NCBI GenBank assembly: GCA_000306725.1
Contig: CP003083.1
Location: forward strand, 310,001-374,000
DNA from: Methanolobus psychrophilus R15
GTDB lineage: Archaea; Halobacteriota; Methanosarcinia; Methanosarcinales; Methanosarcinaceae
Reading direction: 5' to 3'
DNA: 64,000 nt
In this document: positions 1-64,000 of the stretch, piece after piece
Position numbering within the stretch: the stretch's first letter is position 1
How the letters are laid out: the number at the start of each line of letters is the position of its first letter
Made by a program: the position numbers and the translations under genes
The notes under the pieces: model-generated
What the model saw: the letters and a program-made list of their open reading frames with translations, nothing else
Databases searched by the model: none
What the model was told of the DNA's origin: nothing

Positions 1-10
1 GATACCGTAG

Positions 11-796
11 ATGAAAAAGCCTTTGCTTGATGTGCTGTTCATGTCAGAGAAACGAAAACAAGTGCTTTTGCTACTGCAGGAAGGACCGCAGGAAATGGAA
101 GAGATCCTTAAGTCTCTTGGTACCAACAGACAGGCACTGCTTCCACAGATAAGGATACTGGAAGATCATTATCTTGTTGATCATTACAGAGATACTTACG
201 AACTGACAGTTGTTGGAAAACTGATAGTTGATAAAATGAAACCTTTTTTAGATACTCTTGAGACCATTGATAGCTACATTTCTTACTGGGGAACTCATGA
301 TATTGATTTCATCCCCCCTCATATTATAAAAAGAATTAAAGAGGTCAGAGGTTGCGAAGTCATCGAGCCGAGTCTGGTGAATATATATGAGATAAACATG
401 GATTTTGTTGAGATGTCGAAGGGATCAAGCTCACTATTCTTTATATTTACTTTTATGCACCCTACTTTCCCTACGATAATGGAGCAATTTATCCGGAACA
501 ACATAAATGTTTCAATAGTAATGTCCAGGGAAGTGCTTGCAAAAATAAAAGATGAGTGGCAGGATGAATTTTATAGGTTCGTTTCATCCGGGAAAGTTAA
601 ATTCTACTTATGCCAAAAGGACATTCGATTGCTATCTTTATCTTTAAGTGATTATTGCTTCGTTTTACGACTATTCTCTAAAAATAATGAATTCAGCAAC
701 AGGCAATTATTCTGCTGCAATCCTGAAGCATACCAATGGAGTAAAGATCTTTTTGAATATTACCTGAAGGATTCGATATTGGTAACTGCGTTATAA
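11..796 (+). CDS. Msr-type transcriptional regulator (wHTH + DUF1724/FilR1)
   Basis: The 261-residue protein has an N-terminal winged helix-turn-helix (about residues 1-90, including the segment KSLGTNRQALLPQIRIL) and a C-terminal DUF1724/FilR1-type domain (about 110-255). This architecture is typical of the methanogen COG4742 family, which includes the Msr regulators of methanol methyltransferase genes in Methanosarcina. It is a paralog of the regulator at 13436-14221: both begin MKKPLLDV and share the SEKRK and LLLLQEGP segments and a WxKDLFEYY motif near the C-terminus. Only ten bases of upstream DNA are visible, so promoter and operon partners cannot be judged. The gene is convergent with the small membrane protein at 815-1285. 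The family is clear; the target genes are unknown. Confidence 0.85.
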   Translation: MKKPLLDVLFMSEKRKQVLLLLQEGPQEMEEILKSLGTNRQALLPQIRILEDHYLVDHYRDTYELTVVGKLIVDKMKPFLDTLETIDSYISYWGTHDIDFIPPHIIKRIKEVRGCEVIEPSLVNIYEINMDFVEMSKGSSSLFFIFTFMHPTFPTIMEQFIRNNINVSIVMSREVLAKIKDEWQDEFYRFVSSGKVKFYLCQKDIRLLSLSLSDYCFVLRLFSKNNEFSNRQLFCCNPEAYQWSKDLFEYYLKDSILVTAL

Positions 797-814
797 AGCC
801 GACATTAAGTGTTC

Positions 815-1285
815 TCAGAGGACACCTTTCATTTTTGAGATCATACTATCCGAAATTATGTGGACCTCTATTGAGAGGACTATGCCTGCTATGGCTGCTG
901 CAATAAAGTTTGGAGGCATATTCTGCAGATCGACACCTGCAAGCAGAAGTAAAGGAACCACTATCAGTGCAAGATTTGCCACGATGGACAGGGGTCCGAG
1001 AATCGGGTTATGAGAGAAGCCCCTGTGTTTGAATATGACCTTGTAGGGCCACCAGAGTATCCTGAACATCTTCCATCTTCTGTAGGAATTGCTGTCGATG
1101 TCCAGGTCCGGGCTGAGGAAGAATGTTGCGAAAAGGTAGGCGACAGAAAAGATGAGTATAGTGTAAGTGTTAAGGTAGCTGCCAATTACAGCATTTCCAT
1201 ATTCTGTTGAAAGGTAATACAAGCCTGCTATTGAGGCCATCAGTACTACAGCATTAATCATTTCATGCGTTTTTCCGTCCGGCAT
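815..1285 (-). CDS. YdjM/DUF2227-like membrane protein
   Basis: A 156-residue protein with about four hydrophobic segments. It contains the polar motifs GKTHE near the N-terminus, SPDLDID near residue 60 and HRGFSHNP near residue 90. These spaced His/Asp motifs are characteristic of the YdjM/DUF457/DUF2227 group of membrane-bound putative metal-dependent hydrolases. The substrate is unknown. The gene stands alone, convergent with the Msr-type regulator to its left and about 140 bases from azlD, which lies upstream on the same strand. I see no frameshift or truncation. Confidence 0.75.
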   Translation of the reverse strand: MPDGKTHEMINAVVLMASIAGLYYLSTEYGNAVIGSYLNTYTILIFSVAYLFATFFLSPDLDIDSNSYRRWKMFRILWWPYKVIFKHRGFSHNPILGPLSIVANLALIVVPLLLLAGVDLQNMPPNFIAAAIAGIVLSIEVHIISDSMISKMKGVL

Positions 1286-1425
1286 TGTTTATCGGTCCCC
1301 TCATTATGAATTGAAATATTCAATGTTGCGATCATTATTATAATCTTCGTATCCTGATAATGATTGTATGCGGGAATGACATCCTGTGCATTCTCACACT
1401 CGCTCACCTCCAGCCTGCTCATGGC

Positions 1426-1803
1426 TCATGAGGTAACCACCAAACTCAACCAAAAAGAAATGAGAATATATGAGAATACATTAAACTGAACCAGCAGCAT
1501 GTACAGCCCGGTACCTGCGAAAATGCTAACCATAACGTTGCGTTTCCACACGTGCAGCGCTGTGACTGAGACTATCGTGAAGAGTTCCGGTGCTCCGTAA
1601 GGAGCCTGGGACCATTGTACATCCTTGAGGCAATAGATAAGCAACAACAGGAGAATCATTGGTGGGAGATTGTTTTCGATGGTCGATAGGAGTTCCGGCG
1701 GTTCTCTTGAGCTGAAGAATACAAAAGGCAGGGCTCTCGTGGCAAATGTAGCCAAGGATACAGCTGCTATAACCACCAGCATATAGGCAGTTTCGTTCAT
1801 CAT
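1426..1803 (-). CDS. azlD: AzlD-like branched-chain amino acid exporter subunit
   Basis: A 125-residue protein with four hydrophobic helices, the usual size and layout of AzlD, the small partner of AzlC in branched-chain amino acid export (AzlCD/YgaZH). Its ATG overlaps the end of azlC by four bases, which indicates translational coupling. The operon is disrupted in this genome because the upstream azlC carries an 8.8-kb insertion. azlD is therefore separated from its native promoter and can only be expressed from a promoter inside the element or in the azlC remnant. The coding sequence itself looks intact. Confidence 0.8.
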   Translation of the reverse strand: MMNETAYMLVVIAAVSLATFATRALPFVFFSSREPPELLSTIENNLPPMILLLLLIYCLKDVQWSQAPYGAPELFTIVSVTALHVWKRNVMVSIFAGTGLYMLLVQFNVFSYILISFWLSLVVTS

Positions 1804-2456
1804 CTCTCCTCCTTTGGAGCAGTTTCAGCAACTGACCGATCTGCATGTTTACTTCTCATAGTCCTCTCATATATCATCAAAATAAAGGTGCCGATAATGA
1901 TAGAAAACAGCAGCATGTTTTCCGGGCTGAAGAGCATAAGAGATATGACACCGGCACCAATTGCCGCCATGAAGGGGAAACGTGTCTTTGAAGCATAATA
2001 CTGCTCAATGGTCAGTACCATAAAGAGTGCGGTCAGCACAAAAGTGAGCCCTTCAAGATTAAGCCTGAGCATAGAACCCAGTACAGCTCCAAGGACTGAA
2101 CCCACTATCCAGTACAGGTGGTCCAGCGCAGATATGTAAAAATAGAACCTGGCCTTTGAAGCTCCTTCCGGGACCCTGGTGGTAGTGAGCAGCGCATAAG
2201 TTTCGTCGGTGAGCGCGAATATGAGGTAGGGCTTGACCTTACCCACGCCGGAGAACTTGTCCAGCAGAGACAGGCCGTAAAAAGAGTGTCTCAGGTTTAT
2301 CAGGAGTGTGACCGTGACAAATTCCATAAGCTGCGCACCCGCTGCCAGCAGCGCCACAGCGATGAACTGTCCCGCTCCGGTATAGACGAATATACTCATC
2401 ACAAGCGCATATATCCAGTGATAACCGGCGCCTGCAAGCAGGAATCCAAAAGCCAT
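1800..2456 (-). pseudogene. azlC: azlC, 3' portion (codons 28-245 of the uninterrupted gene)
   Basis: This 218-codon fragment matches the AzlC branched-chain amino acid exporter from just after the conserved GYIPLG segment: it begins MAFGFLLAGAG and carries the VYTGAGQFIAVALL motif. The missing N-terminal 27 codons lie at 11261-11341, on the other side of the integrated element. Joining the two parts at the shared ATTCCC restores a continuous 245-codon gene reading ...GYIPLGMAFGFLL..., which is a normal AzlC start. The ATG used here is an internal codon formed at the junction. The purine-rich stretch next to it abuts the ATG and is too close to be a normal ribosome binding site. Whether the fragment is translated is unknown. 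Confidence 0.9.
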
Positions 2457-2460
2457 TCCC
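2455..2460. repeat. attL: 6-bp direct repeat ATTCCC at the left end of the element
   Basis: ATTCCC occurs here and at 11259-11264. In the plus strand the left junction reads AGCC-ATTCCC-CTGGGAATTAAC and the right junction TAAAT-ATTCCC-AGGGGGATATAGCC. The host halves joined give AGCC-ATTCCC-AGGGGGATATAGCC, which is intact azlC coding sequence. The element halves joined give a near-palindromic attP centred on ATTCCC-CT-GGGAAT. The identity is only 6 bp, in keeping with the short overlap region of a tyrosine recombinase; the case rests on the restored reading frame. Confidence 0.85.
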
Positions 2461-2471
2461 CTGGGAATTAA

Positions 2472-2481
2472 CTATTTATTA
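2472..2481 (+). promoter_or_regulatory. TATA-like box for the integrase gene
   Basis: TATTTATTAG lies about 35-44 bases before the integrase ATG and 12 bases inside the left junction. A transcription start about 25 bases downstream would leave a leader of about 15 bases containing AAGGA. The site sits next to attP, so excision and integration would not separate it from the gene. Confidence 0.4.
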
Positions 2482-2515
2482 GTCATATCCCAATATAACA
2501 AAGGAAGCCAAAGAA

Positions 2516-3778
2516 ATGAATAGAAACGACCTTGCTAATGAGCCAACTGTAAAGAAGCTTTTTGCCTTGATATCCCCTGCGGACAGGACCCGCGATAACT
2601 ACCTTTCATCATTGATGCATTATACCGATTTCACCGGGCTTACACCAACGCAGTTAATAGATGAAGCCAACGCAGACATACGCGCAGGCAAGTTAATGAT
2701 TGAACGCGGCGTATTTACAAGGATACCAAACTTTAGGATGCACCTTGAATCAACCAGCTTAACAGGCAGGCCAAGAGCACCCGCGACAGTTCACAAATAC
2801 GTCAATTGCATATCTTCTTTTTATCAAGCGTTTTATGTTGATATCCCAAAGATGCCACGCGGAAGGAACCGGACCAAGCCATTAAAAGAGAATCTTAAGA
2901 GAGCTGACAAGGAAGATATACAGGCATTGCAGGATGTAACCAGCTTAAGAGACAATGCAATTATGCTATGTGGTGTTTCCTCCGGTATGGGAGCGGCAGA
3001 GATAGCAAGCCTTACACTTCAAGCCTTTAAGGAAGGATACGATCCTGCAACGGGGATAACTACCTTTGATATGCGAAGGCGTAAGGTAGGAGTAGATTTT
3101 ATCACTTTCATAAGCCCGGAGGCATCGCAGGCAGTTCTTAAATATATTGAATGGCGTGACAGGCCAGCCACTACAGGCAGACAAGGCGACATTTTAGAGT
3201 ATGAGAAGCGCAGGACCACACCAGGGAGTTATCTCTTTGTATCCGCGAAGGTTGGCAAGGACTATTTACTTACACGCAATGAAGAAAAGCGACAATGCAC
3301 CGCGCATTCTATTGTTAGGATATATCAGAGGATAAGAGCGAATGCAGGATTCGAACGGACACCGGGACATTTCCACCCGGTAAGATCACACAATATGCGC
3401 AAATTCTTTAACAGCAATCTTAAGAATGCGGGATGTGATGGTGATTTAGTGGAGTATTTCATGGGTCACACTTTGGACGGAAGCAAGGGTACATATTATG
3501 AAGGCGATCCCGTAAAGCTCCGCGAGATTTATAAAAAGTTCATTCCCTACATAACGATTAGGAAAGATTTAGATGTTTCTGAATCTCCTGAATATCAGAG
3601 CATAAAGAAGGAAAACGTCATATTGCAGGCAGAGACAGCCCGGCATGTTGTGGAACGTTCGGAATTGTCAGAAATACGCAAGGAAAACGAGGATATGAAA
3701 AATAAGTTAGATGATATGAAAAATATGATAAATGAAGCAATCGCGGCGAAGGTTGCCGAAATGCTGAAAAAGCAATAA
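2516..3778 (+). CDS. Tyrosine recombinase / integrase
   Basis: The 420-residue protein has an N-terminal SAM-like core-binding domain (about 1-125), a catalytic domain (about 140-345) and a C-terminal coiled coil (about 355-420, rich in E, K and M). Catalytic-domain motifs are SHNMRKFF (the HxxR box), FMGHTLDG and the tyrosine motif GTYYEGD. The box I segment reads SSGMGAAEIASL, so the position normally holding the first catalytic Arg appears to be Gly. The gene sits just inside the left junction with AAGGA ahead of the ATG. It very likely integrates and excises the surrounding element. It is full length and not split by the att site, unlike the SSV-type integrases of Sulfolobus. Confidence 0.93.
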   Translation: MNRNDLANEPTVKKLFALISPADRTRDNYLSSLMHYTDFTGLTPTQLIDEANADIRAGKLMIERGVFTRIPNFRMHLESTSLTGRPRAPATVHKYVNCISSFYQAFYVDIPKMPRGRNRTKPLKENLKRADKEDIQALQDVTSLRDNAIMLCGVSSGMGAAEIASLTLQAFKEGYDPATGITTFDMRRRKVGVDFITFISPEASQAVLKYIEWRDRPATTGRQGDILEYEKRRTTPGSYLFVSAKVGKDYLLTRNEEKRQCTAHSIVRIYQRIRANAGFERTPGHFHPVRSHNMRKFFNSNLKNAGCDGDLVEYFMGHTLDGSKGTYYEGDPVKLREIYKKFIPYITIRKDLDVSESPEYQSIKKENVILQAETARHVVERSELSEIRKENEDMKNKLDDMKNMINEAIAAKVAEMLKKQ

Positions 3779-3789
3779 ACTTTTTTCCC

Positions 3790-3817
3790 ATGCGGTGACA
3801 CCTACACCACACCGCAT
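3790..3817 (+). terminator. Hairpin after the integrase gene
   Basis: ATGCGGTG and CACCGCAT form a perfect 8-bp stem with a 12-base loop, starting 12 bases after the integrase stop codon. A run of six T lies just before the stem rather than after it, so it may instead protect the 3' end. Confidence 0.5.
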
Positions 3818-3919
3818 ATTTAAAAATTTTACATTTACGTTTCTATTTCAAATTTAATTTAATCGTGATATACTGACATTGCTATTTTTATAAATATCCA
3901 TTTTATACATTTTTTGCAT

Positions 3920-3962
3920 ATATTATATTAAATTACCCTCATATGAGGGATATTATATTAAA
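3920..3962. repeat. Palindrome CCCTCATATGAGGG between two copies of ATATTATATTAAA
   Basis: The perfect 14-bp palindrome CCCTCATATGAGGG (3936-3949) is flanked on both sides by the direct repeat ATATTATATTAAA, in the 340-base gap between integrase and the RHH gene. The rest of this gap (3818-4074) is AT-rich and I see no gene in it. The symmetry suggests a protein-binding site, perhaps regulatory or part of a replication region. Confidence 0.5.
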
Positions 3963-4074
3963 ATCGTTATGCATTGACTGTATAGTATAAAGTCCTTATG
4001 TAGTATGCGATATATGATTAAACCGCATATAGGCGACGTTGCGAATGCAAACCTTTATTAATTGGACACGTCAC

Positions 4075-4100
4075 ATTATATTTATCATGCGATTATCGCA
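4075..4100 (+). promoter_or_regulatory. Promoter and candidate operator of the RHH gene
   Basis: A TATA-like box (ATTATATTTAT, 4075-4085) is followed at once by the inverted repeat TGCGA-TTA-TCGCA (4088-4100), which ends about 20 bases before the ATG at 4121. A dyad between the TATA box and the probable transcription start is the usual place for a repressor site. Autoregulation by the RHH protein encoded next door is the simplest reading. Confidence 0.45.
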
Positions 4101-4120
4101 CGATTATAGGAAGTGACCCG

Positions 4121-4252
4121 ATGAAACAAAAAATTAGCATTACACTAGATGAAAACGTTATAAACGATATGGATTTGATTAGGAATAACACACCTAGAAG
4201 CACATTTATTAACAGAATGTTGATCAAGACCGTTGTTGAAAACAAATCATAA
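4121..4252 (+). CDS. Small ribbon-helix-helix DNA-binding protein
   Basis: A 43-residue protein beginning MKQKISITLDENVINDMD, followed by STFINRMLIKTV. A basic/alternating beta strand (KISITLDE) followed by two short helices is the classic ribbon-helix-helix (CopG/MetJ-like) layout, at about the minimum size for the fold. AGGAAGTGA precedes the ATG. Proteins like this are common repressors in archaeal plasmids and viruses. A dyad in the promoter region is a likely target. It heads the small-gene cluster that runs to 5685, but a hairpin and a 156-base gap separate it from the next gene. Confidence 0.8.
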   Translation: MKQKISITLDENVINDMDLIRNNTPRSTFINRMLIKTVVENKS

Positions 4253-4270
4253 TCATAAGGGAATAAGTCA

Positions 4271-4305
4271 CCCGTCACTGAATGTTAGCGCATTTCAATG
4301 ACGGG
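4271..4305 (+). terminator. 12-bp stem-loop after the RHH gene
   Basis: CCCGTCACTGAA (4271-4282) pairs with TTCAATGACGGG (4294-4305) with one A.C mismatch and an 11-base loop. It begins 18 bases after the RHH stop codon. There is no T-run immediately after it, so attenuation or mRNA protection is as likely as termination. Confidence 0.5.
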
Positions 4306-4408
4306 AAACCTAAAAGCGGCGCGTTTAACCTCGTTTGCCATGAAAACATATGTTTTTCGTGGTATATTGCTTTTTTGGTTTACCTGACTATTTCCGGGAT
4401 ATTGGAAA

Positions 4409-4531
4409 ATGTCAATTAATGAATTTATAGAACTCGAAGCGCAGAAACGCTATAATGCAATTTTAGAAGAATCGAAGGACACGGGACGCGACCCTTTAGA
4501 AATCGCACGAGCGCAGGGTATAGACGTATGA
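4409..4531 (+). CDS. 40-residue hypothetical protein of the element
   Basis: A short, mostly helical and charged protein (MSINEFIELEAQKRYNAI at the start, EIARAQGIDV at the end). Its stop codon overlaps the ATG of the next gene by four bases (ATGA), the same coupling seen further down the cluster, which is the best support for it being real. GGAAA precedes the ATG. I do not recognise the family. The C-terminal half could be a small helix-turn-helix-like segment (PLEIARAQGI), but it is too short to be sure. Confidence 0.6.
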   Translation: MSINEFIELEAQKRYNAILEESKDTGRDPLEIARAQGIDV

Positions 4532-4779
4532 CTTCAAAGCAAACTATCCTGAGGGCCGTACATCGTACATGTCTTGCATGTTGCGGCAATAGTCGCCGGG
4601 ACGTTCTAAAATGTAAAGTTTTTGATTGTAGCCTGCACCCATACAGAAACGGAACCGACCCTAACCCGAATATAAGCGGCGGGAAGCTGAGAAGCGTATA
4701 TATTGAAGAGTATGAAGAGGACCCGGAAGAATTGGAAGAATCGGAAGCAAGGGGGTCAGTATTTGATGACGATGATTAG
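4528..4779 (+). CDS. Small Cys-rich (zinc-binding) phage/plasmid-type protein
   Basis: The 83-residue protein has a zinc-finger-like N-terminal half: AVHRTCLACCGNSRRDV, then KCKVFDCSLHPYRNG. This C-x2-C...C-x4-C-x-L-x-PYR pattern is seen in a small protein common in bacterial and archaeal prophages. The C-terminal third is strongly acidic (repeated E, D and a DDDD end). It overlaps the preceding gene by four bases and the following gene by 14. A role in nucleic acid binding is inferred from the cysteines; the actual function in these prophages is not established to my knowledge. Confidence 0.75.
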   Translation: MTSKQTILRAVHRTCLACCGNSRRDVLKCKVFDCSLHPYRNGTDPNPNISGGKLRSVYIEEYEEDPEELEESEARGSVFDDDD

Positions 4780-5014
4780 ACGCATGAGGCGGGCCCGCGC
4801 ACAGGTGACAGCCGACAGGGACGAAGCGCGCGGGCAGATATGGGCCCGGCGAGATAAAGACCGGGGAAGAGTAAACCCGTACATTACTATGACCTTCAGA
4901 GTTATAAACCTGACTGTCCACAAATCCAGAGTTAAAGAATTGCAGGACATACGCGCGCAGCGGACGTATACCAACGTACCGCGCAACAATATTTTTACAA
5001 GACCGGAGAAATGA
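4766..5014 (+). CDS. 82-residue basic hypothetical protein
   Basis: A very basic, Arg-rich N-terminal half (RRMRRARAQ and RGQIWARRDKDRGR) is followed by a more ordinary C-terminal half ending PRNNIFTRPEK. I chose the ATG at 4766 over the upstream one at 4703 because GGGGGT lies about 10 bases before it and the overlap with the previous gene shrinks to 14 bases. Its stop overlaps the next ATG by four bases. A nucleic-acid-binding role would fit the charge, but no family is recognised. Confidence 0.6.
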   Translation: MTMIRRMRRARAQVTADRDEARGQIWARRDKDRGRVNPYITMTFRVINLTVHKSRVKELQDIRAQRTYTNVPRNNIFTRPEK

Positions 5015-5685
5015 GAATGATAAACGACAACGAACACGACAACTGGCACAGCCTGACGAACGAACAATTAGAACCCGTTGACGAATACGGCGAGGACTTC
5101 AAGCGGGACTTTTACCGCGTTGCGGATGCATTGAAATGGGATAAAGATAAACCGCCGATAAAGGACAACAGTCAACGACCCGCGGAGTTTATCCGTAAAA
5201 TCATATACGATCACGACGCGGAATATGAAATAGACAGTACCGCAAAGACAACGGACGCTTTATTATTACGTGGCCGTCGCGCATTTCTTAAGCGTCTTGA
5301 CGACATGGAAATGGATGAACTAAGGCAACGCATACGCATGTTTAGAAAAAGCGATGTAGCCGCATGTTATGACCGTGTTAGTATCAATGAATCTGTAGAT
5401 GCTGATATCAATATAAAGACACCAGGATTAAGATATCAGGAGGGAGTTTCAAGAATTGGAAAAAGCAATAGAAATAAGAAGGTGCATTATCACGAAATCG
5501 AAGACATAAAAGAAGTCCTCAAAATACTTGATGCTATCGGACTTGATGCAAGTAAGGGTATTGAGTTCCTTGTATTGTGTGCTATCGAGGGCACGACCTA
5601 TGCAAAAGAAATAGGAGCGCAGGATAGAATAAAGAGAATTGTAGATAGCGTAATGGATGGTATCAAGGACATCATACACGCCTAA
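5011..5685 (+). CDS. 224-residue hypothetical protein, last gene of the element's plus-strand cluster
   Basis: A soluble, mostly helical protein with no signal peptide or membrane segment. GGAGAA precedes the ATG, which overlaps the previous stop by four bases. Visible segments include RAFLKRLDDMEMDELRQ near residue 90 and EDIKEVLKILDAIGLD near residue 168. I do not recognise it. It is the largest non-integrase protein of the cluster and lies directly before the 8-bp repeat arrays, a position often taken by a replication or partition protein. That role is only positional inference: no Walker, helicase, primase or HUH motif is visible. Confidence 0.7.
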   Translation: MRMINDNEHDNWHSLTNEQLEPVDEYGEDFKRDFYRVADALKWDKDKPPIKDNSQRPAEFIRKIIYDHDAEYEIDSTAKTTDALLLRGRRAFLKRLDDMEMDELRQRIRMFRKSDVAACYDRVSINESVDADINIKTPGLRYQEGVSRIGKSNRNKKVHYHEIEDIKEVLKILDAIGLDASKGIEFLVLCAIEGTTYAKEIGAQDRIKRIVDSVMDGIKDIIHA

Positions 5686-5724
5686 TCAAATAAGATGTTC
5701 TTAACTCTCATTACTTTTTTAATA

Positions 5725-5828
5725 GGACATCCGGGCATTAGGGCATTAAGACATTAGGACAACCGGGCATTAGTCCAATAAGACAATAGTCCATTCGGGC
5801 AATTATACAGTCGGGCATTAGTCCACTG
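5725..5828. repeat. Array of thirteen 8-bp degenerate tandem repeats
   Basis: From 5725 the sequence divides exactly into thirteen 8-mers: GGACATCC, GGGCATTA, GGGCATTA, AGACATTA, GGACAACC, GGGCATTA, GTCCAATA, AGACAATA, GTCCATTC, GGGCAATT, ATACAGTC, GGGCATTA, GTCCACTG. The CA at positions 4-5 is kept in all thirteen. The period is exactly 8 with no drift, and frames carry TAG/TAA stops, so it is non-coding. A candidate iteron array or protein-binding platform. Confidence 0.85.
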
Positions 5829-5937
5829 ACCGATTTAATGTTATAATAATGCGATATATAATAATAGAACAATTAACATTATGTATTTTATTATCCTATT
5901 CATAAATGTATAACTTATTTTTATATGAATCGCCTGA
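5829..5937. other. AT-rich segment between the two 8-bp repeat arrays
   Basis: About 110 bases made up mainly of A and T, with runs such as TTATAATAATG and ATATATAATAATAG and no open frame of note. Flanked by repeat arrays on both sides, it has the layout of a DNA-unwinding region of a replication origin, though this has not been tested. Confidence 0.5.
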
Positions 5938-5985
5938 TATCATTAGGGCAGTCGGGCAATAGGGCAATAGGGCAGCCGGGCATAG
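5938..5985. repeat. Second array of 8-bp repeats
   Basis: Six further 8-mers in the same orientation and register: TATCATTA, GGGCAGTC, GGGCAATA, GGGCAATA, GGGCAGCC, GGGCATAG. They share the GGGCA core with the first array 110 bases away. The following region to 6162 is AT-rich with no recognised gene. Confidence 0.8.
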
Positions 5986-6162
5986 TGCCCTAAAGAGTAT
6001 ATAATAGGCAGAATTAAACTTATGTAGAAAAATATAGAATTGGTTTTTAAATATTATAATAATAAAAGAATATATTATATTCCTACATGAACTCAGGACG
6101 CGATAAAACGTCGCTATGGAACATTAAAAATATATTAATATATATAATATATTTGTTATGGG

Positions 6163-6546
6163 TTATTTCATGATGACTTCGGACACTCCCTGACCGCCAC
6201 CACCGCCACCACCGAAGATCAACCATACAATAAGGACGATACCTGCAATTACAAGCATAGGCATCATTAAGGACTTCCATCCGTCCATCCCTAACGCGCG
6301 TCTTATCTTTTCCTTTTCTATAGTTACCTGACCCTGCACGAAGTACGGGTTAGTCTCTTCGATGTAATCACATTGTGCCGTCATGTCAAGACTAATGTTC
6401 TCACGTAGTAGACAATTGTCACCCGCGAACGAAGCACGTATCGTGTTGAAGTCATCTATCGGTAATGTGATCACGTCCGTTCTTCCATCCTGCCGAGTAT
6501 ACCCAACGTCCACCAGTCCATCATTACGCAATACTGCCAAACTCAT
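6163..6546 (-). CDS. Membrane-anchored protein with a C-terminal polyglycine tract
   Basis: The 127-residue protein has a soluble N-terminal part (about 1-90), one hydrophobic helix (about 93-111, MMPMLVIAGIVLIVWLIF), then seven consecutive glycines and a short tail QGVSEVIMK. There is no signal peptide, so the soluble part is likely cytoplasmic with a C-terminal anchor, or this is a small virion-like membrane protein. The glycines are encoded by a 6-bp-like GGT/GGC repeat and may vary in length. It is the last of three tightly packed minus-strand genes (three bases from the previous stop). I recognise no family. Small membrane proteins in this arrangement are common in archaeal viruses, which is only an analogy. 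Confidence 0.65.
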   Translation of the reverse strand: MSLAVLRNDGLVDVGYTRQDGRTDVITLPIDDFNTIRASFAGDNCLLRENISLDMTAQCDYIEETNPYFVQGQVTIEKEKIRRALGMDGWKSLMMPMLVIAGIVLIVWLIFGGGGGGGQGVSEVIMK

Positions 6547-6549
6547 TTC

Positions 6550-6693
6550 TTACCGTCTCCTTGATTTCCCTTTCTTGCATAGTGTCACGGTGACAGGCCC
6601 AGGCATTGCGGGCAACACGCAGACATCAAGGTTACTATTCCCTGTTACTATCGCGGTTTTAATACGCTGTCGCCGTTCGTCCGTGTCTGTCAT
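6550..6693 (-). CDS. 47-residue hypothetical protein
   Basis: A small protein that starts MTDTDERRQRIKTAIVTGNS and ends in a basic tail (KKGKSRRR). It lies one base after the stop of the 29-residue membrane peptide gene and three bases before the start of the 127-residue gene. The spacing on both sides supports a genuine operon. GGAACAAT lies just ahead of the ATG as a weak ribosome binding site. No family recognised. Confidence 0.5.
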   Translation of the reverse strand: MTDTDERRQRIKTAIVTGNSNLDVCVLPAMPGPVTVTLCKKGKSRRR

Positions 6694-6694
6694 A

Positions 6695-6784
6695 CTAATT
6701 GTTCCTTCGGTTGACCAGTATCATAGACCACAAAAGCACCCATAGAACAATTGTGATCAATATGAACCCGGTAAAGTCACACAT
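6695..6784 (-). CDS. 29-residue single-pass membrane peptide
   Basis: The encoded peptide is almost entirely one hydrophobic helix (FILITIVLWVLLWSMILV) with a short polar start MCDFTG and a basic end NRRNN, giving an N-out/C-in or N-in topology that cannot be settled by eye. It is the first of three closely spaced minus-strand genes, ending one base before the next ATG. Very short, so it could be chance; the packing argues for it. Confidence 0.45.
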   Translation of the reverse strand: MCDFTGFILITIVLWVLLWSMILVNRRNN

Positions 6785-7312
6785 ATGTACATAATATGCC
6801 ATCCTTGCACATATGCTTAACTGAAAGAGCATTAATGACCAAAAATGTACAATTTACTGCACATTTAAATAAATTTACAAAGAAAATACCCGATTGCAGC
6901 GCGCCACTGGTTTTTCATACATATTGATACAAAAAGAATAATGTTTCTTCACTCAAAACGAGTTTACGAAGTAGTGCAGGAAACCAGTATAAACCCGCGT
7001 AATAATTACACGCACATACACGTTATAACTGTATACATATATTTGATATGTAGTGTCCTTCGATTGCCTGTATACGCGGATATAGGGGTATTTGATAACA
7101 AAGCAGGAAGATATAAACGGAAAATAGAAAAAGGGATTAAGGGTTTATGTTATCTTTTAAGATAATGATTTAAACGCGCTACAATCGCTTTAAATGAGCT
7201 CATGCGCATAAACACCCGCGCGAACACAAATTAACGCGATACGCGCGGCCAGCGTGAATCCTGTAAGCTAAATAACTGATTAATTCAGCTATGAATTTAA
7301 CAAGTTCATTTT
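6785..7312. other. Gap with no supported gene
   Basis: AT-rich. It contains a TATA-like ATTTAAATAAA near 6863 that could serve the minus-strand small-gene operon. An open frame of 74 codons at 6941-7165 (plus) lacks a ribosome binding site and family resemblance, so I do not call it. The stretch near 7220-7260 is GC-richer (ACCCGCGCG, ACGCGCGG) with no clear structure. Confidence 0.4.
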
Positions 7313-7430
7313 TTAATCAATTATGCAGACGTGCCCGTTTTTCTCTACAAGTTTTAACTCCGTGCCTTTTTCCATCCCTTCAAGACACCGGATACAGGGT
7401 AAATACATGACCATACCATTTTAACATAAG
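7313..7430 (-). pseudogene. Decayed AbrB/SpoVT-like gene, remnant 1
   Basis: The minus strand encodes a C-terminal end reading KGTELKLVEKNGHVCIID and stop. It closely matches the end of the second remnant (KGKELKLVERNGYVCIVEG, 10995-11147). Upstream, the match to the second copy continues only by changing frame: the LKGWKK segment is present in a different frame, and the A-run after GGATGG is shorter than in the other copy. A 33-codon frame from an ATG at 7414 remains open. I read this as a broken duplicate of a small AbrB-type DNA-binding protein gene. Confidence 0.55.
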
Positions 7431-7471
7431 GGCTATAGATAGTGATTCTACAATGTCGAATAGTTACCTTT

Positions 7472-7702
7472 CTATTTCTGCACAATACTAAAAAACAGAC
7501 TCAATATAAATATAAAAATCAATATTAGTAATAATGTAATTGGTTTATTATGGTTTTCATTTTCAGAATTAATACCATTTCCATTTATTCCTGATTGATA
7601 ATTATTGTTTATTTCTAAATATGTATGTTTATTGTATAATTTTTTATAATTGCATTTTTTACATATTAAATAATTGTGATTATGATCATAGGGTATTTTA
7701 AT
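7472..7702 (-). pseudogene. Zinc-ribbon membrane protein gene, 3' part (interrupted by the IS630 element)
   Basis: This part encodes 76 residues: IKIPYDHNHNYLICKKCNY with a CxxC knuckle, a polar Asn-rich middle, and a C-terminal membrane helix (ITLLLILIFIFILSLFF). The first half of the gene, with the other CxxC, lies at 8802-8921 beyond the insertion sequence. Removing the IS and one TA copy joins ...CERCKEEL to IKIPYD... in frame, giving a 116-residue protein with a two-knuckle zinc ribbon and a C-terminal anchor. Four codons from the IS end now precede this part, so a TTG-initiated 80-residue product is possible. Confidence 0.75.
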
Positions 7703-7704
7703 TA

Positions 7705-8801
7705 TAGTGTTCAACGCAACTTACTACACGTATTAATGTTTATCTTATCTTATGGCGGGGAAAGAACAAATTCTGATTGACCGAAAGGTAATTCTCGACG
7801 AGATTAACGATTTGATCACACACGAGAACAATTCAAGAGTGTTGAAAAGGCTCTATTTTGTTAAATTTAGATATTTAGGGGATTCTGTAGAAGAAGCTGC
7901 TATTAAAGTAGGAGTGACTAAGAAAACAGGATATTGCTGGCAAGAAAGTTGGAATAAAGGCGGCTATGCCGCCTTAATGCCAAATTTTGGCGGAGGTAGG
8001 AAATCCAAACTTACTGATGAACAAAAAAAGGAATTAAGAGCTTTGTTGGAAAATAAGGATTACTGGACTACAAGAGAAGTCTGGAAGTTAATAAAGGAAA
8101 AATATGGCGTAGAATATTCAGAGAAACAAGTAGGAGTTATACTTCACAGTTTTAACATGTATCACTCAAAGCCATATCCCCTTGACTACAGAAGACCTAA
8201 AAACGCTGAAGAGATCTTAAAAAAAACTAACCGAAGCAATTCCAAAAAATATTGGTCAAGATGAGCAGTATATCATAGGTTTTCTGGATGAATCTTCACC
8301 ACAAACAAAAGCAAACACGCAAAGATTATGGTCATTTAAAAAACCGTTGATAATAAAAAATACGGATTACGTTAAAGCAAATGCATTTGCGTTTTATTCG
8401 ATCAACGGGAACAGTATCATTGATTTTATGAAAAGCTCAAAAACAGAAGATGTGTGTGAATTCCTGGAAAAAATTGTAGAGCAAAACCCAGGGAAAAGAA
8501 TAATTCTTGTTCTCGATAATGCAAGATCGCATCATGCAAAGAAAACGATAAGTAAAGCGAGAGATTTAAAAATAACACTTGTGTTCCTACCACCTTATTC
8601 ACCTGATCTAAATCCAGTAGAATTTGTCTGGAAAACAATCAAAAGAGAAGTGTCAGTCAAATTTGTCAAATCAAAAGAACATTTGAGGAATATTATCAAA
8701 ATGGAATTTATGAGGATAGAGAGCTCATTATCGTTTGCAAAAAAATGGATAGAAACATTTAATGCACAAATAAAAAGTGTGATTTGTTGAGTTAGGGACT
8801 A
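7705..8801 (+). mobile_element. IS630-family insertion sequence, 1097 bp
   Basis: The ends are TAGTGTTCAACGCAAC (left) and, read inward from the right, TAGTCCCTAACTCAAC: 16-bp imperfect inverted repeats with 11 matches. A TA dinucleotide flanks each end (7703-7704 and 8802-8803), the target duplication typical of IS630/Tc1-mariner elements. Precise removal rebuilds an uninterrupted host reading frame, which fixes the ends. It contains a single transposase gene in two frames. Confidence 0.88.
7752..8790 (+). CDS. IS630-family transposase, in two frames joined at an A8 run
   Basis: The first frame (7752-8264) encodes the N-terminal helix-turn-helix/winged-helix part. The second frame, which continues to 8790, encodes the DDE catalytic domain with Asp in IGFLDESSP, Asp in ILVLDNARSHH and Glu in PDLNPVEFVW. 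All three catalytic residues are present. The frames join at eight A's (8219-8226): a +1 shift there gives EILKK-LTEAIPKNIGQDEQ, the expected continuous protein of about 345 residues. With seven A's the gene would be in one frame. Programmed slippage on the A-run, as known in other IS families, and a simple inactivating insertion are both possible. Confidence 0.85.
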
Positions 8802-8921
8802 TAATTCTTCTTTGCATCTTTCGCAAATAAATAAATCAGTTATTTTTCTAAAATCAGAATTTTCCCGTAACATCTTTCTTGAAAGTTTTTCATCAAACCA
8901 CTTATCATTATTTTTCCCCAC
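8802..8921 (-). pseudogene. Zinc-ribbon membrane protein gene, 5' part
   Basis: A GTG start with GGGTGAT just ahead of it opens a 40-codon frame ending ITDLFICERCKEEL at the IS boundary, where the next codon (TAG) comes from the insertion sequence. The CERC knuckle pairs with the CKKC knuckle in the 3' part to form a plausible zinc ribbon. The rest of the gap (8922-9093) is AT-rich and shows no gene. Confidence 0.7.
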
Positions 8922-9093
8922 AATATCACCCTACTTTTTTACATACTAGATTTCTGGGTTATATTCGACACATTTTGTGTGTACTGTATATTAACATAAT
9001 GATTTATGTTTGGATTAGTGTAATCTCTATCTACTAAAGACATTCCCAAACCTCTATGATTATCTCATGCTCCTATATTGGAAGCAAAAAAAG

Positions 9094-9116
9094 AGAGAAG
9101 GTTTATTGCCTTCTCT
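9094..9116 (-). terminator. Hairpin plus T-run after the PEF-CTERM gene
   Basis: On the minus strand AGAGAAGG-GCAATAAA-type sequence forms an 8-bp stem (AGAGAAGG with CCTTCTCT, 7-base loop) followed at once by TCTTTTTTT. The stem overlaps the stop codon of the surface-protein gene, so the last codons are part of the hairpin. Confidence 0.65.
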
Positions 9117-10632
9117 TAAAGAACAGAGCTAGTCCTAGAATTGCTATCATGGGGAGTGCAATTGTGGGGAACTCTGGGATTTCTTGAGAACCACCATTTC
9201 CTCCATTGTTGCTGCTGCCATCGCTGCAAGCCATCCATATGCTTTCAGGTGCTCCTGGCAATCTTGTAACGTGGAGAACAACAGAATATCCATTATCATT
9301 CTTCGGTAGCACACCATCCCATTCACAATCAACGATAATTTTTACATATTGCACTGTCTGCTGATTACCGGGTGCCCTGTCGACCTGGGTTAGCATTGCA
9401 CCAAAACCCGCATTGCCCTCACCTTTATCTTCCTCCCATTCCCATTCAACATTTGTATTATCAGACTCAACACCTAAAATACAATCGGGATCGATATTTA
9501 GCAATATTGTCTTGATGTTTCCAGATCCGATTGGTTCAAGTAGCTCAATCTCAATTGAGTTTGTAAATGTTTTAACAGAAATGTTGATGTTACCATTGTA
9601 ATATTCGTTTGTATTTTTCTCTGTCAGGTAACAGGTTGTTATTGGGGATACACTCACCACTTGTGCAGGATTTCCATTCAATTCAAATATGAAGCTTCCC
9701 GGATAAGAATAGATTATTCCATTATTATAGACAGGCCCCAACAAACCGCCGTAATTGTGAATGGTATTGTGATTGTAGACGTAAAAAGACAACGTCCCTC
9801 GATTGAACAGTGTGCCACTATTGCTAATGCTGTATCCGTCTACCGTACCGTTGTTATAAAAATTGCCACTGTTCATTACTTCGCCTATAATATGTTCGTT
9901 GTGGAAAGTGCCGGTGTTACTTACATACATTTCTACCGTTCCATAATTGTAGACAATTCCGTGGTTATCTAAACCCCATGCCAGCGTTCCAGTGTTGCAA
10001 ATGGTCCCCGTATTTTGAATCTTGCCGTTGAACATACCGTGGTTATATATTTCTCCACTTCCCTCCACTGTGTAGCTCGAATTAAACACCCCGGTGTTGT
10101 TAATTGTTCCTTCATTTCCCACATCAAAGTGCGTAGAAAACGTGTTGAGGTTATTCAGCATTCCGTTGTTTGTTAACCTTTCATAAATGGCCATGTGCCC
10201 AGCGTTATCAATGGTGCCATTGTTTGTAAGGTACCATATGCCAACTGCGCCACCTGGTAACACACTAAGGTTATTGTAATTCAGAAAACTGGTGGGTGCT
10301 CCCCCGAAAATTCCAGTTACCTGCATGTTACCATAGTTTCTAACAAAGAGTGAATCTCCATAAAAGGTTCCACCCAACTCAAGTGAACCGCCATTGTCAA
10401 TTACGATCTCGGGCTGATTCATCCCTTGTAGGGCCCCACCGGGCTCCACTATTAGTTTCCCACCCGGCTGGATTATGAATGGGCCGTGATCAATATATAG
10501 GATATCTCCGTCTCCTACCACAAAGGTTTCCCCGTCAGCAATTGTACCCGGATTTGTCAATTCGGCTGCACTTACCATCCCACATAGCGAGATGAGCACA
10601 GCTATTACAATCATATATATTTTCATTTTCAA
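9103..10632 (-). CDS. Secreted beta-solenoid surface protein with PEF-CTERM anchor
   Basis: The 509-residue protein starts with a signal peptide (about 1-22, ending MVSAAE). Residues about 110-325 consist of some ten loosely repeated units of 16-22 residues built on N-x-G-T-(IVL)-x-N-x-G, as expected for a right-handed beta-solenoid. A globular domain follows (about 330-470). The end has IPEFPTIALPM, a hydrophobic stretch and KRRQ, a PEF-CTERM sorting signal (PEF at 486-488) handled by an archaeosortase. GGAAGGT precedes the ATG. It lies inside the mobile element as probable cargo: a surface or adhesion protein. Its intactness inside an otherwise decaying right half is notable. Confidence 0.85.
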   Translation of the reverse strand: MKMKIYMIVIAVLISLCGMVSAAELTNPGTIADGETFVVGDGDILYIDHGPFIIQPGGKLIVEPGGALQGMNQPEIVIDNGGSLELGGTFYGDSLFVRNYGNMQVTGIFGGAPTSFLNYNNLSVLPGGAVGIWYLTNNGTIDNAGHMAIYERLTNNGMLNNLNTFSTHFDVGNEGTINNTGVFNSSYTVEGSGEIYNHGMFNGKIQNTGTICNTGTLAWGLDNHGIVYNYGTVEMYVSNTGTFHNEHIIGEVMNSGNFYNNGTVDGYSISNSGTLFNRGTLSFYVYNHNTIHNYGGLLGPVYNNGIIYSYPGSFIFELNGNPAQVVSVSPITTCYLTEKNTNEYYNGNINISVKTFTNSIEIELLEPIGSGNIKTILLNIDPDCILGVESDNTNVEWEWEEDKGEGNAGFGAMLTQVDRAPGNQQTVQYVKIIVDCEWDGVLPKNDNGYSVVLHVTRLPGAPESIWMACSDGSSNNGGNGGSQEIPEFPTIALPMIAILGLALFFKRRQ

Positions 10633-10994
10633 CCAACCTTCCTAATCTATGCAGGACTATCCTGCAATTCCAATAAAATGGAAACTATCTTACTTGCTTA
10701 TTAATGTTTCTAAATTATTTTCACTCACTAATATAACTTAATAATTATCAAATCCGAATGTTAAGGTTTCAACTTTCCTTTATATACTCAAAAACCACGA
10801 CATCACGTTATGATATTTCTTCAAAGAAATAAACTCTTACAAATGTTTGATCCCTAAAAGTAGACTAACAACTTAATATACGAAGGAGTGATTTTAAACT
10901 CGTTTACTCAACAGGATTCAGCGCAAGAAGCTTCGTAAAACACCCATATTGAACTATTGAAGACAAGTTAGGACAGCATACACCCCAATCCATG
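10633..10994. other. Gap upstream of the PEF-CTERM gene
   Basis: AT-rich sequence that should hold the promoter of the surface-protein gene (minus strand). I see no gene. The part near 10960-11010, read on the plus strand, resembles the tail of a tyrosine recombinase (EDKLGQHTPQSMLSFYN) but is only about 20 codons long and follows a stop codon. Confidence 0.35.
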
Positions 10995-11147
10995 TTATCC
11001 TTCTACAATGCAAACATACCCGTTTCTTTCAACAAGTTTAAGCTCTTTTCCTTTTTTCCATCCCTTTAAAGTGCAGATATCTTTTGAGATCGTAAGCGTA
11101 AATTGTCCGTTCTTATTCTCTTGTAAAACTGCTATAATATCACACCC
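10995..11147 (-). pseudogene. AbrB/SpoVT-like small DNA-binding protein, remnant 2
   Basis: An open frame of 50 codons reads IIAVLQENKNGQFTLTISKD, then a GWKKGKELKLVERNGYVC segment. This is the swapped-hairpin AbrB/MazE/SpoVT pattern (N-G-Q-x-T-L-x-I-x-K-D). No ATG, GTG or TTG start is present before the in-frame stop at 11148-11150, so it is either a 5'-truncated gene or uses an unusual start. It lies about 110 bases from the right junction of the element and is homologous to remnant 1 at 7313. Confidence 0.55.
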
Positions 11148-11258
11148 TTAAATCTAATATTAATCTTAATATTAGAAGTAATAGTATTTATTCTTAATCG
11201 AATGTTCAACATTGACATGAGCATATAAAGATAATGGGATATACCCAAAGTTATAAAT

Positions 11259-11264
11259 ATTCCC
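11259..11264. repeat. attR: 6-bp direct repeat ATTCCC at the right end of the element
   Basis: The right-hand copy of the junction sequence. To its right the chromosome continues with AGGGGGATATAGCC, the azlC codons for GYIPL on the minus strand. Over 14 bp the two att copies match at 11 positions (ATTCCC-CT-GGGAAT versus ATTCCC-AG-GGGGAT). Confidence 0.85.
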
Positions 11265-11341
11265 AGGGGGATATAGCCAAAGAAAACCGGGAGCGTTGTC
11301 CTGAGTGCGCTCAGGAAGAGTTTTTCACTCTCATGGGTCAT
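11261..11341 (-). pseudogene. azlC: azlC, 5' portion (codons 1-27)
   Basis: The minus strand encodes MTHESEKLFLSALRTTLP and then VFFGYIPLG, the standard AzlC N-terminus, ending exactly at the attR core. Beyond the junction the frame runs on into element sequence to a stop at 11132, giving a 69-residue chimeric frame of no evident meaning. The native azlCD promoter must lie upstream of here (11342-11501), so transcripts from it would enter the element from its right side. Confidence 0.9.
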
Positions 11342-11501
11342 GGTCTGGTTACACCTGCAAGATTTCCGAGGATATCAAAACGACTTTCCCGGAAGGAAAA
11401 CAAAGTGCAAGAAAGGGAGTAATCGTATTTATGTTTTATCAAAAAAGACCTTGACGAACTTCTTATAGCGTCCGTCAAAGTCAATACTGTATTACAGGTA
11501 A

Positions 11502-12941
11502 TCACATCGCATCTTTTGAGGCCTTGGAGAAATATTCGATGGCCTGCGCCAGTTCCTCATGATCTTTGGCATATTGCTCAATATCCATGTTCTTAAGATA
11601 AGCTTCACATGCCTGCACCAGGGCTTTTGCTCCCCCTTGAGTTCCACCAGGATGGGCATGCACGCCTGATCCCATAGTGGTAATGAAATCCACGTTTCCC
11701 ATGACATCGATAAAGGGTTTCAGCCTGATGGGATTAAGCCCGCCGGAAACGATCGGGCAGCATTTCTTCATAGCTCTCCAGCTGTCATCCTCCAGGATGG
11801 CATGGTGAGCTGTATCCTCGTTCACAAGAGCTATGACATCTTTATCGAGATCCGGTATCTTTGACCAGGACTGATCAAAGAAGTGCCCTTTGGACCTCAG
11901 GTACAGGATACCGTTCGCGGCAACAACATCCTCTTGAGGGGTGCCTTTCATCTTGCCAACTCCTGCCGTACCGGTATGGATTCCGGAGGCACCTGCAAGA
12001 CGTGCGAATTTGGACAGTACCAGTACGGAGAATCCGAGCGGGTTCTCAGGTCTTGTGAAAGCCCCGTGGCCTGCCCTGTGGAAATGGATGAAAACACCCG
12101 GATATCTTCGCCTGAGAGTCTGGACAGCCATCCAGCCGGCAGTTATCCCGTCTATCAGGAATGCATAGCTGCCGGGTTCAAAGCCTGCATTGACGATCAT
12201 CTCACATCTTTTTATCATGGTGTCAAAATCAGCAGCTGAGACATTGAAAGAGTGGACTTTCTTTTTCCCGGTTTCCTTTACTGCCTTGTCCATAGCTTCC
12301 TTGACATGTTTCACCATCTTGTCATATGGGCAGAAATCCTGGTTTGCCTGAGGCTCGTCGTTCTTGACGAAATCTCCCCCTCCAACCCAGAAATCATAAC
12401 AGACCTCAGCGTATTCCGCAGAAGTGAGTCCCATCTTTGGTTTCACGATAGTTCCAAGAATGGGCCTGTTATATACTCCAAGATATTTGCGCATATCATC
12501 AACAGTATAACTGGGACCGTCATACTGCTCAAGCATTGATGGCGGGAACCATACATCCATTAATTTCAGGGCCTTAACTTCCTTCATTCCCAGGATATTC
12601 CCTACTATATAAGTCAGGATGTTCTGGACATTACCGCCTCTGTCAAAGAGTCTCCATGGATAGGCTATCCATACCAGGTCCCTTTCCAGATCAAGCTGGT
12701 AAACAAGGGCATTCATCACTTTTGAAAAAGGGGTCTCGGTGTTTACTTTGAAATTTGTCCCCGTAGATGATTCTGCTGCAACTTCCGCAGCAGTCTGAAG
12801 CATATTTAACCTTCCTTCCGGAACTAAATGAAAGACCCCAAGTAGATATTCCCCATTCCTGGGGTCGGCCAGCTTAAGATCCACATAGCCCTGTTGTTTG
12901 GGATTCAGCGATTGTACCAATTGCTCTTCAGTCAGGCTCAT
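11502..12941 (-). CDS. rbcL: Ribulose-1,5-bisphosphate carboxylase/oxygenase, archaeal form III
   Basis: The 479-residue protein has all active-site motifs in order: GTIVKPKMG, the carbamylation loop GGGDFVKNDEPQ, HFHRAGHGAF, loop 6 GTAGVGKMKG and the phosphate-binding SGGLNP and GSGVHAHPGG. Sequence character is the methanogen form III type. I chose the ATG giving MSLTEEQLVQSLNPKQQ, as in Methanosarcina homologs; the frame is open further to a TTG at 12962 with no better signal. In methanogens form III RuBisCO acts in AMP/nucleoside salvage or in a pentose-bisphosphate branch rather than the Calvin cycle. It is a single gene with no small subunit or partner nearby. Divergent repeats and a candidate RNA lie upstream. 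Confidence 0.95.
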   Translation of the reverse strand: MSLTEEQLVQSLNPKQQGYVDLKLADPRNGEYLLGVFHLVPEGRLNMLQTAAEVAAESSTGTNFKVNTETPFSKVMNALVYQLDLERDLVWIAYPWRLFDRGGNVQNILTYIVGNILGMKEVKALKLMDVWFPPSMLEQYDGPSYTVDDMRKYLGVYNRPILGTIVKPKMGLTSAEYAEVCYDFWVGGGDFVKNDEPQANQDFCPYDKMVKHVKEAMDKAVKETGKKKVHSFNVSAADFDTMIKRCEMIVNAGFEPGSYAFLIDGITAGWMAVQTLRRRYPGVFIHFHRAGHGAFTRPENPLGFSVLVLSKFARLAGASGIHTGTAGVGKMKGTPQEDVVAANGILYLRSKGHFFDQSWSKIPDLDKDVIALVNEDTAHHAILEDDSWRAMKKCCPIVSGGLNPIRLKPFIDVMGNVDFITTMGSGVHAHPGGTQGGAKALVQACEAYLKNMDIEQYAKDHEELAQAIEYFSKASKDAM

Positions 12942-13076
12942 AACAGTGATAACAGTCTGCAATCTATTTCAGTTTTTGGAATCACCGGAAATGGAAAAAT
13001 ATGGCTGCAAACATACAGCAGCTACAGATAGAAGTCTGCTGAAAAAGAATAAATTAAGTGTTCTGTTCATTATCCA

Positions 13077-13132
13077 GAAAGAACAGTATCTCATTTATCG
13101 GGAAAGAACAGTACCTTTAAAGAGCAGTACCT
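13077..13132. repeat. Three direct copies of a GAAAGAACAGTAYCT motif upstream of rbcL
   Basis: GAAAGAACAGTATCT (13077-13091), GAAAGAACAGTACCT (13102-13116) and AAAGAGCAGTACCT (13119-13132) stand in a row, with the core inverted (CTGTTC) at about 13062. They lie 135-190 bases before the RuBisCO start and just before the first candidate RNA, so they could be a regulator site for either. Confidence 0.5.
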
Positions 13133-13175
13133 AATAATTCAAGCATTAGAAAAGCAATTAGAACAGCATTTCGCA

Positions 13176-13318
13176 AGGAAAGGTGAGGCACCTGGAAACC
13201 ACCACGCTTTAAGGCACCTCTGTCCTTGTATATCCAGAATAATCCCCGCTGACCGGATAAGTCACTTAAGATCCGCGAGTTATTCCCCAACCCGCAACAG
13301 ATAATAAGTACTTTTTTT
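13176..13318 (+). ncRNA. Candidate structured RNA, copy 1
   Basis: The segment shares a 30-nt block (13191-13220, CCTGGAAACC-ACCACGCTTTAAGG-type) with copy 2 at 28 of 30 positions. It also shares the 3' part CCCGCAAC, TA-TAAGT and TTTTTTATTTAACCT. The conserved block lies in the loop and 3' arm of a stem (GAGG..CC with GG..CCTC). A short hairpin (GCGAGTT/AACCCGC) precedes the final run of seven T's, as in an archaeal terminator. No open frame spans it. It is on the plus strand between the RuBisCO gene (minus) and the 3' end of the Msr-type regulator (minus). Confidence 0.6.
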
Positions 13319-13435
13319 ATTTAACCTAAACCCGTTGCAATTTGATACTAAACTATATATTTCAATGTAATTGAAAATTCAATCGTCATTTTACGAACAA
13401 ATATTCGTGTATCTGATTGAGAACAGACATGTCAC

Positions 13436-14221
13436 CTAAATGGTAGTTATCAATGTCGAATCCATTTTATAGTATTCAAAGAGGTCTTTTCCCCATTCAA
13501 GTGCACTCCTGCTATAAGAGATCAGTTCTTTGTTATCATACCATCCATCCTTTTTCAACATGGTCACTAAAAGACAATAGTCATTCAATGAAAAGAACAC
13601 AAAGCGAAAAGGTTTGCAATAGAGGCGGAACTCAATGTTACTGTTCTCCAGTAAATGCTGGAAGTCACTGGGATTATGCGTCCTCAGTTTCTCGAAGAGT
13701 TCTTCCGAGAGGATCATTGTAATCTTTGCGCCATTTCGCGTCCATTGATCAAACAGATCCATAAAATTGGGATGAAATATTGTAGTAACAGCGCACATCC
13801 TTTCTGATGATGATGTCGTTTCAGTGAACTCCTTGTTCAGTTCATGGATGTTGGATATCGATGGCTCATTTATTGTATACGGCTCTAGCTCCCGAATCCT
13901 GTTCAGCATTTCAGGAGGGAGAAAACCCAGCTCTCGCTCTCCCCAGAAATCAATGTTATGATCCAGTACATTTAATGTGGCTACAAAAGGCGCCATTTCA
14001 TCGACAATGATCTTTGATATAGAAGTTAATTCATATTTATCGCCGCGGCGACTGATCAGATAGTTCTCTTCCAGTATCTTCAATTGTGGAAGTAATGCCT
14101 GCCGGGTGGTATTCATGGATTGCAGCAGCGTTGTTATCTCTTTAGGCCCTTCCTGCAGCAAAAGCAATGAGCTTTTCCGTTTCTCAGACGCAAAGATGAC
14201 ATCAAGTAGCGGTTTCTTCAT
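13436..14221 (-). CDS. Msr-type transcriptional regulator (wHTH + DUF1724/FilR1)
   Basis: A 261-residue paralog of the regulator at 11-796, identical in length: winged helix at about 1-90 (LLQSMNTTRQALLPQLKILEE) and DUF1724/FilR1 domain at about 110-255, ending WGKDLFEYYKMDSTLITTI. The family regulates methyltransferase genes in Methanosarcina; the targets here are unknown. It is bracketed by two copies of a candidate structured RNA: copy 1 ends 118 bases beyond its 3' end and copy 2 begins about 145 bases before its start on the opposite strand. That arrangement recalls the M. mazei sRNA162 case, in which an sRNA acts on neighbouring regulator mRNAs, but no sequence relation is shown. Confidence 0.87.
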   Translation of the reverse strand: MKKPLLDVIFASEKRKSSLLLLQEGPKEITTLLQSMNTTRQALLPQLKILEENYLISRRGDKYELTSISKIIVDEMAPFVATLNVLDHNIDFWGERELGFLPPEMLNRIRELEPYTINEPSISNIHELNKEFTETTSSSERMCAVTTIFHPNFMDLFDQWTRNGAKITMILSEELFEKLRTHNPSDFQHLLENSNIEFRLYCKPFRFVFFSLNDYCLLVTMLKKDGWYDNKELISYSRSALEWGKDLFEYYKMDSTLITTI

Positions 14222-14340
14222 AAATATCCTCTAACCCGACATTCCATCTCACATATGACCAATATTAATATGTGACCATAACTAACCTTAATAGAATGTC
14301 TTTATACCTATTTATCTGACATTATGCTACTTAAAACAAA

Positions 14341-14350
14341 TTATATAATA
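14341..14350 (+). promoter_or_regulatory. TATA-like box for candidate RNA copy 2
   Basis: TTATATAATA, nearly palindromic, lies about 25 bases before the start of the structured segment. Because of its symmetry it could also contribute to minus-strand transcription toward the regulator. Confidence 0.45.
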
Positions 14351-14365
14351 CTGACAAGATAGCTT

Positions 14366-14513
14366 CAAGGTAGATTGGGACGCCTGGAAACTACCACGCT
14401 TTAAGGCGCCTCAATCTTACGAATCCGGGATGTTCCCCGACATCTCTTAAGTGATCCACTCCCGCGTTTGCGGGCACCCCACAGCCCGCAACGCATAGTA
14501 AGTCACCTTTTTT
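14366..14513 (+). ncRNA. Candidate structured RNA, copy 2
   Basis: Three stems can be drawn: GTAGATTGGGACGCC with GGCGCCTCAATCTTAC around the conserved loop (block 14383-14412); GATGT with ACATC; and a strong GCGTTTGCGGGC/GCCCGCAACGC hairpin with an 8-base loop, followed by GTAAGTCACC and TTTTTT. A TATA-like box precedes it at the right distance. No open frame fits. The stem sequences differ from copy 1 while the loop block is kept, as in a functional RNA. It diverges from the Msr-type regulator gene. Confidence 0.65.
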
Positions 14514-14814
14514 ATTTAACCTGAACCTTGATTAATCTGACACTGAGGCTGAAGATGATATTAAATGCTATCTTCATGTAAGCAATGTTTTCTAGCGAGG
14601 TTAAATCTTCAAACGCTTCTTTGATGGCTACCCGGTAATGATCTCAGTCTTGAATATAACGCAACAGAAGAGTAAAGAAAAAGATATGAAGCATGCAATT
14701 ATACAACTAACTGGGAAATCAAAGTGGTTAGCATAAAGTAACTTGAATTTATGCGAGCTGTCTTGCTGTATAGGTATGTCATTATAGGAATGAAGCTCAT
14801 GAGGGAAAATCGAA

Positions 14815-16185
14815 ATGATATTCAAGCGGATTAAATCAGATGGCCTGGCTCATCTGTCCTATTTCATCGGCTCGGGAGATGAGGCAGTTGTCATCGACCC
14901 CAGGAGAGATTGCAGGATATATGCCGACACTGCCAGGAATGAAGGCATGAAGATAAAATTCATCTTCGAGACCCATCGCAATGAAGATTATGTGATTGGT
15001 TCCCTTGAACTGGAACGTCTTACCGGCGCAAAGATCTATCATGGCAGAGGCGTGGATTTCAAATACGGGAACTATGTGGATGAAGGCCAGGATTTTCGTT
15101 TTGGCTCGCTTGGCCTGACAGCCCTGCACACTCCGGGTCATACTGATGAGAGTATGTCCTATGTCCTGACTGACATTGAAGCAGGTGAAGAGCCGGTAAT
15201 GGTCTTTACCGGGGATGCGCTGTTCATTGGCGATGTAGGAAGGACCGACCTCTATGGTCCGGACGAGGCACCGAGGATGGCGTCCAACCTGTATGACAGC
15301 ATTTTCAACAAAATACTCCCTCTGGGAGATGAAGTGATACTGTGTCCTGCGCACGGTGCCGGCTCGATGTGCGGAAGTGCTATCGGGACACGGGAGCATA
15401 GCACACTTGGACTTGAGCGCATTCAGAATCCTGCCCTCAGGAACACAAATAAAGAGGATTTTGTAAAATACAAACTTCAGGAGCGTCTGGAGTTTCCACC
15501 TTACTTCCGGCAGATGGAAAAATACAATCTGGAGGGGCCGCCTCTTTTGCAGGACGGACCGAACCCGGAACTTCTCTCACCTCATGAGTTCAGGGAGAAA
15601 ATGAAAAACGGAGCTGTGGTTGTAGATACACGTATGCCACACTCGTTTGGAGGCGCTTATATAAAGGACACCTACAGCATCTGGCTTGGAGGCTTGCCTT
15701 CTTTTGCAGGCTGGGTGCTCCCTTACAATGCGCCTATTCTTCTGGTGCTGGAAGATAAGGAGCAACTGGAAACAGCGGTAAAATACCTGATCAGGCTCAG
15801 GTATGACAATATCGCAGGTTTCCTCAATAGCGGGATTGCAGCATGGTATATCGAAGCTTTACCTGTGGAAGGTTTTAATCTCCTGTCGGTCCATGACCTG
15901 AAAAGTAAACTCGATGCCGATGAGGAGCTATTCATCCTGGATGTGAGAGGTGACGGGGAATGGGAGAGCGGACATATCGAAGGTGCAAGGCACATATATG
16001 TAGGGCATGTGGAAGAGAATCTCGATAAAGTACCAAAAAACTGCCAGGTGTTAGTTTACTGCGGCTCGGGACGGCGCTCTAATATTGCGGCTTCCATTCT
16101 GAAAAAGAACGGTTACATGAAAGTCTTCAATGTACTTGGAAGCATGAGCGCCTGGAAGAGTGCAGGATACGAAGTCATAAAATAG
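14815..16185 (+). CDS. MBL-fold hydrolase fused to two rhodanese domains
   Basis: The 456-residue protein has an N-terminal metallo-beta-lactamase domain (about 1-245), an inactive rhodanese domain (about 265-345, no active-site Cys) and an active-looking rhodanese domain (about 370-455, loop CGSGRRS with Cys near 414). The layout is that of the ETHE1/persulfide dioxygenase-rhodanese group. The metal motif is unusual: ETHRNEDYVIGS has Asn56 and Tyr59 where HxHxDH has His, while HTPGHTDES and GDALF are kept. It probably handles persulfide or thiosulfate sulfur, with the exact reaction uncertain because of the altered ligands. GAGGGAA precedes the ATG. The protein stands alone; about 300 bases upstream (14514-14814) show no gene. 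Confidence 0.85.
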   Translation: MIFKRIKSDGLAHLSYFIGSGDEAVVIDPRRDCRIYADTARNEGMKIKFIFETHRNEDYVIGSLELERLTGAKIYHGRGVDFKYGNYVDEGQDFRFGSLGLTALHTPGHTDESMSYVLTDIEAGEEPVMVFTGDALFIGDVGRTDLYGPDEAPRMASNLYDSIFNKILPLGDEVILCPAHGAGSMCGSAIGTREHSTLGLERIQNPALRNTNKEDFVKYKLQERLEFPPYFRQMEKYNLEGPPLLQDGPNPELLSPHEFREKMKNGAVVVDTRMPHSFGGAYIKDTYSIWLGGLPSFAGWVLPYNAPILLVLEDKEQLETAVKYLIRLRYDNIAGFLNSGIAAWYIEALPVEGFNLLSVHDLKSKLDADEELFILDVRGDGEWESGHIEGARHIYVGHVEENLDKVPKNCQVLVYCGSGRRSNIAASILKKNGYMKVFNVLGSMSAWKSAGYEVIK

Positions 16186-16235
16186 GCTTCTGCATGCAAT
16201 ATACTTAAAAATAAATCAAGGGGATGTCCTCCCCT

Positions 16236-17408
16236 TCAGAGGATATAGGCTTTAAGCGGCGGGAAACCGTTGAAAGCTATGGAGCTATAACTCTGTGTGT
16301 AGGCGCCAGTAGTGAAAATATAGAGTCGGTTACCTTCTTTGAGAGTATGGGGGAAAGCGTATTTATGGTGCTCGTAAAGGATGTCCATACTATCGCAGGT
16401 CGGACCTGCAAGGATCACTTCTTCAGCGTAACCTTTCTTTTCACAATATATAGGGTACTTGATGGACTCCTCAAGTGTTTCAATAAGTCCTCCGAACTTC
16501 CCTATGTCAAGATACACCCAGCTGTACTGATTATACCTGGCTTTCTGTGAAATCATGACAACCTCGGTTACGATGATGCCCGCATCTGCTGTGAGTGACC
16601 TGCCGGGCTCAATGATGATCTCGGGCAGTTCATCGCCGAAATCCTCGTGCAGGAAGCGGCGTATCTCATCGGCGTAGGTTTCAAGTTCATGTGCCGGAGA
16701 TATATACTTTGCAGGGAAGCCGCCACCAAGGTTGATCATCTTCAGCTGGACACCCTTTTCAGCCGCAGCCACGAAAAGATATTTGCACATAGAAATGGCG
16801 CTGTCCCACTGTCCTATGTCACGCTGCTGTGAGCCCACGTGGAAAGAAAGGCCATAAGGTTCCAGATTCATTTTTTTAGCTTTGAGGATAAGCTTGTATA
16901 TTATATCCGGGTGAGCACCGAATTTGCGGGAGAGCGGCCAGTCTGCTCCGTCACTTTCGGTGAGCACACGGAAAAAGACCCTTGAACCCGGTGCATTCTT
17001 TGACAGTTTCCGGAGGTCGTTCTCTGAATCAGTGACAAAAAGCCTTATTCCTTTTTCATATGCATAGGCGATATCCTTTTCTTTTTTGATGGTGTTCCCA
17101 TAACTAATGCGCTCCGGCTCTATCCCGAGCCTTAGAAGCTGGTCGATCTCATAGACCGTTGCAGCATCAAAATTAGAGCCTTTGTTCTTGAGAGCAACAA
17201 TGACCTCATCCATAGGGTTTGCCTTGACCGCGTAATGGACTTTCACAAAAGGCATGTTGTCAATGATCAGATCGTACATTTTCTCGATCTTTTTCAAATC
17301 AACGATTAAAAAAGGGGTTTCTTTATCCTGGGAGAACTTTTTAATAGATCTGAAATCTTTTTCGGAAATGAAATCTGCCAGAGGAAATTCATATAACTCT
17401 TTTCTCAT
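16236..17408 (-). CDS. Ornithine/lysine decarboxylase-like enzyme (PLP fold type III)
   Basis: A 390-residue protein of the alanine-racemase-fold decarboxylases. The PLP lysine is Lys62 in VHYAVKANP; other hallmarks are SFHVGSQQ, LGGGFPAKY, EPGRSLTADAG and the catalytic cysteine motif GPTCDSMD. The GPTCDS segment and overall length fit ornithine/lysine decarboxylase better than diaminopimelate decarboxylase, so a role in polyamine synthesis (putrescine or cadaverine) is likely. The alternative is a carboxynorspermidine-type enzyme. It converges with the MBL-rhodanese gene, about 50 bases between stops, and is not in an operon. Confidence 0.85.
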   Translation of the reverse strand: MRKELYEFPLADFISEKDFRSIKKFSQDKETPFLIVDLKKIEKMYDLIIDNMPFVKVHYAVKANPMDEVIVALKNKGSNFDAATVYEIDQLLRLGIEPERISYGNTIKKEKDIAYAYEKGIRLFVTDSENDLRKLSKNAPGSRVFFRVLTESDGADWPLSRKFGAHPDIIYKLILKAKKMNLEPYGLSFHVGSQQRDIGQWDSAISMCKYLFVAAAEKGVQLKMINLGGGFPAKYISPAHELETYADEIRRFLHEDFGDELPEIIIEPGRSLTADAGIIVTEVVMISQKARYNQYSWVYLDIGKFGGLIETLEESIKYPIYCEKKGYAEEVILAGPTCDSMDILYEHHKYAFPHTLKEGNRLYIFTTGAYTQSYSSIAFNGFPPLKAYIL

Positions 17409-18012
17409 ATCTACTCCTTTTTGCCTGTAAGGCTGCTAATGATTTTAGCACATAACCTATCCGGCTTGAGTTTGGGAACTTCATAGCCGCATATTTTGGT
17501 AACACGGGTATCACTGTGCTCAAATAGATTTCTAAGACGTTCTAATCCATTATTTTGATAACACGTGAGTGAATTTGTCTAAATTGGATTTCGAGTATTT
17601 AAAACTAATTCCTGATATTTACCGGTATATAATAAGGTTCAAAATGCCATAATAGCTACTAATAATTGCTTTAAATTGCTTTAGTGAATAAAGAGCTCAA
17701 TTCGCCTCTATTTGTATCAAAAATGGTGCTTTGGTGTTCTAGATGTATTTGTGCTATTAAAATGACTCTCATTTTTTAAACTGGGCGCTTCAATCCTTCA
17801 ATGGAAACACCTACTTGAAGGAAGGCCACTTTTATCCTTTAAATTATGATTTAAAGTACAAGAAGAACATTCATAGTGTCTGATAGGATTGAAATGACTA
17901 TTAATACAGATGATAACCTGGAGTTGCCGCGTATCTGATTGTTGCCAAACCGGGATTAAATAGAAGTCATTAAATGGCATTAATATGTTCCATTGATGAG
18001 GAAGGATAATCG
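17409..18012. other. 600-base gap
   Basis: AT-rich, no gene supported. It holds a degenerate direct repeat of about 45 bases with a 59-base period (TATTTTGGTAACACG at 17492 and TATTTTGATAACACG at 17551). The promoter of the decarboxylase gene should be at its left end and that of the NucS-like gene at its right end. Confidence 0.5.
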
Positions 18013-18753
18013 TTGCTCGAATACAAGTTATATGTGACTGATGAAACTGATGCGTCAAACATCGAAATCTATAGAGCCTTGCTTGAGGAAGTCAGGGAAA
18101 AGCACAATGCTCCTTATCAGATGATAGATGTCGCCACGCTGGATGATGCGGAGAAGGAGGAACTTGCCGAATCTATCCGTCTGGTCAGCAGAAGGAATGC
18201 CATTGGGGTTGTCAGCAAGGGCAGCGGAGCTCTTCCGATATCGCGCAACAAGAAGGTAGGTAAGCAGGGCATTCTTGTCCAGCTTGAGGACGGACGTATC
18301 AGGAACGTGTATCCACATGAGGTTAATAAGAAAAGAATGGATATCGCCTCCCACCTTAACGCCCTTATGAGAGCCGACAACCTGACTGATGCATTCGGCC
18401 AGGAGTCAATTTCCGAGCAGGATATCTCCAGGATGATATCGACTTTCCCTGAGCTTATAGAGAATGGGCTCAAATTTGTGGACACGGAGGTCGAACTTAT
18501 TGGCGGGAGGATAGATGTTGTCTTCCTGAGTGAAACTGAAGACCATCTTCTTGTGGAGATCGAGATCGAAGCCCGGGATAATGCAATTGGGCAGGTCCAG
18601 AGATTCAGGATGCCCTATTCGGAAAAACACAATATCCCGACTGACAGGATAAGGCTTGGAATTGTGTGCGCCAGGATTGCGGAAAGCAGGCTGATGGCCT
18701 GTAAAGGTGCGGGCATAGAGGTGTATACGCTTTCCCTGGAGAGGAAAGCCTGA
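18013..18753 (+). CDS. NucS/RecB-like nuclease-fold protein
   Basis: A 246-residue protein with a C-terminal restriction-endonuclease-like domain (about 145-246): ELIENGLKFVDTEVEL, GGRIDVVFL, LLVEIEIEARDNAIGQVQRF and a closing LGIVCARIAESRLM. This follows NucS (DUF91), with Asp in the GRID motif and Gln in the QxxRF motif. However, the E-x-K active-site lysine position reads E-I-E, so catalysis may be lost or altered. The N-terminal 140 residues are not recognised. A TTG start is chosen because GAGGAAGG lies seven bases before it. The role could be DNA repair or a binding-only relative. It stands alone ahead of thrC. Confidence 0.75.
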   Translation: MLEYKLYVTDETDASNIEIYRALLEEVREKHNAPYQMIDVATLDDAEKEELAESIRLVSRRNAIGVVSKGSGALPISRNKKVGKQGILVQLEDGRIRNVYPHEVNKKRMDIASHLNALMRADNLTDAFGQESISEQDISRMISTFPELIENGLKFVDTEVELIGGRIDVVFLSETEDHLLVEIEIEARDNAIGQVQRFRMPYSEKHNIPTDRIRLGIVCARIAESRLMACKGAGIEVYTLSLERKA

Positions 18754-18868
18754 CATGCTGCCTGGTGTCCTGCACAGGATGGAAAAGCTCATAAATAAGC
18801 CATGCTTCTTGATACGAAAAGAGACAAAGATTATTGAAAACGAGCTATAGGAGCTGTTTCATTCTTTG

Positions 18869-18877
18869 TTATAAATA
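18869..18877 (+). promoter_or_regulatory. TATA box of thrC
   Basis: TTATAAATA lies 31-39 bases before the thrC ATG. A start about 25 bases on would leave a leader of about ten bases, so the transcript would be nearly leaderless, in keeping with the lack of a ribosome binding site there. Confidence 0.6.
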
Positions 18878-18907
18878 TCAACTGACCCTTATCGAGCCCT
18901 GATACCA

Positions 18908-20251
18908 ATGAGACTCTATAGCACTAATCTCAAGGCAGAGGAAGTTTCTTTTGAAACTGCCCTGATAACCGGCCTTGCACCCGACAAAGGCCTGTACATG
19001 CCAAAACAGCTTCCTTTATTCTCAAAGGAAGAACTCATGTCCCTCAAGGATGAAACCTACCCGGAGATAGCTTTCAGGTTACTTGGGAGGATACTGGAGG
19101 GCGAGGTTGATGAAGCATCCCTCAGGGCAATAGTATATGACGCCTATAACTACGACGTCCCTCTTGAGAAAGTAGACGAGACCACATATATCATGCGTCT
19201 TGACCGCGGCCCGACATCCTCTTTCAAGGATTTTGCAGCTCGTATGATGGCAAGGCTCATGCAGTATTACCTTAAGAAGGAGAACACGAAGCTGACAATA
19301 CTCACAGCGACTTCCGGGGATACCGGAAGTGCTGTTGCCCATGCATTCTATGGCCTGGACAATATAGACGTCATTGTGCTCTTCCCGCGGACCGAAGTAT
19401 CTGACCGCCAGCGCAAACAGATGACAACCCTGGGGAAAAATATAACCGCCCTGTCAGTAGAAGGCAAGTTCGATGACTGTCAGGCGATGGTGAAGCAGGC
19501 ATTTGCAGATGATGGGCTGAAACACATGAATCTCTCGTCGGCCAACTCCATCAATATAGGCCGCCTCATACCCCAGTCCATCTACTATTTCTATTCATAC
19601 CTGAAACTGAGGGATTACCCGGAGGAGATTGTGTTCTCGATACCCTCCGGAAACTTCGGGAACATGATGGGCTGTGTGCTTGCAAAGACCATGGGTCTGC
19701 CTGTCCGGAAAATCGTGGCTGCTGTTAACGAGAACGATGAAGTGCCTTCCTTCCTGGATACAGGCAGGTACGGCAAGATCGAACCTTCAAGGAACTGTCT
19801 TTCCAATGCCATGAACGTGGGCCACCCGAGCAACCTGGCAAGGCTGATAACCATATACGGCGGGGAAATGGATGAAAAAGGCAACGTTCATAGAATGCCG
19901 GATATGGAAAAACTGAAGCAGGACATATATTCAATTCCGGTAACCGATGAGGACACAAAGGCAACTATGAGAGAGTTCTATGAAAGGCACAACATTATGA
20001 TAGAGCCGCATGGGGCCGTCGGCATAAAGGGCCTCATGGAATATAGGAAAGCCACAAAGGACCAGACCCTTGCTGTGACCCTGGAAACCGCAGACCCTGC
20101 CAAATTCCCTGCAGAGGTAAAAGCGGTGATAGGGATAGAGCCTGAACCTCCACAGCATCTTAAGGAGATAGAGGCCAGACCCGAGCATATGGAGCACCTG
20201 ACCACTGACTACGAGCAGTTCAAGGGGTACCTTAAAAGAAAAATGGGTTAA
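18908..20251 (+). CDS. thrC: Threonine synthase
   Basis: The 447-residue protein is a PLP fold type II enzyme that converts O-phosphohomoserine to threonine. Lys107 in GPTSSFKDFAAR is the Schiff-base lysine; TATSGDTGSAVAHAF is the phosphate loop and SIPSGNFGNMMG a further signature. Length and N-terminus (MRLYSTNLKAEEVSFETA) match the class of threonine synthases with the N-terminal lid domain. It is transcribed alone from a near-leaderless promoter. No other threonine or homoserine genes are close. Confidence 0.95.
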   Translation: MRLYSTNLKAEEVSFETALITGLAPDKGLYMPKQLPLFSKEELMSLKDETYPEIAFRLLGRILEGEVDEASLRAIVYDAYNYDVPLEKVDETTYIMRLDRGPTSSFKDFAARMMARLMQYYLKKENTKLTILTATSGDTGSAVAHAFYGLDNIDVIVLFPRTEVSDRQRKQMTTLGKNITALSVEGKFDDCQAMVKQAFADDGLKHMNLSSANSINIGRLIPQSIYYFYSYLKLRDYPEEIVFSIPSGNFGNMMGCVLAKTMGLPVRKIVAAVNENDEVPSFLDTGRYGKIEPSRNCLSNAMNVGHPSNLARLITIYGGEMDEKGNVHRMPDMEKLKQDIYSIPVTDEDTKATMREFYERHNIMIEPHGAVGIKGLMEYRKATKDQTLAVTLETADPAKFPAEVKAVIGIEPEPPQHLKEIEARPEHMEHLTTDYEQFKGYLKRKMG

Positions 20252-20299
20252 GTGTAAGGGCAGGCAGCCTGCCTTATTTCTGTATTGAGATAAGGGCTT

Positions 20300-20959
20300 T
20301 CATATCATTGCAGCAACGTTATTATGGCTGATGATGAAAAAGAACCCTATGGCTATGAGGAATACTCCGCATGTGTAAAGCAGTCTCTGGTGGGTGCGGC
20401 GTGACAGGAATTCCTTGCCTTTAGAAAATGATGAGGATACTGATACAAGGAACCCAAGATCTGCCAGCCAGTGGCCAATGATAAATGCAACCACTGCGAG
20501 TACGCCTGCCAGGTACTGCTGCATGATTATAGCGCTTCCGGCTGTCAGCCACCAGAAAAGATAAGTCGGATTCAATGCTGATGTGAGAATGCCTGCGGAT
20601 ACGGGACCGGAGGAAATATCGAGTTTACCGGCCGAGGCGGTGATGTTCATTGTCAACACCTCTTTTGCTTTGCGGATGATAATCGCCCCGAAAAGTATCA
20701 TCGAAAGGCCACCTACTATAGCGATGTGAGATAGCATATCCTTCATTATAAAAGATGAGGCACCTGCCAGAATAAGCAGGATTATAGATATTTCTACCAG
20801 AGAGTGACCACCAAAGACATAAAGCCCAGTCTTCCATCCTTTCTTAATGGATATGCCGATGGTCGCAAGCATCATAGGACCAGGTATAAGTGCAGCGGAG
20901 ACACCGATAGTGAAACCAAGAATGAAAGCCTGGACCAGAGTTATTATATCAATTAGCAT
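20300..20959 (-). CDS. LysE-family amino acid exporter
   Basis: A 219-residue protein with six predicted membrane helices. The N-terminal signature GVSAALIPGPMMLATI matches the LysE/RhtB translocator family, and LNPTYLFWW is the second conserved family motif. It probably exports an amino acid or related metabolite; the substrate cannot be read from the sequence. It converges with thrC, 48 bases between stops. The approximately 245 bases beyond it (20960-21205) hold no gene. Confidence 0.88.
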   Translation of the reverse strand: MLIDIITLVQAFILGFTIGVSAALIPGPMMLATIGISIKKGWKTGLYVFGGHSLVEISIILLILAGASSFIMKDMLSHIAIVGGLSMILFGAIIIRKAKEVLTMNITASAGKLDISSGPVSAGILTSALNPTYLFWWLTAGSAIIMQQYLAGVLAVVAFIIGHWLADLGFLVSVSSSFSKGKEFLSRRTHQRLLYTCGVFLIAIGFFFIISHNNVAAMI

Positions 20960-21205
20960 AGAAAGTCAGTGTATTATATAATATCCCCGATATATAACCA
21001 ATTCATTATAAGGAAATATAGAAACATGCATCAGCCTAACTAAAATTACAATCTGGATACAGAAAGTATATAGTCATACTATTTTATGAGGAGCCCTGCG
21101 AAGAAAATGAGCATTTGCTCTATCCTGCGCCTGTGATAAAAAAAGGACTCGATAGGCCTGCAGTCAGGAAATCTCCCAGAACCTCTGTTTCATTGTATCT
21201 CAATA

Positions 21206-22078
21206 TCAGTAGACTATCTTTGAGATGTCCATCTCAAGGATATCTTCAGCACCCAGTGCCTTAAGTTTGGGTATCAGAAGATTTACCTCGCTCTTGTTGA
21301 CAACGGTCTCCACAGCATAGTAATCAGATTTGTACAACTGGGATACGGTCGGACGCTTCATGGATGGCAGGGACTCTATGACAGCATCCAGCTTGTCAGC
21401 CGGGACGTTCATGTCCAGGAGCACTTTACCCCTTGCTTCGATGACAGAAAGCAGCAGGGTCTTGATCTCCTCTATCTCCTGCCTCTTCACGGGGTCTTCC
21501 CAGCTCTTCTTGTTGGCTATGAGCTTGGAGGAGGATTCCATGATGATATCCACTATCTTGAGGCCATTCTTGCGTAGCGTGGAGCCGGTCTCGGTCAGGT
21601 CCACAACGACATCCATGAGGTCGGGAACCTTCGCTTCGGTAGCGCCGTAGGAGAAGTGAACATCCACAGGGACTCCGCGGTCTTCAAAGAACTTCTTTGT
21701 CAGGTTCGGGTATTCGGAAGCCACCCTGCTGCCCGGCTTAACATCCTTTGCGCTTTCAATATCGCTGTCCTTGGGCACTGCGATGACTATCTTCACATTG
21801 CCTGCTCCCTGCTTGCTATAGGGCAGGTCTGCAACCTCCATAATATCGGCATTGGATTCCCTGACCCAGTCAAGCCCTGAGATGCCAAGGTCAAAGTAAC
21901 CGTCGGACACGTAGCCAGGGATCTCCTGGGGCCGCAGGATCTTGATCTTTCCTATCCTCGGGTCCTTGATGGTGGGATTGTAGTCCCTGTCGGTCTTCTT
22001 TATCTCCAGGTCCGCCTGCTTGAAAAGGAGGTAGGTCTGTTCCTCTAAACTGCCTTTGGGAAGAGCTATGCTTATCAT
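21206..22078 (-). CDS. hisG: ATP phosphoribosyltransferase (long form)
   Basis: First enzyme of histidine synthesis, joining ATP and PRPP. The 290-residue protein has the HisG catalytic part (MISIALPKGSLEEQT start, GLDWVRES, DLTETGSTLRKNGL as the PRPP loop) and a C-terminal ACT-like regulatory domain (about 215-290), so it is the self-sufficient long form that does not need HisZ. I chose the start MISIALPKG, with GAGATG just ahead, over an ATG 15 bases upstream, because family members begin at this point. It is alone; the other his genes are not in the window. Confidence 0.94.
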   Translation of the reverse strand: MISIALPKGSLEEQTYLLFKQADLEIKKTDRDYNPTIKDPRIGKIKILRPQEIPGYVSDGYFDLGISGLDWVRESNADIMEVADLPYSKQGAGNVKIVIAVPKDSDIESAKDVKPGSRVASEYPNLTKKFFEDRGVPVDVHFSYGATEAKVPDLMDVVVDLTETGSTLRKNGLKIVDIIMESSSKLIANKKSWEDPVKRQEIEEIKTLLLSVIEARGKVLLDMNVPADKLDAVIESLPSMKRPTVSQLYKSDYYAVETVVNKSEVNLLIPKLKALGAEDILEMDISKIVY

Positions 22079-22584
22079 TTTTACATCTCGCATGAGTTAT
22101 GATCTTGTGAATGTAACATAAGGGATATGATTGTATTTAAAAAGTGTTTCCTGTGGGTGCTCAATATAGCTCCATGTGTTTATCCCCTATAATAGATTTA
22201 AAAGTACAAGAGCATAGCTAAGGACTTTTATGTCACTATTTGGTTTCCACAAGGGATTTAATCGATTATAAAAATTTTAAGAAAAAGAATGAGATTATGA
22301 GATTATACGAAGATATTCAGAAAGCATTTGTGAAAGGCAGTGGAAGACTTAAGTTTCACCTGCTTCCTGTGTTGACCTTAATCAACTCTGCCTCTCACTT
22401 TCGAGATAGGGTCCTATCTTTCATGTCAGGATAGAATCGATATCCCGACAGCCCCATTCGAATGGAATTTGAATGAAACTGCAATTAACAATAGATTTCC
22501 ATCCTACTTAACATAACCGTTAATTAACCAAAAGCTGCTGCCTTTAATTTTCATGACGTTGAAATCCAGGGATGTATAGTTAAG
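22079..22584. other. 500-base gap between hisG and the symporter gene
   Basis: It contains the perfect palindrome CCATTCGAATGG (22454-22465) and the dyad GATAGG-GT-CCTATC near 22407. A 64-codon plus-strand frame at 22240-22434 has no ribosome binding site or family resemblance and is not called. The hisG promoter should lie at the left. Confidence 0.4.
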
Positions 22585-24024
22585 TTAATTGACGATCACA
22601 TCTTCTCCCAGCTTTCTTCTCTGCCTTTCATCAATCTCGGCTTTCACTGATTCCTCCCTTGCAGTCTTTTTGCCGCCGACCCATTTATCCATGACCACGC
22701 AGGCGACAAGGTCCCCTGTGACATTGACGGCCGTGCGGCTCATATCAAGTATCCTGTCCACTCCTATTATAAGAGCAATGCCCGCAGTGGGTATGCCTAC
22801 ACTGGCCAGTATGAGCGCAAGGATAACAATACCCACGCCCGGGGTAGACGGAGTTCCGATAGAAGCCCCCACAACTGTTATCATCAGCAGTACCAAGGCG
22901 CCAAAACCAAGCTCGACACCGAACACCTGGGCAAGGAAGACCGCTGCGACACTCTGGTAGAGGGCAGTGCCGTTCATATTGATGGTCGCTCCCAGCGGGA
23001 TGACGAACTGGGAAATGGACGGCCTTACACCTATTTTCTCCTCAGCGGTCCTGATGGACAGCGGCATCACTGCAGCAGAGCTGGATGTCGAAAACGCGAG
23101 CAGCATCACATCCCGGATTGACTTGATGAAGCCGATCGGCCCTCTTCGCGAAACTGCATACACTATCACCATATAGGTCAGCAGCAGTACCAGAAGCCCA
23201 AGCAGCACAGTTCCTACATAAACCAGCATGCCCAGGAGAGCATCGATGCCAAGGTTGATGGTAAACTTGCTTATCAATTCAAATACAGCAAGAGGCGCAA
23301 GCAGCATGCTCCAGCGAACGACTGTCATGCTGACCTCCTGCAATGAGCCCAGCAACTCAAGCAGCGGCTTGGACTGCACAGGAGCCATGGAGACAAGTGC
23401 CACGCCTATGATTATAGAGAAAATGACAACCTGGAGCATTTGTCCTGTAGCAAGCGCCCCCAGAGGATTAGTAGGAAGTATTGTGGTGATCATCCCTGGG
23501 ACTTCTGCTATATCAAATGCGTTTACAGGCACACTCACATTGCTGTTTTGGACTGGAGTTGCTCCTGTTCCCAGCGTCTGTTGGACCATTTCACTGCTGA
23601 TATAACTGCCCGGGCTTATCAGGAGGGCCAGGCCGAGTCCGACAATGATAGCAAATGCTGTTGTTGCAAGGAAATACCCCACTGTCTTTATGCCTACCTG
23701 CCTGAGCTGTTCCATATCCTCACCTGCAGCTATCCCGCGGATAATAGATGCAAAGACAAGAGGGATTACGATCATCTGCAGCAGTGCAAGGAAAATGTAG
23801 CCTGGAAGGGCCAGCCATTCACCTATGATGTATGAGATTTCCCTGTCCACAAAGCCTGCAGAGGGACCAAGCACAAGTCCCGTGACAATGCCAAGCATCA
23901 TCCCTATCAATATCTTCAGCCACAACCTGCCTCTTACGAGGGACTGCAGATGGTGGCTGAGATTCTTCAAAGAACGGGGATGTATAAGAGAAACAGGGTC
24001 TGAAGCTAGTTTTTTACCTGGCAT
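22585..24024 (-). CDS. Dicarboxylate/amino acid:cation symporter (DAACS family)
   Basis: A 479-residue membrane protein of the glutamate/C4-dicarboxylate symporter fold. Characteristic motifs are the serine-rich hairpin AFSTSSSAAVMP, NMNGTALYQ (TM7), VGASIGTPSTPGVG (second hairpin) and DRILDMSRTAVNVTGD (TM8), which bind substrate and sodium. The N-terminal 30 residues are a polar extension. It likely imports glutamate, aspartate or C4-dicarboxylates with Na+ or H+. Monocistronic; 213 bases separate it from the small membrane protein upstream. Confidence 0.93.
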   Translation of the reverse strand: MPGKKLASDPVSLIHPRSLKNLSHHLQSLVRGRLWLKILIGMMLGIVTGLVLGPSAGFVDREISYIIGEWLALPGYIFLALLQMIVIPLVFASIIRGIAAGEDMEQLRQVGIKTVGYFLATTAFAIIVGLGLALLISPGSYISSEMVQQTLGTGATPVQNSNVSVPVNAFDIAEVPGMITTILPTNPLGALATGQMLQVVIFSIIIGVALVSMAPVQSKPLLELLGSLQEVSMTVVRWSMLLAPLAVFELISKFTINLGIDALLGMLVYVGTVLLGLLVLLLTYMVIVYAVSRRGPIGFIKSIRDVMLLAFSTSSSAAVMPLSIRTAEEKIGVRPSISQFVIPLGATINMNGTALYQSVAAVFLAQVFGVELGFGALVLLMITVVGASIGTPSTPGVGIVILALILASVGIPTAGIALIIGVDRILDMSRTAVNVTGDLVACVVMDKWVGGKKTAREESVKAEIDERQRRKLGEDVIVN

Positions 24025-24237
24025 ACCATGGGATTCTATCTTATCTTAAAAGACCTTTTTGGTTCAGGTAAACAAAAGAAGACCTGTTTAAAGAGTAACC
24101 TTTTATTTCCATAGCTTTAAGGTAGGAAGAAAGCTGCTATTTATCCTCTTCGCATCCTCATAGGCCATGATCTTCATATATATTTTGATGTATTATTAAT
24201 AGATCCTCAAAAGGATCTGACACTTTTTTAAAAAAAA

Positions 24238-24648
24238 TCATAAGCTGTATAATAGTTTATCCAGCGGACTGCCTGCACCGCCAATGACAAGCAGGTTATT
24301 TGTAACGACCAGTATTCCCAGAATGGATATAGAATGCCTCGTGATGTTCCAGGTAGAAGGATGGCCCCGCTTTTTAAGATACAGGTAGTCCAGGAAACAG
24401 ATGCAAAGGAACAATAGTTTGATCACTACAAGACTATAGTAACCATAATTATCAAGAAAACCTGAGATGATGAAATTTGCCTCGTAGCCAAGTTCGTTCT
24501 CAAGGGCAAAGACAGTCGTTGATATATCGCCTATCACGTAAAAAAGGAATATGTACCTGATATCGCTACAAAACTCCTTAATACTTACCTGTGCATGCGA
24601 CAGACACACTTTACAGTAAGCCGCCTCAAACCCTGGAAACTGACCCAA
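24238..24648 (-). CDS. DUF5658-like small membrane protein
   Basis: A 136-residue protein with about three to four membrane helices. It is a paralog of the protein at 53450-53845: both share DIRYIxLxYxxGDxxTT, a short A-x-EN-x-x-G turn and an ILxxLVxxNNxxV segment near the end. The first about 25 residues differ and the true start may be an internal codon nearer SIKEFCSDIRYI. Function unknown. The paired paralogs in the window suggest a small lineage-specific membrane family. Confidence 0.65.
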   Translation of the reverse strand: MGQFPGFEAAYCKVCLSHAQVSIKEFCSDIRYIFLFYVIGDISTTVFALENELGYEANFIISGFLDNYGYYSLVVIKLLFLCICFLDYLYLKKRGHPSTWNITRHSISILGILVVTNNLLVIGGAGSPLDKLLYSL

Positions 24649-24833
24649 ACATACCTCTCCCTGTAGTAATAGGAACCAGAGCAGCTTAAAGCTTGAGAAA
24701 CATTGTTACGAAGCAAAGCTTTTTATTTGGGGTGTAAGCGGTTTTATATTCAGGACGTACAAATAGGTATTACGGATTAAGTTCAGGGGGGACATAATCT
24801 ATAATCCCGGTTATAATAGCATTTGTTGTCTTT

Positions 24834-25226
24834 GTGAGAACACTGATACAGATGTTCAAAGAGGAGGATTTCAGAAGTCTTTTCATACTTGTGGGAATTG
24901 TTCTTGCCTTCGGAACTCTTGTCTATCATAACATAGAAGGCTGGGGGTGGCTTGATTCGTTATATTTCTCCGTGATTACCCTGACGACCATTGGTTATGG
25001 CGATCTTAGCCCCACGACAGACATCGGAAAGATATTCACCATCGTGTACGTATTCATAGGCTTAGGGATATTGGTCGGCTTTGTTACTGCAACAGGGGAC
25101 TTTATACAGAAAAGACGGAAAAATAGGATTGCAAACCATCGGGGATCGACACAATGGCTATTTTCACATGGCGATCAGGAAGTCCCGGAAGAGGATGCGA
25201 CAGTACATGCACAAGAAAAGGATTGA
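24834..25226 (+). CDS. Two-helix potassium channel
   Basis: The 130-residue protein has the KcsA-like layout: one membrane helix (about 15-33), a pore helix and selectivity filter TLTTIGYGDLSP, and a second helix (about 65-85). A short basic and acidic cytoplasmic tail follows with no RCK/TrkA regulatory domain. TIGYGD is the potassium filter. The first start in frame is GTG; an ATG at residue 7 (MFKEEDF) is an alternative. It probably conducts K+ as a tetramer. It overlaps nothing and precedes the AhpD-like gene by 72 bases. Confidence 0.9.
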   Translation: MRTLIQMFKEEDFRSLFILVGIVLAFGTLVYHNIEGWGWLDSLYFSVITLTTIGYGDLSPTTDIGKIFTIVYVFIGLGILVGFVTATGDFIQKRRKNRIANHRGSTQWLFSHGDQEVPEEDATVHAQEKD

Positions 25227-25298
25227 TCGTAAAGAAAAGGTCATTTTCTGCTATATCTTTTTATGTGTTCGCTCCAATGGGTTGGATAAGGAAACATC

Positions 25299-25595
25299 AT
25301 GCAATTTATGATAGACAGACTACCCGAAACTGCTGCCTCCTTTGTACAGATGCGTTCAACCATCTTCAAGGACAGTGCTCTTGATATTAAGACAAAGGAG
25401 ATAATAGCTGTGGCTGCTTCCGTACTGCTCAAATGTGAGCGCTGCGCTGAGATACACTCCCAAAGAGCTATAGCCAGCGGGGCTACAAAGGACGAGCTTG
25501 CAGAAGCTATAGCAGTTGCCATGTTCATATCTGCAGGATCCACGCTTCACTGGACAGATGTATACGAAAGTATCTTTGCAGATAATGAGGAATAA
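25299..25595 (+). CDS. AhpD-like / carboxymuconolactone decarboxylase family protein
   Basis: A 98-residue all-helical protein with the redox motif KCERCAEIHSQRAI (Cys-x2-Cys-x3-His), typical of the AhpD-like branch of the CMD family. These proteins act as thiol-disulfide reductants in peroxide defence or have unknown roles. AAGGAAAC precedes the ATG. It lies between the K+ channel and the convergent methyltransferase gene; there is no peroxiredoxin next to it. Confidence 0.88.
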   Translation: MQFMIDRLPETAASFVQMRSTIFKDSALDIKTKEIIAVAASVLLKCERCAEIHSQRAIASGATKDELAEAIAVAMFISAGSTLHWTDVYESIFADNEE

Positions 25596-25634
25596 AGGCC
25601 ATCAAGAGGCAAGACTGCTTCTCCCATGACCCTA

Positions 25635-26765
25635 TCAGGGATCATATCTGCCTTTTTCCTGGTAATACTCGTCCCTTGCGGCCACAAAGGCCTTCAGGTG
25701 CTCAAGAGGCGTCCTGGGGGCAATACCACACCCCGGAGCAAGGATACCTATGCCATACTCGATACATTGTTTCGCTTCTTTCTTGATGACGTCCCTGGAT
25801 TTGTAAAGCAGTGTTTCCGCGGGGGAGACATTACCTATCAGGCATACCTCATCGCCCACTATCTGACTGGCGTAGGCTACATCTACCTTCTCTTCGATGC
25901 TGAGTCCCTGAAAACCGGAGTCTGCCAGCGGCTCAAGGATGGCAGTGGCATCCCCACACATGTGAAGCAGTTTCATCCCCTTCATTTTACTTGTAAGCGA
26001 CCGATAAACCGGAAGTACCAGTGATTCAAACAGCGGAGGAGGGAACAGGTCGGGACCGGCTTCGGAATCAATTACTATGACGGCATCTGCGCCATGATCA
26101 TAGAGGGCATTGGCATATTCGGCGCACACCTTTTCTCCAAGATCCATCAGTTGCAGAAGAGCATCGGGGTCTGTTATACACCATCTCAGGTAGTTATTCG
26201 CACCGGCAAGATAGAAGGCTGTGGCAGCCGGCCCGATCATCCCTGCTATCAATGGAACATCATCCCCTATCCTCTGCTTGATGATGTCAGTGGCTTCCAG
26301 CATTGTCCTGATCCTTCGCATTCCATGATCGCTGGCAGATATCCTTCCAATGCAGTTGCTACGGGATTCAAGCGCTGTTCTGATATTTCGGTTTCCCAGA
26401 AGGTCTTCAGGGATATTAACTTTCTTGATATCACCTTTGTTCTTGCAGGGAAAATCCAGCTGGTATGGTTGCGTATCAAAGGACCCCTCAGCTATAGTGC
26501 ATCCAAGGGTCTCAGCAATGACAGTGGTACAGAAAGGATAGCGTACAGATTCAAAACCAGCTATCTCATGGCCAGCTATAGCAAGTGTCGCCATCTGTCC
26601 TGGGTCATAGTTAGCCTGCGGCCAGCTGGCACCGGATAGTTCCATAAGGTCAACGGTGCCTGTCTGGGTGACGGAACACACAGGCACTTTGTCAACTTCC
26701 TCCCTTTTTACAGAGCGCTCAAAACGCTCTTTCAATGTCATATCGTCCAAGATGCCATCCTCCAT
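25635..26765 (-). CDS. MtaA/MtbA-type methylcobamide:CoM methyltransferase-like protein
   Basis: The 376-residue protein belongs to the uroporphyrinogen decarboxylase/MtaA fold. Putative zinc ligands are His and Cys in LLHMCGDA and Cys in LAPGCGIAPRTP, the pattern of enzymes that move methyl groups from a corrinoid protein to coenzyme M. It could act on methylamines, methanol or another methylated compound; the substrate cannot be assigned. Two starts are possible, ATG at 26765 and ATG at 26741 (MTLKERFERSVK); GGAGGATGG precedes the second by about 13 bases. The gene is isolated from its usual corrinoid partner, though a truncated corrinoid protein lies 4 kb away. Confidence 0.88.
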   Translation of the reverse strand: MEDGILDDMTLKERFERSVKREEVDKVPVCSVTQTGTVDLMELSGASWPQANYDPGQMATLAIAGHEIAGFESVRYPFCTTVIAETLGCTIAEGSFDTQPYQLDFPCKNKGDIKKVNIPEDLLGNRNIRTALESRSNCIGRISASDHGMRRIRTMLEATDIIKQRIGDDVPLIAGMIGPAATAFYLAGANNYLRWCITDPDALLQLMDLGEKVCAEYANALYDHGADAVIVIDSEAGPDLFPPPLFESLVLPVYRSLTSKMKGMKLLHMCGDATAILEPLADSGFQGLSIEEKVDVAYASQIVGDEVCLIGNVSPAETLLYKSRDVIKKEAKQCIEYGIGILAPGCGIAPRTPLEHLKAFVAARDEYYQEKGRYDP

Positions 26766-26864
26766 ATTTGCAGGAATTATGTTTTCGGGCTGCTACATTA
26801 AACTTGCGATGAGAAATGACTTTTTCAGGTACATGCGAATTCAGGATACTATCCAGGCTTGTAT

Positions 26865-27458
26865 TCATTCCCAATTCCAGAGAATATCGTCTGCATGTAT
26901 CTTCTCCAGCATTTTCCCTAACCTGAAAAGCGGCAAACCGACTACATTAAAATAATCTCCTTCAATCCTCTCCGTAAAAAGCGCGCCCTTACACTGGATA
27001 GCGAATGCCCCTGCCTTGCCGAAAGGCTCTCCAGTCCTGACATAGGAATCTATCTCTTCTTGGCGCAGGCTCTTCATGAACACCTTGGTGGTCTCATACT
27101 CGCTTATCTCCATACCCCTGCGGGTATCCAGCAGTGTGACCCCGGTGACAACCTCGATTACCCGGCCGCTTATTTTCCTGAGCGTCTCCTTTGCATTGCT
27201 CTCCGAAGAAGGTTTGCCAAGTATCTCGCCATCACATATAACAAAAGTATCAGCGGATATGATAAGCGCTTCAGGGAACCTAAGTGCGACACCCCTGGCC
27301 TTCTCACGGGAATGATGAACGGCAAGCCCCTCAGGGCTTAAGCCTTCCAGCAACTCTTCTCCATAAGAGCTGGCGCATATCTCAAATCTGTCCCCTATCA
27401 GCTGTTCTAGTAATTCTTTTCTTCGCGGGGAAGCCGAGGCAAGTATCACTTTTCTCAT
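26865..27458 (-). CDS. maf: Maf-family nucleotide pyrophosphatase
   Basis: The 197-residue protein starts MRKVILASASPRRKELLE, the Maf signature (SxSPRRxELL), and carries ADTFVICDGEILGKP and SGRVIEVVTGVTLL further in. Maf/YhdE proteins hydrolyse dTTP, UTP or modified nucleotides to limit misincorporation. It is upstream of the methyltransferase gene on the same strand, with 99 bases between, and could be loosely co-transcribed. Confidence 0.92.
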   Translation of the reverse strand: MRKVILASASPRRKELLEQLIGDRFEICASSYGEELLEGLSPEGLAVHHSREKARGVALRFPEALIISADTFVICDGEILGKPSSESNAKETLRKISGRVIEVVTGVTLLDTRRGMEISEYETTKVFMKSLRQEEIDSYVRTGEPFGKAGAFAIQCKGALFTERIEGDYFNVVGLPLFRLGKMLEKIHADDILWNWE

Positions 27459-27518
27459 GTGCTTAATTCAGGATATAAAGGATATATCCCTGATGGATCC
27501 CGGTCATCAGGATATTGA

Positions 27519-28574
27519 CTACAACGCATCCTCCTTACCAGTGCCCTCCAGTCTATCAAAGACAGGTATCGTTATCTCAGGATACCATGCCTGCAGGAAG
27601 GTTATCAGGTGATACCTGAGGAAAACCTGGGCCGGCACACTGACAAAGGCCAGCGCGAGTATGAAGAGAATGAATTGGACAAAGATCAAAGGCGCCAGGA
27701 CTATCCACACCAATGGCGAACCCGGTAGAAGGCTTGTGATCAAGAGATAGATCAGCCCGTCCACCACCAGTACGATAAGCACGGCCGCAACGATGACTAT
27801 CAGCGCCAGGATACCCACTATAATAGCTGCTGCAATACCCAGCATTATCCTGCCGACCCAGTAGAGAACTATCTGTCCCGCATCCTGCCTGAACTTCCTG
27901 AGGACCATGGAAAATGCCCGGAAGATATTGTTATTCGTGTACAGGGCAACCGGGATGGACAGGCTGATGAAGGAATTTACTAAACCGCCAAAGACTAAAA
28001 ACACGAGGCCGATAGCAAATATCAGCATCAATATAAGAAATATATTTGACGCCGGGAAATTTGATACATTATAGCCGGTGATGTAAGGGTACAGGAACAG
28101 GAGAGCTACGACAGCAACGATGGCCAGCATAAAGAGACCTATCAGTAAGCGGAACAGGAAAAGACCGAATCCTTTGCCAAGATATCTGCGCGAATACTCC
28201 CAGAACCTTACATCGTTCTTTACAAGGGATTCCACAAAGACAAATTCCATTACGCTCGATATGTAGGAAAACAGTATTATGAGCAGTATGAACAGTAGTA
28301 CAAACCCTGCGATTATCGCAAGGGCGTTGGCTGAGAATACATCATAGATACCCTGGAAGGGACCCGTTACACCTGCGGGTATTCCCTGGAACGGACCTCT
28401 ATCTGAAGCGTCATAGGAATAGTTGCTACCGCTTCCTCCATTGAAACCGAATCCACCTATGAGCAGGACTATTATAGCAAGCTTCATCCATTTCCAGAAA
28501 TCAAAGGGCTCGAACAGGCATTTCCGTGTCCTTTCGACAGTCCTGTCCAACACATCTAATACATACCAACTCAT
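27519..28574 (-). CDS. Multi-pass membrane protein (DUF7544/YciC-like)
   Basis: The 351-residue protein begins MSWYVLDVLDRTVERTRKCL and has a short amphipathic start, a Gly/Ser/Asn-rich loop (about 42-70) and five or six long helices with repeated V/L/I/A runs. The pattern matches a widespread archaeal family related to glycerophosphodiesterase membrane domains and YciC. Function unknown. It precedes maf on the same strand by 60 bases. No signal peptide beyond the first helix. Confidence 0.6.
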   Translation of the reverse strand: MSWYVLDVLDRTVERTRKCLFEPFDFWKWMKLAIIVLLIGGFGFNGGSGSNYSYDASDRGPFQGIPAGVTGPFQGIYDVFSANALAIIAGFVLLFILLIILFSYISSVMEFVFVESLVKNDVRFWEYSRRYLGKGFGLFLFRLLIGLFMLAIVAVVALLFLYPYITGYNVSNFPASNIFLILMLIFAIGLVFLVFGGLVNSFISLSIPVALYTNNNIFRAFSMVLRKFRQDAGQIVLYWVGRIMLGIAAAIIVGILALIVIVAAVLIVLVVDGLIYLLITSLLPGSPLVWIVLAPLIFVQFILFILALAFVSVPAQVFLRYHLITFLQAWYPEITIPVFDRLEGTGKEDAL

Positions 28575-28670
28575 AAAAACTAATATAGCGCTTCACTTTA
28601 AATAATCTGTCATGTGTATTCTACAAAAACGAAGACCCCGAGTGCAGACATATTTCCTACGCTTAATGAT

Positions 28671-28979
28671 TCAATATGGATAAAATATACAGAACATTGA
28701 GCACAGAGCGAACATGCCCATGCGAGCGGCTTACTGAAAGAGTCAGTATTGTGAAAAGGACACCGCTTATGAATACTGTACCCAGCGCCGTCTGCCATGA
28801 ATAGCCAGCACTCCCACAACGGTATATGCCACAAAGGCGTTCTCACCCATATATGGAGCTATTGCAAGTGGTTTATTTGCATAGAGCCCCATAATGAGGG
28901 TCCTGAAGATTGCAGATAATATCGTAGCTATTATAGACGGACCAAAAGGTATCCGGGCTGCCTGAAGTATTCCTGTCAT
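28671..28979 (-). pseudogene. Remnant of a purine permease gene with two internal deletions
   Basis: The minus strand matches the intact NCS2/AzgA-type permease at 36646-37956 almost throughout: it opens MTGI-LQAARIPFGPSIIATI, continues to NAFVAYTVVGVLA, and ends with the equivalent of the last about 20 codons in another frame. Compared with the intact copy it lacks 38 codons after the first four (between two AGTAT repeats, in frame) and about 886 bp from the middle (out of frame). It cannot make a transporter. It lies 8 kb from, and in the same orientation as, its parent. Confidence 0.85.
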
Positions 28980-29128
28980 GTCAGGTTCACTAGGATCTAT
29001 GTGTAACTGATTATTTTAAGAAACATGAGTAGAATATAAGTATATTTATTATCCATATATTGACAAAAACACAAAGAAGGACTCTAAGACCTTTCATTTA
29101 CTTTTAAAAGAAAGGGATAAGAAAAAAA

Positions 29129-30508
29129 ATGACAGACAAAGAACATTTCAATATAGAAAGGGAACAACTGGCAAGCAGGACCGGCTTTATATTATTATCA
29201 GCCGGATGCGCCATAGGCCTTGGTAATATATGGCGCTTCCCTTATGTTACCGGCCAATACGGAGGGGCGGCTTTTGTCCTGATCTATCTCGCATTTCTCG
29301 TATTACTTGGGCTGCCAATCCTCATCATGGAATATTCAATAGGTAGAGCAGGGAAGCTGAACATTGCCGGAGCCATGAGAGAACTGGAGCCTGCAGGCAG
29401 TAAATGGCATGTTTTCGGATACATGGGGATCATAGGGAACGTCCTGCTCGTTATGTTCTACACTACTGTGGCGGGCTGGGGACTTGCATATATGTATTAT
29501 TCTATGGCAGGAAGCTTTAACGGGCTTGGACCTCAGGAGATCGCTTCTTTTTTCGGGGCTTTCCTCAGTAACACCATAGAAATTGTTTTCTGGATGGCCT
29601 TTGTCGTGTTTACCGGGTTCTGGGTATGCTCAAAAGGACTTCGCAAAGGAGCCGAGAAGGTAAGCAAGTACCTTATAACAGGGCTTTTTGTGATTTTGTT
29701 GATGCTGGTCTTTAAATCTGTGACCCTTCCTGGAGCTTCCGCAGGAATTAGTTTTTATCTGGAACCCGATTTCAGTCTTATTGACAGGGACGCAATCTCC
29801 GCAGCCATGGGACAGGCTTTCTTCACCCTAAGTGCAGGTGCCGGAGGAATGGCTATATTTGGCAGCTATACAGGGAAAGAGAGGTCCCTCCCCGGCGAAG
29901 CCATTAATGTGGTTGCGCTTGATACTTCTGTTGCCTTGCTTGCAGGACTTGCTATATTTCCTGCAGCTTTTGCCTTAGGGATTGAACCCGGATCAGGACC
30001 TCAGCTTCTTTTTGTGACCCTCCCCAATGTATTTAACCAGATGGCCGGAGGACAAGCGTGGGGTTTCCTATTCTTCGCATTCCTCTCTTTTGCTGCGATG
30101 TCAACGGTTATTGCAATATTTGAGAATATAATGGCCTTCACCATCGATGAGTGGAAATGGGACCGCAGGAAGGCATCTATAATTAATGCCATCGCCATAT
30201 TCATCCTTTCGCTCCCGTGTGCACTGAGCTTTGGTCCTTTGAGCGGTATACAGCCATTTGGCCCCGGCAGTGGGATATTAGACCTGGAGGATTTCATTTT
30301 CAGCAACAACATCCTCCCCATAGGTGCGATCTCGATCGTGATGTTCTGTACATTAAAAGGAGGCTGGGGATGGAACAGGTTTTTAGATGAAGCAAATACA
30401 GGAATAGGAGGGAAAATTACCGGGTGGGTCAGCCCCTATGCACGATATTTACTGCCTTTAATTGTTCTGGTCATACTTGTACAGGGATGGATGAACATAC
30501 TGAACTGA
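29129..30508 (+). CDS. Sodium:neurotransmitter-type symporter (NSS/SNF family)
   Basis: A 459-residue protein with eleven to twelve membrane helices. The TM1 signature CAIGLGNIWRFPYVTGQYGG is that of bacterial and archaeal LeuT/MhsT relatives that import amino acids with sodium. TM6 and TM8 segments (TLSAGAGGMAIFGSY, SFAAMSTVIAIFEN) also fit. The amino acid carried cannot be read off. It stands alone on the plus strand between two broken genes. Confidence 0.93.
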   Translation: MTDKEHFNIEREQLASRTGFILLSAGCAIGLGNIWRFPYVTGQYGGAAFVLIYLAFLVLLGLPILIMEYSIGRAGKLNIAGAMRELEPAGSKWHVFGYMGIIGNVLLVMFYTTVAGWGLAYMYYSMAGSFNGLGPQEIASFFGAFLSNTIEIVFWMAFVVFTGFWVCSKGLRKGAEKVSKYLITGLFVILLMLVFKSVTLPGASAGISFYLEPDFSLIDRDAISAAMGQAFFTLSAGAGGMAIFGSYTGKERSLPGEAINVVALDTSVALLAGLAIFPAAFALGIEPGSGPQLLFVTLPNVFNQMAGGQAWGFLFFAFLSFAAMSTVIAIFENIMAFTIDEWKWDRRKASIINAIAIFILSLPCALSFGPLSGIQPFGPGSGILDLEDFIFSNNILPIGAISIVMFCTLKGGWGWNRFLDEANTGIGGKITGWVSPYARYLLPLIVLVILVQGWMNILN

Positions 30509-30623
30509 AAAAGGGGAACAGAACCTATATAGGATTAGATCTCATAAAATACCACTTAAAGGACAAAGAGGCTGTGAAGCCCCTGATGACCTGAGGTTGA
30601 AGAGGGCTAAAGCCCAAGACCTG

Positions 30624-30941
30624 TCAAACGTTCATGGCTATATTGCCGAAAAGACAGAATTTGTGTTCGGGGCTGTCCATCCAGGGTTTGAGAATATTCA
30701 TACCGGCATCCATTATTTTTGAGGCTGCAAATATTTGCGTCATGGTGATTTTGTCTTCCTCGAACATGTCCCCTATTTCCTTCATGCCGGCTACGAACCC
30801 CTTCTCGATGAGCACTACAGGATCAAGACCTGCTTCCAGTGCTTCTCTTGCAGCACATTCAGCTTCTCTCTTGTCAAGGTTTAATATGGCATGTTTTGCC
30901 ATATTGATAATGTCCTGGCCGGTCAATTGTGAAGTTTGCAT
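30624..30941 (-). pseudogene. Corrinoid methyltransferase protein truncated after the cap domain
   Basis: The 105-residue frame matches the N-terminal four-helix cap of MtmC/MtbC/MttC-type corrinoid proteins: EALEAGLDPVVLIEKGFVAG, then MKEIGDMFEEDKI and IFAASKIMDAGM. Intact proteins are about 215 residues, with a B12-binding domain carrying DxHxxG after this point. Here the frame ends soon after KPWMDSPEHKFCLF, so the whole B12 domain is missing. It cannot hold a corrinoid. A TATA-like region and an ATG remain, so expression of a cap-only protein is possible though unlikely to be functional. Confidence 0.8.
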
Positions 30942-31046
30942 ATTATAACAACCTCTTATTATATATTAAATCTGATAATATTCATATGTATATATTTCTT
31001 TTGGTGAGGTCATATTTTATTTTTGTGTTGGTATTTAATGATGTTG

Positions 31047-31235
31047 TTATTTAAAATAGCGAACATAGAGATAGCCGGCTATCCAATATCCTACCAGACC
31101 GACCAGCAGGGTGCCCGGAGCAAAAACCCAGGTGGTAGTTCCTCTATACATAAAATACAGATTGATTATAATCAAGTATGAGAGTGAGAAAACGAAAAAA
31201 CATATGATTTGAAAATAAACTTTACTTATAGCCAT
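31047..31235 (-). CDS. 62-residue membrane protein
   Basis: Two hydrophobic helices (about 8-27 and 38-56) joined by a short polar loop (YRGTTTWV) and ending in YVRYFK. GAGGGAT lies seven bases ahead of the ATG, which supports it as a real gene. It resembles small two-helix archaeal membrane proteins of unknown function. Confidence 0.6.
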   Translation of the reverse strand: MAISKVYFQIICFFVFSLSYLIIINLYFMYRGTTTWVFAPGTLLVGLVGYWIAGYLYVRYFK

Positions 31236-31444
31236 AAATAATCCCTCTCTTTCCGGAATATTTAATTCTCATTCTATGCTCTTCAATTTAAGGAGAAGAA
31301 TTATCATATTTATTAGTGTCGTCTGAAAAATATGAAGTTTCTACAAGAAATGAGCACCTCACATTAAAGAATGTTCTGAGAAACCGTTTTAAATAATATA
31401 CTTGTTAGGTACTATCATAACACTATAGATAAACATCATACCTT

Positions 31445-33961
31445 GTGAAAATGACCACTAGTGATAATATTTACAAATACTGCCAGCCGCCGGAAATACT
31501 AGCTCCTGCAGGCGATACAGAAGCTTTGCTGGGTGCAATAAAAGGAGCAGCTGATGCTGTCTACCTTGGGGTAGAGGATTTCAATGCAAGAAAAGGGGCA
31601 AAGAACTTCAGGCTGGATGAACTGGAAGAAGCAATAGACCTTGCGCATTCCAGAGGCGTTAAGGTTTTCCTGGCGCTGAACATACCTGTCAAGCAGAAAG
31701 AATTACAGGATGCACTTAATGTTGTCGATAAGGCATATTCCTATGGGATCGATGCGATCATAATTGAGGATATGGGGCTGATGAAGATGCTAAGCAGCAC
31801 CTATCCCGACCTTCCATTACATGCCAGCACCCAGATGACCATCCATAACCTGCAGGGAGTGACCTTTGTTGAAGAGGCAGGTGCATCTAGAGTCATACTC
31901 TCAAGAGAGCTCACTGTGGAACAGGTCAAAGATATCGTCGACAGGAGCAACATTGATATTGAACTCTTCGTCCACGGGGCCCTGTGCTATTCCTACTCAG
32001 GCAGATGCCTCTTCAGCAGTTTCCTTAGCGACCGAAGTGCAAACAGGGGAGCCTGTACACAACCGTGCCGCAGGCAGTACCATCTGATGGTCGACGGGGA
32101 GGAGGCAGGCAGGGGACTGATAGGTGAATATCCCATAAGCTGTGCCGAACTTTGCACTCTTCCCGAGCTTGACAGTATAGTCAGGACCGGCATAAAAAGC
32201 CTGAAAATAGAAGGGCGGATGAAAAAACCGGAGTATGTGACCGCAAGTTCTGAAGCGTATAAGACGGCAGTCGAGAGGATATGCAGAACCGGCAGTAATC
32301 TCAGTTTCCAGGAAATTGAGGCTTATGAGACGGATCTTGCAAAACTGTTTTACAGAGGCTTTACAAAAGGATTTGTTTCAGGACAGAAGGATGTCACACA
32401 CCAGAAATACAGTTCAAGTTATGGTCTTCTTCTTGGCAGGGTAAAGGAGATATCCCGGTCAAAACACCATGCAGGCCTGAAAATAAAACTCCTGCAAGAC
32501 ATCAACGACAAGGACGGGATCGGAATACTCACCAGCATGAGAATGCTCGGTTGCAGGGTCGATTTCATCACTTCCGGGGGGGAAAGGGTTGAAAAAGCCT
32601 CAAAAGGTGAAGAGGTTATTCTTGAGATCAGCCCCAAGACTGGCAAAGCTGTGCGACCACAAGATGAAGTATTCCTTTCAACCGATAACAAGCTCATCGA
32701 TGCCCTCCGGAAAAAGAAGCTACGAACGATTCCGGCCGACATCAGGGTATTTGCCCGCCTTGGAGAAAAGCTCAGGATAGAAATGGAAGAGAACAGAAAA
32801 TCTGTATCCTTCACAGATGATTTTGTTGTCCCGGAGGCGATAAGCTCTCCCACTACTGCAGAACAGATATCGCTGGCCATGGAAAAGCTTGGAGACACAC
32901 CCTATCATGCAGGCTCTGTTGAAGTTGTATCAGATGAGAACATCTTCATACCTGTTGGTGTCCTTACTAATGCAAGGAGGCAGGCAGTGTCACTTCTCCA
33001 GGAAGCGGTTCTGATATCATATAAGAGAGAGCATAAACAGCCTACTGCAGATGCATATGCGATTCAGGAACCTGGGAAGCAAGACAGAAAGCCTGCAGAC
33101 ATCGCGTTTGCAAAAACCAGAAAACGACTCCTTTTGAGCGCTGATGTCAGCAGCACTGAATCACTGTTTGCTGCTGCGAATGCCGATGCTGATATCATTT
33201 ACATCCCTATTGAGATGTTCAGTGAACTGACAGAGGCCCAGAACAGCCTGCATACCGGTGAGATACGGGCAAAGGGAACAGAGATAGTCCTTGTCACTCC
33301 CCAGGTGGCTTTCGACCATGAGCTTGAGGCCCTGAAAAAGCTGATGGAAGATGTGCACCGGGCAAAATTCACGATAGCATGTTCAAATCCTGGCACCGTA
33401 AGAGTTGCAGCGCAGATGGGAATACCGTTTGTGGCCCAGAGGGAGCTGAATATATTCAATAATGCGACAGCTTCTGCTTATTTTGAATCGGGGGCCCGAA
33501 GGGTCACACTTTCCACTGAACTGAACCTGGAGGAGATAAAGGACATTTCCTCAGCGGCCGGAGAGGAAAGAGAGCAACATCAGTTAGAATTGCTTGCATA
33601 TGGCAGGGAATTGCTTCTTATAACAGAGAACGATCTGTTGAAGCCTCTTGTTGACAAAAAGATCCTTGACCAGGACAGCAACGTATCACTTGAAGATAAC
33701 AAGGGAGAGAATTTCCCTGTAAAGCGCATGGGTAAACGCACTTTGATCTATCATTCAAAAGTGCTTGATATGCGTGAGCACCTGGAGAGCCTGAGAGACA
33801 GCGGCGTAGACGTGCTTAGACTTGACCTGTCCATGAATAGCAAAAAAGAGATAAGGGAAACAATACGGGCTTACAGGAGCGGGCTGGAGGGCAAGAGCTG
33901 CAGGCCACTTCCCGGGAGCGAGTACATCACACAGGGACATTACTTTGAGGGTGTGCTCTGA
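31445..33961 (+). CDS. Peptidase U32 family / RlhA-like protein (with DUF3656)
   Basis: The 838-residue protein has the U32 barrel at its N-terminal end (LAPAGDTEALLGAIKGAADAVYLG) with a Cys-rich patch (HGALCYSYSGRCLFSS, ACTQPCRR, SCAELC) that probably binds an iron-sulfur cluster. A long C-terminal part of DUF3656 type repeats a second, weaker barrel. Bacterial relatives (RlhA, TrhP) carry out hydroxylation of 23S rRNA or tRNA using prephenate. Assignment of archaeal members to rRNA/tRNA modification is inferred. The GTG at 31445 and the ATG at 31451 are both possible starts. The gene is monocistronic. Confidence 0.85.
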   Translation: MKMTTSDNIYKYCQPPEILAPAGDTEALLGAIKGAADAVYLGVEDFNARKGAKNFRLDELEEAIDLAHSRGVKVFLALNIPVKQKELQDALNVVDKAYSYGIDAIIIEDMGLMKMLSSTYPDLPLHASTQMTIHNLQGVTFVEEAGASRVILSRELTVEQVKDIVDRSNIDIELFVHGALCYSYSGRCLFSSFLSDRSANRGACTQPCRRQYHLMVDGEEAGRGLIGEYPISCAELCTLPELDSIVRTGIKSLKIEGRMKKPEYVTASSEAYKTAVERICRTGSNLSFQEIEAYETDLAKLFYRGFTKGFVSGQKDVTHQKYSSSYGLLLGRVKEISRSKHHAGLKIKLLQDINDKDGIGILTSMRMLGCRVDFITSGGERVEKASKGEEVILEISPKTGKAVRPQDEVFLSTDNKLIDALRKKKLRTIPADIRVFARLGEKLRIEMEENRKSVSFTDDFVVPEAISSPTTAEQISLAMEKLGDTPYHAGSVEVVSDENIFIPVGVLTNARRQAVSLLQEAVLISYKREHKQPTADAYAIQEPGKQDRKPADIAFAKTRKRLLLSADVSSTESLFAAANADADIIYIPIEMFSELTEAQNSLHTGEIRAKGTEIVLVTPQVAFDHELEALKKLMEDVHRAKFTIACSNPGTVRVAAQMGIPFVAQRELNIFNNATASAYFESGARRVTLSTELNLEEIKDISSAAGEEREQHQLELLAYGRELLLITENDLLKPLVDKKILDQDSNVSLEDNKGENFPVKRMGKRTLIYHSKVLDMREHLESLRDSGVDVLRLDLSMNSKKEIRETIRAYRSGLEGKSCRPLPGSEYITQGHYFEGVL

Positions 33962-34399
33962 GAAGCCATCCTGTTCTTATGTGGTCGCGGTAATATTCCC
34001 AATCCCATATGAGCAACAGAAAAATTAGATATTATGCACGTAATTATTTTTTTTGTAAACATTTGGATTGAAAATATATGCCCTAAGAGATATAAAAACG
34101 TTCAAATAATGATGAACACCTATATTTAAAGGGGAGTAGGTAGCAGAAAGTAGCTTGGCTTATATTTGAGCAGCCAGTCATTCCATTAGAACCGGATCTG
34201 AAGCTTATTGTATAGTCATCTGGAACTTCCATCATAGTATGCCAAAAAAATAAGGCAGGATGATTCCGCAGAGCAACACTGCTTGTCTGCCTCTTTCCGT
34301 TATGTGCGATCAGAAGATTGCTCGTGCTATCGTATTCGATCTAAGTGGCAACACGGGGGATTTGATACGTTCCATCAGACAACTGAAGAGGACAAGATC
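33962..34399. other. 440-base gap before the catalase gene
   Basis: No gene seen. The frame of the catalase is open upstream to 34283, but that extension lacks family resemblance and a ribosome binding site. A catalase promoter should lie in this stretch; I could not pick out a clear TATA box. Confidence 0.4.
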
Positions 34400-36526
34400 A
34401 TGGATAAAAGGAAAGTAAATGAAAATAGCAAAAACGAGCAACTTGAACAGTTCAGTGAGGATAAGGAACGAGAATTCCTGACTACCAATCAGGGACTCAG
34501 GGTCGAAAATACAGATATATCGCTCAAAGCCGGAGAAAGGGGACCAACTCTGCTTGAAGATTTTCACTTCAGAGAAAAGCTGACCCATTTTGATCATGAG
34601 CGTATACCTGAGAGGGTAGTTCATGCAAGGGGTTCTGCAGCGCATGGGTTTTTCCAGGTGTATGAACCCCTGACAGAGTATACTTACGCAAAGTTCCTGC
34701 AGGACCCTTCTAAGAAGACGCCTGTATTTGTCAGGTTCTCTACGGTCGTTGGTTTCAGGGGTTCAGCCGATACTGTAAGAGATGTGCGCGGCTTTGCAAC
34801 AAAGTTCTATACTGAAGAAGGCAATTACGACATTGTGGGTAACAATATCCCGGTCTTTTTCATCCAGGATGCCATGAAGTTCCCGGACCTTGTTCACTCC
34901 ATCAAGCCTGAACAGGATAATCAGATACCGCAGGCCGCAGCGGCTCACGATACGTTCTGGGATTTCGTGGCGCAGCATCCGGAGAATGCTCATATGATAA
35001 TGTGGCTGCTCTCAGACCGCGGTATCCCGAGAAGTTACAGGATGATGCAGGGATTTGGTGTAAATACATTCCGTTTTGTCAATGCGCAGGGTAAGGGCAG
35101 GTTCATTAAGTTCCACTGGAGGCCAATGCTTGGTATTCATTCGATGGTGTGGGACGAAGCACAGAAAGCGGGAGGGAAGGATCCGGACTTCCACAGGCGT
35201 GACCTGTGGGAAGCTATTGAGATGGGCCACTATCCTGAATATGAGCTGGGCGTGCAGCTCCTTGAAGAGGAAGATGAATTCAACTTTGACTTCGATATCC
35301 TTGACCCGACAAAGATCTGGCCGGAAGAGGATGTGCCTGTCAAGTGGATCGGTAAGATGACACTTAACCGCAATCCGGACAACTTCTTTGCGGAAACGGA
35401 ACAGGTTGCGTTCTGTCCGGCGAACATAGTTCCGGGTATAGATTTCTCCAACGACCCCCTATTGCAGGGCAGGCTGTTTTCCTACCTTGATACGCAGCTG
35501 ATACGTCTCGGTGGTCCTAATTTCCACGAGATACCTATCAACAGGCCTCTTGCACCCATCAGTAATAACCAGCGAGAAGGCTACAACCGCATGACCATCA
35601 ACAAAGGCAAAGGAAGCTACTTCCCAAACACAGTTGCTGAAGGCCTGCCAAGGCCTGCATCTGCAGAGGAAGGAGCATTCGTGCACTATGCAGAGAAGGT
35701 GGAAGGCCGGAAGATCCGTGCCAGGAGCGAGAAGTTCAAGGACTTCTACAGCCAGGCCAAGCTGTTCTGGAACAGCATGTCAGAGCCTGAGAAGATGCAC
35801 ATCATAAAGGCCTTCCATTTCGAGGTGGGAAAGGTCAAGGACCGAAGTATCAGGCAGGGTATCGTGGACATGTTCAATAATGTGGATGGGGACCTTGCTG
35901 TTGAGATAGCAAAAGGTGTTGCTGCGGATGCGCCTCAAATGAAGGGAGGCTCTCCTGTGACAAAGAAGTCAAGGAACGTCAGCCAGGAGCTGAGCGAGCA
36001 TACACGCAAGGACTCGATCAAAAGCAGAAAGATCGCGATTCTTGCTGCTGAAGGATATAACTATGCAGAGATAGAGAGCGTCAAGAAGGGCCTGATGGAT
36101 GCAGGAGCACAGGCTGATCTCATTTCAAAGTTCAGGAAGATGCTTAAAAGTTCCGATGGGAAGGAAATGGAGGTCGACAAGAATTATGAAGGTGCAGCTT
36201 CCGTAATGTACGACGCTGTCTATGTTCCCGGAGGTCAGGAGAGCGTAAATACCCTCAAGATGCAGGGAGATGCTATCCACTTCATCAATGAAGCTTTCAA
36301 GCACTGCAAGCCTATCGGAGCGACAGGCGACGGCGTGGACCTGCTCGCAGCTTCCAGCATAATGGGAGTTGACCTTGCAGATCCCGGCTCTGCTGTTGTG
36401 ACAGACAAGGGCGTTGTAACAGTCCGCAACTCCAGCGGGAGTAACGCATTTAATGAGTCCTTTATAGCTGCAATGAAAGAGCACCGCCACTGGGACCGTG
36501 AAAAGAAGATGGAGGTTCCGGCGTGA
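34400..36526 (+). CDS. katE: Large-subunit catalase (HPII type)
   Basis: The 708-residue protein is a clade 2 catalase: the heme catalase core (about 50-510) with His in VVHARGSAAHGFF, Asn in GNNIPVFF and the heme-ligand Tyr in RLFSYLDTQLIRLG, followed by a C-terminal DJ-1/PfpI-like domain (about 565-700). It decomposes H2O2 to water and oxygen in the cytoplasm. The start MDKRKVNENS is preferred because GAAGAGGA lies about ten bases ahead. Catalase of this size is not rare in Methanosarcinales and is consistent with oxygen exposure. Monocistronic. Confidence 0.93.
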   Translation: MDKRKVNENSKNEQLEQFSEDKEREFLTTNQGLRVENTDISLKAGERGPTLLEDFHFREKLTHFDHERIPERVVHARGSAAHGFFQVYEPLTEYTYAKFLQDPSKKTPVFVRFSTVVGFRGSADTVRDVRGFATKFYTEEGNYDIVGNNIPVFFIQDAMKFPDLVHSIKPEQDNQIPQAAAAHDTFWDFVAQHPENAHMIMWLLSDRGIPRSYRMMQGFGVNTFRFVNAQGKGRFIKFHWRPMLGIHSMVWDEAQKAGGKDPDFHRRDLWEAIEMGHYPEYELGVQLLEEEDEFNFDFDILDPTKIWPEEDVPVKWIGKMTLNRNPDNFFAETEQVAFCPANIVPGIDFSNDPLLQGRLFSYLDTQLIRLGGPNFHEIPINRPLAPISNNQREGYNRMTINKGKGSYFPNTVAEGLPRPASAEEGAFVHYAEKVEGRKIRARSEKFKDFYSQAKLFWNSMSEPEKMHIIKAFHFEVGKVKDRSIRQGIVDMFNNVDGDLAVEIAKGVAADAPQMKGGSPVTKKSRNVSQELSEHTRKDSIKSRKIAILAAEGYNYAEIESVKKGLMDAGAQADLISKFRKMLKSSDGKEMEVDKNYEGAASVMYDAVYVPGGQESVNTLKMQGDAIHFINEAFKHCKPIGATGDGVDLLAASSIMGVDLADPGSAVVTDKGVVTVRNSSGSNAFNESFIAAMKEHRHWDREKKMEVPA

Positions 36527-36645
36527 GTTTGTGAGAGGAGGAATGGGAGCCTCCTCTTGAATTCATATTTCATCCCTGTTCTTTGTGACTTATTCTTTGC
36601 TGGGTCAGATGGCTACTGCTTTAGTGGCAGGAGTAACCATCCAGC

Positions 36646-37956
36646 TCAGTATGGATAGAATATGAAGAACATAGAGCACAGGACAAACAACGCCCATGCG
36701 ATCGGCTTAACCTCACTTCTTTTACCGCTGACCAGTTTAAGGAGAGGGAAGAGGACAAAACCGGCACAAAGGCCAACTCCGAGATTATAGGTAAAGCTCA
36801 TAAGGATTATCACTGCCATGGCCGGTATCATCTCTGTGAGATCTTCCATATCTATCTTCTTTAATGAGCCCATCATAAGAAGACCAACGACTATCAAAGC
36901 AGGAGAGGTAGCAGCCGGCGGTATTGCTGAGAAGACAGGATAAAAGAACAAGCCTAACGTGAAAAGGAAGGCGATCACAACTGCAGTAAACCCGGTCCTT
37001 CCACCTTCTTCAATGCCGGTTGCTGATTCGATGTAAGCGCCTGTGGTAGTAGTACCGGCAAGTGCACCAAACATTGTGGCAAGTGCATCTGCAAGGAAGG
37101 GCTTTTCCATATCATCAAGCCTGCCTTGCTCATCCATATAACCTGCTTTTAAGGAAACACCTACAAGAGTGCCCATTGTATCCATCAGGTCCATTGTGAA
37201 CATAGTAAGGATCACTGCGAAGAAACCCCATGTAAGTGCTCCGGCAATATCAAGCTGGAATAGGATAGGGGCAATACTTGGTGGCATGCTCACTATCCTG
37301 TCGGGTGTCTGGGAGACACCTGTTGCAAAACCCAGGATTGCCGTTATAATGATACCGATCAGTATAGAACCTTTTACTTTCTTTATCATCAATGTGCTTA
37401 TCACCAGGAAACCAAACAATGTGAGCGCTACAGGGATGGTGTTGAGAGCTCCCACATGCAAAGGAGCACCTTCCACTCCAAGTGAAACAACACCTGCATT
37501 AACAAGTCCGATAAAGGTTATGAACAGACCAAGCCCGGCGGCAAAACTATATTTGAGATTATCAGGAACGGCATCTATGGTCTTGTTCCGGAGGCCTGAA
37601 ATCGTCAGTATTGTAAAAAGGACACCACTTATGAATACAGCACCCAGTGCCGTCTGCCATGAATAACCCAGCACTCCTACAACAGTATATGCCACAAAAG
37701 CATTCTCACCCATATATGGAGCTATTGCAATTGGTTTTTTTGCATATACCCCCATGAGAAGAGTTCCGAAAACTGCAGATAATATTGTAGCCACCATGGA
37801 TGGACCAAACGGTATCCCGGCTGCCTGAAGTATTGCAGGGTTCACAACAATTATGTATGCAACTGTCATGAAAGTAACAATTCCGGCCATAATTTCGGTC
37901 TTTACATCGGTCCCGTGTTTTTTCAGGTGAAAATAGTTTTCCAGTATACCTGCCAT
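36646..37956 (-). CDS. NCS2-family guanine/hypoxanthine permease (AzgA-like)
   Basis: The 436-residue protein has about twelve membrane helices. Its signatures are MAGIVTFMTVAYIIVVNP, IAIAPYMGENAFVAYTVV (with the conserved Asn-Ala-Phe), GTTTTGAYIESATGIEEGGR and FFYPVF in later helices, as in AzgA/PbuG/PbuO purine permeases. It imports hypoxanthine, guanine or adenine. The start MAGILENYF is chosen because the broken copy at 28671 also starts MTGI at that point. The gene is convergent with katE, about 120 bases apart. Confidence 0.92.
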   Translation of the reverse strand: MAGILENYFHLKKHGTDVKTEIMAGIVTFMTVAYIIVVNPAILQAAGIPFGPSMVATILSAVFGTLLMGVYAKKPIAIAPYMGENAFVAYTVVGVLGYSWQTALGAVFISGVLFTILTISGLRNKTIDAVPDNLKYSFAAGLGLFITFIGLVNAGVVSLGVEGAPLHVGALNTIPVALTLFGFLVISTLMIKKVKGSILIGIIITAILGFATGVSQTPDRIVSMPPSIAPILFQLDIAGALTWGFFAVILTMFTMDLMDTMGTLVGVSLKAGYMDEQGRLDDMEKPFLADALATMFGALAGTTTTGAYIESATGIEEGGRTGFTAVVIAFLFTLGLFFYPVFSAIPPAATSPALIVVGLLMMGSLKKIDMEDLTEMIPAMAVIILMSFTYNLGVGLCAGFVLFPLLKLVSGKRSEVKPIAWALFVLCSMFFIFYPY

Positions 37957-38283
37957 ATCAGATCCCGTAGTAATTCGATGGTGACTAATCATTTTAAAAA
38001 AAGGGGATTAAATATATAAATATGATTATTGAGAAGTGTGATTTTTCTTGAAGGTAGCAAATGCTGTACTTCTCTGGTTTTCGCCTTATTCTTTAAACAT
38101 GCGTTTTGGTATCCCTATGTAAGGCTTACCCAGGTAAAGCTCGTGAGTGTTTAAGATTTAAAAGTCGGCCAGTTGCAGCAGGGAGAAAGAAAATTAAGAG
38201 AACCAGGGATATTATATCAACTCTTTTTTATATTATGCAGGTGTTATTTAAACATCAAGTTTCTAATAACAAAAGGTGTTTTA

Positions 38284-41046
38284 ATGGGAAGGACAAAATC
38301 AGGAATATTGAAGTATACGATAATATTGTTAGTTTTACTTTCATGCATAGGAACAGCACATGCAGCTAATATCGTTGTAGGAGAAAGCCTGGGGAACAAT
38401 ATTATTACCGCTGCAATTACTAATGCAACTGACGGTGACATAATTATCGTAAGTGATGGAACTTACATTGAGAACATAATAGTCAACAAGGAAGTTACAA
38501 TCCGTGCTGAGAACGGCTCTGCAAACACTGTCGTGCATGCAGCGTCACCTGACCATGTATTCAATATCACGGCCAACAACGTCACAATCCACGGATTTAA
38601 CATAACAGACGCTGCAGAATATAGTGGCATTTACCTGCACTCAGTTTCAAACTGTAATATTTCAGACAATGTCTTAGTAAACAACTCCTTTGGCATTCAT
38701 ATGAGTTCTTCAACTGATAGTACTTTAACCAACAATACAATCAATTCCAACGAATATGGTATTTTCCTTTATGATTCAACTGACAATACCCTTATCGATA
38801 ACACAATGACATCAAATGGTTACAATTTTGGTGTTTATGGAACAAGCATGGAACATTTTATCCATGATATAAACCCTGATAATCTGGTCAATGAAAAACC
38901 GATCTGGTATTTGATCGATCAGGCAGATATGCATGTACCATCCGATGCAGGACAGGTCTATGTCGTTAACTCCACCAATGTCACTGTTAAGGACATTACA
39001 ATATCCAATTGTTTTGATGGTGTGACATTTGCATATACTGACAATTCAAAAATAGAGAATGTCACTACTTCAGAATGCGAATATGGCTTATACTTATTTA
39101 AATCTGATTTTAATATCCTTAATAACATCAGCGCAAATAACAACGATTATGGCATTATTATTGATGCATCAAATAATAATACATTATCCGACAGTAATGT
39201 CAATTCCAGCACTTTTGAGGGCATTTATATTCACACTTCAAGTAACTACAATACCCTGAACAGTAATACTGCCAATGGCAATTACTTAGGTATCTTACTT
39301 CAAGGATCAGACAATAATGACATGACATGCAATACTGCTAATAACAATTTTGTCGGTATTTATTATGAATCTTCTGCTAATAACAGTTTAGTCAGTAATA
39401 CAGCCAATGGCAATTTAGTCGGTATCGCTCTTATCAATTCTGCTGACAGGAACACTTTAGACACCAATACAGCCAATGGCAATTGGATCGGTATCGTACT
39501 TCAAGGATCAGACAGTAATGACGTGACATGCAATACTGCCAATTCAAACTATATTGCCGGTATCGAACTTTACGAATCAAACGACAATGAACTGATAGAT
39601 AACACCGCTAATAGTAATTCACTAGTTGGTATTATTCTTGAGGATTCAAGTGATAATGTATTGACCAATAACATCGTCAAGGATAGTACAGGTGATTCTG
39701 TCTTTGGTTTGGGAAGTATGAATAGTGGATATTTAAGCAACGATCCATTTAACGAATATAATATTATTGATAAGTTCAACAGTAGTTTTGTATCCAGTTC
39801 TGCAAATATGATTAACTCTATATACATTCATGATACTCCACCAGTGTCATATGGAATCTATATTGAGGATTGTTCCAACAATACATTATCAGGTACTTAT
39901 TCAACAGGCAATTATTATGCTTTTTATGCATTGAGGTCACTGAACACTACCGTAAACAATCTCATATTGACCGAAGACCTGGCACAGATGTCTTTTGTAA
40001 CTGATTATGGCAAGAACTATCTAAGAGGATACGATTCAAACTCCGCATCTTTATCCGGTAAAACCAACGTCAATGGCTATGTAGACCTTACCCGCTCACC
40101 CGATTACCTGAGTAGCATTGCCCTTGTATCTGTCGACTACATAGGCACGGACATCAAGTTCCACTATGAAGACTCTGGCATGAGCAATGAGGATGAATCT
40201 TCAATCGCTTTGTTCAGGCTGAATGGCAATGAATGGGTCGAAGTTCCTAATGCCACACTCAACACCAGCGGCAACTATGTTTCTGCAATCATTGCTGAAA
40301 CCATAGATGGCACTCCTGCTGGAACTTTAAGTCCCGCTCTTAGTGAATATACAGTTACATTGGCACTTTTCAAAGATGGGGAAACTCCCCGCTCTAACAG
40401 TGGTTCTGCAGCTCAAAGAGAAAGAAGAGAAGGAACCATAACTGATCTGCCCCGGGGGAATGATGGAGGACTGACCAAAGATACTGTTGTTAAATCCTCA
40501 GATTCAACCACCACCCTGACACTATTCACGGGAACAAAGGCCCTTGATCCATTAAGCAACCCTGTGAACAGTATCATAGTAACTACTCCATCCTCCCTGC
40601 CTTCAGACACTCCAAGAGAGGTGATCGAATCTGGTCTCTATTTCAGGTTCGGTCCGTCAGGAACCACGTTCAGCCAGGATGTGATGATCACAATGGACTT
40701 CGACCCTGCAGACTTTGAAGGCAGGACTCCTGTGATCTACACATACACATCTGAAGATGGCTGGATCGCCCTGGAAACAACCGTAGACTGGGAAAATGGC
40801 AGAGCAACGGCAATGATAAGCCACTTCTCTCTCTATGCACTGTTTGGGACCGATTCGGAAGAAACACAGGAGATAGTAGTTGAAGTGCAGGAAGCAGTTG
40901 CTGGAACTTTCACCGAGAGTGCAGAAGAAACACCGGTTAAAGATAAAAATGGTTTTAGCCATCTTTATTGGATTATCGGCATAGTAATTGTTCTGGCCCT
41001 TGGAATCGTAATTGTAAAAAAACAGAAAGATAGCGGGGGGCTTTAA
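38284..41046 (+). CDS. Secreted parallel beta-helix surface protein
   Basis: The 920-residue protein has a signal peptide (about 1-28, ending GTAHAANIVVG), a long parallel beta-helix of NosD/PbH1 type (about 35-620) with many units of the form N-x-(I/L/V)-x-x-N-x-A-x-x-N, a PGF-pre-PGF-like domain (about 720-860), a linker and a C-terminal membrane helix followed by KKQKDSGGL. It probably faces the cell surface and binds or cleaves polysaccharide, or forms part of the cell envelope; no catalytic motif is evident. I chose the ATG giving MGRTKSGILKYTIILL because AGGTG lies before it and this is where the signal peptide starts. Monocistronic. Confidence 0.87.
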   Translation: MGRTKSGILKYTIILLVLLSCIGTAHAANIVVGESLGNNIITAAITNATDGDIIIVSDGTYIENIIVNKEVTIRAENGSANTVVHAASPDHVFNITANNVTIHGFNITDAAEYSGIYLHSVSNCNISDNVLVNNSFGIHMSSSTDSTLTNNTINSNEYGIFLYDSTDNTLIDNTMTSNGYNFGVYGTSMEHFIHDINPDNLVNEKPIWYLIDQADMHVPSDAGQVYVVNSTNVTVKDITISNCFDGVTFAYTDNSKIENVTTSECEYGLYLFKSDFNILNNISANNNDYGIIIDASNNNTLSDSNVNSSTFEGIYIHTSSNYNTLNSNTANGNYLGILLQGSDNNDMTCNTANNNFVGIYYESSANNSLVSNTANGNLVGIALINSADRNTLDTNTANGNWIGIVLQGSDSNDVTCNTANSNYIAGIELYESNDNELIDNTANSNSLVGIILEDSSDNVLTNNIVKDSTGDSVFGLGSMNSGYLSNDPFNEYNIIDKFNSSFVSSSANMINSIYIHDTPPVSYGIYIEDCSNNTLSGTYSTGNYYAFYALRSLNTTVNNLILTEDLAQMSFVTDYGKNYLRGYDSNSASLSGKTNVNGYVDLTRSPDYLSSIALVSVDYIGTDIKFHYEDSGMSNEDESSIALFRLNGNEWVEVPNATLNTSGNYVSAIIAETIDGTPAGTLSPALSEYTVTLALFKDGETPRSNSGSAAQRERREGTITDLPRGNDGGLTKDTVVKSSDSTTTLTLFTGTKALDPLSNPVNSIIVTTPSSLPSDTPREVIESGLYFRFGPSGTTFSQDVMITMDFDPADFEGRTPVIYTYTSEDGWIALETTVDWENGRATAMISHFSLYALFGTDSEETQEIVVEVQEAVAGTFTESAEETPVKDKNGFSHLYWIIGIVIVLALGIVIVKKQKDSGGL

Positions 41047-41528
41047 GCCCTCAGTTCTTTTTTAATACATATGATGTCTTTTTAATAACTGACACAAGTC
41101 TTATCTTCTTCCATATCCACAGCAGTCGTCATAAGATTAAGTTTCAAACCATTTCATTCTGTATAATATTCCAGCAGATTCATTCATCATATTAAGAAAC
41201 CCATTGATGTCAGATTCCCCTGTGGCAGGTAAAACTTCATTCTCTCCTGCTGCAGGGAGCAATTGCCTACAAATGAATTGTTGTTACTCATTCACTTGCA
41301 TACATCTGGATATTTTTACAATAACCAGCATCAAAAGAAGTAGCCTTATATAGTGTAACGGAGTAAATTGTATGAGGTGTGTGCCTTCTTTTACCACCAA
41401 CCCCCACTCCCAACTGCACACACCTTAATTACGATGCAAATATTTTGACCTTTGCAATTGACCAGGTTGCAGCACCTTCATGATTCATTGGGATTGGCAG
41501 GGCATAGGAAGGCCAGGCAAGAAACTGT
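41047..41528. other. 480-base gap
   Basis: No gene or structured element stands out. The sequence is moderately AT-rich with a C-rich patch (CCACCAACCCCCACTCCC, 41393-41410). It lies between the ends of two convergent genes. Confidence 0.5.
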
Positions 41529-42689
41529 CTATGCCTTTCCTACAACAACCCAGAAAATACTTCCTTTGCCGTCCGGATTATCATCCACTCCATACATGCC
41601 GCCATGCAGTTCGATGATCCTCTTAACGATGGCAAGGCCAAGACCGGTACCTCTGATGCCTTTCTTATCGGCGCGCTGGAAACGCTCAAAGATGCATGGT
41701 TTATCACTGTCCGGGACACCGTGACCGTAGTCCTTGACCGTAACCTTCCACGCATCATTGCGGTCAAGGAAATCTATCACTATCCTGCTTCCCTGCGGGC
41801 TGTATTTTATCGCGTTTGAGAGGAGGTTTGCGAACACTTCTTCAAGGATAGGGTTGGCGATTGCAACACACCTGGCACTTGTATCGATCTCGACTCTGTG
41901 GTCCTTCTCTTCTATATCTGTCCTGAAGTTCTCTACAGACGAGCGGAAAAGCGACACGATGTCTATTTTCTCAAAGACTATTTCATCGACCTTCTGCAAC
42001 TTACTTAACTTAGTGGCCGAATCAAGCAGACCTATAAGTTTCCTGGTATTCTCATGTATCCTCCTGAGGGCAAAGGTCGTGTCCTCATCATTGGACCTTC
42101 TCTGGAGCTCTTCTGTGAAGCCCAGGACAATGCCTGCAGGGGTCAGCAGGTCATGACGGATGATATCCGTGAAAAGTTCTTTGAGGTCATTGGATTCTTT
42201 CAGATCCTCCACACATCTTTGAAGCTCGTTTTCTGCAGTTTTCCTCCTGCTGATATCCCGTGCAACGCAGAGCAGGACCTCACGGCCTTGATACGCAATT
42301 AATTTGGCACTAATCTCAACAGGCATTTCTGTACCACTCTTCCCCCGAAGAGTAGTTTCAAAAACCGCCTTTTCATTCTTAGCCATTTGTTCTGCTATAG
42401 CGGACAGCAGTTCGGTGTTGCTGCCGGCTGTCAGGCTTACAGGCGACATGTCAAGAAGTTCATCCTCGCTATATCCAAGATGAATAGTAGCAGCCCTGTT
42501 GACATAGATCAGTTTTCCTAAAAGCTCGCTTATGAATACCTGATCTTCCATACTATCAAAAATGAGTTTAAGGCCCTTGTCCGGCCTGTCACTTACTATC
42601 GTCTCCGGGTTACTGACTGCCCCAAAACCCGGGATAGAGTTACACAACTCCAGTGAGTTTATGTGCTCCTGTTCATATTCCTTTTGCAT
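41529..42689 (-). CDS. PAS-domain sensor histidine kinase
   Basis: The 386-residue soluble protein has a PAS domain (about 40-155), a HisKA dimerisation domain with H-box IIRHDLLTPAG (about 170-240) and a HATPase_c domain (about 270-385) with N-box LLSNAIKYSP, G1 DYGHGVPD, F-box IFERFQ and G2 GTGLGLAI. There is no membrane helix, so it senses a cytoplasmic signal. No response regulator is adjacent. It is one of two PAS kinases in the window. Confidence 0.92.
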   Translation of the reverse strand: MQKEYEQEHINSLELCNSIPGFGAVSNPETIVSDRPDKGLKLIFDSMEDQVFISELLGKLIYVNRAATIHLGYSEDELLDMSPVSLTAGSNTELLSAIAEQMAKNEKAVFETTLRGKSGTEMPVEISAKLIAYQGREVLLCVARDISRRKTAENELQRCVEDLKESNDLKELFTDIIRHDLLTPAGIVLGFTEELQRRSNDEDTTFALRRIHENTRKLIGLLDSATKLSKLQKVDEIVFEKIDIVSLFRSSVENFRTDIEEKDHRVEIDTSARCVAIANPILEEVFANLLSNAIKYSPQGSRIVIDFLDRNDAWKVTVKDYGHGVPDSDKPCIFERFQRADKKGIRGTGLGLAIVKRIIELHGGMYGVDDNPDGKGSIFWVVVGKA

Positions 42690-42885
42690 GCTCCTGCACT
42701 CCCATTAACCAAATAGTCTGGTCGATATGCACTGTCAACCATTAACTTCCCAGAATTCAATACATCTTTAAGATTAATAAATATACCTATTAGACTAATA
42801 TATGTAAGTTTTATAAATCTATGCAAATATATAACCGTCAATTAATCAAAACAGAATGCAGCAGGTCTTAAAGAGCTCACACCTA

Positions 42886-44175
42886 TCAATAAATATAGGA
42901 TTTTATACTGGTGATGTCGCTGCCTGATGATGTGCTGATGATATCCATGAAAACATCTTCACTAATGGCCGTCCCTGATGCCGCAAATGCCTGATTACTA
43001 TATTTCATATTTTCAAGTCCTACGTCCACATACAACTCATAGGCCAGTGCAAAAGCCTTCTTGTAACCAAAATCTACCCTGACTCCGCTAGAGGCATCCA
43101 AGCTTTCGGGTATGTTCCAGTCTGAAAGAGGGAAGTCATACTCATCCTTAAAGTCCTCATATTTCTGCAGGAAGCGATCCCTTCTCTCAACTGCTCTCTC
43201 AGGACTGGCCTCGTTTAGCACTATGTATGTGTATAGGTCAGCATATCCTTCATCCATCCATAGCTGATCAAAATTGCAGGCACGTGTCCAGTAGTGCGCC
43301 AGTTCATGGATCAATATCTCACTGCTCGAGGTATGCAGCATCCAGATACCTGCCCTGCCCTTGTTGAACCCGCCATAACCACCTGTTTCAGTCAGATTTG
43401 CCTGTGTTATTGTAATGTCATAAGATGCCGGATAAGGCATGCCCCAGGTCTCTTCTAATATCGGCAGGCTTATCAGGGCAGTATCGAGCATTTGTTGCGC
43501 CCATACTTCTTCACCCTCCCAATATCTGATCTCTATCTGGACATCTCGTTCCTGCAGGTGGGCCACATCACTCAGGACAAGGTATTCAGTGTGCCTGACG
43601 GTATTGACAAGGCACGACCTGCTCCAGTCTAGCCCTCTCTGGAACCTGTAGATGCTGGAATTTTCCATTTCTTCCAGTTCATAGCCGTTTCTTGCCAGGT
43701 GTGTATCAAAGCCGGCTGGGACTTCCAGTGTTACTTCCGTGTTTTCTCCATTTTCAAGGATATAGAACACAGCACTATTTCTGTTAATATCCAGCTCGTA
43801 CTCGATATAGAATGTGTAGCTCTCCCCATACCACACCCTCCGGTTGTACTGGAAGACATGATAACCTTCCCCTGCTTTCTGGAACACTACTCTTTTTCCG
43901 ACATCATAGGCTTTAATGTTCTTTGCATTCTCTGGCAGGTAATGGTTAAAAGTAGAATAATATCCACGCTTGTATGTGGTACTGGGATCGGTGTTGGTGA
44001 ACATGATCTGCTTTATGACGTGTACGTTCTTACTTTCAGGTATCACCTGATAGGCAGAACTGACCTCTACGGTAACATCACTATAATCGGCAGTCGCAAT
44101 TGGCATGCAGGCTAGAGAGATTATTAATGCAAGTATCAGATATTTTTCATTAAACTGCAGCTCCATCTCTTTCAC
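42886..44175 (-). CDS. Secreted M1-like metallopeptidase
   Basis: The 429-residue protein has a signal peptide (about 10-29) and a gluzincin active site: EILIHELAHYWTRA followed by QLWMDEGYADLY, i.e. HExxH with a Glu 20 or so residues later. The N-terminal beta-rich half resembles the start of aminopeptidase N-type (M1) enzymes. It is much shorter than typical M1 enzymes (about 850), so it may be a minimal form. A role in extracellular peptide processing is inferred. No C-terminal anchor is evident. Confidence 0.8.
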   Translation of the reverse strand: MKEMELQFNEKYLILALIISLACMPIATADYSDVTVEVSSAYQVIPESKNVHVIKQIMFTNTDPSTTYKRGYYSTFNHYLPENAKNIKAYDVGKRVVFQKAGEGYHVFQYNRRVWYGESYTFYIEYELDINRNSAVFYILENGENTEVTLEVPAGFDTHLARNGYELEEMENSSIYRFQRGLDWSRSCLVNTVRHTEYLVLSDVAHLQERDVQIEIRYWEGEEVWAQQMLDTALISLPILEETWGMPYPASYDITITQANLTETGGYGGFNKGRAGIWMLHTSSSEILIHELAHYWTRACNFDQLWMDEGYADLYTYIVLNEASPERAVERRDRFLQKYEDFKDEYDFPLSDWNIPESLDASSGVRVDFGYKKAFALAYELYVDVGLENMKYSNQAFAASGTAISEDVFMDIISTSSGSDITSIKSYIY

Positions 44176-44421
44176 TTCACCAGCAAAAGAAAGATTTAAT
44201 GTAGTGACTTTTATATATTATGGCATTGGAAAATAATCTGTGACCATAATTCGACTAAGTATGCACATAAAAAGACTTATTTAATACATGATTTATAATA
44301 TTATGTCTAAATAATTCCTCTCAATGGCCACGCTGGGCAGGCAGCAACAATATGGTACTCGGTGCTGATAGCAAATAATTTAAACAGGGAGTTCTATGTG
44401 AAAGGGAGCGGAGATGTTCTC

Positions 44422-45723
44422 ATGAAATACTGGCAGCCCAAGTATGAAACAATGAAAAAGGAAGAACTTGCAGCATTGCAATCAAAACGTTTGAAAAAGA
44501 CGGCTGCAGCTGTTTATGAAAATGTGTCTTTTTACAGGGAAAAGTTCAGACAGCTTGGCATCAGGCCGGAGGATATCAGGTCGGCCGATGATATCAGAAA
44601 GCTGCCAGTGACAAAGAAGACCGATCTTCGCGATAATTACCCTTTTGGTCTTTTTGCTGTTCCTAAAAAAAACATAGTCCGAATCCACGCATCCTCAGGA
44701 ACAAGTGGGAAAGCGACAGTTGTCGGATACACACGGAATGATCTGGAAACGTGGTCAGACCTTATGGCAAGAAACTTCACAATGGTAGGACTGGATGAGA
44801 ACGATGTTTTCCAGAATGCCGTCAATTACGGACTGTTTACTGGCGGCCTGGGTTTCCACTATGGTATTGAAAAGATCGGAGCAATGGCTGTGCCAAGCGG
44901 TACAGGTAACACGGCCCGCCAATTGGAAATGATGATAGACTTCGGCGTTACTGCCCTCCACTGCACTCCCTCTTACGCCCTCTACCTGGCTGAGACAGCA
45001 CGCGAAATGGACCTTGTGGACGAACTCTCCTTGAGGGTAGGATGTTTCGGGGCTGAGCCATGGTCATCCAACACCCGCAAACAACTGGAAAATAGCCTTA
45101 ACATTAAAGCCTATGACTCCTACGGCCTTTCCGAACTTATGGGACCCGGAGTTGCATTTGAGTGCCAGGAGCAGAACGGATTGCACCTGTGGAACGATCA
45201 CTTCCTTGTAGAAGTGCTTGATGAGGAAGGAGAACAGGTGGCTGAAGGAGAAAAAGGGGAACTGGTCCTTACATCCCTTACAAAAGAAGCACTTCCTATC
45301 ATAAGGTACAGGACAGGTGACATCACAAGGCTGCTTGAGAGTGAGTGCTGCTGCGGACGAACCACTACCCGTATATCCAGGCTGCTTGGAAGGGCTGACG
45401 ATATGCTCATTGTCAGGGGCATCAACGTATTCCCCTCCCAGATAGAGAATATCATCGCCAAAGTACCCGAGGTCACAGAGCACTTCCAGGTCATACTTGA
45501 CAGGAATCAGAAGATGCTTGACGAGCTCACAGTAAGGGTGGAGCTCGAAGAGAACGCATTCACAGGCGAGCTCAAAGACCTGGCAGCTGTGAAGAGACAT
45601 GTAGAGAACGAACTCAAGAGCGTACTTAACATCAGGACGGCTGTGGAGCTTGTCGAGAAAGGCACTATACCCCGCTCTGAAGGCAAGTCCAAGAAGGTCA
45701 TTGACAGAAGGAACGCACTTTAA
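44422..45723 (+). CDS. Phenylacetate-CoA ligase-like acyl-CoA synthetase
   Basis: The 433-residue protein belongs to the PaaK group of ANL adenylating enzymes: IHASSGTSGKATVVGYT (AMP-binding P-loop), YGLSELMGPGVAFEC, YRTGDITRL and a closing GTIPRSEGKSKKVIDRR with the C-terminal lysine. It forms an aryl- or acyl-CoA from a carboxylic acid. I start it at MKYWQPKYETMKKEE rather than at 44362 because of family length and the GGAGATG ahead. Methanogens use such ligases for aromatic amino acid synthesis from aryl acids. It lies 31 bases before the marker 8 gene and is probably in an operon with it. Confidence 0.92.
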   Translation: MKYWQPKYETMKKEELAALQSKRLKKTAAAVYENVSFYREKFRQLGIRPEDIRSADDIRKLPVTKKTDLRDNYPFGLFAVPKKNIVRIHASSGTSGKATVVGYTRNDLETWSDLMARNFTMVGLDENDVFQNAVNYGLFTGGLGFHYGIEKIGAMAVPSGTGNTARQLEMMIDFGVTALHCTPSYALYLAETAREMDLVDELSLRVGCFGAEPWSSNTRKQLENSLNIKAYDSYGLSELMGPGVAFECQEQNGLHLWNDHFLVEVLDEEGEQVAEGEKGELVLTSLTKEALPIIRYRTGDITRLLESECCCGRTTTRISRLLGRADDMLIVRGINVFPSQIENIIAKVPEVTEHFQVILDRNQKMLDELTVRVELEENAFTGELKDLAAVKRHVENELKSVLNIRTAVELVEKGTIPRSEGKSKKVIDRRNAL

Positions 45724-45754
45724 GGATATCTTATTAGAATAGACCGGTGATAAA

Positions 45755-46603
45755 ATGCCTCATGTGATGGAAATTCTGGGAAAGGCCCGGGTCGTTGTAA
45801 AAGATGGAAAGGTTGTTGAAGTGGGTGATCCACAGATAGAGTGGTGTCCGATCTTTGAGAAGGCAAGAGGAATCAAAGAGATCAACAAGGAAGAGATCAG
45901 GAAGAACATGGAGTTCCGCATAAGGGATTTTGGGCTCTTCACTGACAAAAGGAAACTTGAGATGGATGTTTTCGTTGGTTTCGGTGCATCCGAGGTTATG
46001 ATGACCGGTCTTAACAGGGGCCTGATCGACACCACAGTTACTGTTTGCGACGGTGCAGGCACTGTCATAACAAATAATCCTTCCCTGGTACAGGGTATGG
46101 GAGCACGCATATCCGGCCTCGTTGAGACCGAGCCGATAGAAGCTACCATCAATGGTATTGCGCAGAGAGGAGGTATCGTCCTTGACCCTTCAGGTGCCAG
46201 AATCGACCCAGCAGGCGGAGTAAAAAAAGCAGCAGGGTTAGGTTACAGGAAGATAGCCGTGACAGTTGTTTTCCCGGAAACCGCAAAGGAACTGCGGAAG
46301 CTAGAGTCTGAAATGGACCTTGACCTTACTATAATAGGCGCTCACGTTACGGGCATCGATAAGGAGTTTGCCATTGAACTGGTGAAACACCTCGACATTG
46401 TGACAAGCTGCGCTTCCAGGAACATACGAGAGATTGTCAAACCTCTTGCCCAGGTTGGCACAGCAGTGCCACTGTTTGCCATAACCCAGAAAGGAAAGGA
46501 GTTGCTCCTTGAAAGGGCAAAAGAGGTCGAATCACCAATACTCATCAATACGATGTCCCTTCCGGCACTGCCGGAGCACAAGCAGCCCAGGGAACTGGTC
46601 TGA
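45755..46603 (+). CDS. Methanogenesis marker protein 8 (DUF2099)
   Basis: A 282-residue protein beginning MPHVMEILGKARVVVKDGKV. It contains conserved stretches FVGFGASEVMMTGLNRG, VCDGAGTVITNNPSLVQG and IIGAHVTGID. These fit DUF2099, one of the proteins found only in methanogens and their methane-oxidising relatives. The molecular role is unresolved. The gene directly follows the PaaK-like ligase on the same strand, so co-transcription is likely. Its presence supports the methanogen origin of the window. Confidence 0.87.
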   Translation: MPHVMEILGKARVVVKDGKVVEVGDPQIEWCPIFEKARGIKEINKEEIRKNMEFRIRDFGLFTDKRKLEMDVFVGFGASEVMMTGLNRGLIDTTVTVCDGAGTVITNNPSLVQGMGARISGLVETEPIEATINGIAQRGGIVLDPSGARIDPAGGVKKAAGLGYRKIAVTVVFPETAKELRKLESEMDLDLTIIGAHVTGIDKEFAIELVKHLDIVTSCASRNIREIVKPLAQVGTAVPLFAITQKGKELLLERAKEVESPILINTMSLPALPEHKQPRELV

Positions 46604-46626
46604 ACTGCTTTAAGGTAGATGTGCAC

Positions 46627-47031
46627 TCACTCAGGAATCCTGAGCGGGTCCTTTTTCCTGTAAGCCATACCGGTGAAGATTGCGATGGTATCACCGTTTT
46701 CGTTTGTAACATCGACAGTATAGGTTGCTATCTTTGGATTTATCGAGGTTTCCTTTGCTTCTGCATACAGGTGGCCTTCGCCGACTGCCTTGACAAAAGA
46801 GATATCTGCATTGATAGCCACAGCAGCCGTGCCATGGGAATTGGAAGCTGCTGCAAATGCCATATCAGCAAGTGTGAATATCGTTCCACCATGTACACTG
46901 CCAAGCACATTGAGATGTCTTTTTTCTATCCTCATCTCTGCCTTTGCATAGCCTGCAGAAACCTCTGTTAAATGCATGCCAGAAATTGTCGCGAAATTCT
47001 CCTGCTCAAAATACTTGTATAATCTGTCCAT
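46627..47031 (-). CDS. PaaI-like hotdog thioesterase
   Basis: A 134-residue single hotdog-domain protein with the family motif NVLGSVHGGTIFTLADMAFA. PaaI/YdiI-type thioesterases hydrolyse aryl- or acyl-CoA thioesters. It is convergent with the marker 8 gene (23 bases between stops), so it shares a locus but not a transcript with the PaaK-like ligase, the opposing activity. Confidence 0.92.
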   Translation of the reverse strand: MDRLYKYFEQENFATISGMHLTEVSAGYAKAEMRIEKRHLNVLGSVHGGTIFTLADMAFAAASNSHGTAAVAINADISFVKAVGEGHLYAEAKETSINPKIATYTVDVTNENGDTIAIFTGMAYRKKDPLRIPE

Positions 47032-47157
47032 ATCTATCTGACTTTCTTATTACAGGCTACTCCTTATAAGTTCCTCTGCCCGCAAAAGAGGAATATAATA
47101 ACTAAAATGATTAATAATTATGAATTTAGAAACGCTTAAATGCATCTTCGCATCTAG

Positions 47158-47177
47158 TATCATGTTTAAACATGATA
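47158..47177. promoter_or_regulatory. 20-bp perfect palindrome
   Basis: TATCATGTTT-AAACATGATA is a perfect inverted repeat in the gap between the thioesterase and DUF421 genes, about 125 bases upstream of the thioesterase start and 230 before the DUF421 start. A dimeric regulator site is plausible. The gap has no gene. Confidence 0.5.
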
Positions 47178-47271
47178 GAACATCGGAATGACTACCGAAC
47201 ACACGGTTAGTCCATGAAGATTAACTATGTACCACAAAAAACGGGTTTAAACAGTGCGGGAGATTTTCAAC

Positions 47272-47307
47272 AAAAGAACAAATGGCCTGCCACCCATTTG
47301 TTCTTTT
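47272..47307. terminator. 14-bp perfect stem-loop
   Basis: AAAAGAACAAATGG pairs perfectly with CCATTTGTTCTTTT around an 8-base loop. On the plus strand it ends in a T-rich arm like an intrinsic terminator. It lies 98 bases before the DUF421 start and no gene ends just before it, so it may terminate a small unannotated transcript or act as an operator. Confidence 0.5.
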
Positions 47308-47405
47308 ATCCTCCGGAATAAGCAGACGCCTATATACTATCATAACCCTGTATATAATAGTGAGAACATATCAAGGGGTTACTGTGCTCACATCGTGACA
47401 TTTCA

Positions 47406-47948
47406 ATGAGATCCAGGAGGGCCGTATTCATTAGTCTCATCTTCAGCAGCTGGGAAAACATACTGAGGATACTCATCTTCGCTCTTTGCGGGTATACTGC
47501 ACTTGTGTTTCTCCTGAGAACCACTGGTCAGCGCACCTTATCAAAACTGAATGCGTTTGACTTCATCATCACAGTGACCATTGGATCTACCTTCGCTACA
47601 CTTCTTCTTGCAGGCAATGTCGCACTAATTGATGGCATAACGGTCTTTGCAGCATTGGTAGGCCTGCAGTTTACGGTTACATGGCTGACTGCAAGATCTG
47701 ACCTTATAAAAAAGGCAGTCAAGAACGAACCCCGATTGTTGTACTATAACGGAGAGTACCTGACAAAAAACATGAAAAAAACCCGCATAGTAAAAGAGGA
47801 AATAGAACAGGCCATACGCAGTACAGGACAATCAAGTACAGGTAATGTGGGAGCTGTGGTCATGGAAACCAACGGCAACCTTTCAGTCATCGGCAAGGGA
47901 AGCAAGGAAGATATGGATGTCCTCGCGGATGTCCTGGATAAAGAATAA
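47406..47948 (+). CDS. DUF421/YetF-like membrane protein
   Basis: The 180-residue protein has three N-terminal helices and a soluble C-terminal DUF421 domain. Motifs LLRTTGQRTLSKLNAFDF and ITVTIGSTFATLLL are those of YetF-like proteins, with the closing NGNLSVIGKG. The family is widespread in bacteria, with unknown function. ATCCAGGAGG-like sequence lies close to the start, which may make an internal start possible. Monocistronic. Confidence 0.88.
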   Translation: MRSRRAVFISLIFSSWENILRILIFALCGYTALVFLLRTTGQRTLSKLNAFDFIITVTIGSTFATLLLAGNVALIDGITVFAALVGLQFTVTWLTARSDLIKKAVKNEPRLLYYNGEYLTKNMKKTRIVKEEIEQAIRSTGQSSTGNVGAVVMETNGNLSVIGKGSKEDMDVLADVLDKE

Positions 47949-48025
47949 TTGCTGCGATAACAAACTTAATTTTACAAAAATTGTGTCCACCCTTTCTGAC
48001 GGGTGGATACACACCTGATACATAT

Positions 48026-48466
48026 TCAAAAGGTCACGAAATCCCTGTGATTGAATCCCTTTGAATAATCCAGATAATAAGCTTCCGCAGGTTCTACTTT
48101 AAAGAAAACATTGTCAGGGTTTGATGGCATATCAGCCAGGAATGGATACTTTTTAGCCATTAGCTTGAATGCTTTATTTGTCTCTACCCCATCCGTGACA
48201 AGGGATGCTTTCCCCTGCATCTGGACACCTGTTATCTGCATGACCTCTGCATCATCTTCATCCACAGTGAACGCAACATTGGGATTATCCATCATGTCTG
48301 TGACTTTGTGAGTGTTCTTGTCGGTTACAAAGTATACTGTTGCCCCGTCAGAAGCGAAAGCCATTGTATGCACCATTGGCTTCCCACTCCTGTCGGCTGT
48401 GCCCAGATTCAGCCACTGGTGGCTGGAAAGATAATTAATTATTTTCTGCTTTGTCTCTTCTGTCAT
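48026..48466 (-). CDS. Pyridoxamine 5'-phosphate oxidase-like flavoprotein
   Basis: A 146-residue split-barrel protein: LNLGTADRSGKPMVHTMAF, VYFVTDKNTHKVTDMMDNPN and a closing domain with FFKVEPAEAYYLDYSKGF. Small PNPOx-like proteins bind FMN or F420, but the substrate is not evident. Convergent with the DUF421 gene. Confidence 0.85.
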   Translation of the reverse strand: MTEETKQKIINYLSSHQWLNLGTADRSGKPMVHTMAFASDGATVYFVTDKNTHKVTDMMDNPNVAFTVDEDDAEVMQITGVQMQGKASLVTDGVETNKAFKLMAKKYPFLADMPSNPDNVFFKVEPAEAYYLDYSKGFNHRDFVTF

Positions 48467-48521
48467 TTAAGCCCCCTGGCCTCTTGGCCCTTATGATATT
48501 ATTAGCTGCCATACTTTAAGT

Positions 48522-49391
48522 TTAATCGTTCGCAGACCTTTGGATCTGTTCTCTTCTCTGGCTCGTCTCATAGTCTGCATATACTTTTGTGAATTCCACC
48601 ATAACCGTGACAATGATGGCTGACAGGTATATCCAGAGGAAGATAGCAAGTACTGAACCTACACTGCCATACATTCCCGTAGGATCGGTGTACCTCAGGT
48701 ACAGGCTGAACACATACTTTCCCAATGTTACAAAAGCAACTGTGAGAAAAGATCCTGTCACAACATACTTGTAATCCATTTTTGTATCGGGAAGTACCCT
48801 GTAAAGGTAAATGAAAAGAAGCACAAGGATCATGAAGTTGGCTATTGAACTGATTGATTGTATGGCCCAGGCAGGTATCGGGAGAAACTGGTCAAGTTGC
48901 TGAGAAACACTGAAGAATATCACTTCAAAAACAGTGATCAGGACGACCAGCAGCACAAAGATGAACACCGCAACAAAAGCCGAGATTCTCTTCTTGATGA
49001 GTTCCTCATACCAAGTACTGTTCTCATATGAGACCTTCCACATCCTGTTAATGGTTTTCTCGAGTTGCAGGAAAAGATTGCCTGAGGTCCATAAAAAAAG
49101 AGCGAAACTTATGAGCAAGCCCAAGGTAAGAGTACTGGTCTCCGGAATCTGCTGGAAAAGCGTATTTAATATTTCGATGGTTGCTTCAGTTGCAACAGCG
49201 GAAACGTATTCCAAAATCGATTCCTGTATCGTTTCCTCCCTTAGAAAAAAACTGCTGACGGATAACAGGAACAACAGTAGTGCCGGCAGACTCATCAACA
49301 TTATAAATGAAAGCGCTGCACTGTCTGTGATACCGTCGTCATTGCTCCATTTATGCAAAGTCCCTGTGACAATGTCCCTTACCTTTCCCAT
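48522..49391 (-). CDS. YihY/BrkB-family membrane protein
   Basis: The 289-residue protein has six helices and the family pattern: a short N-terminal amphipathic part with the motif DSAALSFIMLMSLPALLLFL, a long middle with RMWKVSYENS and a closing GSVGSVLAIFLWIYLSAIIV. The family was once linked to ribonuclease BN but is now seen as a membrane transporter-like group of unknown function. Monocistronic. Confidence 0.88.
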   Translation of the reverse strand: MGKVRDIVTGTLHKWSNDDGITDSAALSFIMLMSLPALLLFLLSVSSFFLREETIQESILEYVSAVATEATIEILNTLFQQIPETSTLTLGLLISFALFLWTSGNLFLQLEKTINRMWKVSYENSTWYEELIKKRISAFVAVFIFVLLVVLITVFEVIFFSVSQQLDQFLPIPAWAIQSISSIANFMILVLLFIYLYRVLPDTKMDYKYVVTGSFLTVAFVTLGKYVFSLYLRYTDPTGMYGSVGSVLAIFLWIYLSAIIVTVMVEFTKVYADYETSQRREQIQRSAND

Positions 49392-49567
49392 ATATCCAAA
49401 CCCCTTTCTAAATCTGTACTAATAGGATATACTTTTTGAGGATATACTTTTTGTCAGCTCTCAATGGCTATGGAGTCAAAAAATAAAAGGATTAGAAGAT
49501 ATTGCAGGTCAAATTGATTGAGAGAATAGTTGTTTCCTGAAACAGCGAAATTCATTCATTTCCGCCA

Positions 49568-49975
49568 CTAGAGCAATTCCTCATCCTCAAGCTCCACATC
49601 CAGCACTTCCAGCTTAACAGGCTGCCCACTGCCGTCGTAACATTTCCAGTTGTTACGGCCGTAAGGGTGGCCCACTATGATGTGGCGTGTACCGGTCTTG
49701 CTGAACATGTGCAAATCAGCCTGCGATGGACGCACGGCAGAGCTTGGATGGCTATGTACGGAGCCTACTGCCGAGATATTTGGCATCATGAACAGTTTCA
49801 GTACCGCATTGGATTCGCTTGATTCCGTGCCGGGGAGAAGGAGGATATCAGTAATTATGCCATCCTTTGCTTCAAGCAATCCCGCAAACTCGTCCGGATA
49901 TGTCGACTTGCTGGCTTCAAGTATAAAATCAAGGGTATCACTGGCAATACCTATGATCTCAGCATTCTTTTTCAT
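49568..49975 (-). CDS. JAMM/MPN-domain metalloprotease-like protein
   Basis: A 135-residue protein with the JAMM zinc motif: Glu in PDEFAGLLE, then SVHSHPSSAVRPSQADLHMF (H-x-H...S-x2-D). Archaeal stand-alone JAMM proteins remove ubiquitin-like SAMP modifiers or act in sulfur transfer. The ATG giving MKKNAEIIG is preferred to a TTG 18 bases upstream. There is no SAMP or E1 partner adjacent. Confidence 0.87.
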   Translation of the reverse strand: MKKNAEIIGIASDTLDFILEASKSTYPDEFAGLLEAKDGIITDILLLPGTESSESNAVLKLFMMPNISAVGSVHSHPSSAVRPSQADLHMFSKTGTRHIIVGHPYGRNNWKCYDGSGQPVKLEVLDVELEDEELL

Positions 49976-50042
49976 AAAGGAACATTGTATCAAATGGGTA
50001 ATAAGCCTTTTTAAGCTCTAAAAATAAGTTATAAAAGTTAAG

Positions 50043-52052
50043 TTATTGACTATAATCGGCGGCCGGGAGAGTAATATGCACTTTTGTCCCGGCTCCCTCT
50101 TCACTTTCAAGCCAGATTTTACCGCCATGGTCCTCAACGATAACCTTGGTGACATATAATCCAAGGCCGTTACCTCCGTAACTCCTTGTGGAGGAACTGT
50201 CTATCTGGTGGAATTTCTGGAAAAGCTTTGGCATATCCTCTTCTGAGATTCCGATGCCCGTATCTTTCAGCACGACATGGACATCGCCATTTTCACGATA
50301 TGCTGACAGGCTTATCTTTCCCTGCTTGTGAGTGAACTTTATAGCATTGTCCACAATGTTGGCAAAGGCCCTTGGGAGATAATCCGCATCCCCGTAAGTG
50401 AACAGTTTGTTGGAAGAGAAATCATCCTCTATCAGGATATTCTTTTCCTTAGCCTGCTCTGTAAACTCACCTACTGCAGATAACAGGGAATCTGATAAGA
50501 GGATCTTTTCAAAGTTATACCGTACCCTGCCTACCTGAGAAGAGCTGGCAAAGAGGAGGGAGTCGATCAGGTTCTGGAGGCGCTTTGACTTATTGACAAC
50601 CTTTTCCATAGCACGCGATTGCTCCTGGTTCAAAGGACCGAATGTACCTTCATGGAGCAATTCACTAAACCCTTTGATCGTGGTGAGGGGAGTGTTGAGC
50701 TCATGCCTGAGATTGGAAAGGAACTCATCCTTGAGCTTGTCAAGGGACTTAAGTTCTTCATAGGCTTTTTCAAGCTCTTCCGTTGACATTTGCAGGGCTT
50801 TTTCAGTCCTTTTGCGCTCTGTAATATCACGGATGTGCTCCACTGCCATGATAATGTTGTTATTCTTATCGAAAACAGGAAATGCACGGTATTCCCTGAC
50901 TTTCCCGTCGACCTCATCCGTTTGTTCAATCTCGGCAACATTCCCTGAGGAGAACACCTCTTTAACGTAGCACGGATCACACGGGGCATCCCGGTGCATA
51001 AAACAATTATAGCAATGCGGATGTTCCTCATTTTCCTGTGGACATCCTATATTTTCGCTCTTCCAGTTACTTGTAACAACCCGCAGGTCACGATCGACCA
51101 CAACAATAAGGTCCTGGAGAGCATTGAATGTGCTGGTAAGCAATTCCTTCTGCTGCTGCAGTGCATCTTCAGACTGCTTATTCTTAGTGACATCGGCGAT
51201 CAGGCAAACCCCGCTGTCAATTGCATTGCCAAGAAGCCGGTGCGGAACGTAGTATGATCTCAGGTACAACTGGTCACCTGCTATCTGCACAGGGTATTCG
51301 CTCTCATAATATGGAAGTATATCTTTATTAGACCTCGCAAGCACTTCCTCAAGCTGCTCATCGTTCACAAAATCAGTTATTGCAGCTCCTATAGTCTTAT
51401 CCCGCGGGACCTGGAATATCTTTAAAAAGCTCCTGTTACAGTGAGTAATGATACCTTTGTGATCAAGGAAGATGCCAAGAGGAGATGATTCAAATATTAC
51501 CCTGTGCCTTTTCTCAGATTCCAGTAAAGCTTCTTCAAGAACCTTTCTCTCAATAACCTTACCAAGACGGGCAATGATAGCATCCATCAATCTTTTCTCT
51601 TCTTTCAGGAACGGCCCGACATCAAGGATAGGTCGCTCCTCAAGATAGACCACCAGCAAGCTTCCTTTTGCTACTCCATGGACCATTATATTCTCTGACA
51701 TCTTCCAGGGGGTTTCCTTGAAATTATCTGTCTGGTAGGTGTCGCTATCCATCGTAATTCGGGCTGCGGCGATATCCGGGAACTGGCAGGCTGATGGCAT
51801 ACGCTGTGCAATGCCTTTGAGCAGGGACTGCAGAGGAATATGCAGATCAAAAAGGGAAGAGATATTGTATATGCACTCCAGTTCTTTTTCCCTTTTTCTA
51901 AGTGAAGCCAGTTCTTCAGAATATATGGAAGACACCCATGCCAATTTTATATGCTCTATATTTATATTATCTTTATTAATAGATTTCGTTAAAATCATGA
52001 ATATTGTGGTCCAATCAATCCATGAGCATGTTTTTAAATATGTAGTCAGCAA
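50043..52052 (-). CDS. Multi-PAS sensor histidine kinase with a Cys-rich PAS insertion
   Basis: The 669-residue protein has a GAF-like N-terminal part (about 55-170), a first PAS domain (about 180-295), a second PAS (about 305-430) with the Cys/His cluster EHPHCYNCFMHRDAPCDPC, a HisKA domain with H-box NLRHELNTPLTT and a HATPase_c domain ending at the C-terminus (GNGLGLYVTK as G2). No membrane helix is clear. The cluster may bind a metal or act as a redox sensor; similar CxxC insertions are common in methanogen kinases. The true start is uncertain: M1, M19 and later codons are possible. No response regulator is adjacent. It diverges from dapL. Confidence 0.9.
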   Translation of the reverse strand: MLTTYLKTCSWIDWTTIFMILTKSINKDNINIEHIKLAWVSSIYSEELASLRKREKELECIYNISSLFDLHIPLQSLLKGIAQRMPSACQFPDIAAARITMDSDTYQTDNFKETPWKMSENIMVHGVAKGSLLVVYLEERPILDVGPFLKEEKRLMDAIIARLGKVIERKVLEEALLESEKRHRVIFESSPLGIFLDHKGIITHCNRSFLKIFQVPRDKTIGAAITDFVNDEQLEEVLARSNKDILPYYESEYPVQIAGDQLYLRSYYVPHRLLGNAIDSGVCLIADVTKNKQSEDALQQQKELLTSTFNALQDLIVVVDRDLRVVTSNWKSENIGCPQENEEHPHCYNCFMHRDAPCDPCYVKEVFSSGNVAEIEQTDEVDGKVREYRAFPVFDKNNNIIMAVEHIRDITERKRTEKALQMSTEELEKAYEELKSLDKLKDEFLSNLRHELNTPLTTIKGFSELLHEGTFGPLNQEQSRAMEKVVNKSKRLQNLIDSLLFASSSQVGRVRYNFEKILLSDSLLSAVGEFTEQAKEKNILIEDDFSSNKLFTYGDADYLPRAFANIVDNAIKFTHKQGKISLSAYRENGDVHVVLKDTGIGISEEDMPKLFQKFHQIDSSSTRSYGGNGLGLYVTKVIVEDHGGKIWLESEEGAGTKVHITLPAADYSQ

Positions 52053-52106
52053 TAGGGAAGGTGTTTATTGTATTATTTCTTAAAAAGTCCAAAACCAGGT
52101 GAGTAA

Positions 52107-53264
52107 ATGTATTCTGACAGGATCAACAGACTGCCCCCCTACTTGTTCGCAGCCATCGATGAAGCAAAGGCAAAGGTAAGAGCAAAAGGCGTGGATGTGA
52201 TCGATCTCGGTGTGGGTGACCCTGACCAGCCAACCCCTGCACACATTGTGGAATCCATGTGCGAAGCTGTACGTGACCCTTCCACACACCAGTACCCGTC
52301 CTATTCAGGAATGATAGAATTCAGGAAAGCTGCAGCAGACTGGTGCAAACAGAGCAGGAAACTTGATATCGACCCGGCTACCGAAACGCTTACACTCATA
52401 GGCTCAAAGGAAGGGGTGGCGCATGTCCCACTTGCTTTTATTAATCCGGGGGATGTAGTGCTCTGCCCGGACCCTGGATACCCGGTATATAAGATAGGCA
52501 CACAGTTTGCTGGCGGAAAAGAGCACATAATGCCTCTCCTTGATGAAAATGACTTCCTGCCGGACCTTGAGGCAATGCCCAAAGATGCCCTCAGCAAGGC
52601 AAAACTGATGTTCATCAATTACCCGAACAACCCTACGTCTGCAACTGCTGACCTGAAATTCTTCGAGGAGGTCGTACAGTTTGCCCGCGAGCACAACATT
52701 GTGGTTGTTCATGACAACGCTTACTCTGAGATGGTGTATGACGGTTACCAGTCCCCGAGCTTCCTGAGCGTTGACGGTGCGATGGATATCGGCATCGAGC
52801 TCTATTCAATGTCAAAGACCTACAACATGACCGGATGGCGCCTTGGGTTTGCCGTCGGTAACAAGGACCTTATAGCCGGTTTCGGGAAGGTCAAATCAAA
52901 TATCGACTCAGGTGCTTTTGATGCTATCCAGAGAGCAGGCATCACCGCACTCACGAGCTCCCAGCAGTGCGTTGCTGACATGAATGATATCTATACCGAA
53001 AGAAGGGATGTGCTGCTCAAAGGGCTCAGTGAAATGGGAATTGATGTGAAACCACCAAAAGCAACTTTCTACGTGTGGGCGCCTGTGCCTGAAGGATATG
53101 ATTCCATGGGATTCTCCAAACTGCTGCTTGAAAAGGCGGGCATTGTAGCAACCCCGGGAGTAGGCTTTGGCCAGTATGGTGAAGGATATATACGCTTTGC
53201 ACTTACCCAGACCGTGCCAAGGATGAACGAAGCAGTGGACAGGATGTCAAAGCTGAAACTCTGA
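52107..53264 (+). CDS. dapL: LL-diaminopimelate aminotransferase
   Basis: The 385-residue PLP fold type I aminotransferase converts tetrahydrodipicolinate directly to LL-diaminopimelate in lysine synthesis. Motifs: [19 protein letters not shown] start, NYPNNPTSA, and the PLP lysine in [15 protein letters not shown] near residue 233. Methanogens typically use this enzyme rather than the succinylase route. The sequence resembles the archaeal DapL subgroup, although related aminotransferases of other specificity cannot be ruled out. Monocistronic. Confidence 0.88.
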
Positions 53265-53449
53265 TCTGGGCTTTTGACCTCTTTTTCCCAGTTACGATTA
53301 TATGTAACTGCAATTATTTCCTTTTTGCAGTTTCCATCCTGAACAAGTAGATGTACGCTGGTTTTGCATACTTCATTTTTATTATATGAACATTATTTTT
53401 AAAATTACATACATGTCACTGATATAAATGAGCATTCAATCCATTGATT

Positions 53450-53845
53450 ATGCTCTCGGAAAATATTAGTCCCAATCACTTGAATAAATCAGAGATAGGC
53501 AAATTCCTCTACGATATAAGATACATCATCCTGCTGTACATCGTCGGTGATTTCCTGACAACCTTCCATGCAATAGAGAACGGGTTCGGATTTGAGCAGA
53601 ACGGGCTCCTTGCAAGCCTTATGGCAGAATTCGGGATGTGGTCACTTGTAATTGTGAAGATTGCAATACTGGGAGTCGTTTTCTGGGCCTACCGTACTAT
53701 CAATTCACCCAGCGGTCAAGTTTCCCCGTTCCTGTGGACATTCTCAAAGACAGGCATCAGCCTTCTTGGCCTGTTGCTGGTGATTAACAACATGATGGTA
53801 ATCTGGGTCAGGGTGAGCTTGTTTGAATATGTAGGGCTGCTTTAA
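53450..53845 (+). CDS. DUF5658-like small membrane protein
   Basis: About 131 residues with three or four helices; a paralog of the protein at 24238-24648 (shared DIRYI, GDFLTTFHAIENGFG and LLLVINNMMV segments). The ATG at 53450 follows a TTG at 53444 in the same frame; which is used is uncertain. Function unknown. It is convergent with the PhoU-like gene, about ten bases between stops. Confidence 0.68.
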   Translation: MLSENISPNHLNKSEIGKFLYDIRYIILLYIVGDFLTTFHAIENGFGFEQNGLLASLMAEFGMWSLVIVKIAILGVVFWAYRTINSPSGQVSPFLWTFSKTGISLLGLLLVINNMMVIWVRVSLFEYVGLL

Positions 53846-53855
53846 AGAGGGCCTT

Positions 53856-54875
53856 TTATAAGGACATATCCTTCAGCTCCTTTGAGCTCATATTGATAGA
53901 GATCTCAGCAATATCAGCACTGTATTCCGCGATGCGCTGGAGGCTCTCAAGGATATTCCTCTTATGCTCACCCGTACTGCTGTCCTGGCCGCATTCCCTG
54001 CTGCAGATAAGGGCAGCCATATTCGATAATTTCTTTGAGTTCTTTATTATCGTGTTTGCAAACTGAAAGTCCTTTCCTGACATTGCCTCTACGGAATCCC
54101 TGAACAAAGCCTGTGCCACCCTGCCAATCCTGAAGATCTCATCATTGCGGTCCACAGGACAATCCATTTCCACTACATTGGTGGCGATCCTCTGGACATG
54201 ATCACCTATGTTCTCCATGCTTTTTGTAACGATCCGATAACCCAGACAGTCCTTTGACCGGACAATGCCTATCTTCTGTGCCATGAAGGGATCATCAAGA
54301 GCTGCTCTCAACTGCCTTACAGTCAGCAGGTAGAACCTGTCCACATCATCATCCCTCCGGATGACATCATTTGCCAGCTCAAGGTCATGTTCCTCCAGTG
54401 AGATCAACGCATCCTCAAGCATAGAAGAGATTATCCGGTCCATGCTGCTCATGGACTTCAGGATAGTGATCTCCTGGTAGTTCAGAAGGCTCTGCAGTAC
54501 AAGTTCGGTCCCCGTTTCCTCAACTATCTCAATACCTATCAGGCGCTTGCGAGCAGCATCTCTCATGAATTTTCGTTCAGATGCCGTAAAACCGTTTGGG
54601 GAAATAATCTTCATAATGTCATAACCCACAAGATAATTTGACACAAGCATCCTGAAATCATCTTCCTGATCGCCGGAGAGATATATTTCTATGACCGAGC
54701 GACATATCTTTTCCTCAGGAGGGATATCCGCAGTGACAGTAAGTGAACGGTCAGACCTGACAGAAAGGGAAACGGTGTCCCCCGGAGATAGCCCATTCTG
54801 CCGGACCCATATGATAGGGAGCGACACGATATAGGTAGACCCACCTGTCAGCTGAATCTTTCTTTTTTCGGACAT
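53856..54875 (-). CDS. PhoU-like phosphate regulator with N-terminal AbrB domain
   Basis: The 339-residue protein has a short AbrB/SpoVT-like N-terminal domain (MSEKRKIQLTGGSTYIVSLP, about 1-50) and tandem PhoU helical domains (about 110-330) with MDRIISSMLEDALIS and SMENIGDHVQRIATN. Archaeal proteins of this architecture are predicted regulators of phosphate uptake. A pst transporter operon lies about 7 kb to the right, so a functional link is possible. It is 25 bases after the pilin-like gene on the same strand and may be read with it. Confidence 0.9.
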   Translation of the reverse strand: MSEKRKIQLTGGSTYIVSLPIIWVRQNGLSPGDTVSLSVRSDRSLTVTADIPPEEKICRSVIEIYLSGDQEDDFRMLVSNYLVGYDIMKIISPNGFTASERKFMRDAARKRLIGIEIVEETGTELVLQSLLNYQEITILKSMSSMDRIISSMLEDALISLEEHDLELANDVIRRDDDVDRFYLLTVRQLRAALDDPFMAQKIGIVRSKDCLGYRIVTKSMENIGDHVQRIATNVVEMDCPVDRNDEIFRIGRVAQALFRDSVEAMSGKDFQFANTIIKNSKKLSNMAALICSRECGQDSSTGEHKRNILESLQRIAEYSADIAEISINMSSKELKDMSL

Positions 54876-54900
54876 TTATTGTAACCTCTTTTAGTAATAG

Positions 54901-56034
54901 TTACGAAAGGACTGTAAGGTTGCCCGAGACCTGGCTGAGCTTTGCAGTCATCCCCCTGTCGTCGGTGACCATAAGGTCAATGGCCACGTTCTGGTGATAG
55001 TAGGGATCTGTCATCGGCCTGACAACCATGCCTGAGAGGTTATAGTCATACAGGACCTCATTTCCATTATCGTTCCACAAGGCCCATTTGTAGCTGGTGA
55101 TGAAACCGTCGCTGTCCCGGGAGTCAGAAGCATCCAGTATCATGTAACTGCGCGGATACTGGGTGCCGTTCGTATCCATAAGATACTCCACCCTGAACTG
55201 GACATTAGCCACCGGCATGGGAGGAGTGAACAGCCCCTTGAAGATATTGATGTAGGAGGTTATCATCTCCACATGCAAAGGCTCTTTTTCCAGGGGCGCC
55301 ACCCCAAAATAGGATCTGAAGTCAACAGTATAGGATATATCATAATCAGTTGTGTTTGAAAGGCTCCCTCCTGACTCATTCCCAAAGAAGGTGATGGTCT
55401 GGTTTTCGTTAAAGATGGTGAAGTTGCTCAATGGAAGGCATACAGTCGAATTATTTATATCGACCACTTCATAGGTGAAAATTTCCCCGTAATAGGCTTT
55501 CCAAGGATGCATTTTCAGGCGATAGGTGTAATCTTCACTATTGTTGGTCCAGCCTGTAGTGGCGGGTATGGTCTCTGAGCCTGTTACCACGATATCGGAA
55601 AAGTTGAGGTGGATGGTCTTGGCCTTGGTGGCGGGTATCATGACCCTGTTCTTTGCATTATAGACTGCCGGGTAATCGCGGTAAACATCGTGATTTCCGG
55701 AAGCATCATAGGCCTTGAAGTTCAGGAAATAAGCGTCATTGAGCTTGATGGAAGAAATGTAGGAATTAGCGGTATTGAGGTTGAGCACGGTCATGTCGAG
55801 GGACTGCCACGTAGTTCCGTTTCCGGAAGGCTTGATGGAGACAATCCTGAGCTCTTCGCTCTTCACAGCCGCCTGGTGGCTCTCGCGGTCCATTGCATCC
55901 TTTTGCATGGTGGATACCATGAAAGCTACGCCGGAAGCAGCGATAATAGTGATCAATATCAATAGTAGTGTTGCAAATATCACTGAGACCCCGCGGGTAT
56001 CCCGCAGGAAAGTGTTCATATCCTTACCAGCCAT
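54901..56034 (-). CDS. Type IV pilin-like secreted protein with PKD-like domain
   Basis: The 377-residue protein has a short class III-like signal (MAGKDMNTFLRDTRGVSVIF) followed by a hydrophobic helix (LLLILITIIAASGVAFMV), the archaeal type IV pilin N-terminus with cleavage near RG-VSV. A long beta-rich exterior follows, ending in a PKD-like part with DASDSRDSDGFITSYKWALW. It is much larger than a normal pilin and may be a minor or tip pilin. It sits at one edge of a pilus/secretion locus. Confidence 0.8.
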   Translation of the reverse strand: MAGKDMNTFLRDTRGVSVIFATLLLILITIIAASGVAFMVSTMQKDAMDRESHQAAVKSEELRIVSIKPSGNGTTWQSLDMTVLNLNTANSYISSIKLNDAYFLNFKAYDASGNHDVYRDYPAVYNAKNRVMIPATKAKTIHLNFSDIVVTGSETIPATTGWTNNSEDYTYRLKMHPWKAYYGEIFTYEVVDINNSTVCLPLSNFTIFNENQTITFFGNESGGSLSNTTDYDISYTVDFRSYFGVAPLEKEPLHVEMITSYINIFKGLFTPPMPVANVQFRVEYLMDTNGTQYPRSYMILDASDSRDSDGFITSYKWALWNDNGNEVLYDYNLSGMVVRPMTDPYYHQNVAIDLMVTDDRGMTAKLSQVSGNLTVLS

Positions 56035-56138
56035 CTAAGAGAAAAAGCAGATACCAAATGATATACTTTATTAACATAATATATATAGTACCCTATAGTT
56101 TATTTATTTTTTTAGTTTGTTCCAAAACGATTTAAACA

Positions 56139-56831
56139 ATGATTACTTTAATGGAATCAATGGTGTTGACGAACTTCGGACTATCGGATGTGCCCCAGCA
56201 TGTAGTGTTGCTGGTCGAGGAGGATATTGGGGATGCAAAGACAATATTCTTCCGAAATATAACTTCTGAGGCTCTGAAAACCGGAAAGACCGTTTATTAT
56301 ATATCAACCAAAAGCTCGGAAAAAGATGTAAGAGAACAGCTATCATTTCTTGGTCTGGGAACTGACCTGGAAAACCTGACTGTCATGGGTAACTTCACAG
56401 ACCCTTTTGTGTTGCTTGACCTGTGCTATAACAGACGCAAGTTATGCACTCTTTTCGGAAAGGATAACATGCCTTTATGCAATATGACAGACGCTGACAT
56501 CTGCATAATCGACAGTTTCTCATCACTGTTCATCCATGAGGAACTGCAAAGCATGACACAGGCCCTTAATTCCCTTATTACCATCAGCAGGGACACAAAT
56601 ACCACATTCGTACTGGCATCTGACATGGGAATCCTCCCGGAACGCGCTGAAAAGGTCGTAAGGTCCATGGTGGACGGCATAATCCAGTTCAGGATAGAGT
56701 ACTCTTCCGATAAGATCAGCAGGTATATCAATATCCCAAAGATGAAAGCGACCATCCCGCCAAAAAAGATGATGGCGTACAACATAACAGGCCAGGGTAT
56801 TATGGTCGATACCAGGGAAAGGGTTGGCTGA
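56139..56831 (+). CDS. RecA/KaiC-fold ATPase-like protein with a degenerate Walker A motif
   Basis: The 230-residue protein has the RecA-fold pattern of KaiC/ArlH relatives: a strand and loop HVVLLVEEDIGDAKTIFF in the Walker A position, VYYISTKSSEKDVREQL after it, and a Walker B-like ADICIIDSFSSLF near residue 125. The loop reads E-D-I-G-D-A-K-T, so the Gly-x-Gly-Lys-Thr signature is largely lost though Lys34-Thr35 remain. It may bind nucleotide weakly or act as a regulatory subunit. It diverges from the pilin-like gene, so an assembly or regulatory role in the pilus locus, as ArlH has for the archaellum, is the leading guess. Confidence 0.7.
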   Translation: MITLMESMVLTNFGLSDVPQHVVLLVEEDIGDAKTIFFRNITSEALKTGKTVYYISTKSSEKDVREQLSFLGLGTDLENLTVMGNFTDPFVLLDLCYNRRKLCTLFGKDNMPLCNMTDADICIIDSFSSLFIHEELQSMTQALNSLITISRDTNTTFVLASDMGILPERAEKVVRSMVDGIIQFRIEYSSDKISRYINIPKMKATIPPKKMMAYNITGQGIMVDTRERVG

Positions 56832-56982
56832 CCTAAAGGTATAACAATCTTCATAATCAAAGTCAGAACTTTACAAAAGTAGCGTACAAAAATGAAAAAA
56901 GGGTTACTAAACGGTTGCTTATAACATATTATAATTATTTTTAAAGTGCGGTTAACCGGAGAAACGATCGAGCACAGGAGAT

Positions 56983-57150
56983 CTAATCTTCCATACTGCC
57001 TTCAATCTTGGAACCATCATAGTTGCAGCGGGTATTGATCACTCCACGGAGAATGGGCCTATAGTCAGCATCTTCGTCACTGTTCATAATTACGGCAGAG
57101 CCAATGTATCCAAAATCACTTCTTTTAGTCCAGGTCTTGAATGTTCTCAT
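56983..57150 (-). CDS. 55-residue hypothetical protein
   Basis: A small protein (MRTFKTWTKRSDFGYIGSAV, then DEDADYRPILRG and ending KIEGSMED). A strong GGAGGGAT lies ahead of the ATG, which is why I start it here rather than at 57210. No family recognised. It is between the ATPase-like gene and the secretion operon. Confidence 0.6.
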   Translation of the reverse strand: MRTFKTWTKRSDFGYIGSAVIMNSDEDADYRPILRGVINTRCNYDGSKIEGSMED

Positions 57151-57329
57151 GTTATCCCTCCATGTGATTATTCTATAGTATTGCAGAAATAATATATAGA
57201 GATTATACAAATCTTTTTAGTAGGCCTATTAATGAGTATATATCTATATAGAAATAAAAATAAATTTTTAAAGGGCATAACTTTGAAGATCTCATCCAAG
57301 AAGGGATCATGTGGCTGATGCCGGCAATT

Positions 57330-57386
57330 GATATCCGGAGAGGACACGTCCTGCGACATGTTCAACTGAAGCACCTGCCGGATATC
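57330..57386. repeat. Inverted repeat GATATCCGG...CCGGATATC
   Basis: Nine-base arms (57330-57338 and 57378-57386) separated by 39 bases, downstream of the secretion operon. Read on the minus strand it may form the 3' end of that transcript. Weak evidence. Confidence 0.35.
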
Positions 57387-57465
57387 GAAGATCTCTGCAA
57401 TGTGGGCGATTTCGAAAACTATCCCAATAACAAAGCGCAAAGCCAAAATGAATGAGCTTTTCCAC

Positions 57466-58818
57466 CTAAAACTCATCATTTACTATTATCGTGGCAATAC
57501 CACTTGATTCACCTACTGTTGCTGTTACTGTATATGTACCTTTATCTGACCCGGGGACCGGCGCTACAGCCACAGTTCCGTCCTCTTTTGTCATTGAACT
57601 GGTTATCACACCCTGGGGCGCTATCGTCATCTTAACAAAGGTACCCGGCACAGGATTGCCATCCTTGTCAGTGACATTGAATACTATAGGCTCCTGTAAA
57701 GGAAGGCCTCCAATGACTTCCTGAGCATCACCGGACATAGCGGTTATTGTATAAGTGCCGCCTATGCCGGCCGGGAGCAATAAGGTTACAACTGCCACAT
57801 AGCTCAGGGCGATCAGGAGCGCGGAGTGCTTGAAGCCGTGCTTTATCTCACCTTCGGTTATCTGGCCGATGATGAGCCCTCCGAAAAAGGCGTTGAGAAC
57901 GATCATATGGAAGAAGCCGCGCTCGAAATTGATGTCTGAAAGGCCGGCACCACCCAGCATTTCCAGGCCGACTCCCTGGATGAGGGGTAGCAGGGAAGTG
58001 GAAAGGATATAGGTCAACATTATAATTATACCTTGGGCAAGGTAGAATATGATAATGTACTGCTTCAGGTTGGCCTCTTTTTCCCTTTCGATGCCTATGA
58101 CAGCCCTCATGTCTTCCGATGTACGGAAAAGCAGGTCTGCGACATTTCCACCGGTGTAGGCGGCCATGACTACTATATCGATATATTTGTTAACAAGCCT
58201 GCTTCCGATAGAAGCTGACATCCTGTGCATGGAATCCTCAAAAGAGTGACCCAGGACCATTGAAGATGCAGCGTCCTTAGCGCTTTTGCTTATGGCCCCC
58301 AGATTGGATCTTGAGAGTGTGACCACACCTTTGACGGGATCGATACCTCCCCTCATGAGCTCTGACAACTTGTACAGGAACTCACCGAACGCTACTTCCC
58401 TTTTCTTCAGGTTCTTTTTCTGGATGAATGTATTGATGGAGAAGGGGATGATAGCCACCAGTGTAGCAAACACGATTATGTGGTCAAGATCGTCCTTTGA
58501 CTTATCTTTTTCCTCTGTGACCGGCTCTTTTTCCTGGGATGTCGGAAGCTCACCCCTCTCTGCAGCTTCAGCTGCTTCCATTTCCGCAATAAGGGCCTCA
58601 TAGGCAGCCTGCTTTGCAGCGGCTTCACTGTTCACCGCGGCACTGCTTTGCCCTTCCGGGGGAAAGAGTGTGTGCCCGGCCAGTATGGCAACGAGTACTA
58701 TCATCAGTGCTGCAAATACGGGGACCCCAAGGGTCAGATACTCCCGTTTGATGTTGTAACGTATGCGCGCTATCTGTGAATAACGTTTCAACACCTGGAG
58801 ATATATGTCTATCTTCAT
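57466..58818 (-). CDS. Type II/IV secretion F-like membrane protein (TadC type) with Ig-like tail
   Basis: The 450-residue protein is a T2SSF-domain membrane platform (TadC/ArlJ-like), with a helix at about 30-50, an Ala/Glu-rich insertion (about 58-108), further helices, and the FGEFLYKLSELMRGGIDPVKG and NVADLLFRTSEDMRAVIG segments. The C-terminal about 85 residues form an invasin/Big-like beta domain (FNVTDKDGNPVPGTFVKM, GTYTVTATVGESSG), unusual for this family and presumably extracellular. It overlaps the preceding TadB-like gene by four bases (ATGA). It builds the inner membrane platform with the TadB-like protein and ATPase. Confidence 0.88.
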   Translation of the reverse strand: MKIDIYLQVLKRYSQIARIRYNIKREYLTLGVPVFAALMIVLVAILAGHTLFPPEGQSSAAVNSEAAAKQAAYEALIAEMEAAEAAERGELPTSQEKEPVTEEKDKSKDDLDHIIVFATLVAIIPFSINTFIQKKNLKKREVAFGEFLYKLSELMRGGIDPVKGVVTLSRSNLGAISKSAKDAASSMVLGHSFEDSMHRMSASIGSRLVNKYIDIVVMAAYTGGNVADLLFRTSEDMRAVIGIEREKEANLKQYIIIFYLAQGIIIMLTYILSTSLLPLIQGVGLEMLGGAGLSDINFERGFFHMIVLNAFFGGLIIGQITEGEIKHGFKHSALLIALSYVAVVTLLLPAGIGGTYTITAMSGDAQEVIGGLPLQEPIVFNVTDKDGNPVPGTFVKMTIAPQGVITSSMTKEDGTVAVAPVPGSDKGTYTVTATVGESSGIATIIVNDEF

Positions 58819-59732
58819 AGGATGCTCCTTGAGTATTTCATCCAGAGCAGTATCAGGAATACGATGTTGATGAATGGCAGTGCGAAATACACGAAGAGGT
58901 TGAACATCTGCCTGGGAGTCAGGGGGCCCAGGTCGATACCCAGCGCGCTTCCGACCACGATCATGAGGACCACAAGCACAACGCTCATTACAACGCCGCT
59001 CAGGTAGCCTTCCCCGTAGACTGCAAGTGAATCCACGAACTCCCTCTGCAGCTTGCCACGCAGGTCCATGAGCTCCTTGGATTTCATCTCGAGATAGGTG
59101 CGAAGCCCTCCTCCCGCCTGCATGGCATTAGCAAGGTCCATGCATATCGTCCTGAAGGATTCGGAAGAAGTGTTGCGTACAAGGTGGTTCATGGCAGTGA
59201 CACCATCCTCGCCCAGAACGTCCACACGGTACATGACCTTACCGAATTCGGTGGATATCTCACCGTAGTCCTCTATGGCTACGGTCCTCACGACATCCAT
59301 GGGCGAGGAGCCGGCACTTGCAAGGATGGACATGTAGCTCAGTGCAAAGGGAAGCTCGTGTTCTATATTCATGTTCTTGCCGGATATCTTATTGTACAGC
59401 ACAAAAGGAAAGCCGCTTATGGTAAGGCCGAATGTAAGGAATGTCAGCATCCCTATGTAAACGAGAGGCGTTGAAGAGTTGCGAAAGAGGATCACTGAAA
59501 AAATAAAGACAATAGCTGTTGCAATTATGGCCGTGACTATGGAGAGGGATATGAACATGCCGGGTGTCATGATCATGTCGGCCTGGTAGAGGGACCTGGA
59601 AATATCCTCCTGTGGCTTCCTATCAAAGTATTTACCCAGGAAGTAGCAGAACATCTTGTACTTCTCGAGGTATTCGTTGGTCTCACCGTCGTTGAATGCC
59701 CGGCGGATACCATCAGTGCTGCCCTTTGCCAT
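58815..59732 (-). CDS. Type II/IV secretion F-like membrane protein (TadB type)
   Basis: The 305-residue protein has helices at about 58-95 and 225-295 and the T2SSF domain between (ELPFALSYMSILASAGSSPM and LRTYLEMKSKELMDLRGKLQ). It is the partner of the TadC-like protein encoded downstream by overlapping ATGA. It starts immediately after the ATPase gene's stop. The pair forms the membrane platform of an archaeal pilus-like or adhesion-secretion machine. Confidence 0.9.
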   Translation of the reverse strand: MAKGSTDGIRRAFNDGETNEYLEKYKMFCYFLGKYFDRKPQEDISRSLYQADMIMTPGMFISLSIVTAIIATAIVFIFSVILFRNSSTPLVYIGMLTFLTFGLTISGFPFVLYNKISGKNMNIEHELPFALSYMSILASAGSSPMDVVRTVAIEDYGEISTEFGKVMYRVDVLGEDGVTAMNHLVRNTSSESFRTICMDLANAMQAGGGLRTYLEMKSKELMDLRGKLQREFVDSLAVYGEGYLSGVVMSVVLVVLMIVVGSALGIDLGPLTPRQMFNLFVYFALPFINIVFLILLWMKYSRSIL

Positions 59733-61922
59733 TTACTGCATCGTCTCCATGAGCTCATCCTTGTGGCGCGCATATTTCCTGATAGCCCGGGCAACATCCT
59801 TGTAATCGCATATTCCCTGCCTGGAAAGACTTTCAATATACTTTGCCCGCTCATCCATCTCCCGGACAAGTTCCTCTACCTTTATGCCGAATTCCTCTTC
59901 GATATCCTCAAAAAGAGAGCTGCTGCCGCTAAACTCATAGCGGTCCTCGACCGGGTCCCATTTGAAAACAGGGTTGGTGATCAGGTCCTTGCGTTCAGGG
60001 TCCAGTTCCACTATTTCAACTATCCTGAGGGCGCGCCTGATGAAGTGCTCGCCGACCTTGACCATGGCGTTGAATATGACCATGTCGACACTGGCAAAGA
60101 GGTTCCTGGGCACGTTCATGGGCTCGGATTCAACCCTGGAGAGCAGTTCCTGGATGGAGCCGGCGTGGATGGTGCCCATACAGGGGTGGCCAACGGAGAT
60201 GGCCTGGAACAAAGTGCCGGCTTCGGAGCCTCGAACCTCACCTACCACTATGTACTCGGGCCTCTGCCTCAGTGCGGCCTTGAGCAGGTCGTAGAGCTCG
60301 ATGTCACCTGCAGACTTGCCGCTGCTGCTGTCCCCTCCAAAACCCGCCCTTGTGATGGACTGGGTCCAGTTGGGGTGCATGAGGTTCATCTCGGCGGTAT
60401 CTTCGATGGATACTATCTTGTATTCAGGGGGGATGAAAGAGCCCAGGGCATTGAGGGTCGTGGTCTTACCTGAGGCCGTACCGCCTGCTGCAAGTACGGA
60501 GCGCTTGTATTCGATCACGATCCAGAAGTACGCCAGCACCCTTGCATCATAGGTGCCGTAGTTCATGAGGTCGATGCAGGACACAGGATTGGACTTGAAG
60601 CGCCTGATGGTGAATGTGGAGCCTCTCTTGGTGACCTCCTTGCCGAGGGTGAGGTTGGCACGGCTGCCATCGGTCAGTGTGGCGTCCCTGATTGGCTGGA
60701 GCACTGAGATGTGCCTGCCTGCGGCCTGGGCCATCCTCATGACGAAGTTGTTGAGCTCAAGCTCCTCGAAGGAGACATTTGTCTTAAGGGAGCCATACAT
60801 GCGGTGATTGACATACAGGTTGGAATAAGGACCGTTGCAGGTGACATCCTCGATATAGGGGTCGTTCATGAGCAGGTCGATCCTGTCAAATCCCATGTAT
60901 TTTTTATGAAGGTAATAGAAGAACTTCTCTTTCTGTGATTCTGTCAGCTTAAAGCGATAAATTTCCGTGATGAAGTAGAAACGGTCCCTGAGAGCATCCT
61001 TGCGGTTCTCCTCCTCCACCAGCAGTATCTCGGAGTGAGCCATCTTGTCAAAGGCGTTCTGGACGATTGCCATGGTCTGCTCCTCGGTCTCACTGAGAGG
61101 CGGTTCCATGCATTCGTAGGAAAGCTCCTCCCCGTCAAACCAGACATGTACATACTGGAACCTGGGAGTTACTTCGTATATGAGATCCAGATCCTTGTGA
61201 GGCACCCCATACAGTGGTTTGCTAACCACGCCCGGCTCAAAGACCAGCTCATCAATGACCTCGGGCTTGGGATTGATGATCTTTTCGATCTTCTGCAGCA
61301 GAACCTGGACAAAGTCACCCTCGCTTTCAGAAAGCTCATTCTTGTCCTCAGGCAGGCACAGGGGATCATCAGGCTGGCTTTTCTTTCTCCTGAGACCAAG
61401 GCCCGATTTTTTCTTCCCGGCAGGCTTTTTTGCCTTTTTCACTTTCTTCCGGGATCCCCGCAACCCAAACAAGCGCCTTTTCCCTGAACCTTCCTCCGGC
61501 ACATCACTTATTGAGTCCGGAGCATCTGCTCCGTCAAGCATCGATACAGCGACAGAGCCTTCCCCATATTCACCACATTCCTGCCTGCCCGCTGCCTCCT
61601 CCACATCCTCCGGAGAGCCCGCCCTGCTGCCGGGAATATCCTTCTTCTTCCTGAGGCTCAATCCAAAGCGCTTTTTCCCGGCAGGCTTGCCTGGCCTTAC
61701 CGAAGGCTCGTGAACCTCACTCTTCTTTTGCTTACCCCTAAACCCGAAAATACCCTTTTTTCCTTTTTTGCCCTCACCATTGTAACCGGAAACTTCCTGA
61801 ACATGCACATCCTCCCCGGCGACACTCTCAGAATAAGACACTTCAGGTTCCCGGAAAGAGAGCTCCGCCTCTTCGGATGGAATCTCATTATCAGAATAGG
61901 TTTCCGTGTTTATACCAGCCAT
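59733..61922 (-). CDS. Type II/IV secretion ATPase (TadA/ArlI-like) with a basic N-terminal extension
   Basis: The 729-residue protein has the secretion ATPase core from about residue 220: an N-terminal domain and RecA-like domain with Walker A AAGGTASGKTTT (about 478), Walker B-type VGEVRGSEAGTLFQAI (about 560) and HAGSIQELLSRV. The first 220 residues are unusual: an acidic stretch interleaved with four basic K-K/R-x-F/L-G-F/L-R-x2-KK segments at about 55-67, 83-94, 148-160 and 170-181. This extension is not part of standard TadA/ArlI proteins. It powers assembly of the pilus with the two downstream F-type proteins. Confidence 0.93.
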   Translation of the reverse strand: MAGINTETYSDNEIPSEEAELSFREPEVSYSESVAGEDVHVQEVSGYNGEGKKGKKGIFGFRGKQKKSEVHEPSVRPGKPAGKKRFGLSLRKKKDIPGSRAGSPEDVEEAAGRQECGEYGEGSVAVSMLDGADAPDSISDVPEEGSGKRRLFGLRGSRKKVKKAKKPAGKKKSGLGLRRKKSQPDDPLCLPEDKNELSESEGDFVQVLLQKIEKIINPKPEVIDELVFEPGVVSKPLYGVPHKDLDLIYEVTPRFQYVHVWFDGEELSYECMEPPLSETEEQTMAIVQNAFDKMAHSEILLVEEENRKDALRDRFYFITEIYRFKLTESQKEKFFYYLHKKYMGFDRIDLLMNDPYIEDVTCNGPYSNLYVNHRMYGSLKTNVSFEELELNNFVMRMAQAAGRHISVLQPIRDATLTDGSRANLTLGKEVTKRGSTFTIRRFKSNPVSCIDLMNYGTYDARVLAYFWIVIEYKRSVLAAGGTASGKTTTLNALGSFIPPEYKIVSIEDTAEMNLMHPNWTQSITRAGFGGDSSSGKSAGDIELYDLLKAALRQRPEYIVVGEVRGSEAGTLFQAISVGHPCMGTIHAGSIQELLSRVESEPMNVPRNLFASVDMVIFNAMVKVGEHFIRRALRIVEIVELDPERKDLITNPVFKWDPVEDRYEFSGSSSLFEDIEEEFGIKVEELVREMDERAKYIESLSRQGICDYKDVARAIRKYARHKDELMETMQ

Positions 61923-62062
61923 CTAATGCTAGTAAAAGAACGTGCTGATATATACTTAATCTAAGTGAAGTATATAGATGAATGTAAAGTATAGAGAAAT
62001 GAAAAGGAGCAGCAGCTTTGAATAAGCTATGTGAGAGTAAAAAGAAAAGAAGGACAGGCGGG

Positions 62063-62956
62063 TCAGCCCATCCTGCGCTTCCATACAATAAGACGTCCGG
62101 TAGCGTTTATAAGCATAACTATGACTATCAAGACCAAAGCTGCTGCGAAACCCTCAGAAGGAGATATTAGATGAGGATGCTCATAGGCATGATAGATAGT
62201 TAAAGGTAAAGTTCCCACCAAATCCTGGAAAGGATATATCTTAATCCCATAGATCAGCTTTTCACTGGCTCCCACCCTGAACTCCGGGAAGAACTGTGAG
62301 TAGCCTGCTGTTAGGATAACCACAGCAGATTCTTCGGCAGCCCGCCCAACACCAAGGATCACACCTGTCAGGATGCCTGACAGGGCATAGGGGATAGTTA
62401 CACGTTTTAAAGTATCCCATTTAGTTGCACCCAGAGCATAACTCGCTTCCTCTATATCCGTAGGTACTGTGTCAATCGCCTCCTCTGCTGCACGTTCGAT
62501 CACCGGAAGAATCAATATGGCAAGGGCTATACTGCCTGATATCAAGGAGAATCCACCAGTAACTGTCCTCATGTAGAACACAAGCACCAGAACTGCAAAA
62601 AGTCCCAGGACTATTGAAGGGGTGCCCGATAGCACATCAATGAAAAAGCGGAAACTCCTGACTAAAAAGCCATCTTTTGCATACTTCTTAAGATATATCG
62701 CAGTGCAAACTCCCAAAGGGGCGGCAAGCAATGTTGAAAAGAACGAAAGGATGAGAGTGCCTGCAATAGCGTTGCCGATGGCACCCCCAAGACTTGGGGC
62801 TCTTGATTCAGGGGTTAGTATGAAATAGAGACTCAGGCTGGGTATTGCTTTTACTGTGATCGTGCCTAAGATCAATATCAGTATCAAGGCACATGCTATA
62901 GCGCAAGCATATGCAATTGAAATGAATATCTTGCCCTTGATAAAACGAAGATTCAT
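62063..62956 (-). CDS. pstA: Phosphate ABC transporter permease PstA
   Basis: The 297-residue protein has six membrane helices and the ABC permease signature segment EASYALGATKWDTLKRVTIP (EAA loop), with GTPSIVLGLFAV typical of PstA. It forms the phosphate channel with PstC. It overlaps pstC by four bases. The ATPase PstB and regulator PhoU are not adjacent on the left side, where the secretion ATPase begins about 140 bases away; the order suggests pstB lies elsewhere or is missing. Confidence 0.93.
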   Translation of the reverse strand: MNLRFIKGKIFISIAYACAIACALILILILGTITVKAIPSLSLYFILTPESRAPSLGGAIGNAIAGTLILSFFSTLLAAPLGVCTAIYLKKYAKDGFLVRSFRFFIDVLSGTPSIVLGLFAVLVLVFYMRTVTGGFSLISGSIALAILILPVIERAAEEAIDTVPTDIEEASYALGATKWDTLKRVTIPYALSGILTGVILGVGRAAEESAVVILTAGYSQFFPEFRVGASEKLIYGIKIYPFQDLVGTLPLTIYHAYEHPHLISPSEGFAAALVLIVIVMLINATGRLIVWKRRMG

Positions 62957-63903
62957 AAATTACCTCCTATCTTCCTTGCTACTGCGACGAACACGATCTC
63001 TATAGCAAATAATACCGCTGCGATTGCAAAGAGGGCACTTCTTGGCTCCGGGTGTGCAATATAGATGCCTGTCTCGATAAGGATCTTTGAAGTCATAGAG
63101 TAGCCATAACTGAAGAAAGAAGATGGTACTGCCATCATGTTCCCAAAGAGCATTACCACAGCCATGGTTTCACCCATAGCCCTCATCATGCCAAGGATGA
63201 CGGCAGCCATTATGCCCTTTGATGCTGCAGGCAGCACTACCTTGCTGATGGTTTCCCACTTAGTGGCTCCCAGAGCAAAAGAGGCTTCACGGTACTCTTT
63301 CTTGACTGCCCTTATGGAATCCTCCGAAATGGAGACAATTGTCGGCAGGATCATTATTGCAAGCACTGTCGCTGCCAGGGCAAGCCCCAGACCATCCACA
63401 GAGAATACCCTGAAGAAAGGGAGGAAGCCAAATGCTGCTTCCGAATAGGGATGGATATAATCCCTGAAAAGACCGGACAGTACAAAGAGGCCGAAAATAC
63501 CATATACAACAGATGGAATGCCTACCAGAAGTTCGATTATGGGACGCATTACTGACGCAATCCTTGGGTGTGCAAGTTCGGACATGAAAATAGCGGTGAA
63601 CACGCCAAGAGGAACTGCAAGAATCATAGTGACCAGCGTAAGCAGAATAGTCCCTGCTATGAAGATGCGTATACCGTAGATGTTCTCATGGAAATCCCAT
63701 CTGGAGCCGGTTATGAAATTGAAAAAACCCTGATTTACAAATGTAGGGTAAGCAGTATAGAAAATGAAACCTACCACCAGAATCGTTGTAACAGTAGTAA
63801 GCAAGGCACATAAGCCAAAGAATATATGAGGGATCGTATACTCGGACCTTGAATCAATTTTAAAGAAAACGCTAGTAATTGAGTATTTGGACTTTAAGTT
63901 CAT
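62953..63903 (-). CDS. pstC: Phosphate ABC transporter permease PstC
   Basis: The 316-residue protein has six helices and the EAA loop REASFALGATKWETISKVVLP, with VGIPSVVYGIFGLFVL near the middle. The frame is open to 63954, but I start it at MNLKSKYSITSVFF because the longer version would begin inside a hairpin-terminator; GGAT-like sequence lies ahead. It pairs with PstA (4-bp overlap). The phosphate-binding protein gene pstS should lie just beyond the right edge. Confidence 0.92.
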   Translation of the reverse strand: MNLKSKYSITSVFFKIDSRSEYTIPHIFFGLCALLTTVTTILVVGFIFYTAYPTFVNQGFFNFITGSRWDFHENIYGIRIFIAGTILLTLVTMILAVPLGVFTAIFMSELAHPRIASVMRPIIELLVGIPSVVYGIFGLFVLSGLFRDYIHPYSEAAFGFLPFFRVFSVDGLGLALAATVLAIMILPTIVSISEDSIRAVKKEYREASFALGATKWETISKVVLPAASKGIMAAVILGMMRAMGETMAVVMLFGNMMAVPSSFFSYGYSMTSKILIETGIYIAHPEPRSALFAIAAVLFAIEIVFVAVARKIGGNL

Positions 63904-63930
63904 TTTTATCCAGATTCCATTAAAAAAAGG

Positions 63931-63952
63931 GATTTGTGCTTTCGCACAAATC
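63931..63952 (-). terminator. Hairpin and T-run between pstS and pstC
   Basis: On the minus strand GATTTGTGC-GAAA-GCACAAATC forms a perfect 9-bp stem with a GAAA tetraloop, followed at once by CCTTTTTTT. This looks like an intrinsic terminator placed just before the pstC start. Partial termination would let the upstream gene be made in excess of the permease genes. Confidence 0.7.
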
Positions 63953-63979
63953 ATTCAAGTATTCTTATTCTTTCCCGGT

Positions 63980-64000
63980 TTAAACGATGTCGTACATTGA
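63980..64000 (-). other. Possible 3' end of pstS
   Basis: The last bases of the window, read on the minus strand, encode S-M-Y-D-I-V and a stop codon, followed by the hairpin-terminator. A phosphate-binding protein gene is expected at this place in a pst operon, but six codons are not enough to prove it. Confidence 0.25.

Follow-up and report, generated by a model that had tools for sequence, protein, structure and literature searches.

Two arrays of phased 8-bp units flanking a very AT-rich core occupy a 477-bp non-coding gap (5686-6162) between converging genes of an integrated element resembling a plasmid or virus, and this gap is tentatively read here, at slightly less than even chances, as an iteron-type replication origin or replication-control region. 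An origin is the best supported of the readings considered because the site is convergent and intergenic, its core is very AT-rich, and repeat clusters occupy the corresponding position in two related elements. The main support, which is indirect, comes from this synteny with sister elements carrying repeats 3' of Rep-like genes.

Phased octamers around an AT-rich core

Coordinates refer to the window, i.e. the whole 64-kb stretch of DNA analysed, which belongs to a genome assembled as a single contig of 3,072,769 bp. The gap contains the following features:

5725-5828, plus strand: array 1, 13 contiguous 8-bp units, 10 of them different, with CA invariant
5829-5937, no strand: AT-rich core, candidate unwinding region, 109 bp, 20% GC
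5946-5985, plus strand: array 2, five GGGCA octamers
5986-5993, minus strand: inverted terminal unit TGCCCTAA, one copy directly after array 2, mirroring TTAGGGCA at 5943-5950

The phasing of the octamer arrays is far beyond chance. Array 1 reads, in order, GGACATCC GGGCATTA GGGCATTA AGACATTA GGACAACC GGGCATTA GTCCAATA and then AGACAATA GTCCATTC GGGCAATT ATACAGTC GGGCATTA GTCCACTG, and array 2 reads GGGCAGTC GGGCAATA GGGCAATA GGGCAGCC GGGCATAG. The thirteen 8-mers in strict phase that the initial annotation had described were borne out both by the lag-8 matches of array 1 (54 of 96, versus 36.2 ± 3.4 in dinucleotide shuffles with a maximum of 49, n = 1000) and by its longest in-phase dinucleotide run, which is CA repeated through all 13 units, whereas no run in 500 shuffles exceeded 7. 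Moreover, array 1 gives the strongest period-8 signal of the whole window, besides which a weak super-period of 32 bp, or four units, can be detected (uncorrected p = 0.01). Six more 8-mers had been counted from 5938 to 5985; five of them (5946-5985) are good units, but TATCATTA at 5938 is not. The two arrays are offset by 221 bp (27 x 8 + 5) and share no common 8-bp register.

A core GGGCA/GGACA had been proposed as common to all units, which holds for 7 of the 13 units of array 1 and, as GGGCA, for array 2, but CA at unit positions 4-5 alone is invariant. The cores of array 1 are GGGCA (five units), GGACA (two), GTCCA (three), AGACA (two) and ATACA (one); the GTCC units are not taken as inverted GGAC units, since the CA beside them keeps its orientation. 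Over the 18 units, all 38 departures from the consensus are confined to six positions, leaving C4 and A5 untouched (chi-square p = 0.002), an optimistic value since the test ignores the shared ancestry of the units, so that the real support for a constraint at these two bases is weaker. A pattern for four in-phase units has 11 hits across the 3.07-Mb genome, all of them within arrays 1 and 2, and a search for the array in other methanogen elements, as initially suggested, showed that the octamer motif is absent from 148 relatives; neither a second strain nor a relative bearing the array was found. A position weight matrix scan of the element for more in-phase sites, including the region upstream of its ribbon-helix-helix (RHH) gene, returned none that was convincing.

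The roughly 110 bases of AT-rich DNA noted between the arrays correspond to the 109-bp core, the best 100 bp of which contain 16% GC and rank among the most AT-rich 0.08% of the window. The region was said to be non-coding with stops in every frame, which is nearly so, the exception being a 44-aa ORF with a TTG start on the minus strand that spans 5738-5872. The gap shares with iteron-type origins a clustering of direct repeats in non-coding DNA and, next to it, an AT-rich candidate unwinding region, the 20% GC core.

Divergence of the units

The arrays might alternatively be a decayed octamer satellite, expanded by slippage, then altered by point mutations and devoid of function, a reading that we consider unlikely. 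In this regard, array 1 was compared with a set of at least ~220 octamer arrays that matched the motif RKVCANYN x7 or similar patterns in bacterial and archaeal genomes and viral contigs. Such arrays are common in public genomes, and the 32-bp super-period of array 1 fits a segmental duplication, both points being in favour of a satellite. Against it, the mean unit identity of array 1 is 4.86/8 with 10 of 13 units distinct, nearly the lowest among the ~220 matches listed, most of which exceed 6.5/8; moreover, C4 and A5 are unsubstituted despite the 38 changes elsewhere (by the optimistic test given above), and the arrays flank the AT-rich core on both sides. Array 1 lacks the near-identical units that define an octamer microsatellite or VNTR, and because its units have diverged, an ordinary microsatellite, the alternative that had been named beforehand, has become unlikely as judged from the sequence.

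The array itself had only unrelated octamer satellites as counterparts in other genomes, among the matches listed. A few of these are also diverged yet in phase, namely L350, L215 and L223 (a Pirellulaceae MAG), L184 and L192, which gives the satellite reading some further room. The array of L350, a phage contig, lies at about 5768-5904 on the minus strand and also contains GGGCATTC/GGACAGTT units.

The host element

Relatives keep azlC, an amino-acid exporter gene, intact, which indicates that an element of ~8.8 kb has been inserted in this gene. In the window azlC is found in two pieces, a C-terminal part at 1803-2471 and an N-terminal part at 11207-11341, and the joined AzlC query aligns unbroken in two relatives (G016, residues 1-245, 90%; G006, residues 1-244, 85%). 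An att core CCC..GGGAAT is located at about 2455-2471 and 11258-11275. The element and those of its genes that are most relevant here are:

2472-11257 (approximate inner bounds), no strand: integrated mobile element of ~8.8 kb, splitting azlC
2516-3778, plus strand: tyrosine integrase, 420 aa (PF00589, E 2.4e-9; phrog_216, E 4.5e-17)
4121-4252, plus strand: 43-aa RHH protein, candidate array binder (strand-helix-helix model with pLDDT 95; alignment)
4409-4531, plus strand: 40-aa ORF, conserved beside the integrase in sister elements L023 and L024
4528-4779, plus strand: 83-aa Cys-rich protein, conserved in Methanosarcinaceae elements
5011-5685, plus strand: 224-aa orphan protein (p224), ending 39 bp before array 1
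6163-6546, minus strand: 127-aa membrane protein converging on the array, with a homolog in the inovirus-like provirus L158

The rightward genes follow in the order integrase, RHH protein, 40-aa ORF, 83-aa Cys-rich protein, a 103-aa ORF and the 224-aa orphan, after which come the arrays; leftward genes beyond them encode the 127-aa membrane protein, two small ORFs, an IS630-like insertion and a surface-type protein. Since the two gene sets converge on the 477-bp gap, the arrays are downstream of both, and a simple promoter operator is therefore unlikely. Homologs of the integrase occur in 46 of 149 genomes of relatives; the 83-aa protein, ~51% identical to the copy of element L149, is matched at E <= 0.1 in 20 of 90 genomes.

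Several other features of the element and its relatives were observed. A near-perfect palindrome around CCCTCATATGAGGG (3931-3954), a possible operator, lies in the gap between the integrase and RHH genes. The IS630-type transposase (7752-8790), in two ORFs of 170 and 147 aa and probably frameshifted, has been inserted in the element, which also carries a 509-aa surface-type protein (9103-10632) with what looks by eye like a PEF-CTERM C-terminal signal. In two other loci (L153 and L154), a member of the 83-aa family directly precedes a gene that, by eye, resembles a large terminase.

Domain and phrog searches of the proteins of the element recognised no helicase, primase or HUH Rep, and therefore the element may be defective or rely on another replicon. 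No ParA-like ATPase was matched among nine element proteins, and no Zot/pI morphogenesis ATPase was found in the element, this ATPase being present in L158 and L027.

Folding of the gap

It is very improbable, the least probable of the readings weighed here, that the gap, flanked by converging genes, acts through DNA or RNA structure, for instance as a terminator, a G-quadruplex or the packaging hairpin of an inovirus-like element. No canonical G-quadruplex motif (G3N1-7) other than array 2 occurs in the window; array 2 also terminates in a small hairpin (z -2.6, fold of 5938-6010), and the 127-aa gene is shared with the inovirus-like provirus L158 (28% identity, E 6.5e-8), all of which would suit such a role. 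On the other hand, array 1 lacks consecutive G-runs yet keeps CA and phase, the RNA fold of the region reaches a z of only -1.7, an Rfam search gave no match, and searches of the element turned up neither a Zot/pI nor an HUH Rep gene. The AT-rich core folds as DNA into no unusual stem-loop (z -0.1), and a PADLOC search produced no match. The provirus L158 (4616-13253), with a Zot/pI ATPase, resides in another Methanosarcinaceae genome.

GC skew was discarded as evidence for an origin: its cumulative maximum near 6175 reflects gene orientation only, because the skew of non-coding DNA is about zero on either side.

Candidate binding proteins

Two proteins of the element are considered here as possible binders of the octamers. 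The 43-aa RHH protein is a natural candidate, by analogy, because RHH proteins coat contiguous short repeats. It matches the NCBIfam model of MazE-family antitoxins with an E of 8e-5, below the cut-off of that model, and a Foldseek search with its predicted structure gave no usable match, the query being too short. The RHH-type ParB of plasmid pSM19035 acts on at least four contiguous 7-bp repeats, or heptads (PMC9499535), and the archaeal virus RHH protein F55 acts on ATAGATAG tandem repeats (PMC5569661). An 8-bp period that rotates around the helix had been regarded as odd, an argument that is not compelling, as RHH partition proteins use contiguous repeats of 7 bp (PMC9499535).

In this line, the octamers could serve as an operator or centromere-like array, coated by adjacent dimers of the RHH protein as happens at pSM19035 parS heptads or MetJ boxes, for maintenance, silencing or copy control and not for initiation. 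This is possible, though we doubt it, and it ranks above a decayed satellite. The element does encode a confident RHH protein, and proteins of this family are known to act on contiguous short repeats, as just described; an RHH protein in cis and at least four contiguous short repeats (13 and 5), two features of RHH centromeres, are both found. Moreover, among 38 loci a further cluster of four AGGGCA in 120 bp occurs solely in L149, the element whose RHH and 83-aa homologs are the closest, a post hoc observation; this cluster (9788-9946) precedes a UvrD-type helicase gene but is not 8-bp phased. Also unfavourable to an RHH operator or centromere are the missing ParA-like ATPase, the position of the arrays away from promoters, where both flanking genes end, and the lack of an in-phase array before the RHH gene itself. 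A classical par site in particular is argued against by the fact that no ParA was found.

The second candidate, the 224-aa protein, has no recognisable domain, initiator domains included, and its single-sequence fold is unreliable (pLDDT 39). Convincing homologs were found neither in viral contigs, plasmids and phages nor in 237 class-level genomes; the class-level matches were weak, and those inspected were mostly histidyl-tRNA synthetases in our own reading, which were judged chance matches. Nor does the 224-aa protein resemble the Rep-like proteins encoded by the sister elements. This protein holds the place that Rep-like genes have in L023 and L036, and may in this respect be a candidate initiator.

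Repeat clusters in sister elements

The closest relative of the host element, L023, is found in the same genome, has an integrase 65% identical and shares the 40-aa ORF. One of its genes encodes a 590-aa protein that has a TFIIE-like winged helix and, as judged by eye, a P-loop; directly 3' of this gene, nine copies of a 19-bp repeat, GGGGATTTTGGTATAGGCA, lie in both orientations within 500 bp (4314-4813; C1:1100313-1100812) and nowhere else in 11 kb. This cluster is a strong candidate for the origin of that second element. Likewise, an 11-bp array in L036 (9002-9153), made of TGTTTATGGTA and inverted copies, is located directly 3' of a replication-type gene of the DUF927/Cch-HTH kind and faces a converging gene.

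A repeat z above 10 was obtained for 7 of the 115 non-coding gaps of the host element and related elements: the octamer gap and one each in L023, L026, L027, L029, L032 and L149. Four of the six others adjoin replication-type genes (L023, L027, L029 and L149). No such repeat cluster was found beside a large replication-type or comparable gene in L024, L025, L034 and L040. A repeat cluster beside a replication gene is a frequent but not universal feature of related elements.

Two inovirus-like elements, L027 and L028, carry a G2P-type HUH Rep gene, beside which a 9-bp GGTTAAATA array has several copies in L027 (6240-6330) and about one in L028 (2990-3130), next to a conserved long hairpin AAGGGGAGGA...TCCTCCCCTT. 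That such an array varies in copy number is a further point that a decayed satellite would accommodate.

The gap as a candidate origin

Altogether, the possible origin put forward in the initial annotation is retained as the best-supported reading by virtue of its location, its AT-rich core and the repeat clusters of sister elements, on grounds that are circumstantial. We infer a binding protein, melting and origin activity at 5686-6162, where the octamers would work like an iteron array. An element-encoded DNA-binding protein, either the 224-aa or the RHH protein, would occupy neighbouring octamers in a row, with one CA-containing site every 8 bp. In this way a nucleoprotein filament would be built to either side of the AT-rich core, and the core would then melt and admit host replication proteins once the element has been excised as a circle.

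A bolder proposal, which we regard as quite improbable, is that phase-locked but sequence-diverse octamer arrays constitute a class occurring in unrelated genomes and selected for their spacing and two-base core and not for their full sequence. In this element such an array would serve a novel initiator, the 224-aa orphan, as its docking track, and the replicon would be a minimal archaeal one without any known Rep family.

If the gap is an origin, it would offer a small, testable replicon for Methanosarcinaceae, and it would mean that a CA step is enough to mark a contiguous 8-bp array for an initiator. The presence of 19-bp repeats in the same genome, and of 11-bp and 8-bp repeats, at the same place in sister elements would open a route to studying how repeat origins diverge.

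Comparison with known systems

RHH proteins include the repressor of plasmid pRN1, ORF56. The minimal replicon of this plasmid consists of a small repressor gene, a rep gene and an origin 3' of rep (PMC4234260), an arrangement resembling that of the present element, with a small repressor gene upstream and the candidate region beyond the 3' end of the operon's last gene. Unlike the octamer gap, which has repeats and no significant stem-loop, the origin of pRN1 is a 100-nt stem-loop without iterons, and because a stem-loop is missing (core z -0.1) the octamer region is not of the pRN1 type.

The parS site of pSM19035 (PMC9499535) is similar in its contiguous short repeats, of 7 bp in that plasmid, and in the RHH protein of the element, but here the unit is 8 bp, the conserved core is CA instead of the heptad consensus, and a ParA-like ATPase is missing. 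The operators of F55 in SSV1 (PMC5569661) also involve an RHH protein of an archaeal element and tandem repeats; they are repeat pairs at promoters, unlike the 13 and 5 octamers, which are away from promoters. Bacterial octanucleotide VNTRs have the same 8-bp period with nearly identical units, as opposed to the 10 different ones among the 13 of array 1, and an inovirus provirus would be expected to encode a pI/Zot ATPase, which the octamer-bearing element does not appear to have.

Iteron-type origins of plasmids and viruses differ from the octamers in that the unit of the latter is only 8 bp, contiguous and strongly diverged, within an element without a recognisable Rep. The likeness to them is found in the direct repeats flanking an AT-rich segment beside a gene cluster, and in the repeats of L023 and L036 occupying the same place, 3' of Rep-like genes. 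The octamer arrays are real and appear to be an unusual variant of repeat-array replicons, with a putative function as a candidate origin.

Follow-up and report, generated by a model that had tools for sequence, protein, structure and literature searches.

An integrated element in azlC of Methanolobus psychrophilus carries the gene for a predicted β-solenoid protein with a PEF-CTERM tail, a candidate substrate of the host archaeosortase C

Introduction

Proviruses are well known to change the surface of their bacterial hosts. PEF-CTERM proteins are processed and anchored by an archaeosortase, and the autotransporters TibA and Ag43 have a role in aggregation. Within the genus Methanolobus, inoviruses of Methanolobus profundi are described in one report (PMC6813254), and a related idea, the carriage by Methanoperedens plasmids of a large, plasmid-specific surface protein, is found in another (PMC9674854); a table entry in a third source (PMC7465815) is unrelated. 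A search of the open-licence literature, made with narrow terms and from which subscription journals are mostly absent, returned no paper in which archaeal proviruses encode proteins that depend on an archaeosortase. Genes of prophages that change the cell surface are thus of a known kind, and it is the use of an archaeosortase that is the new part of the case described here.

We describe an 8.8-kb element, integrated into azlC, that carries a gene (9103–10632, minus strand) for a predicted β-solenoid protein with a PEF-CTERM tail. Like phage moron, or lysogenic-conversion, genes, it stands singly in an integrated element and has a terminator to itself, and a similar gene in a second genome (G009) is read against the direction of the virion genes around it. 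The lone gene with its terminator in the element, and the G009 gene set against its virion operon, look like moron genes by this analogy. The window gene differs from phage morons in its archaeal host and in the predicted anchoring of its product by the host archaeosortase. With the substrates of archaeosortase C (TIGR03024 for the tail, TIGR03762 for the enzyme) the product shares a tail over the curated cut-off, a signal-like N-terminus and the presence of an archaeosortase C (ArtC) gene in the genome; those found here are mostly chromosomal, however, whereas the window gene lies inside an integrated element. In methanogens, genes whose products are predicted to be archaeosortase-anchored are carried here by an integrated element and by a tailed provirus, and such elements may change the exterior of the host. 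If this is true, whether archaeal viruses alter the surface of their hosts could be tested simply, with one gene, one anchoring enzyme and one genus.

Results

The window, by which we mean the whole stretch of 64,000 nucleotides analysed (G000:C1:310001–374000), comes from a single-contig genome of 3.07 Mb in the genus Methanolobus, and was compared across 27 Methanolobus genomes (its own and 26 others). RuBisCO is found in 27/27 of these and azlC in 12, the last as a fragment only. In five other genomes (G022, G016, G024, G006 and G011) azlC adjoins RuBisCO at a distance of 0.2–1.5 kb, against 9 kb in the window. The gene is uninterrupted in all five, and in five more divergent relatives in which it lies elsewhere, and is in two pieces in the window, split at about codon 28. 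The first ~27 codons (11261–11341, minus strand) are found between the element and RuBisCO, and the downstream part, corresponding to residues ~24–245 of the intact gene (1800–2456, minus strand; 1803–2468 when the core is counted in), lies beyond the left junction. When aligned to G022, the flanks of the window end at 2468 and 11258 and join at L029:2403–2417, with equivalents in the other relatives (L029–L033). At the left junction, inside azlC, lies an attachment core that reads ATTCC-CCTG-GGAAT on the plus strand (2455–2468); at the right junction the core recurs with one arm differing by a base (11259–11272). The comparison with the empty sites (L029–L033) places between the cores an insertion of 8790 bp (2469–11258). 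The PEF-CTERM gene is located between both cores, 0.6 kb from the right junction. Because a 1.5-kb gene would not fit into the gap between RuBisCO and azlC in the relatives, and because of the junction cores and the split azlC, the gene lies inside the 8790-bp insertion, and it is almost certainly cargo of the integrated element. The first-pass annotation had proposed as much, and the empty site in the relatives and the core common to both junctions bear it out; moreover, the same gene at the same place, which would have marked it as chromosomal, is found in none of the five element-free relatives in which azlC adjoins RuBisCO.

The reading frame at 9103–10632 is open over 509 codons from a TTG at 10632, and over 507 from the likelier start, an ATG at 10626. 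The predicted 507-residue product (hereafter, the PEF protein) has a signal-like segment (residues ~1–20), a solenoid (~30–310), a β-rich domain (~324–465) and a PEF-CTERM tail (~483–507). The tail matches TIGR03024 of NCBIfam at residues 485–508 (E 6.4e-7; 29.4 bits against a cut-off of 23), and the protein has no match over cut-off in Pfam or the PHROGs. Its two most hydrophobic 15-residue windows fall at residues 1–21 and 488–503, and the hydrophobic helix at the C-terminus is followed by KRRQ. The solenoid region contains nine N-x-G-T motifs against a mean of 0.54 in 5000 residue shuffles, none of which was as high, and 14 motifs of the form N-x-G-[TIVML] against a shuffle mean of 2.1 (14 was reached in 0/5000); its strongest autocorrelation is at 16 residues. 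A terminator-like hairpin of eight pairs, with a loop of seven and then a T-run (9094–9116, minus strand), lies at the stop codon; the terminator scan of the region is not significant by itself (one site against a shuffle mean of 1.5), but the site sits on the stop codon of the gene. The signal peptide, the N-x-G-T repeats, the PEF-CTERM tail and the intact frame with its own terminator had all been noted from the sequence beforehand, and all were recovered here, the first as a signal-like segment and the terminator as a terminator-like hairpin. About 25 bp upstream of the ATG, a perfect inverted repeat, GCAGGA-N3-TCCTGC (10651–10665), read directly from the sequence, is a possible operator or 5′-UTR hairpin.

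The same genome encodes an archaeosortase C (TIGR03762; G000:723050–723865; 315 bits against a cut-off of 100). Because of what is known of PEF-CTERM proteins, and because the ArtC gene is present in the genome, surface anchoring is the likely fate of the PEF protein, and we consider it very probable that the host ArtC would anchor it on the cell surface. The earlier suggestion that the tail needs the host archaeosortase agrees with this, by inference from the presence of the gene.

The fold was modelled with AlphaFold2 from the single sequence, with a mean pLDDT of 52 and a pTM of 0.42; pLDDT reaches ~65–82 in residues 31–100 and 191–290. In the model, a ladder of short strands runs over residues 34–307 and a C-terminal helix spans 493–506. 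Foldseek returned no match below E 0.001 for either of the two models submitted. When the Foldseek candidates were realigned, the adhesin TibA was best, with a Z score of 16.4 over 250 residues and an rmsd of 4.4 in what is a low-confidence, single-sequence model; phage tailspikes came next (Z ~12–16), all of them right-handed β-helices, and Ag43 was also among the matches (Z 9.9, rmsd 15.3). With TibA-type adhesins and tailspikes, the PEF protein shares the predicted short-strand ladder (Z 16.4 for TibA and about 14 for the tailspikes), but it ends in a sorting tail rather than in an autotransporter barrel or a virion foot; no sequence relation to solved structures is detectable. The β-solenoid of the first-pass annotation is tentatively supported as a fold, at modest model quality, by the repeat statistics, the strand ladder and the structural matches. 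The modelled solenoid appears to resemble the general right-handed β-helix, a common fold that shows no function.

No full-length relative of the PEF protein appears among the matches listed for 60 relative genomes. Its N-terminal half matches several Methanolobus genomes, down to E 6e-16 and, for weaker matches, up to 1. In 10 neighbourhoods of these solenoid relatives, read by eye and some of them on short contigs, no integrase or virion gene was recognised; the neighbours include uvrA (G007, G001 and G023) and an aminotransferase (G018), and the neighbourhoods look chromosomal. Proteins akin to the C-terminal domain (54–59% identity) are the stand-alone PEF-CTERM products of an array that is conserved on the chromosomes of G022, G006 and G011, and the C-terminal part of a NosD-type β-helix protein of M. 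vulcani (L157/L135, 693 residues). The latter resembles the PEF protein in that a β-helix is followed by the same C-terminal domain (59% identical) and then by a PEF-type tail; it differs in that its β-helix is of another family (NosD), its gene is chromosomal with glycan genes around it, and its tail, at 21.6 bits, narrowly misses the cut-off of 23. From these sequence relationships we read the protein as a module made up of a variable rod, an adaptor and an anchor. In the array of the window's own genome (L138, G000:C1:2016122–2021340), two large proteins and a single PEF-CTERM gene are encoded, but not the stand-alone C-domain gene of G022 and G006; the C-domain missing from this array is the one carried by the element. 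PEF-CTERM genes number 11–14 per genome in 5/6 genomes counted.

A strict PEF pattern had no match in viral databases, and a looser one had three, none reading as a PEF tail. Protein searches of IMG/VR viral contigs found no relative of the PEF protein, nor did a search of a phage collection, in which no Methanolobus virus with it was seen. A plasmid search gave two weak matches to bacterial repeat proteins. Genome contigs searched with the single PEF protein gave no relative; searched with an alignment of the C-domain, they gave 32 loci, most of them matching the tail only.

The element also encodes, beside one junction, a tyrosine integrase of 420 residues with an open frame (2516–3778, plus strand), supported by PF00589 (E 2.4e-9), PHROG 216 (E 4.5e-17) and the family alignment. 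An arginine is expected in the box-I motif of tyrosine integrases. In 13/13 aligned integrases (that of the window and 12 related ones), box I reads SG[ML]xA-like without the usual arginine, whereas HNMR and the tyrosine region further on are conserved. A 40-residue ORF (4409–4531, plus strand) has a similar ORF beside each of the two closest integrases (those of a second element in the same genome and of G015). A 224-residue ORF (5011–5685, plus strand) has no relative below E 0.001 in the 26 other genomes of the genus. The only relative of a 127-residue ORF with one C-terminal hydrophobic segment (6163–6546, minus strand) is a distant one in G002, beside a Zot-type P-loop ATPase; this ATPase is similar, too, to a DnaA-like protein of Haloferax virus LSV-48N. 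Between two ORFs of the element, at 5720–5825 and 5933–5990, are blocks of an 8-bp repeat (CATTAGGG-like), which on their sequence could be iterons of a replication origin. An IS630-type copy with similar ends at TA (7703–8803, plus strand) has its transposase in two frames (7752–8264 and about 8255–8790) that part at a run of eight A, and it interrupts an 80-residue minus-strand ORF (7472–7714/8799–8921). The neighbours of the PEF-CTERM gene had been described as broken; this holds for the interrupted ORF but not for the integrase, open over its 420 codons. The step from an intact gene among broken neighbours to selection is not supported, given a single copy, no full-length relative and one ORF of the element clearly interrupted. 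Seven window proteins scanned against the PHROGs gave no virion or packaging match, so that the element is not classed as a complete provirus; it could be a virus or a plasmid, in either case small or reduced. A filamentous-virus origin is possible, given the relative of the 127-residue ORF beside a Zot-type ATPase, but the inovirus region of M. profundi (L219) and the four other Zot-type regions searched share no ORF with the element beyond chance. Zot matches, found in 23/27 genomes, include many ordinary P-loop proteins.

A comparable gene, that of an eleventh solenoid relative, lies in a tailed provirus of G009, a sister species (G009:C89 47754–48599, plus strand). Its product has a PEF-CTERM tail over the cut-off (E 5.2e-7) and N-terminal similarity to the window protein (E 1.8e-7). 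On one side are the tail genes, on the minus strand (tape measure, E 2.8e-15; neck, E 1.5e-22), and on the other are head genes (E 5.6e-13 and 1.6e-5) with the terminase beyond (PF03237, E 5.2e-31); because the tail genes and the head and terminase genes are on opposite sides, the PEF-CTERM gene is inside the provirus. Four of the 10 provirus proteins scanned, the PEF-CTERM protein among them, have no PHROG match. Beside this gene (L105:7119–9635; G009:C89 45119–47635) is one for an 838-residue DNRLRE and β-helix protein whose N-terminus is signal-like and whose C-terminus has a hydrophobic segment, by its sequence a possible second surface protein of the provirus. A 2463-residue S-layer-family gene with a PGF-pre-PGF domain (G009:C89 26205–33596; L104) comes directly before the start of the provirus integrase, and the provirus may use the end of this S-layer-type gene as its insertion site.

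A weaker case is that of G002, a third species, in which two PEF-CTERM genes lie within 7 kb of an integrase 52% identical to that of the window. Their assignment to the inside of an element was not retained, as the far border was not found and the gene expected beyond it (as in G015 and G004) was not found in 676–738 kb. The surroundings (G002:C1:676001–728000) make up a mobile island of 50 kb, which contains several pieces of integrases along with restriction genes, a Cas1-like ORF and, beside the Zot-type ATPase, a cluster of small membrane proteins. In the window's own genome, the second element (integrase at G000:1103648, 65% identical) has a PEF-CTERM gene 12 kb off, which lies on the outer side of the core, among ribosomal-protein genes, and is not cargo. 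This element (G000:C1:1103648–1104969; L102) has the same form of core and abuts an ATPase-like ORF apparently without its N-terminal part; the integrase group may often target protein-coding genes. The form ATTCC-N4-GGAAT, which was found in 3/13 regions scanned, two of the three adjoining an integrase, occurs here 38 bp from the start of the integrase most similar to that of the window.

At three of the eight sites of the closest integrases (at least 44% identity), namely those of the window, G009 and G002, a PEF-CTERM gene is found on the element side at a distance of up to 15 kb, and the other five have none in reach; in G015 there is no PEF-CTERM gene in the whole genome. The per-genome gene density predicts 0.40 sites (P 0.005; without the window, 2/7 and P 0.04), which, with a 15-kb limit set after the data were seen and the G002 border not found, is a hint of enrichment near related integrases. 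Whether homologs of the gene are carried by elements or on chromosomes, a check proposed at the outset, has a divided answer: one is in a tailed provirus and two are near an integrase in G002, and the 10 neighbourhoods of solenoid relatives and the C-domain array look chromosomal.

Discussion

We propose that a tyrosine integrase inserted the 8.8-kb integrative element, with the PEF-CTERM gene as cargo, into azlC. The product would be secreted as a right-handed β-helix-like rod, joined through a β-rich adaptor domain, of a family that is chromosomally encoded in the genus, to the PEF-CTERM tail; the host archaeosortase C would then cut the tail and anchor the protein on the cell surface. There it would most likely change the surface of the carrier, through adhesion, aggregation or the hiding of a receptor from viruses, and the element would gain from this. 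Taken as a whole, this account of a surface cargo borne by an element, anchored by the host ArtC and altering the carrier, is in our judgement probable. From the signal-like start, the tail and the ArtC gene we infer secretion, cleavage and anchoring; we incline to the view that the element benefits through the surface change, and as to which property of the surface changes, we offer a guess and make no firm choice between adhesion and exclusion.

One possibility, somewhat less likely than not, is that the rod acts like the β-helix passenger of the self-associating autotransporters TibA and Ag43, and that carriers clump or attach. This analogy draws on the structural matches, in which the solenoid model scores highest against TibA (Z 16.4 over 250 residues, rmsd 4.4) and Ag43 is listed as well (Z 9.9, rmsd 15.3). 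The tailspikes, however, score nearly as high (Z 12–16), as expected of a general right-handed β-helix, and the model is weak.

It is also conceivable, if unlikely, that the gene is a passive passenger, a chromosomal surface-protein gene picked up by chance, neutral, and intact only through the recency of the insertion. Relatives of both halves of the protein are chromosomal, and with 11–14 PEF-CTERM genes in each of 5/6 genomes, pick-up would be easy; moreover, constraint is not measurable on one copy. Yet a similar gene is found inside a tailed provirus, and two others near a related integrase, and the frame of 507 codons is still open although the element has meanwhile gained an IS copy.

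Superinfection exclusion, in which the anchored rod would cover a receptor or take its place and so keep related viruses from adsorbing, strikes us as less likely than not. Proviruses and integrative elements do carry surface-protein genes, and the anchoring route is present. In PMC6813254, exclusion is reported for 2/10 tested filamentous-phage genes in Pseudomonas, and not for archaea. No Methanolobus virus with the PEF protein was found in the phage collection, however, and the best structural neighbour of the rod is an adhesin.

Returning to the account of an anchored, element-borne cargo, it could extend beyond this locus. Archaeosortase-anchored β-solenoids might constitute a recurrent class of moron in Methanolobus proviruses and elements, in which a swappable rod on an anchor of a host family recoats the cell, blocking rival viruses or clumping carriers; this generalization is speculative and less likely than not.

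Finally, that the gene is native to this place in the chromosome and the integrase merely integrated next to it is highly improbable, for although it lies 0.6 kb from the right junction and adjoins RuBisCO, it is between both cores, and in five relatives the RuBisCO–azlC gap is 0.2–1.4 kb and azlC is whole.

The insertion site has some further features. On the plus strand, the spacer of the core is CCTG at the left junction (2455–2468) and CAGG at the right (11259–11272), and the empty site of the relatives matches the right; the element may have used a spacer that does not match its target, or it may sit inverted relative to a matching core. The downstream piece of azlC begins at an ATG (2456) directly behind AGGGGA from the junction, a sequence arrangement from which a shortened AzlC might be made after the insertion. 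Two similar winged-helix-like regulators of 261 residues (11–796 and 13436–14221) flank the azlC–RuBisCO region, and in G002 the two PEF-CTERM genes have a third such relative between them (721725–722510).

Follow-up and report, generated by a model that had tools for sequence, protein, structure and literature searches.

The window, a 64,000-nt stretch of the Methanolobus psychrophilus R15 genome, contains two plus-strand segments, copies A and B, located on either side of a gene for a FilR1/Msr-type regulator, with the gene for the RuBisCO large chain (rbcL) next to copy A (Table 1). Copy A is divergent from rbcL and convergent with the FilR1 gene, and copy B lies upstream of the FilR1 gene and diverges from it. 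A preliminary description of the locus had assigned these neighbours correctly, and the 30-nt block that it reported to be shared by the copies is indeed identical at 28 of 30 positions (13191-13220 and 14383-14412, both on the plus strand). With up to three mismatches allowed, a degenerate pattern covering both blocks matched twice within the window, against zero matches expected from 100 shuffles, and the repeat is far above chance. Both copies also carry the common 3' end given there (CCCGCAAC, TAAGT, a T-run and ATTTAACCT), and the sequences of hairpin 1 (hp1) are unlike each other while the pairing is retained in both. Compared with shuffled sequences, copy B folds much better (z = -4.2) and copy A no better (z = -0.9); hairpin 2 (hp2) of copy A is partly decayed relative to genome G056, where the stem reads TATCCGG/CCGGATA. 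Near rbcL, the minus strand encodes a predicted surface protein (9103-10632) with a C-terminal PEFPT...KRRQ sorting-type tail.

Table 1 Features of the locus in window coordinates (R1, covariance model of the RNA family)
Feature	Position	Strand	Basis
RuBisCO large chain (rbcL)	11502-12962	-	flanking gene
RNA copy A, ~150 nt	13174-13327	+	R1 match 13180-13252, E=2e-17; homologue next to rbcL in 6 Methanolobus genomes
Copy A hairpin 1, outer stem CAAGGA/TCCTTG	13174-13179 and 13223-13228	+	sequence
Copy A hairpin 1, loop GGAAACCACCACGCTTTA	13185-13220	+	covarying stem (107 sequences); sequence
Copy A hairpin 2, TATCC/GGATA, CCCC within loop	13231-13259	+	sequence; orthologues
Copy A hairpin 3 region, CCCC loop	13275-13295	+	fold; sequence
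Copy A 3' end, T-run and TATTTAACCT	13310-13327	+	common to most copies
FilR1/Msr-type regulator gene between copies A and B, 261 aa	13436-14221	-	PF08350, E=1e-27
Copy B possible TATA box TTATATA, weak	14341-14347	+	sequence; TATA position most frequent in the family (-43 to -48 relative to hairpin 1)
RNA copy B, ~155 nt	14362-14522	+	R1 match 14372-14443, E=2e-19; fold z=-4.2
Copy B hairpin 1, AGATTGGGACGCC / GGCGCCTCAATCT	14372-14417	+	covarying stem; fold
Copy B hairpin 2, GGGATGTT CCCC GACATCTC	14427-14446	+	hp2 alignment and covariation
Copy B hairpin 3, TTGCGGGC / GCCCGCAA, loop ACCCCACA	14464-14494	+	fold; hp3 count
Copy B 3' end, T-run and ATTTAACCT	14508-14522	+	sequence; common to most copies

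Extent and structure of the RNA family

The segments in the window belong to a multicopy family of non-coding small RNAs, probably transcribed independently, of the genus Methanolobus. The initial count of two copies understated its size: the covariance model R1 finds 23 units at ~18 places in the R15 genome (unit threshold E<0.001), and a whole-genome pattern search of R15 gave 15 core copies, 10 of them exact, with zero matches in the reversed control. Over 112 genomes of the taxonomic family, R1 matched only Methanolobus, with 1-31 units in each of 11 of the 27 genomes of the genus, and a second model, R2, built from 107 sequences, returned the same 11 genomes with up to 32 units. When the search was widened to 238 genomes of the class, the 211 outside Methanolobus gave nothing except one weak match in a different family (G202, E=4e-4 over all 238), which we took as chance, and the matches of a pattern scan of GTDB genomes were confined to records named Methanolobus. 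Two IMG/VR contigs that match the loop were likewise set aside as chance, because the loop alone matches and lies inside phage open frames. At the gathering score, Rfam has no match in the window, and the region itself gives one unrelated chance match (E=3.6).

The RNA is ~140-190 nt long, with three hairpins that combine covarying stems with C-rich, nearly constant loops; its linker is rich in C as well, and its end is a T-run. In the 107 aligned sequences, hp1 has 85 cells changed on both sides of the stem, where shuffling gave 32.5 and sliding no more than 15; the corresponding figures for hp2 are 54, 22.9 and no more than 25. The 14-nt hp1 loop, AAACCACCACGCUU, is near-invariant across the family alignment, and CCCC forms the loop of 91 hp2 hairpins, whose stems vary. 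Hairpin 3 (hp3), defined by a stem of at least 6 bp and a CCC-bearing loop, is present in 53 of 104 3' regions against 6.2 after shuffling, with stems such as UUGCGAGC/GCUCGCAA and UUGUGAGC/GCUCACAA, and is followed downstream by the T-run and TATTTAAC. In many copies, the C-rich, single-stranded linker UCCACUCCC separates hp2 from hp3, and two hp1-hp2 units stand in tandem at many loci. That the block might instead be conserved as coding sequence, an alternative raised at the outset, is not borne out: the segments are non-coding because the stems carry compensatory changes and the hp1 loop varies in length by 1-2 nt, which breaks the reading frame. The covariation of the stems, together with the Rfam result, bears out the proposal of a structured RNA absent from Rfam, and we are highly confident that the multicopy family of RNA genes is real.

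Promoters and candidate cold-induced members

Most copies have a predicted TATA promoter of their own. The motif TTTATA was found upstream of hp1 in 59 first units, mostly at -43 to -48, and 37 of the 102 first units, copy A included, have no clear TATA box. Upstream of the TATA box, an inverted repeat of the form YCC-N3-6-GGW occurs in 25 of the 59 promoters over all positive genomes, against 1.6 after shuffling. A TTCC-N5-GGAA inverted repeat upstream of BRE/TATA, for example at 1760-1800 of locus L013, is possibly the 'cold box' of the literature.

By differential RNA sequencing (dRNA-seq) of R15, Li et al. 2015 (PMC5378194) reported 195 sRNAs, among them nine highly conserved ones that were all cold-induced and had a common 'cold box' upstream of the promoter. 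Four small TRAM genes of the genome analysed here match Mpsy_0643, 2002, 3043 and 3066 in order and spacing, which identifies it as that of R15. The nine RNAs thus resemble the present family in coming from the same genome, in being highly conserved and in sharing an upstream motif; the R15 copies described here are mutually similar, with an identical core in 10, and the upstream inverted repeat is a candidate counterpart of the published motif. The nine probably include members of the family, and expression and cold induction of the family are, from this literature, probable. The passages on the nine RNAs deal with neither structure, other species nor linkage to FilR1, unlike the findings here. 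The description of the RNA as undescribed is uncertain, as some copies are probably among the nine RNAs of this study, whose main text gives no sequences.

Association with FilR1 genes and conserved gene order

The R15 genome (3.07 Mb) contains ~32 FilR1/Msr paralogues, including those at 383-769 and 13436-14221 in the window, and FilR1 genes tend to be many in RNA-rich genomes, with up to 57 FilR1 domain matches in G041. Of the 18 RNA places in R15, nine have at least one of the 33 FilR1-domain matches no more than 700 bp away, whereas random placement gave a mean of 0.31 and a maximum of 4, although the loci are not independent because some cassettes are duplicated. At 18 distinct loci in several genomes, the RNA starts 83-90 nt downstream of the stop codon of a FilR1 gene on its own strand (L013, L014, L019, L113-L121, L142, L150, L161, L163, L170, L182, L184 and L189). 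One FilR1-RNA cassette seemingly spans the start of a circular record (L016 3213-3270, genome position 1).

This constant distance would be expected of a cis-acting element, either the 3' UTR or terminator of the FilR1 mRNA or the leader of an adjacent gene. We regard this reading as very improbable, since a promoter lies between the FilR1 stop codon and the RNA, about half of the RNA loci have no FilR1 gene nearby, and the orientation to the neighbouring genes varies, being even antisense to both flanks.

The FilR1 proteins encoded at all 18 of these loci end in -T[EG]L directly before the stop codon, an ending shared by few of the 64 unlinked ones, and their bodies come from distant FilR1 branches. 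Linkage to a single FilR1 clade is unsupported, as the FilR1 genes that have the RNA 80-92 nt downstream occur all across the FilR1 tree (15 changes compared with 16.5 after shuffling). The nucleotide identity of the linked genes rises from ~0.5 in the body to 0.7-0.85 over the last 60 nt, a tail that is partly conserved in FilR1 generally, and at some loci only the FilR1 tail, or a frameshifted FilR1 gene, is found upstream of the RNA. From this pattern we infer that the RNA module and the FilR1 gene end may have spread together by recombination or gene conversion, and that RNA genes and FilR1 genes may swap places through recombination.

The arrangement in the window is found in other genomes as well. 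The order rbcL-RNA-FilR1-RNA-MBL/rhodanese gene is also present in G040 and the order rbcL-RNA-FilR1 in G056; the RNA is next to rbcL in six Methanolobus genomes, and there are positional orthologues at other conserved places too. Judged from this gene order, the rbcL-RNA-FilR1-RNA arrangement of the window predates the species of R15. In G055, FilR1 is missing and one RNA alone separates rbcL from the MBL/rhodanese gene (L168, 2300-2600, compared with 13174-14522 in the window); this RNA looks chimeric, its 5' half being similar to copy A and its 3' half to copy B. By inspection, a deletion through recombination between the direct RNA repeats is the likely origin.

Alternatively, the family could be repetitive DNA (a MITE-like element or a recombination site) that travels along with FilR1 genes and does not function as RNA. 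The apparent chimera of G055, which takes the place of the whole RNA-FilR1-RNA segment, would also suit this view. The high and variable copy number, the scatter of the linked FilR1 genes despite their uniform C-terminal ending and the phage integrases near a few loci point in the same direction. Nevertheless, we consider this explanation improbable: the stems change in a compensatory manner around invariant loops, the promoters are positioned and the ends carry T-runs, gene neighbours are conserved across species, and the flanks are varied, with no common element ends noticed.

Proposed mechanism and comparison with known systems

The preferred reading is that the family consists of stress-induced sibling sRNAs whose C-rich loops pair with G-rich ribosome-binding sites; we give the family and this mechanism jointly about an even chance. 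In this reading, each RNA carries the invariant C-rich hp1 loop, the CCCC loop of hp2, the linker UCCACUCCC and the C-rich loop of hp3. Acting in trans as antisense RNAs, the siblings would be redundant and would use these C-rich loops and linkers to pair with G-rich ribosome-binding sites, probably including those of FilR1 mRNAs; the pairing would lower translation under stress. We propose this mode, which is like that of Listeria LhrC, because fixed C-rich loops and a fixed linker are carried on variable stems, in sibling copies with stress-type promoters.

The FilR1 mRNAs of the window, suggested at the outset as partners of the ACCACGCTTTAAGG loop, contain no pairing site above chance. Likewise, the genome-wide search for complements of the hp1 loop gave, apart from the RNA genes themselves, no excess over the reversed control. 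This counts against the pairing model, and the invariance of the loop is left unexplained by an antisense role. Among RNA-bearing genomes, GGGG occurs in 22 of 79 FilR1 leaders and in 36 of 292 others (p=0.001, uncorrected). After correction by shuffling, the differences in pairing with FilR1 leaders are small (p 0.02-0.06), and reversed motifs share part of the signal. Since these differences are small and partly shared by controls, and since the hp1 loop lacks a complement, pairing with ribosome-binding sites is the preferred hypothesis rather than a result.

The main rival to the pairing model is a protein-binding decoy or scaffold, in which hairpins with C-rich loops titrate or assemble an RNA-binding protein (e.g. 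a KH or TRAM protein), as CsrB/RsmZ do for CsrA. Constant loops on variable stems, the display of CCCC on two hairpins, the doubling of units in tandem and a near-invariant 14-nt loop that has no genomic complement above chance are all in keeping with such a role. We hold it to be somewhat unlikely, as the protein partner is only putative and the linker, which is conserved too, also fits pairing. A more far-reaching reading is that of an archaeal regulatory network: each genome would have 20-30 C-rich sibling sRNAs, mostly transcribed from promoters of their own, that control the set of Msr/FilR1 paralogues and evolve together with it, and recombination at the RNA genes would shuffle the regulator genes among loci. 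This reading is speculative and, in our estimate, unlikely.

Among known systems, sRNA162 and sRNA171 of Methanosarcina mazei (PMC3510493) are likewise methanogen sRNAs of similar size with three stem-loops, and their homologous copies lie near a methanogenesis-related regulator gene. Kinship with sRNA162, to which the preliminary description likened the layout, was not borne out. R1 finds nothing outside Methanolobus among the 112 genomes of the family, so that the RNA is not a homologue of sRNA162 and the layout alone is alike. Furthermore, sRNA162 and sRNA171 are reported only in Methanosarcina, in two copies and with an ArsR-family regulator, in contrast to the multicopy family and the FilR1 regulators described here.

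The closer functional parallel is LhrC (PMC5880928), in which a C/U-rich loop, a single-stranded stretch and the terminator loop pair with Shine-Dalgarno sequences. LhrC is bacterial, has 5-7 copies and has proven target pairing, whereas pairing is a proposal here and no homology is implied. Both families have sibling copies, a C-rich single-stranded loop, a stretch and a terminator loop, and LhrC is stress-induced as the present family is probably cold-induced; as in the LhrC-like functional class, several homologous copies contain C-rich regions that are single-stranded. The Methanolobus RNAs are associated with a protein family, some of whose members regulate the use of methyl substrates, and probably also with the cold response. 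A transcription start site map has been published for the genus, so that expression, redundancy and targets are testable at once, and a covariance model now exists for this RNA family missing from Rfam. Bacterial examples of sibling sRNA families are known; for archaea, little has been described of large groups of related RNAs, and one that reaches 15-32 copies per genome, as in most of the well-sampled carriers, would be unusually large.
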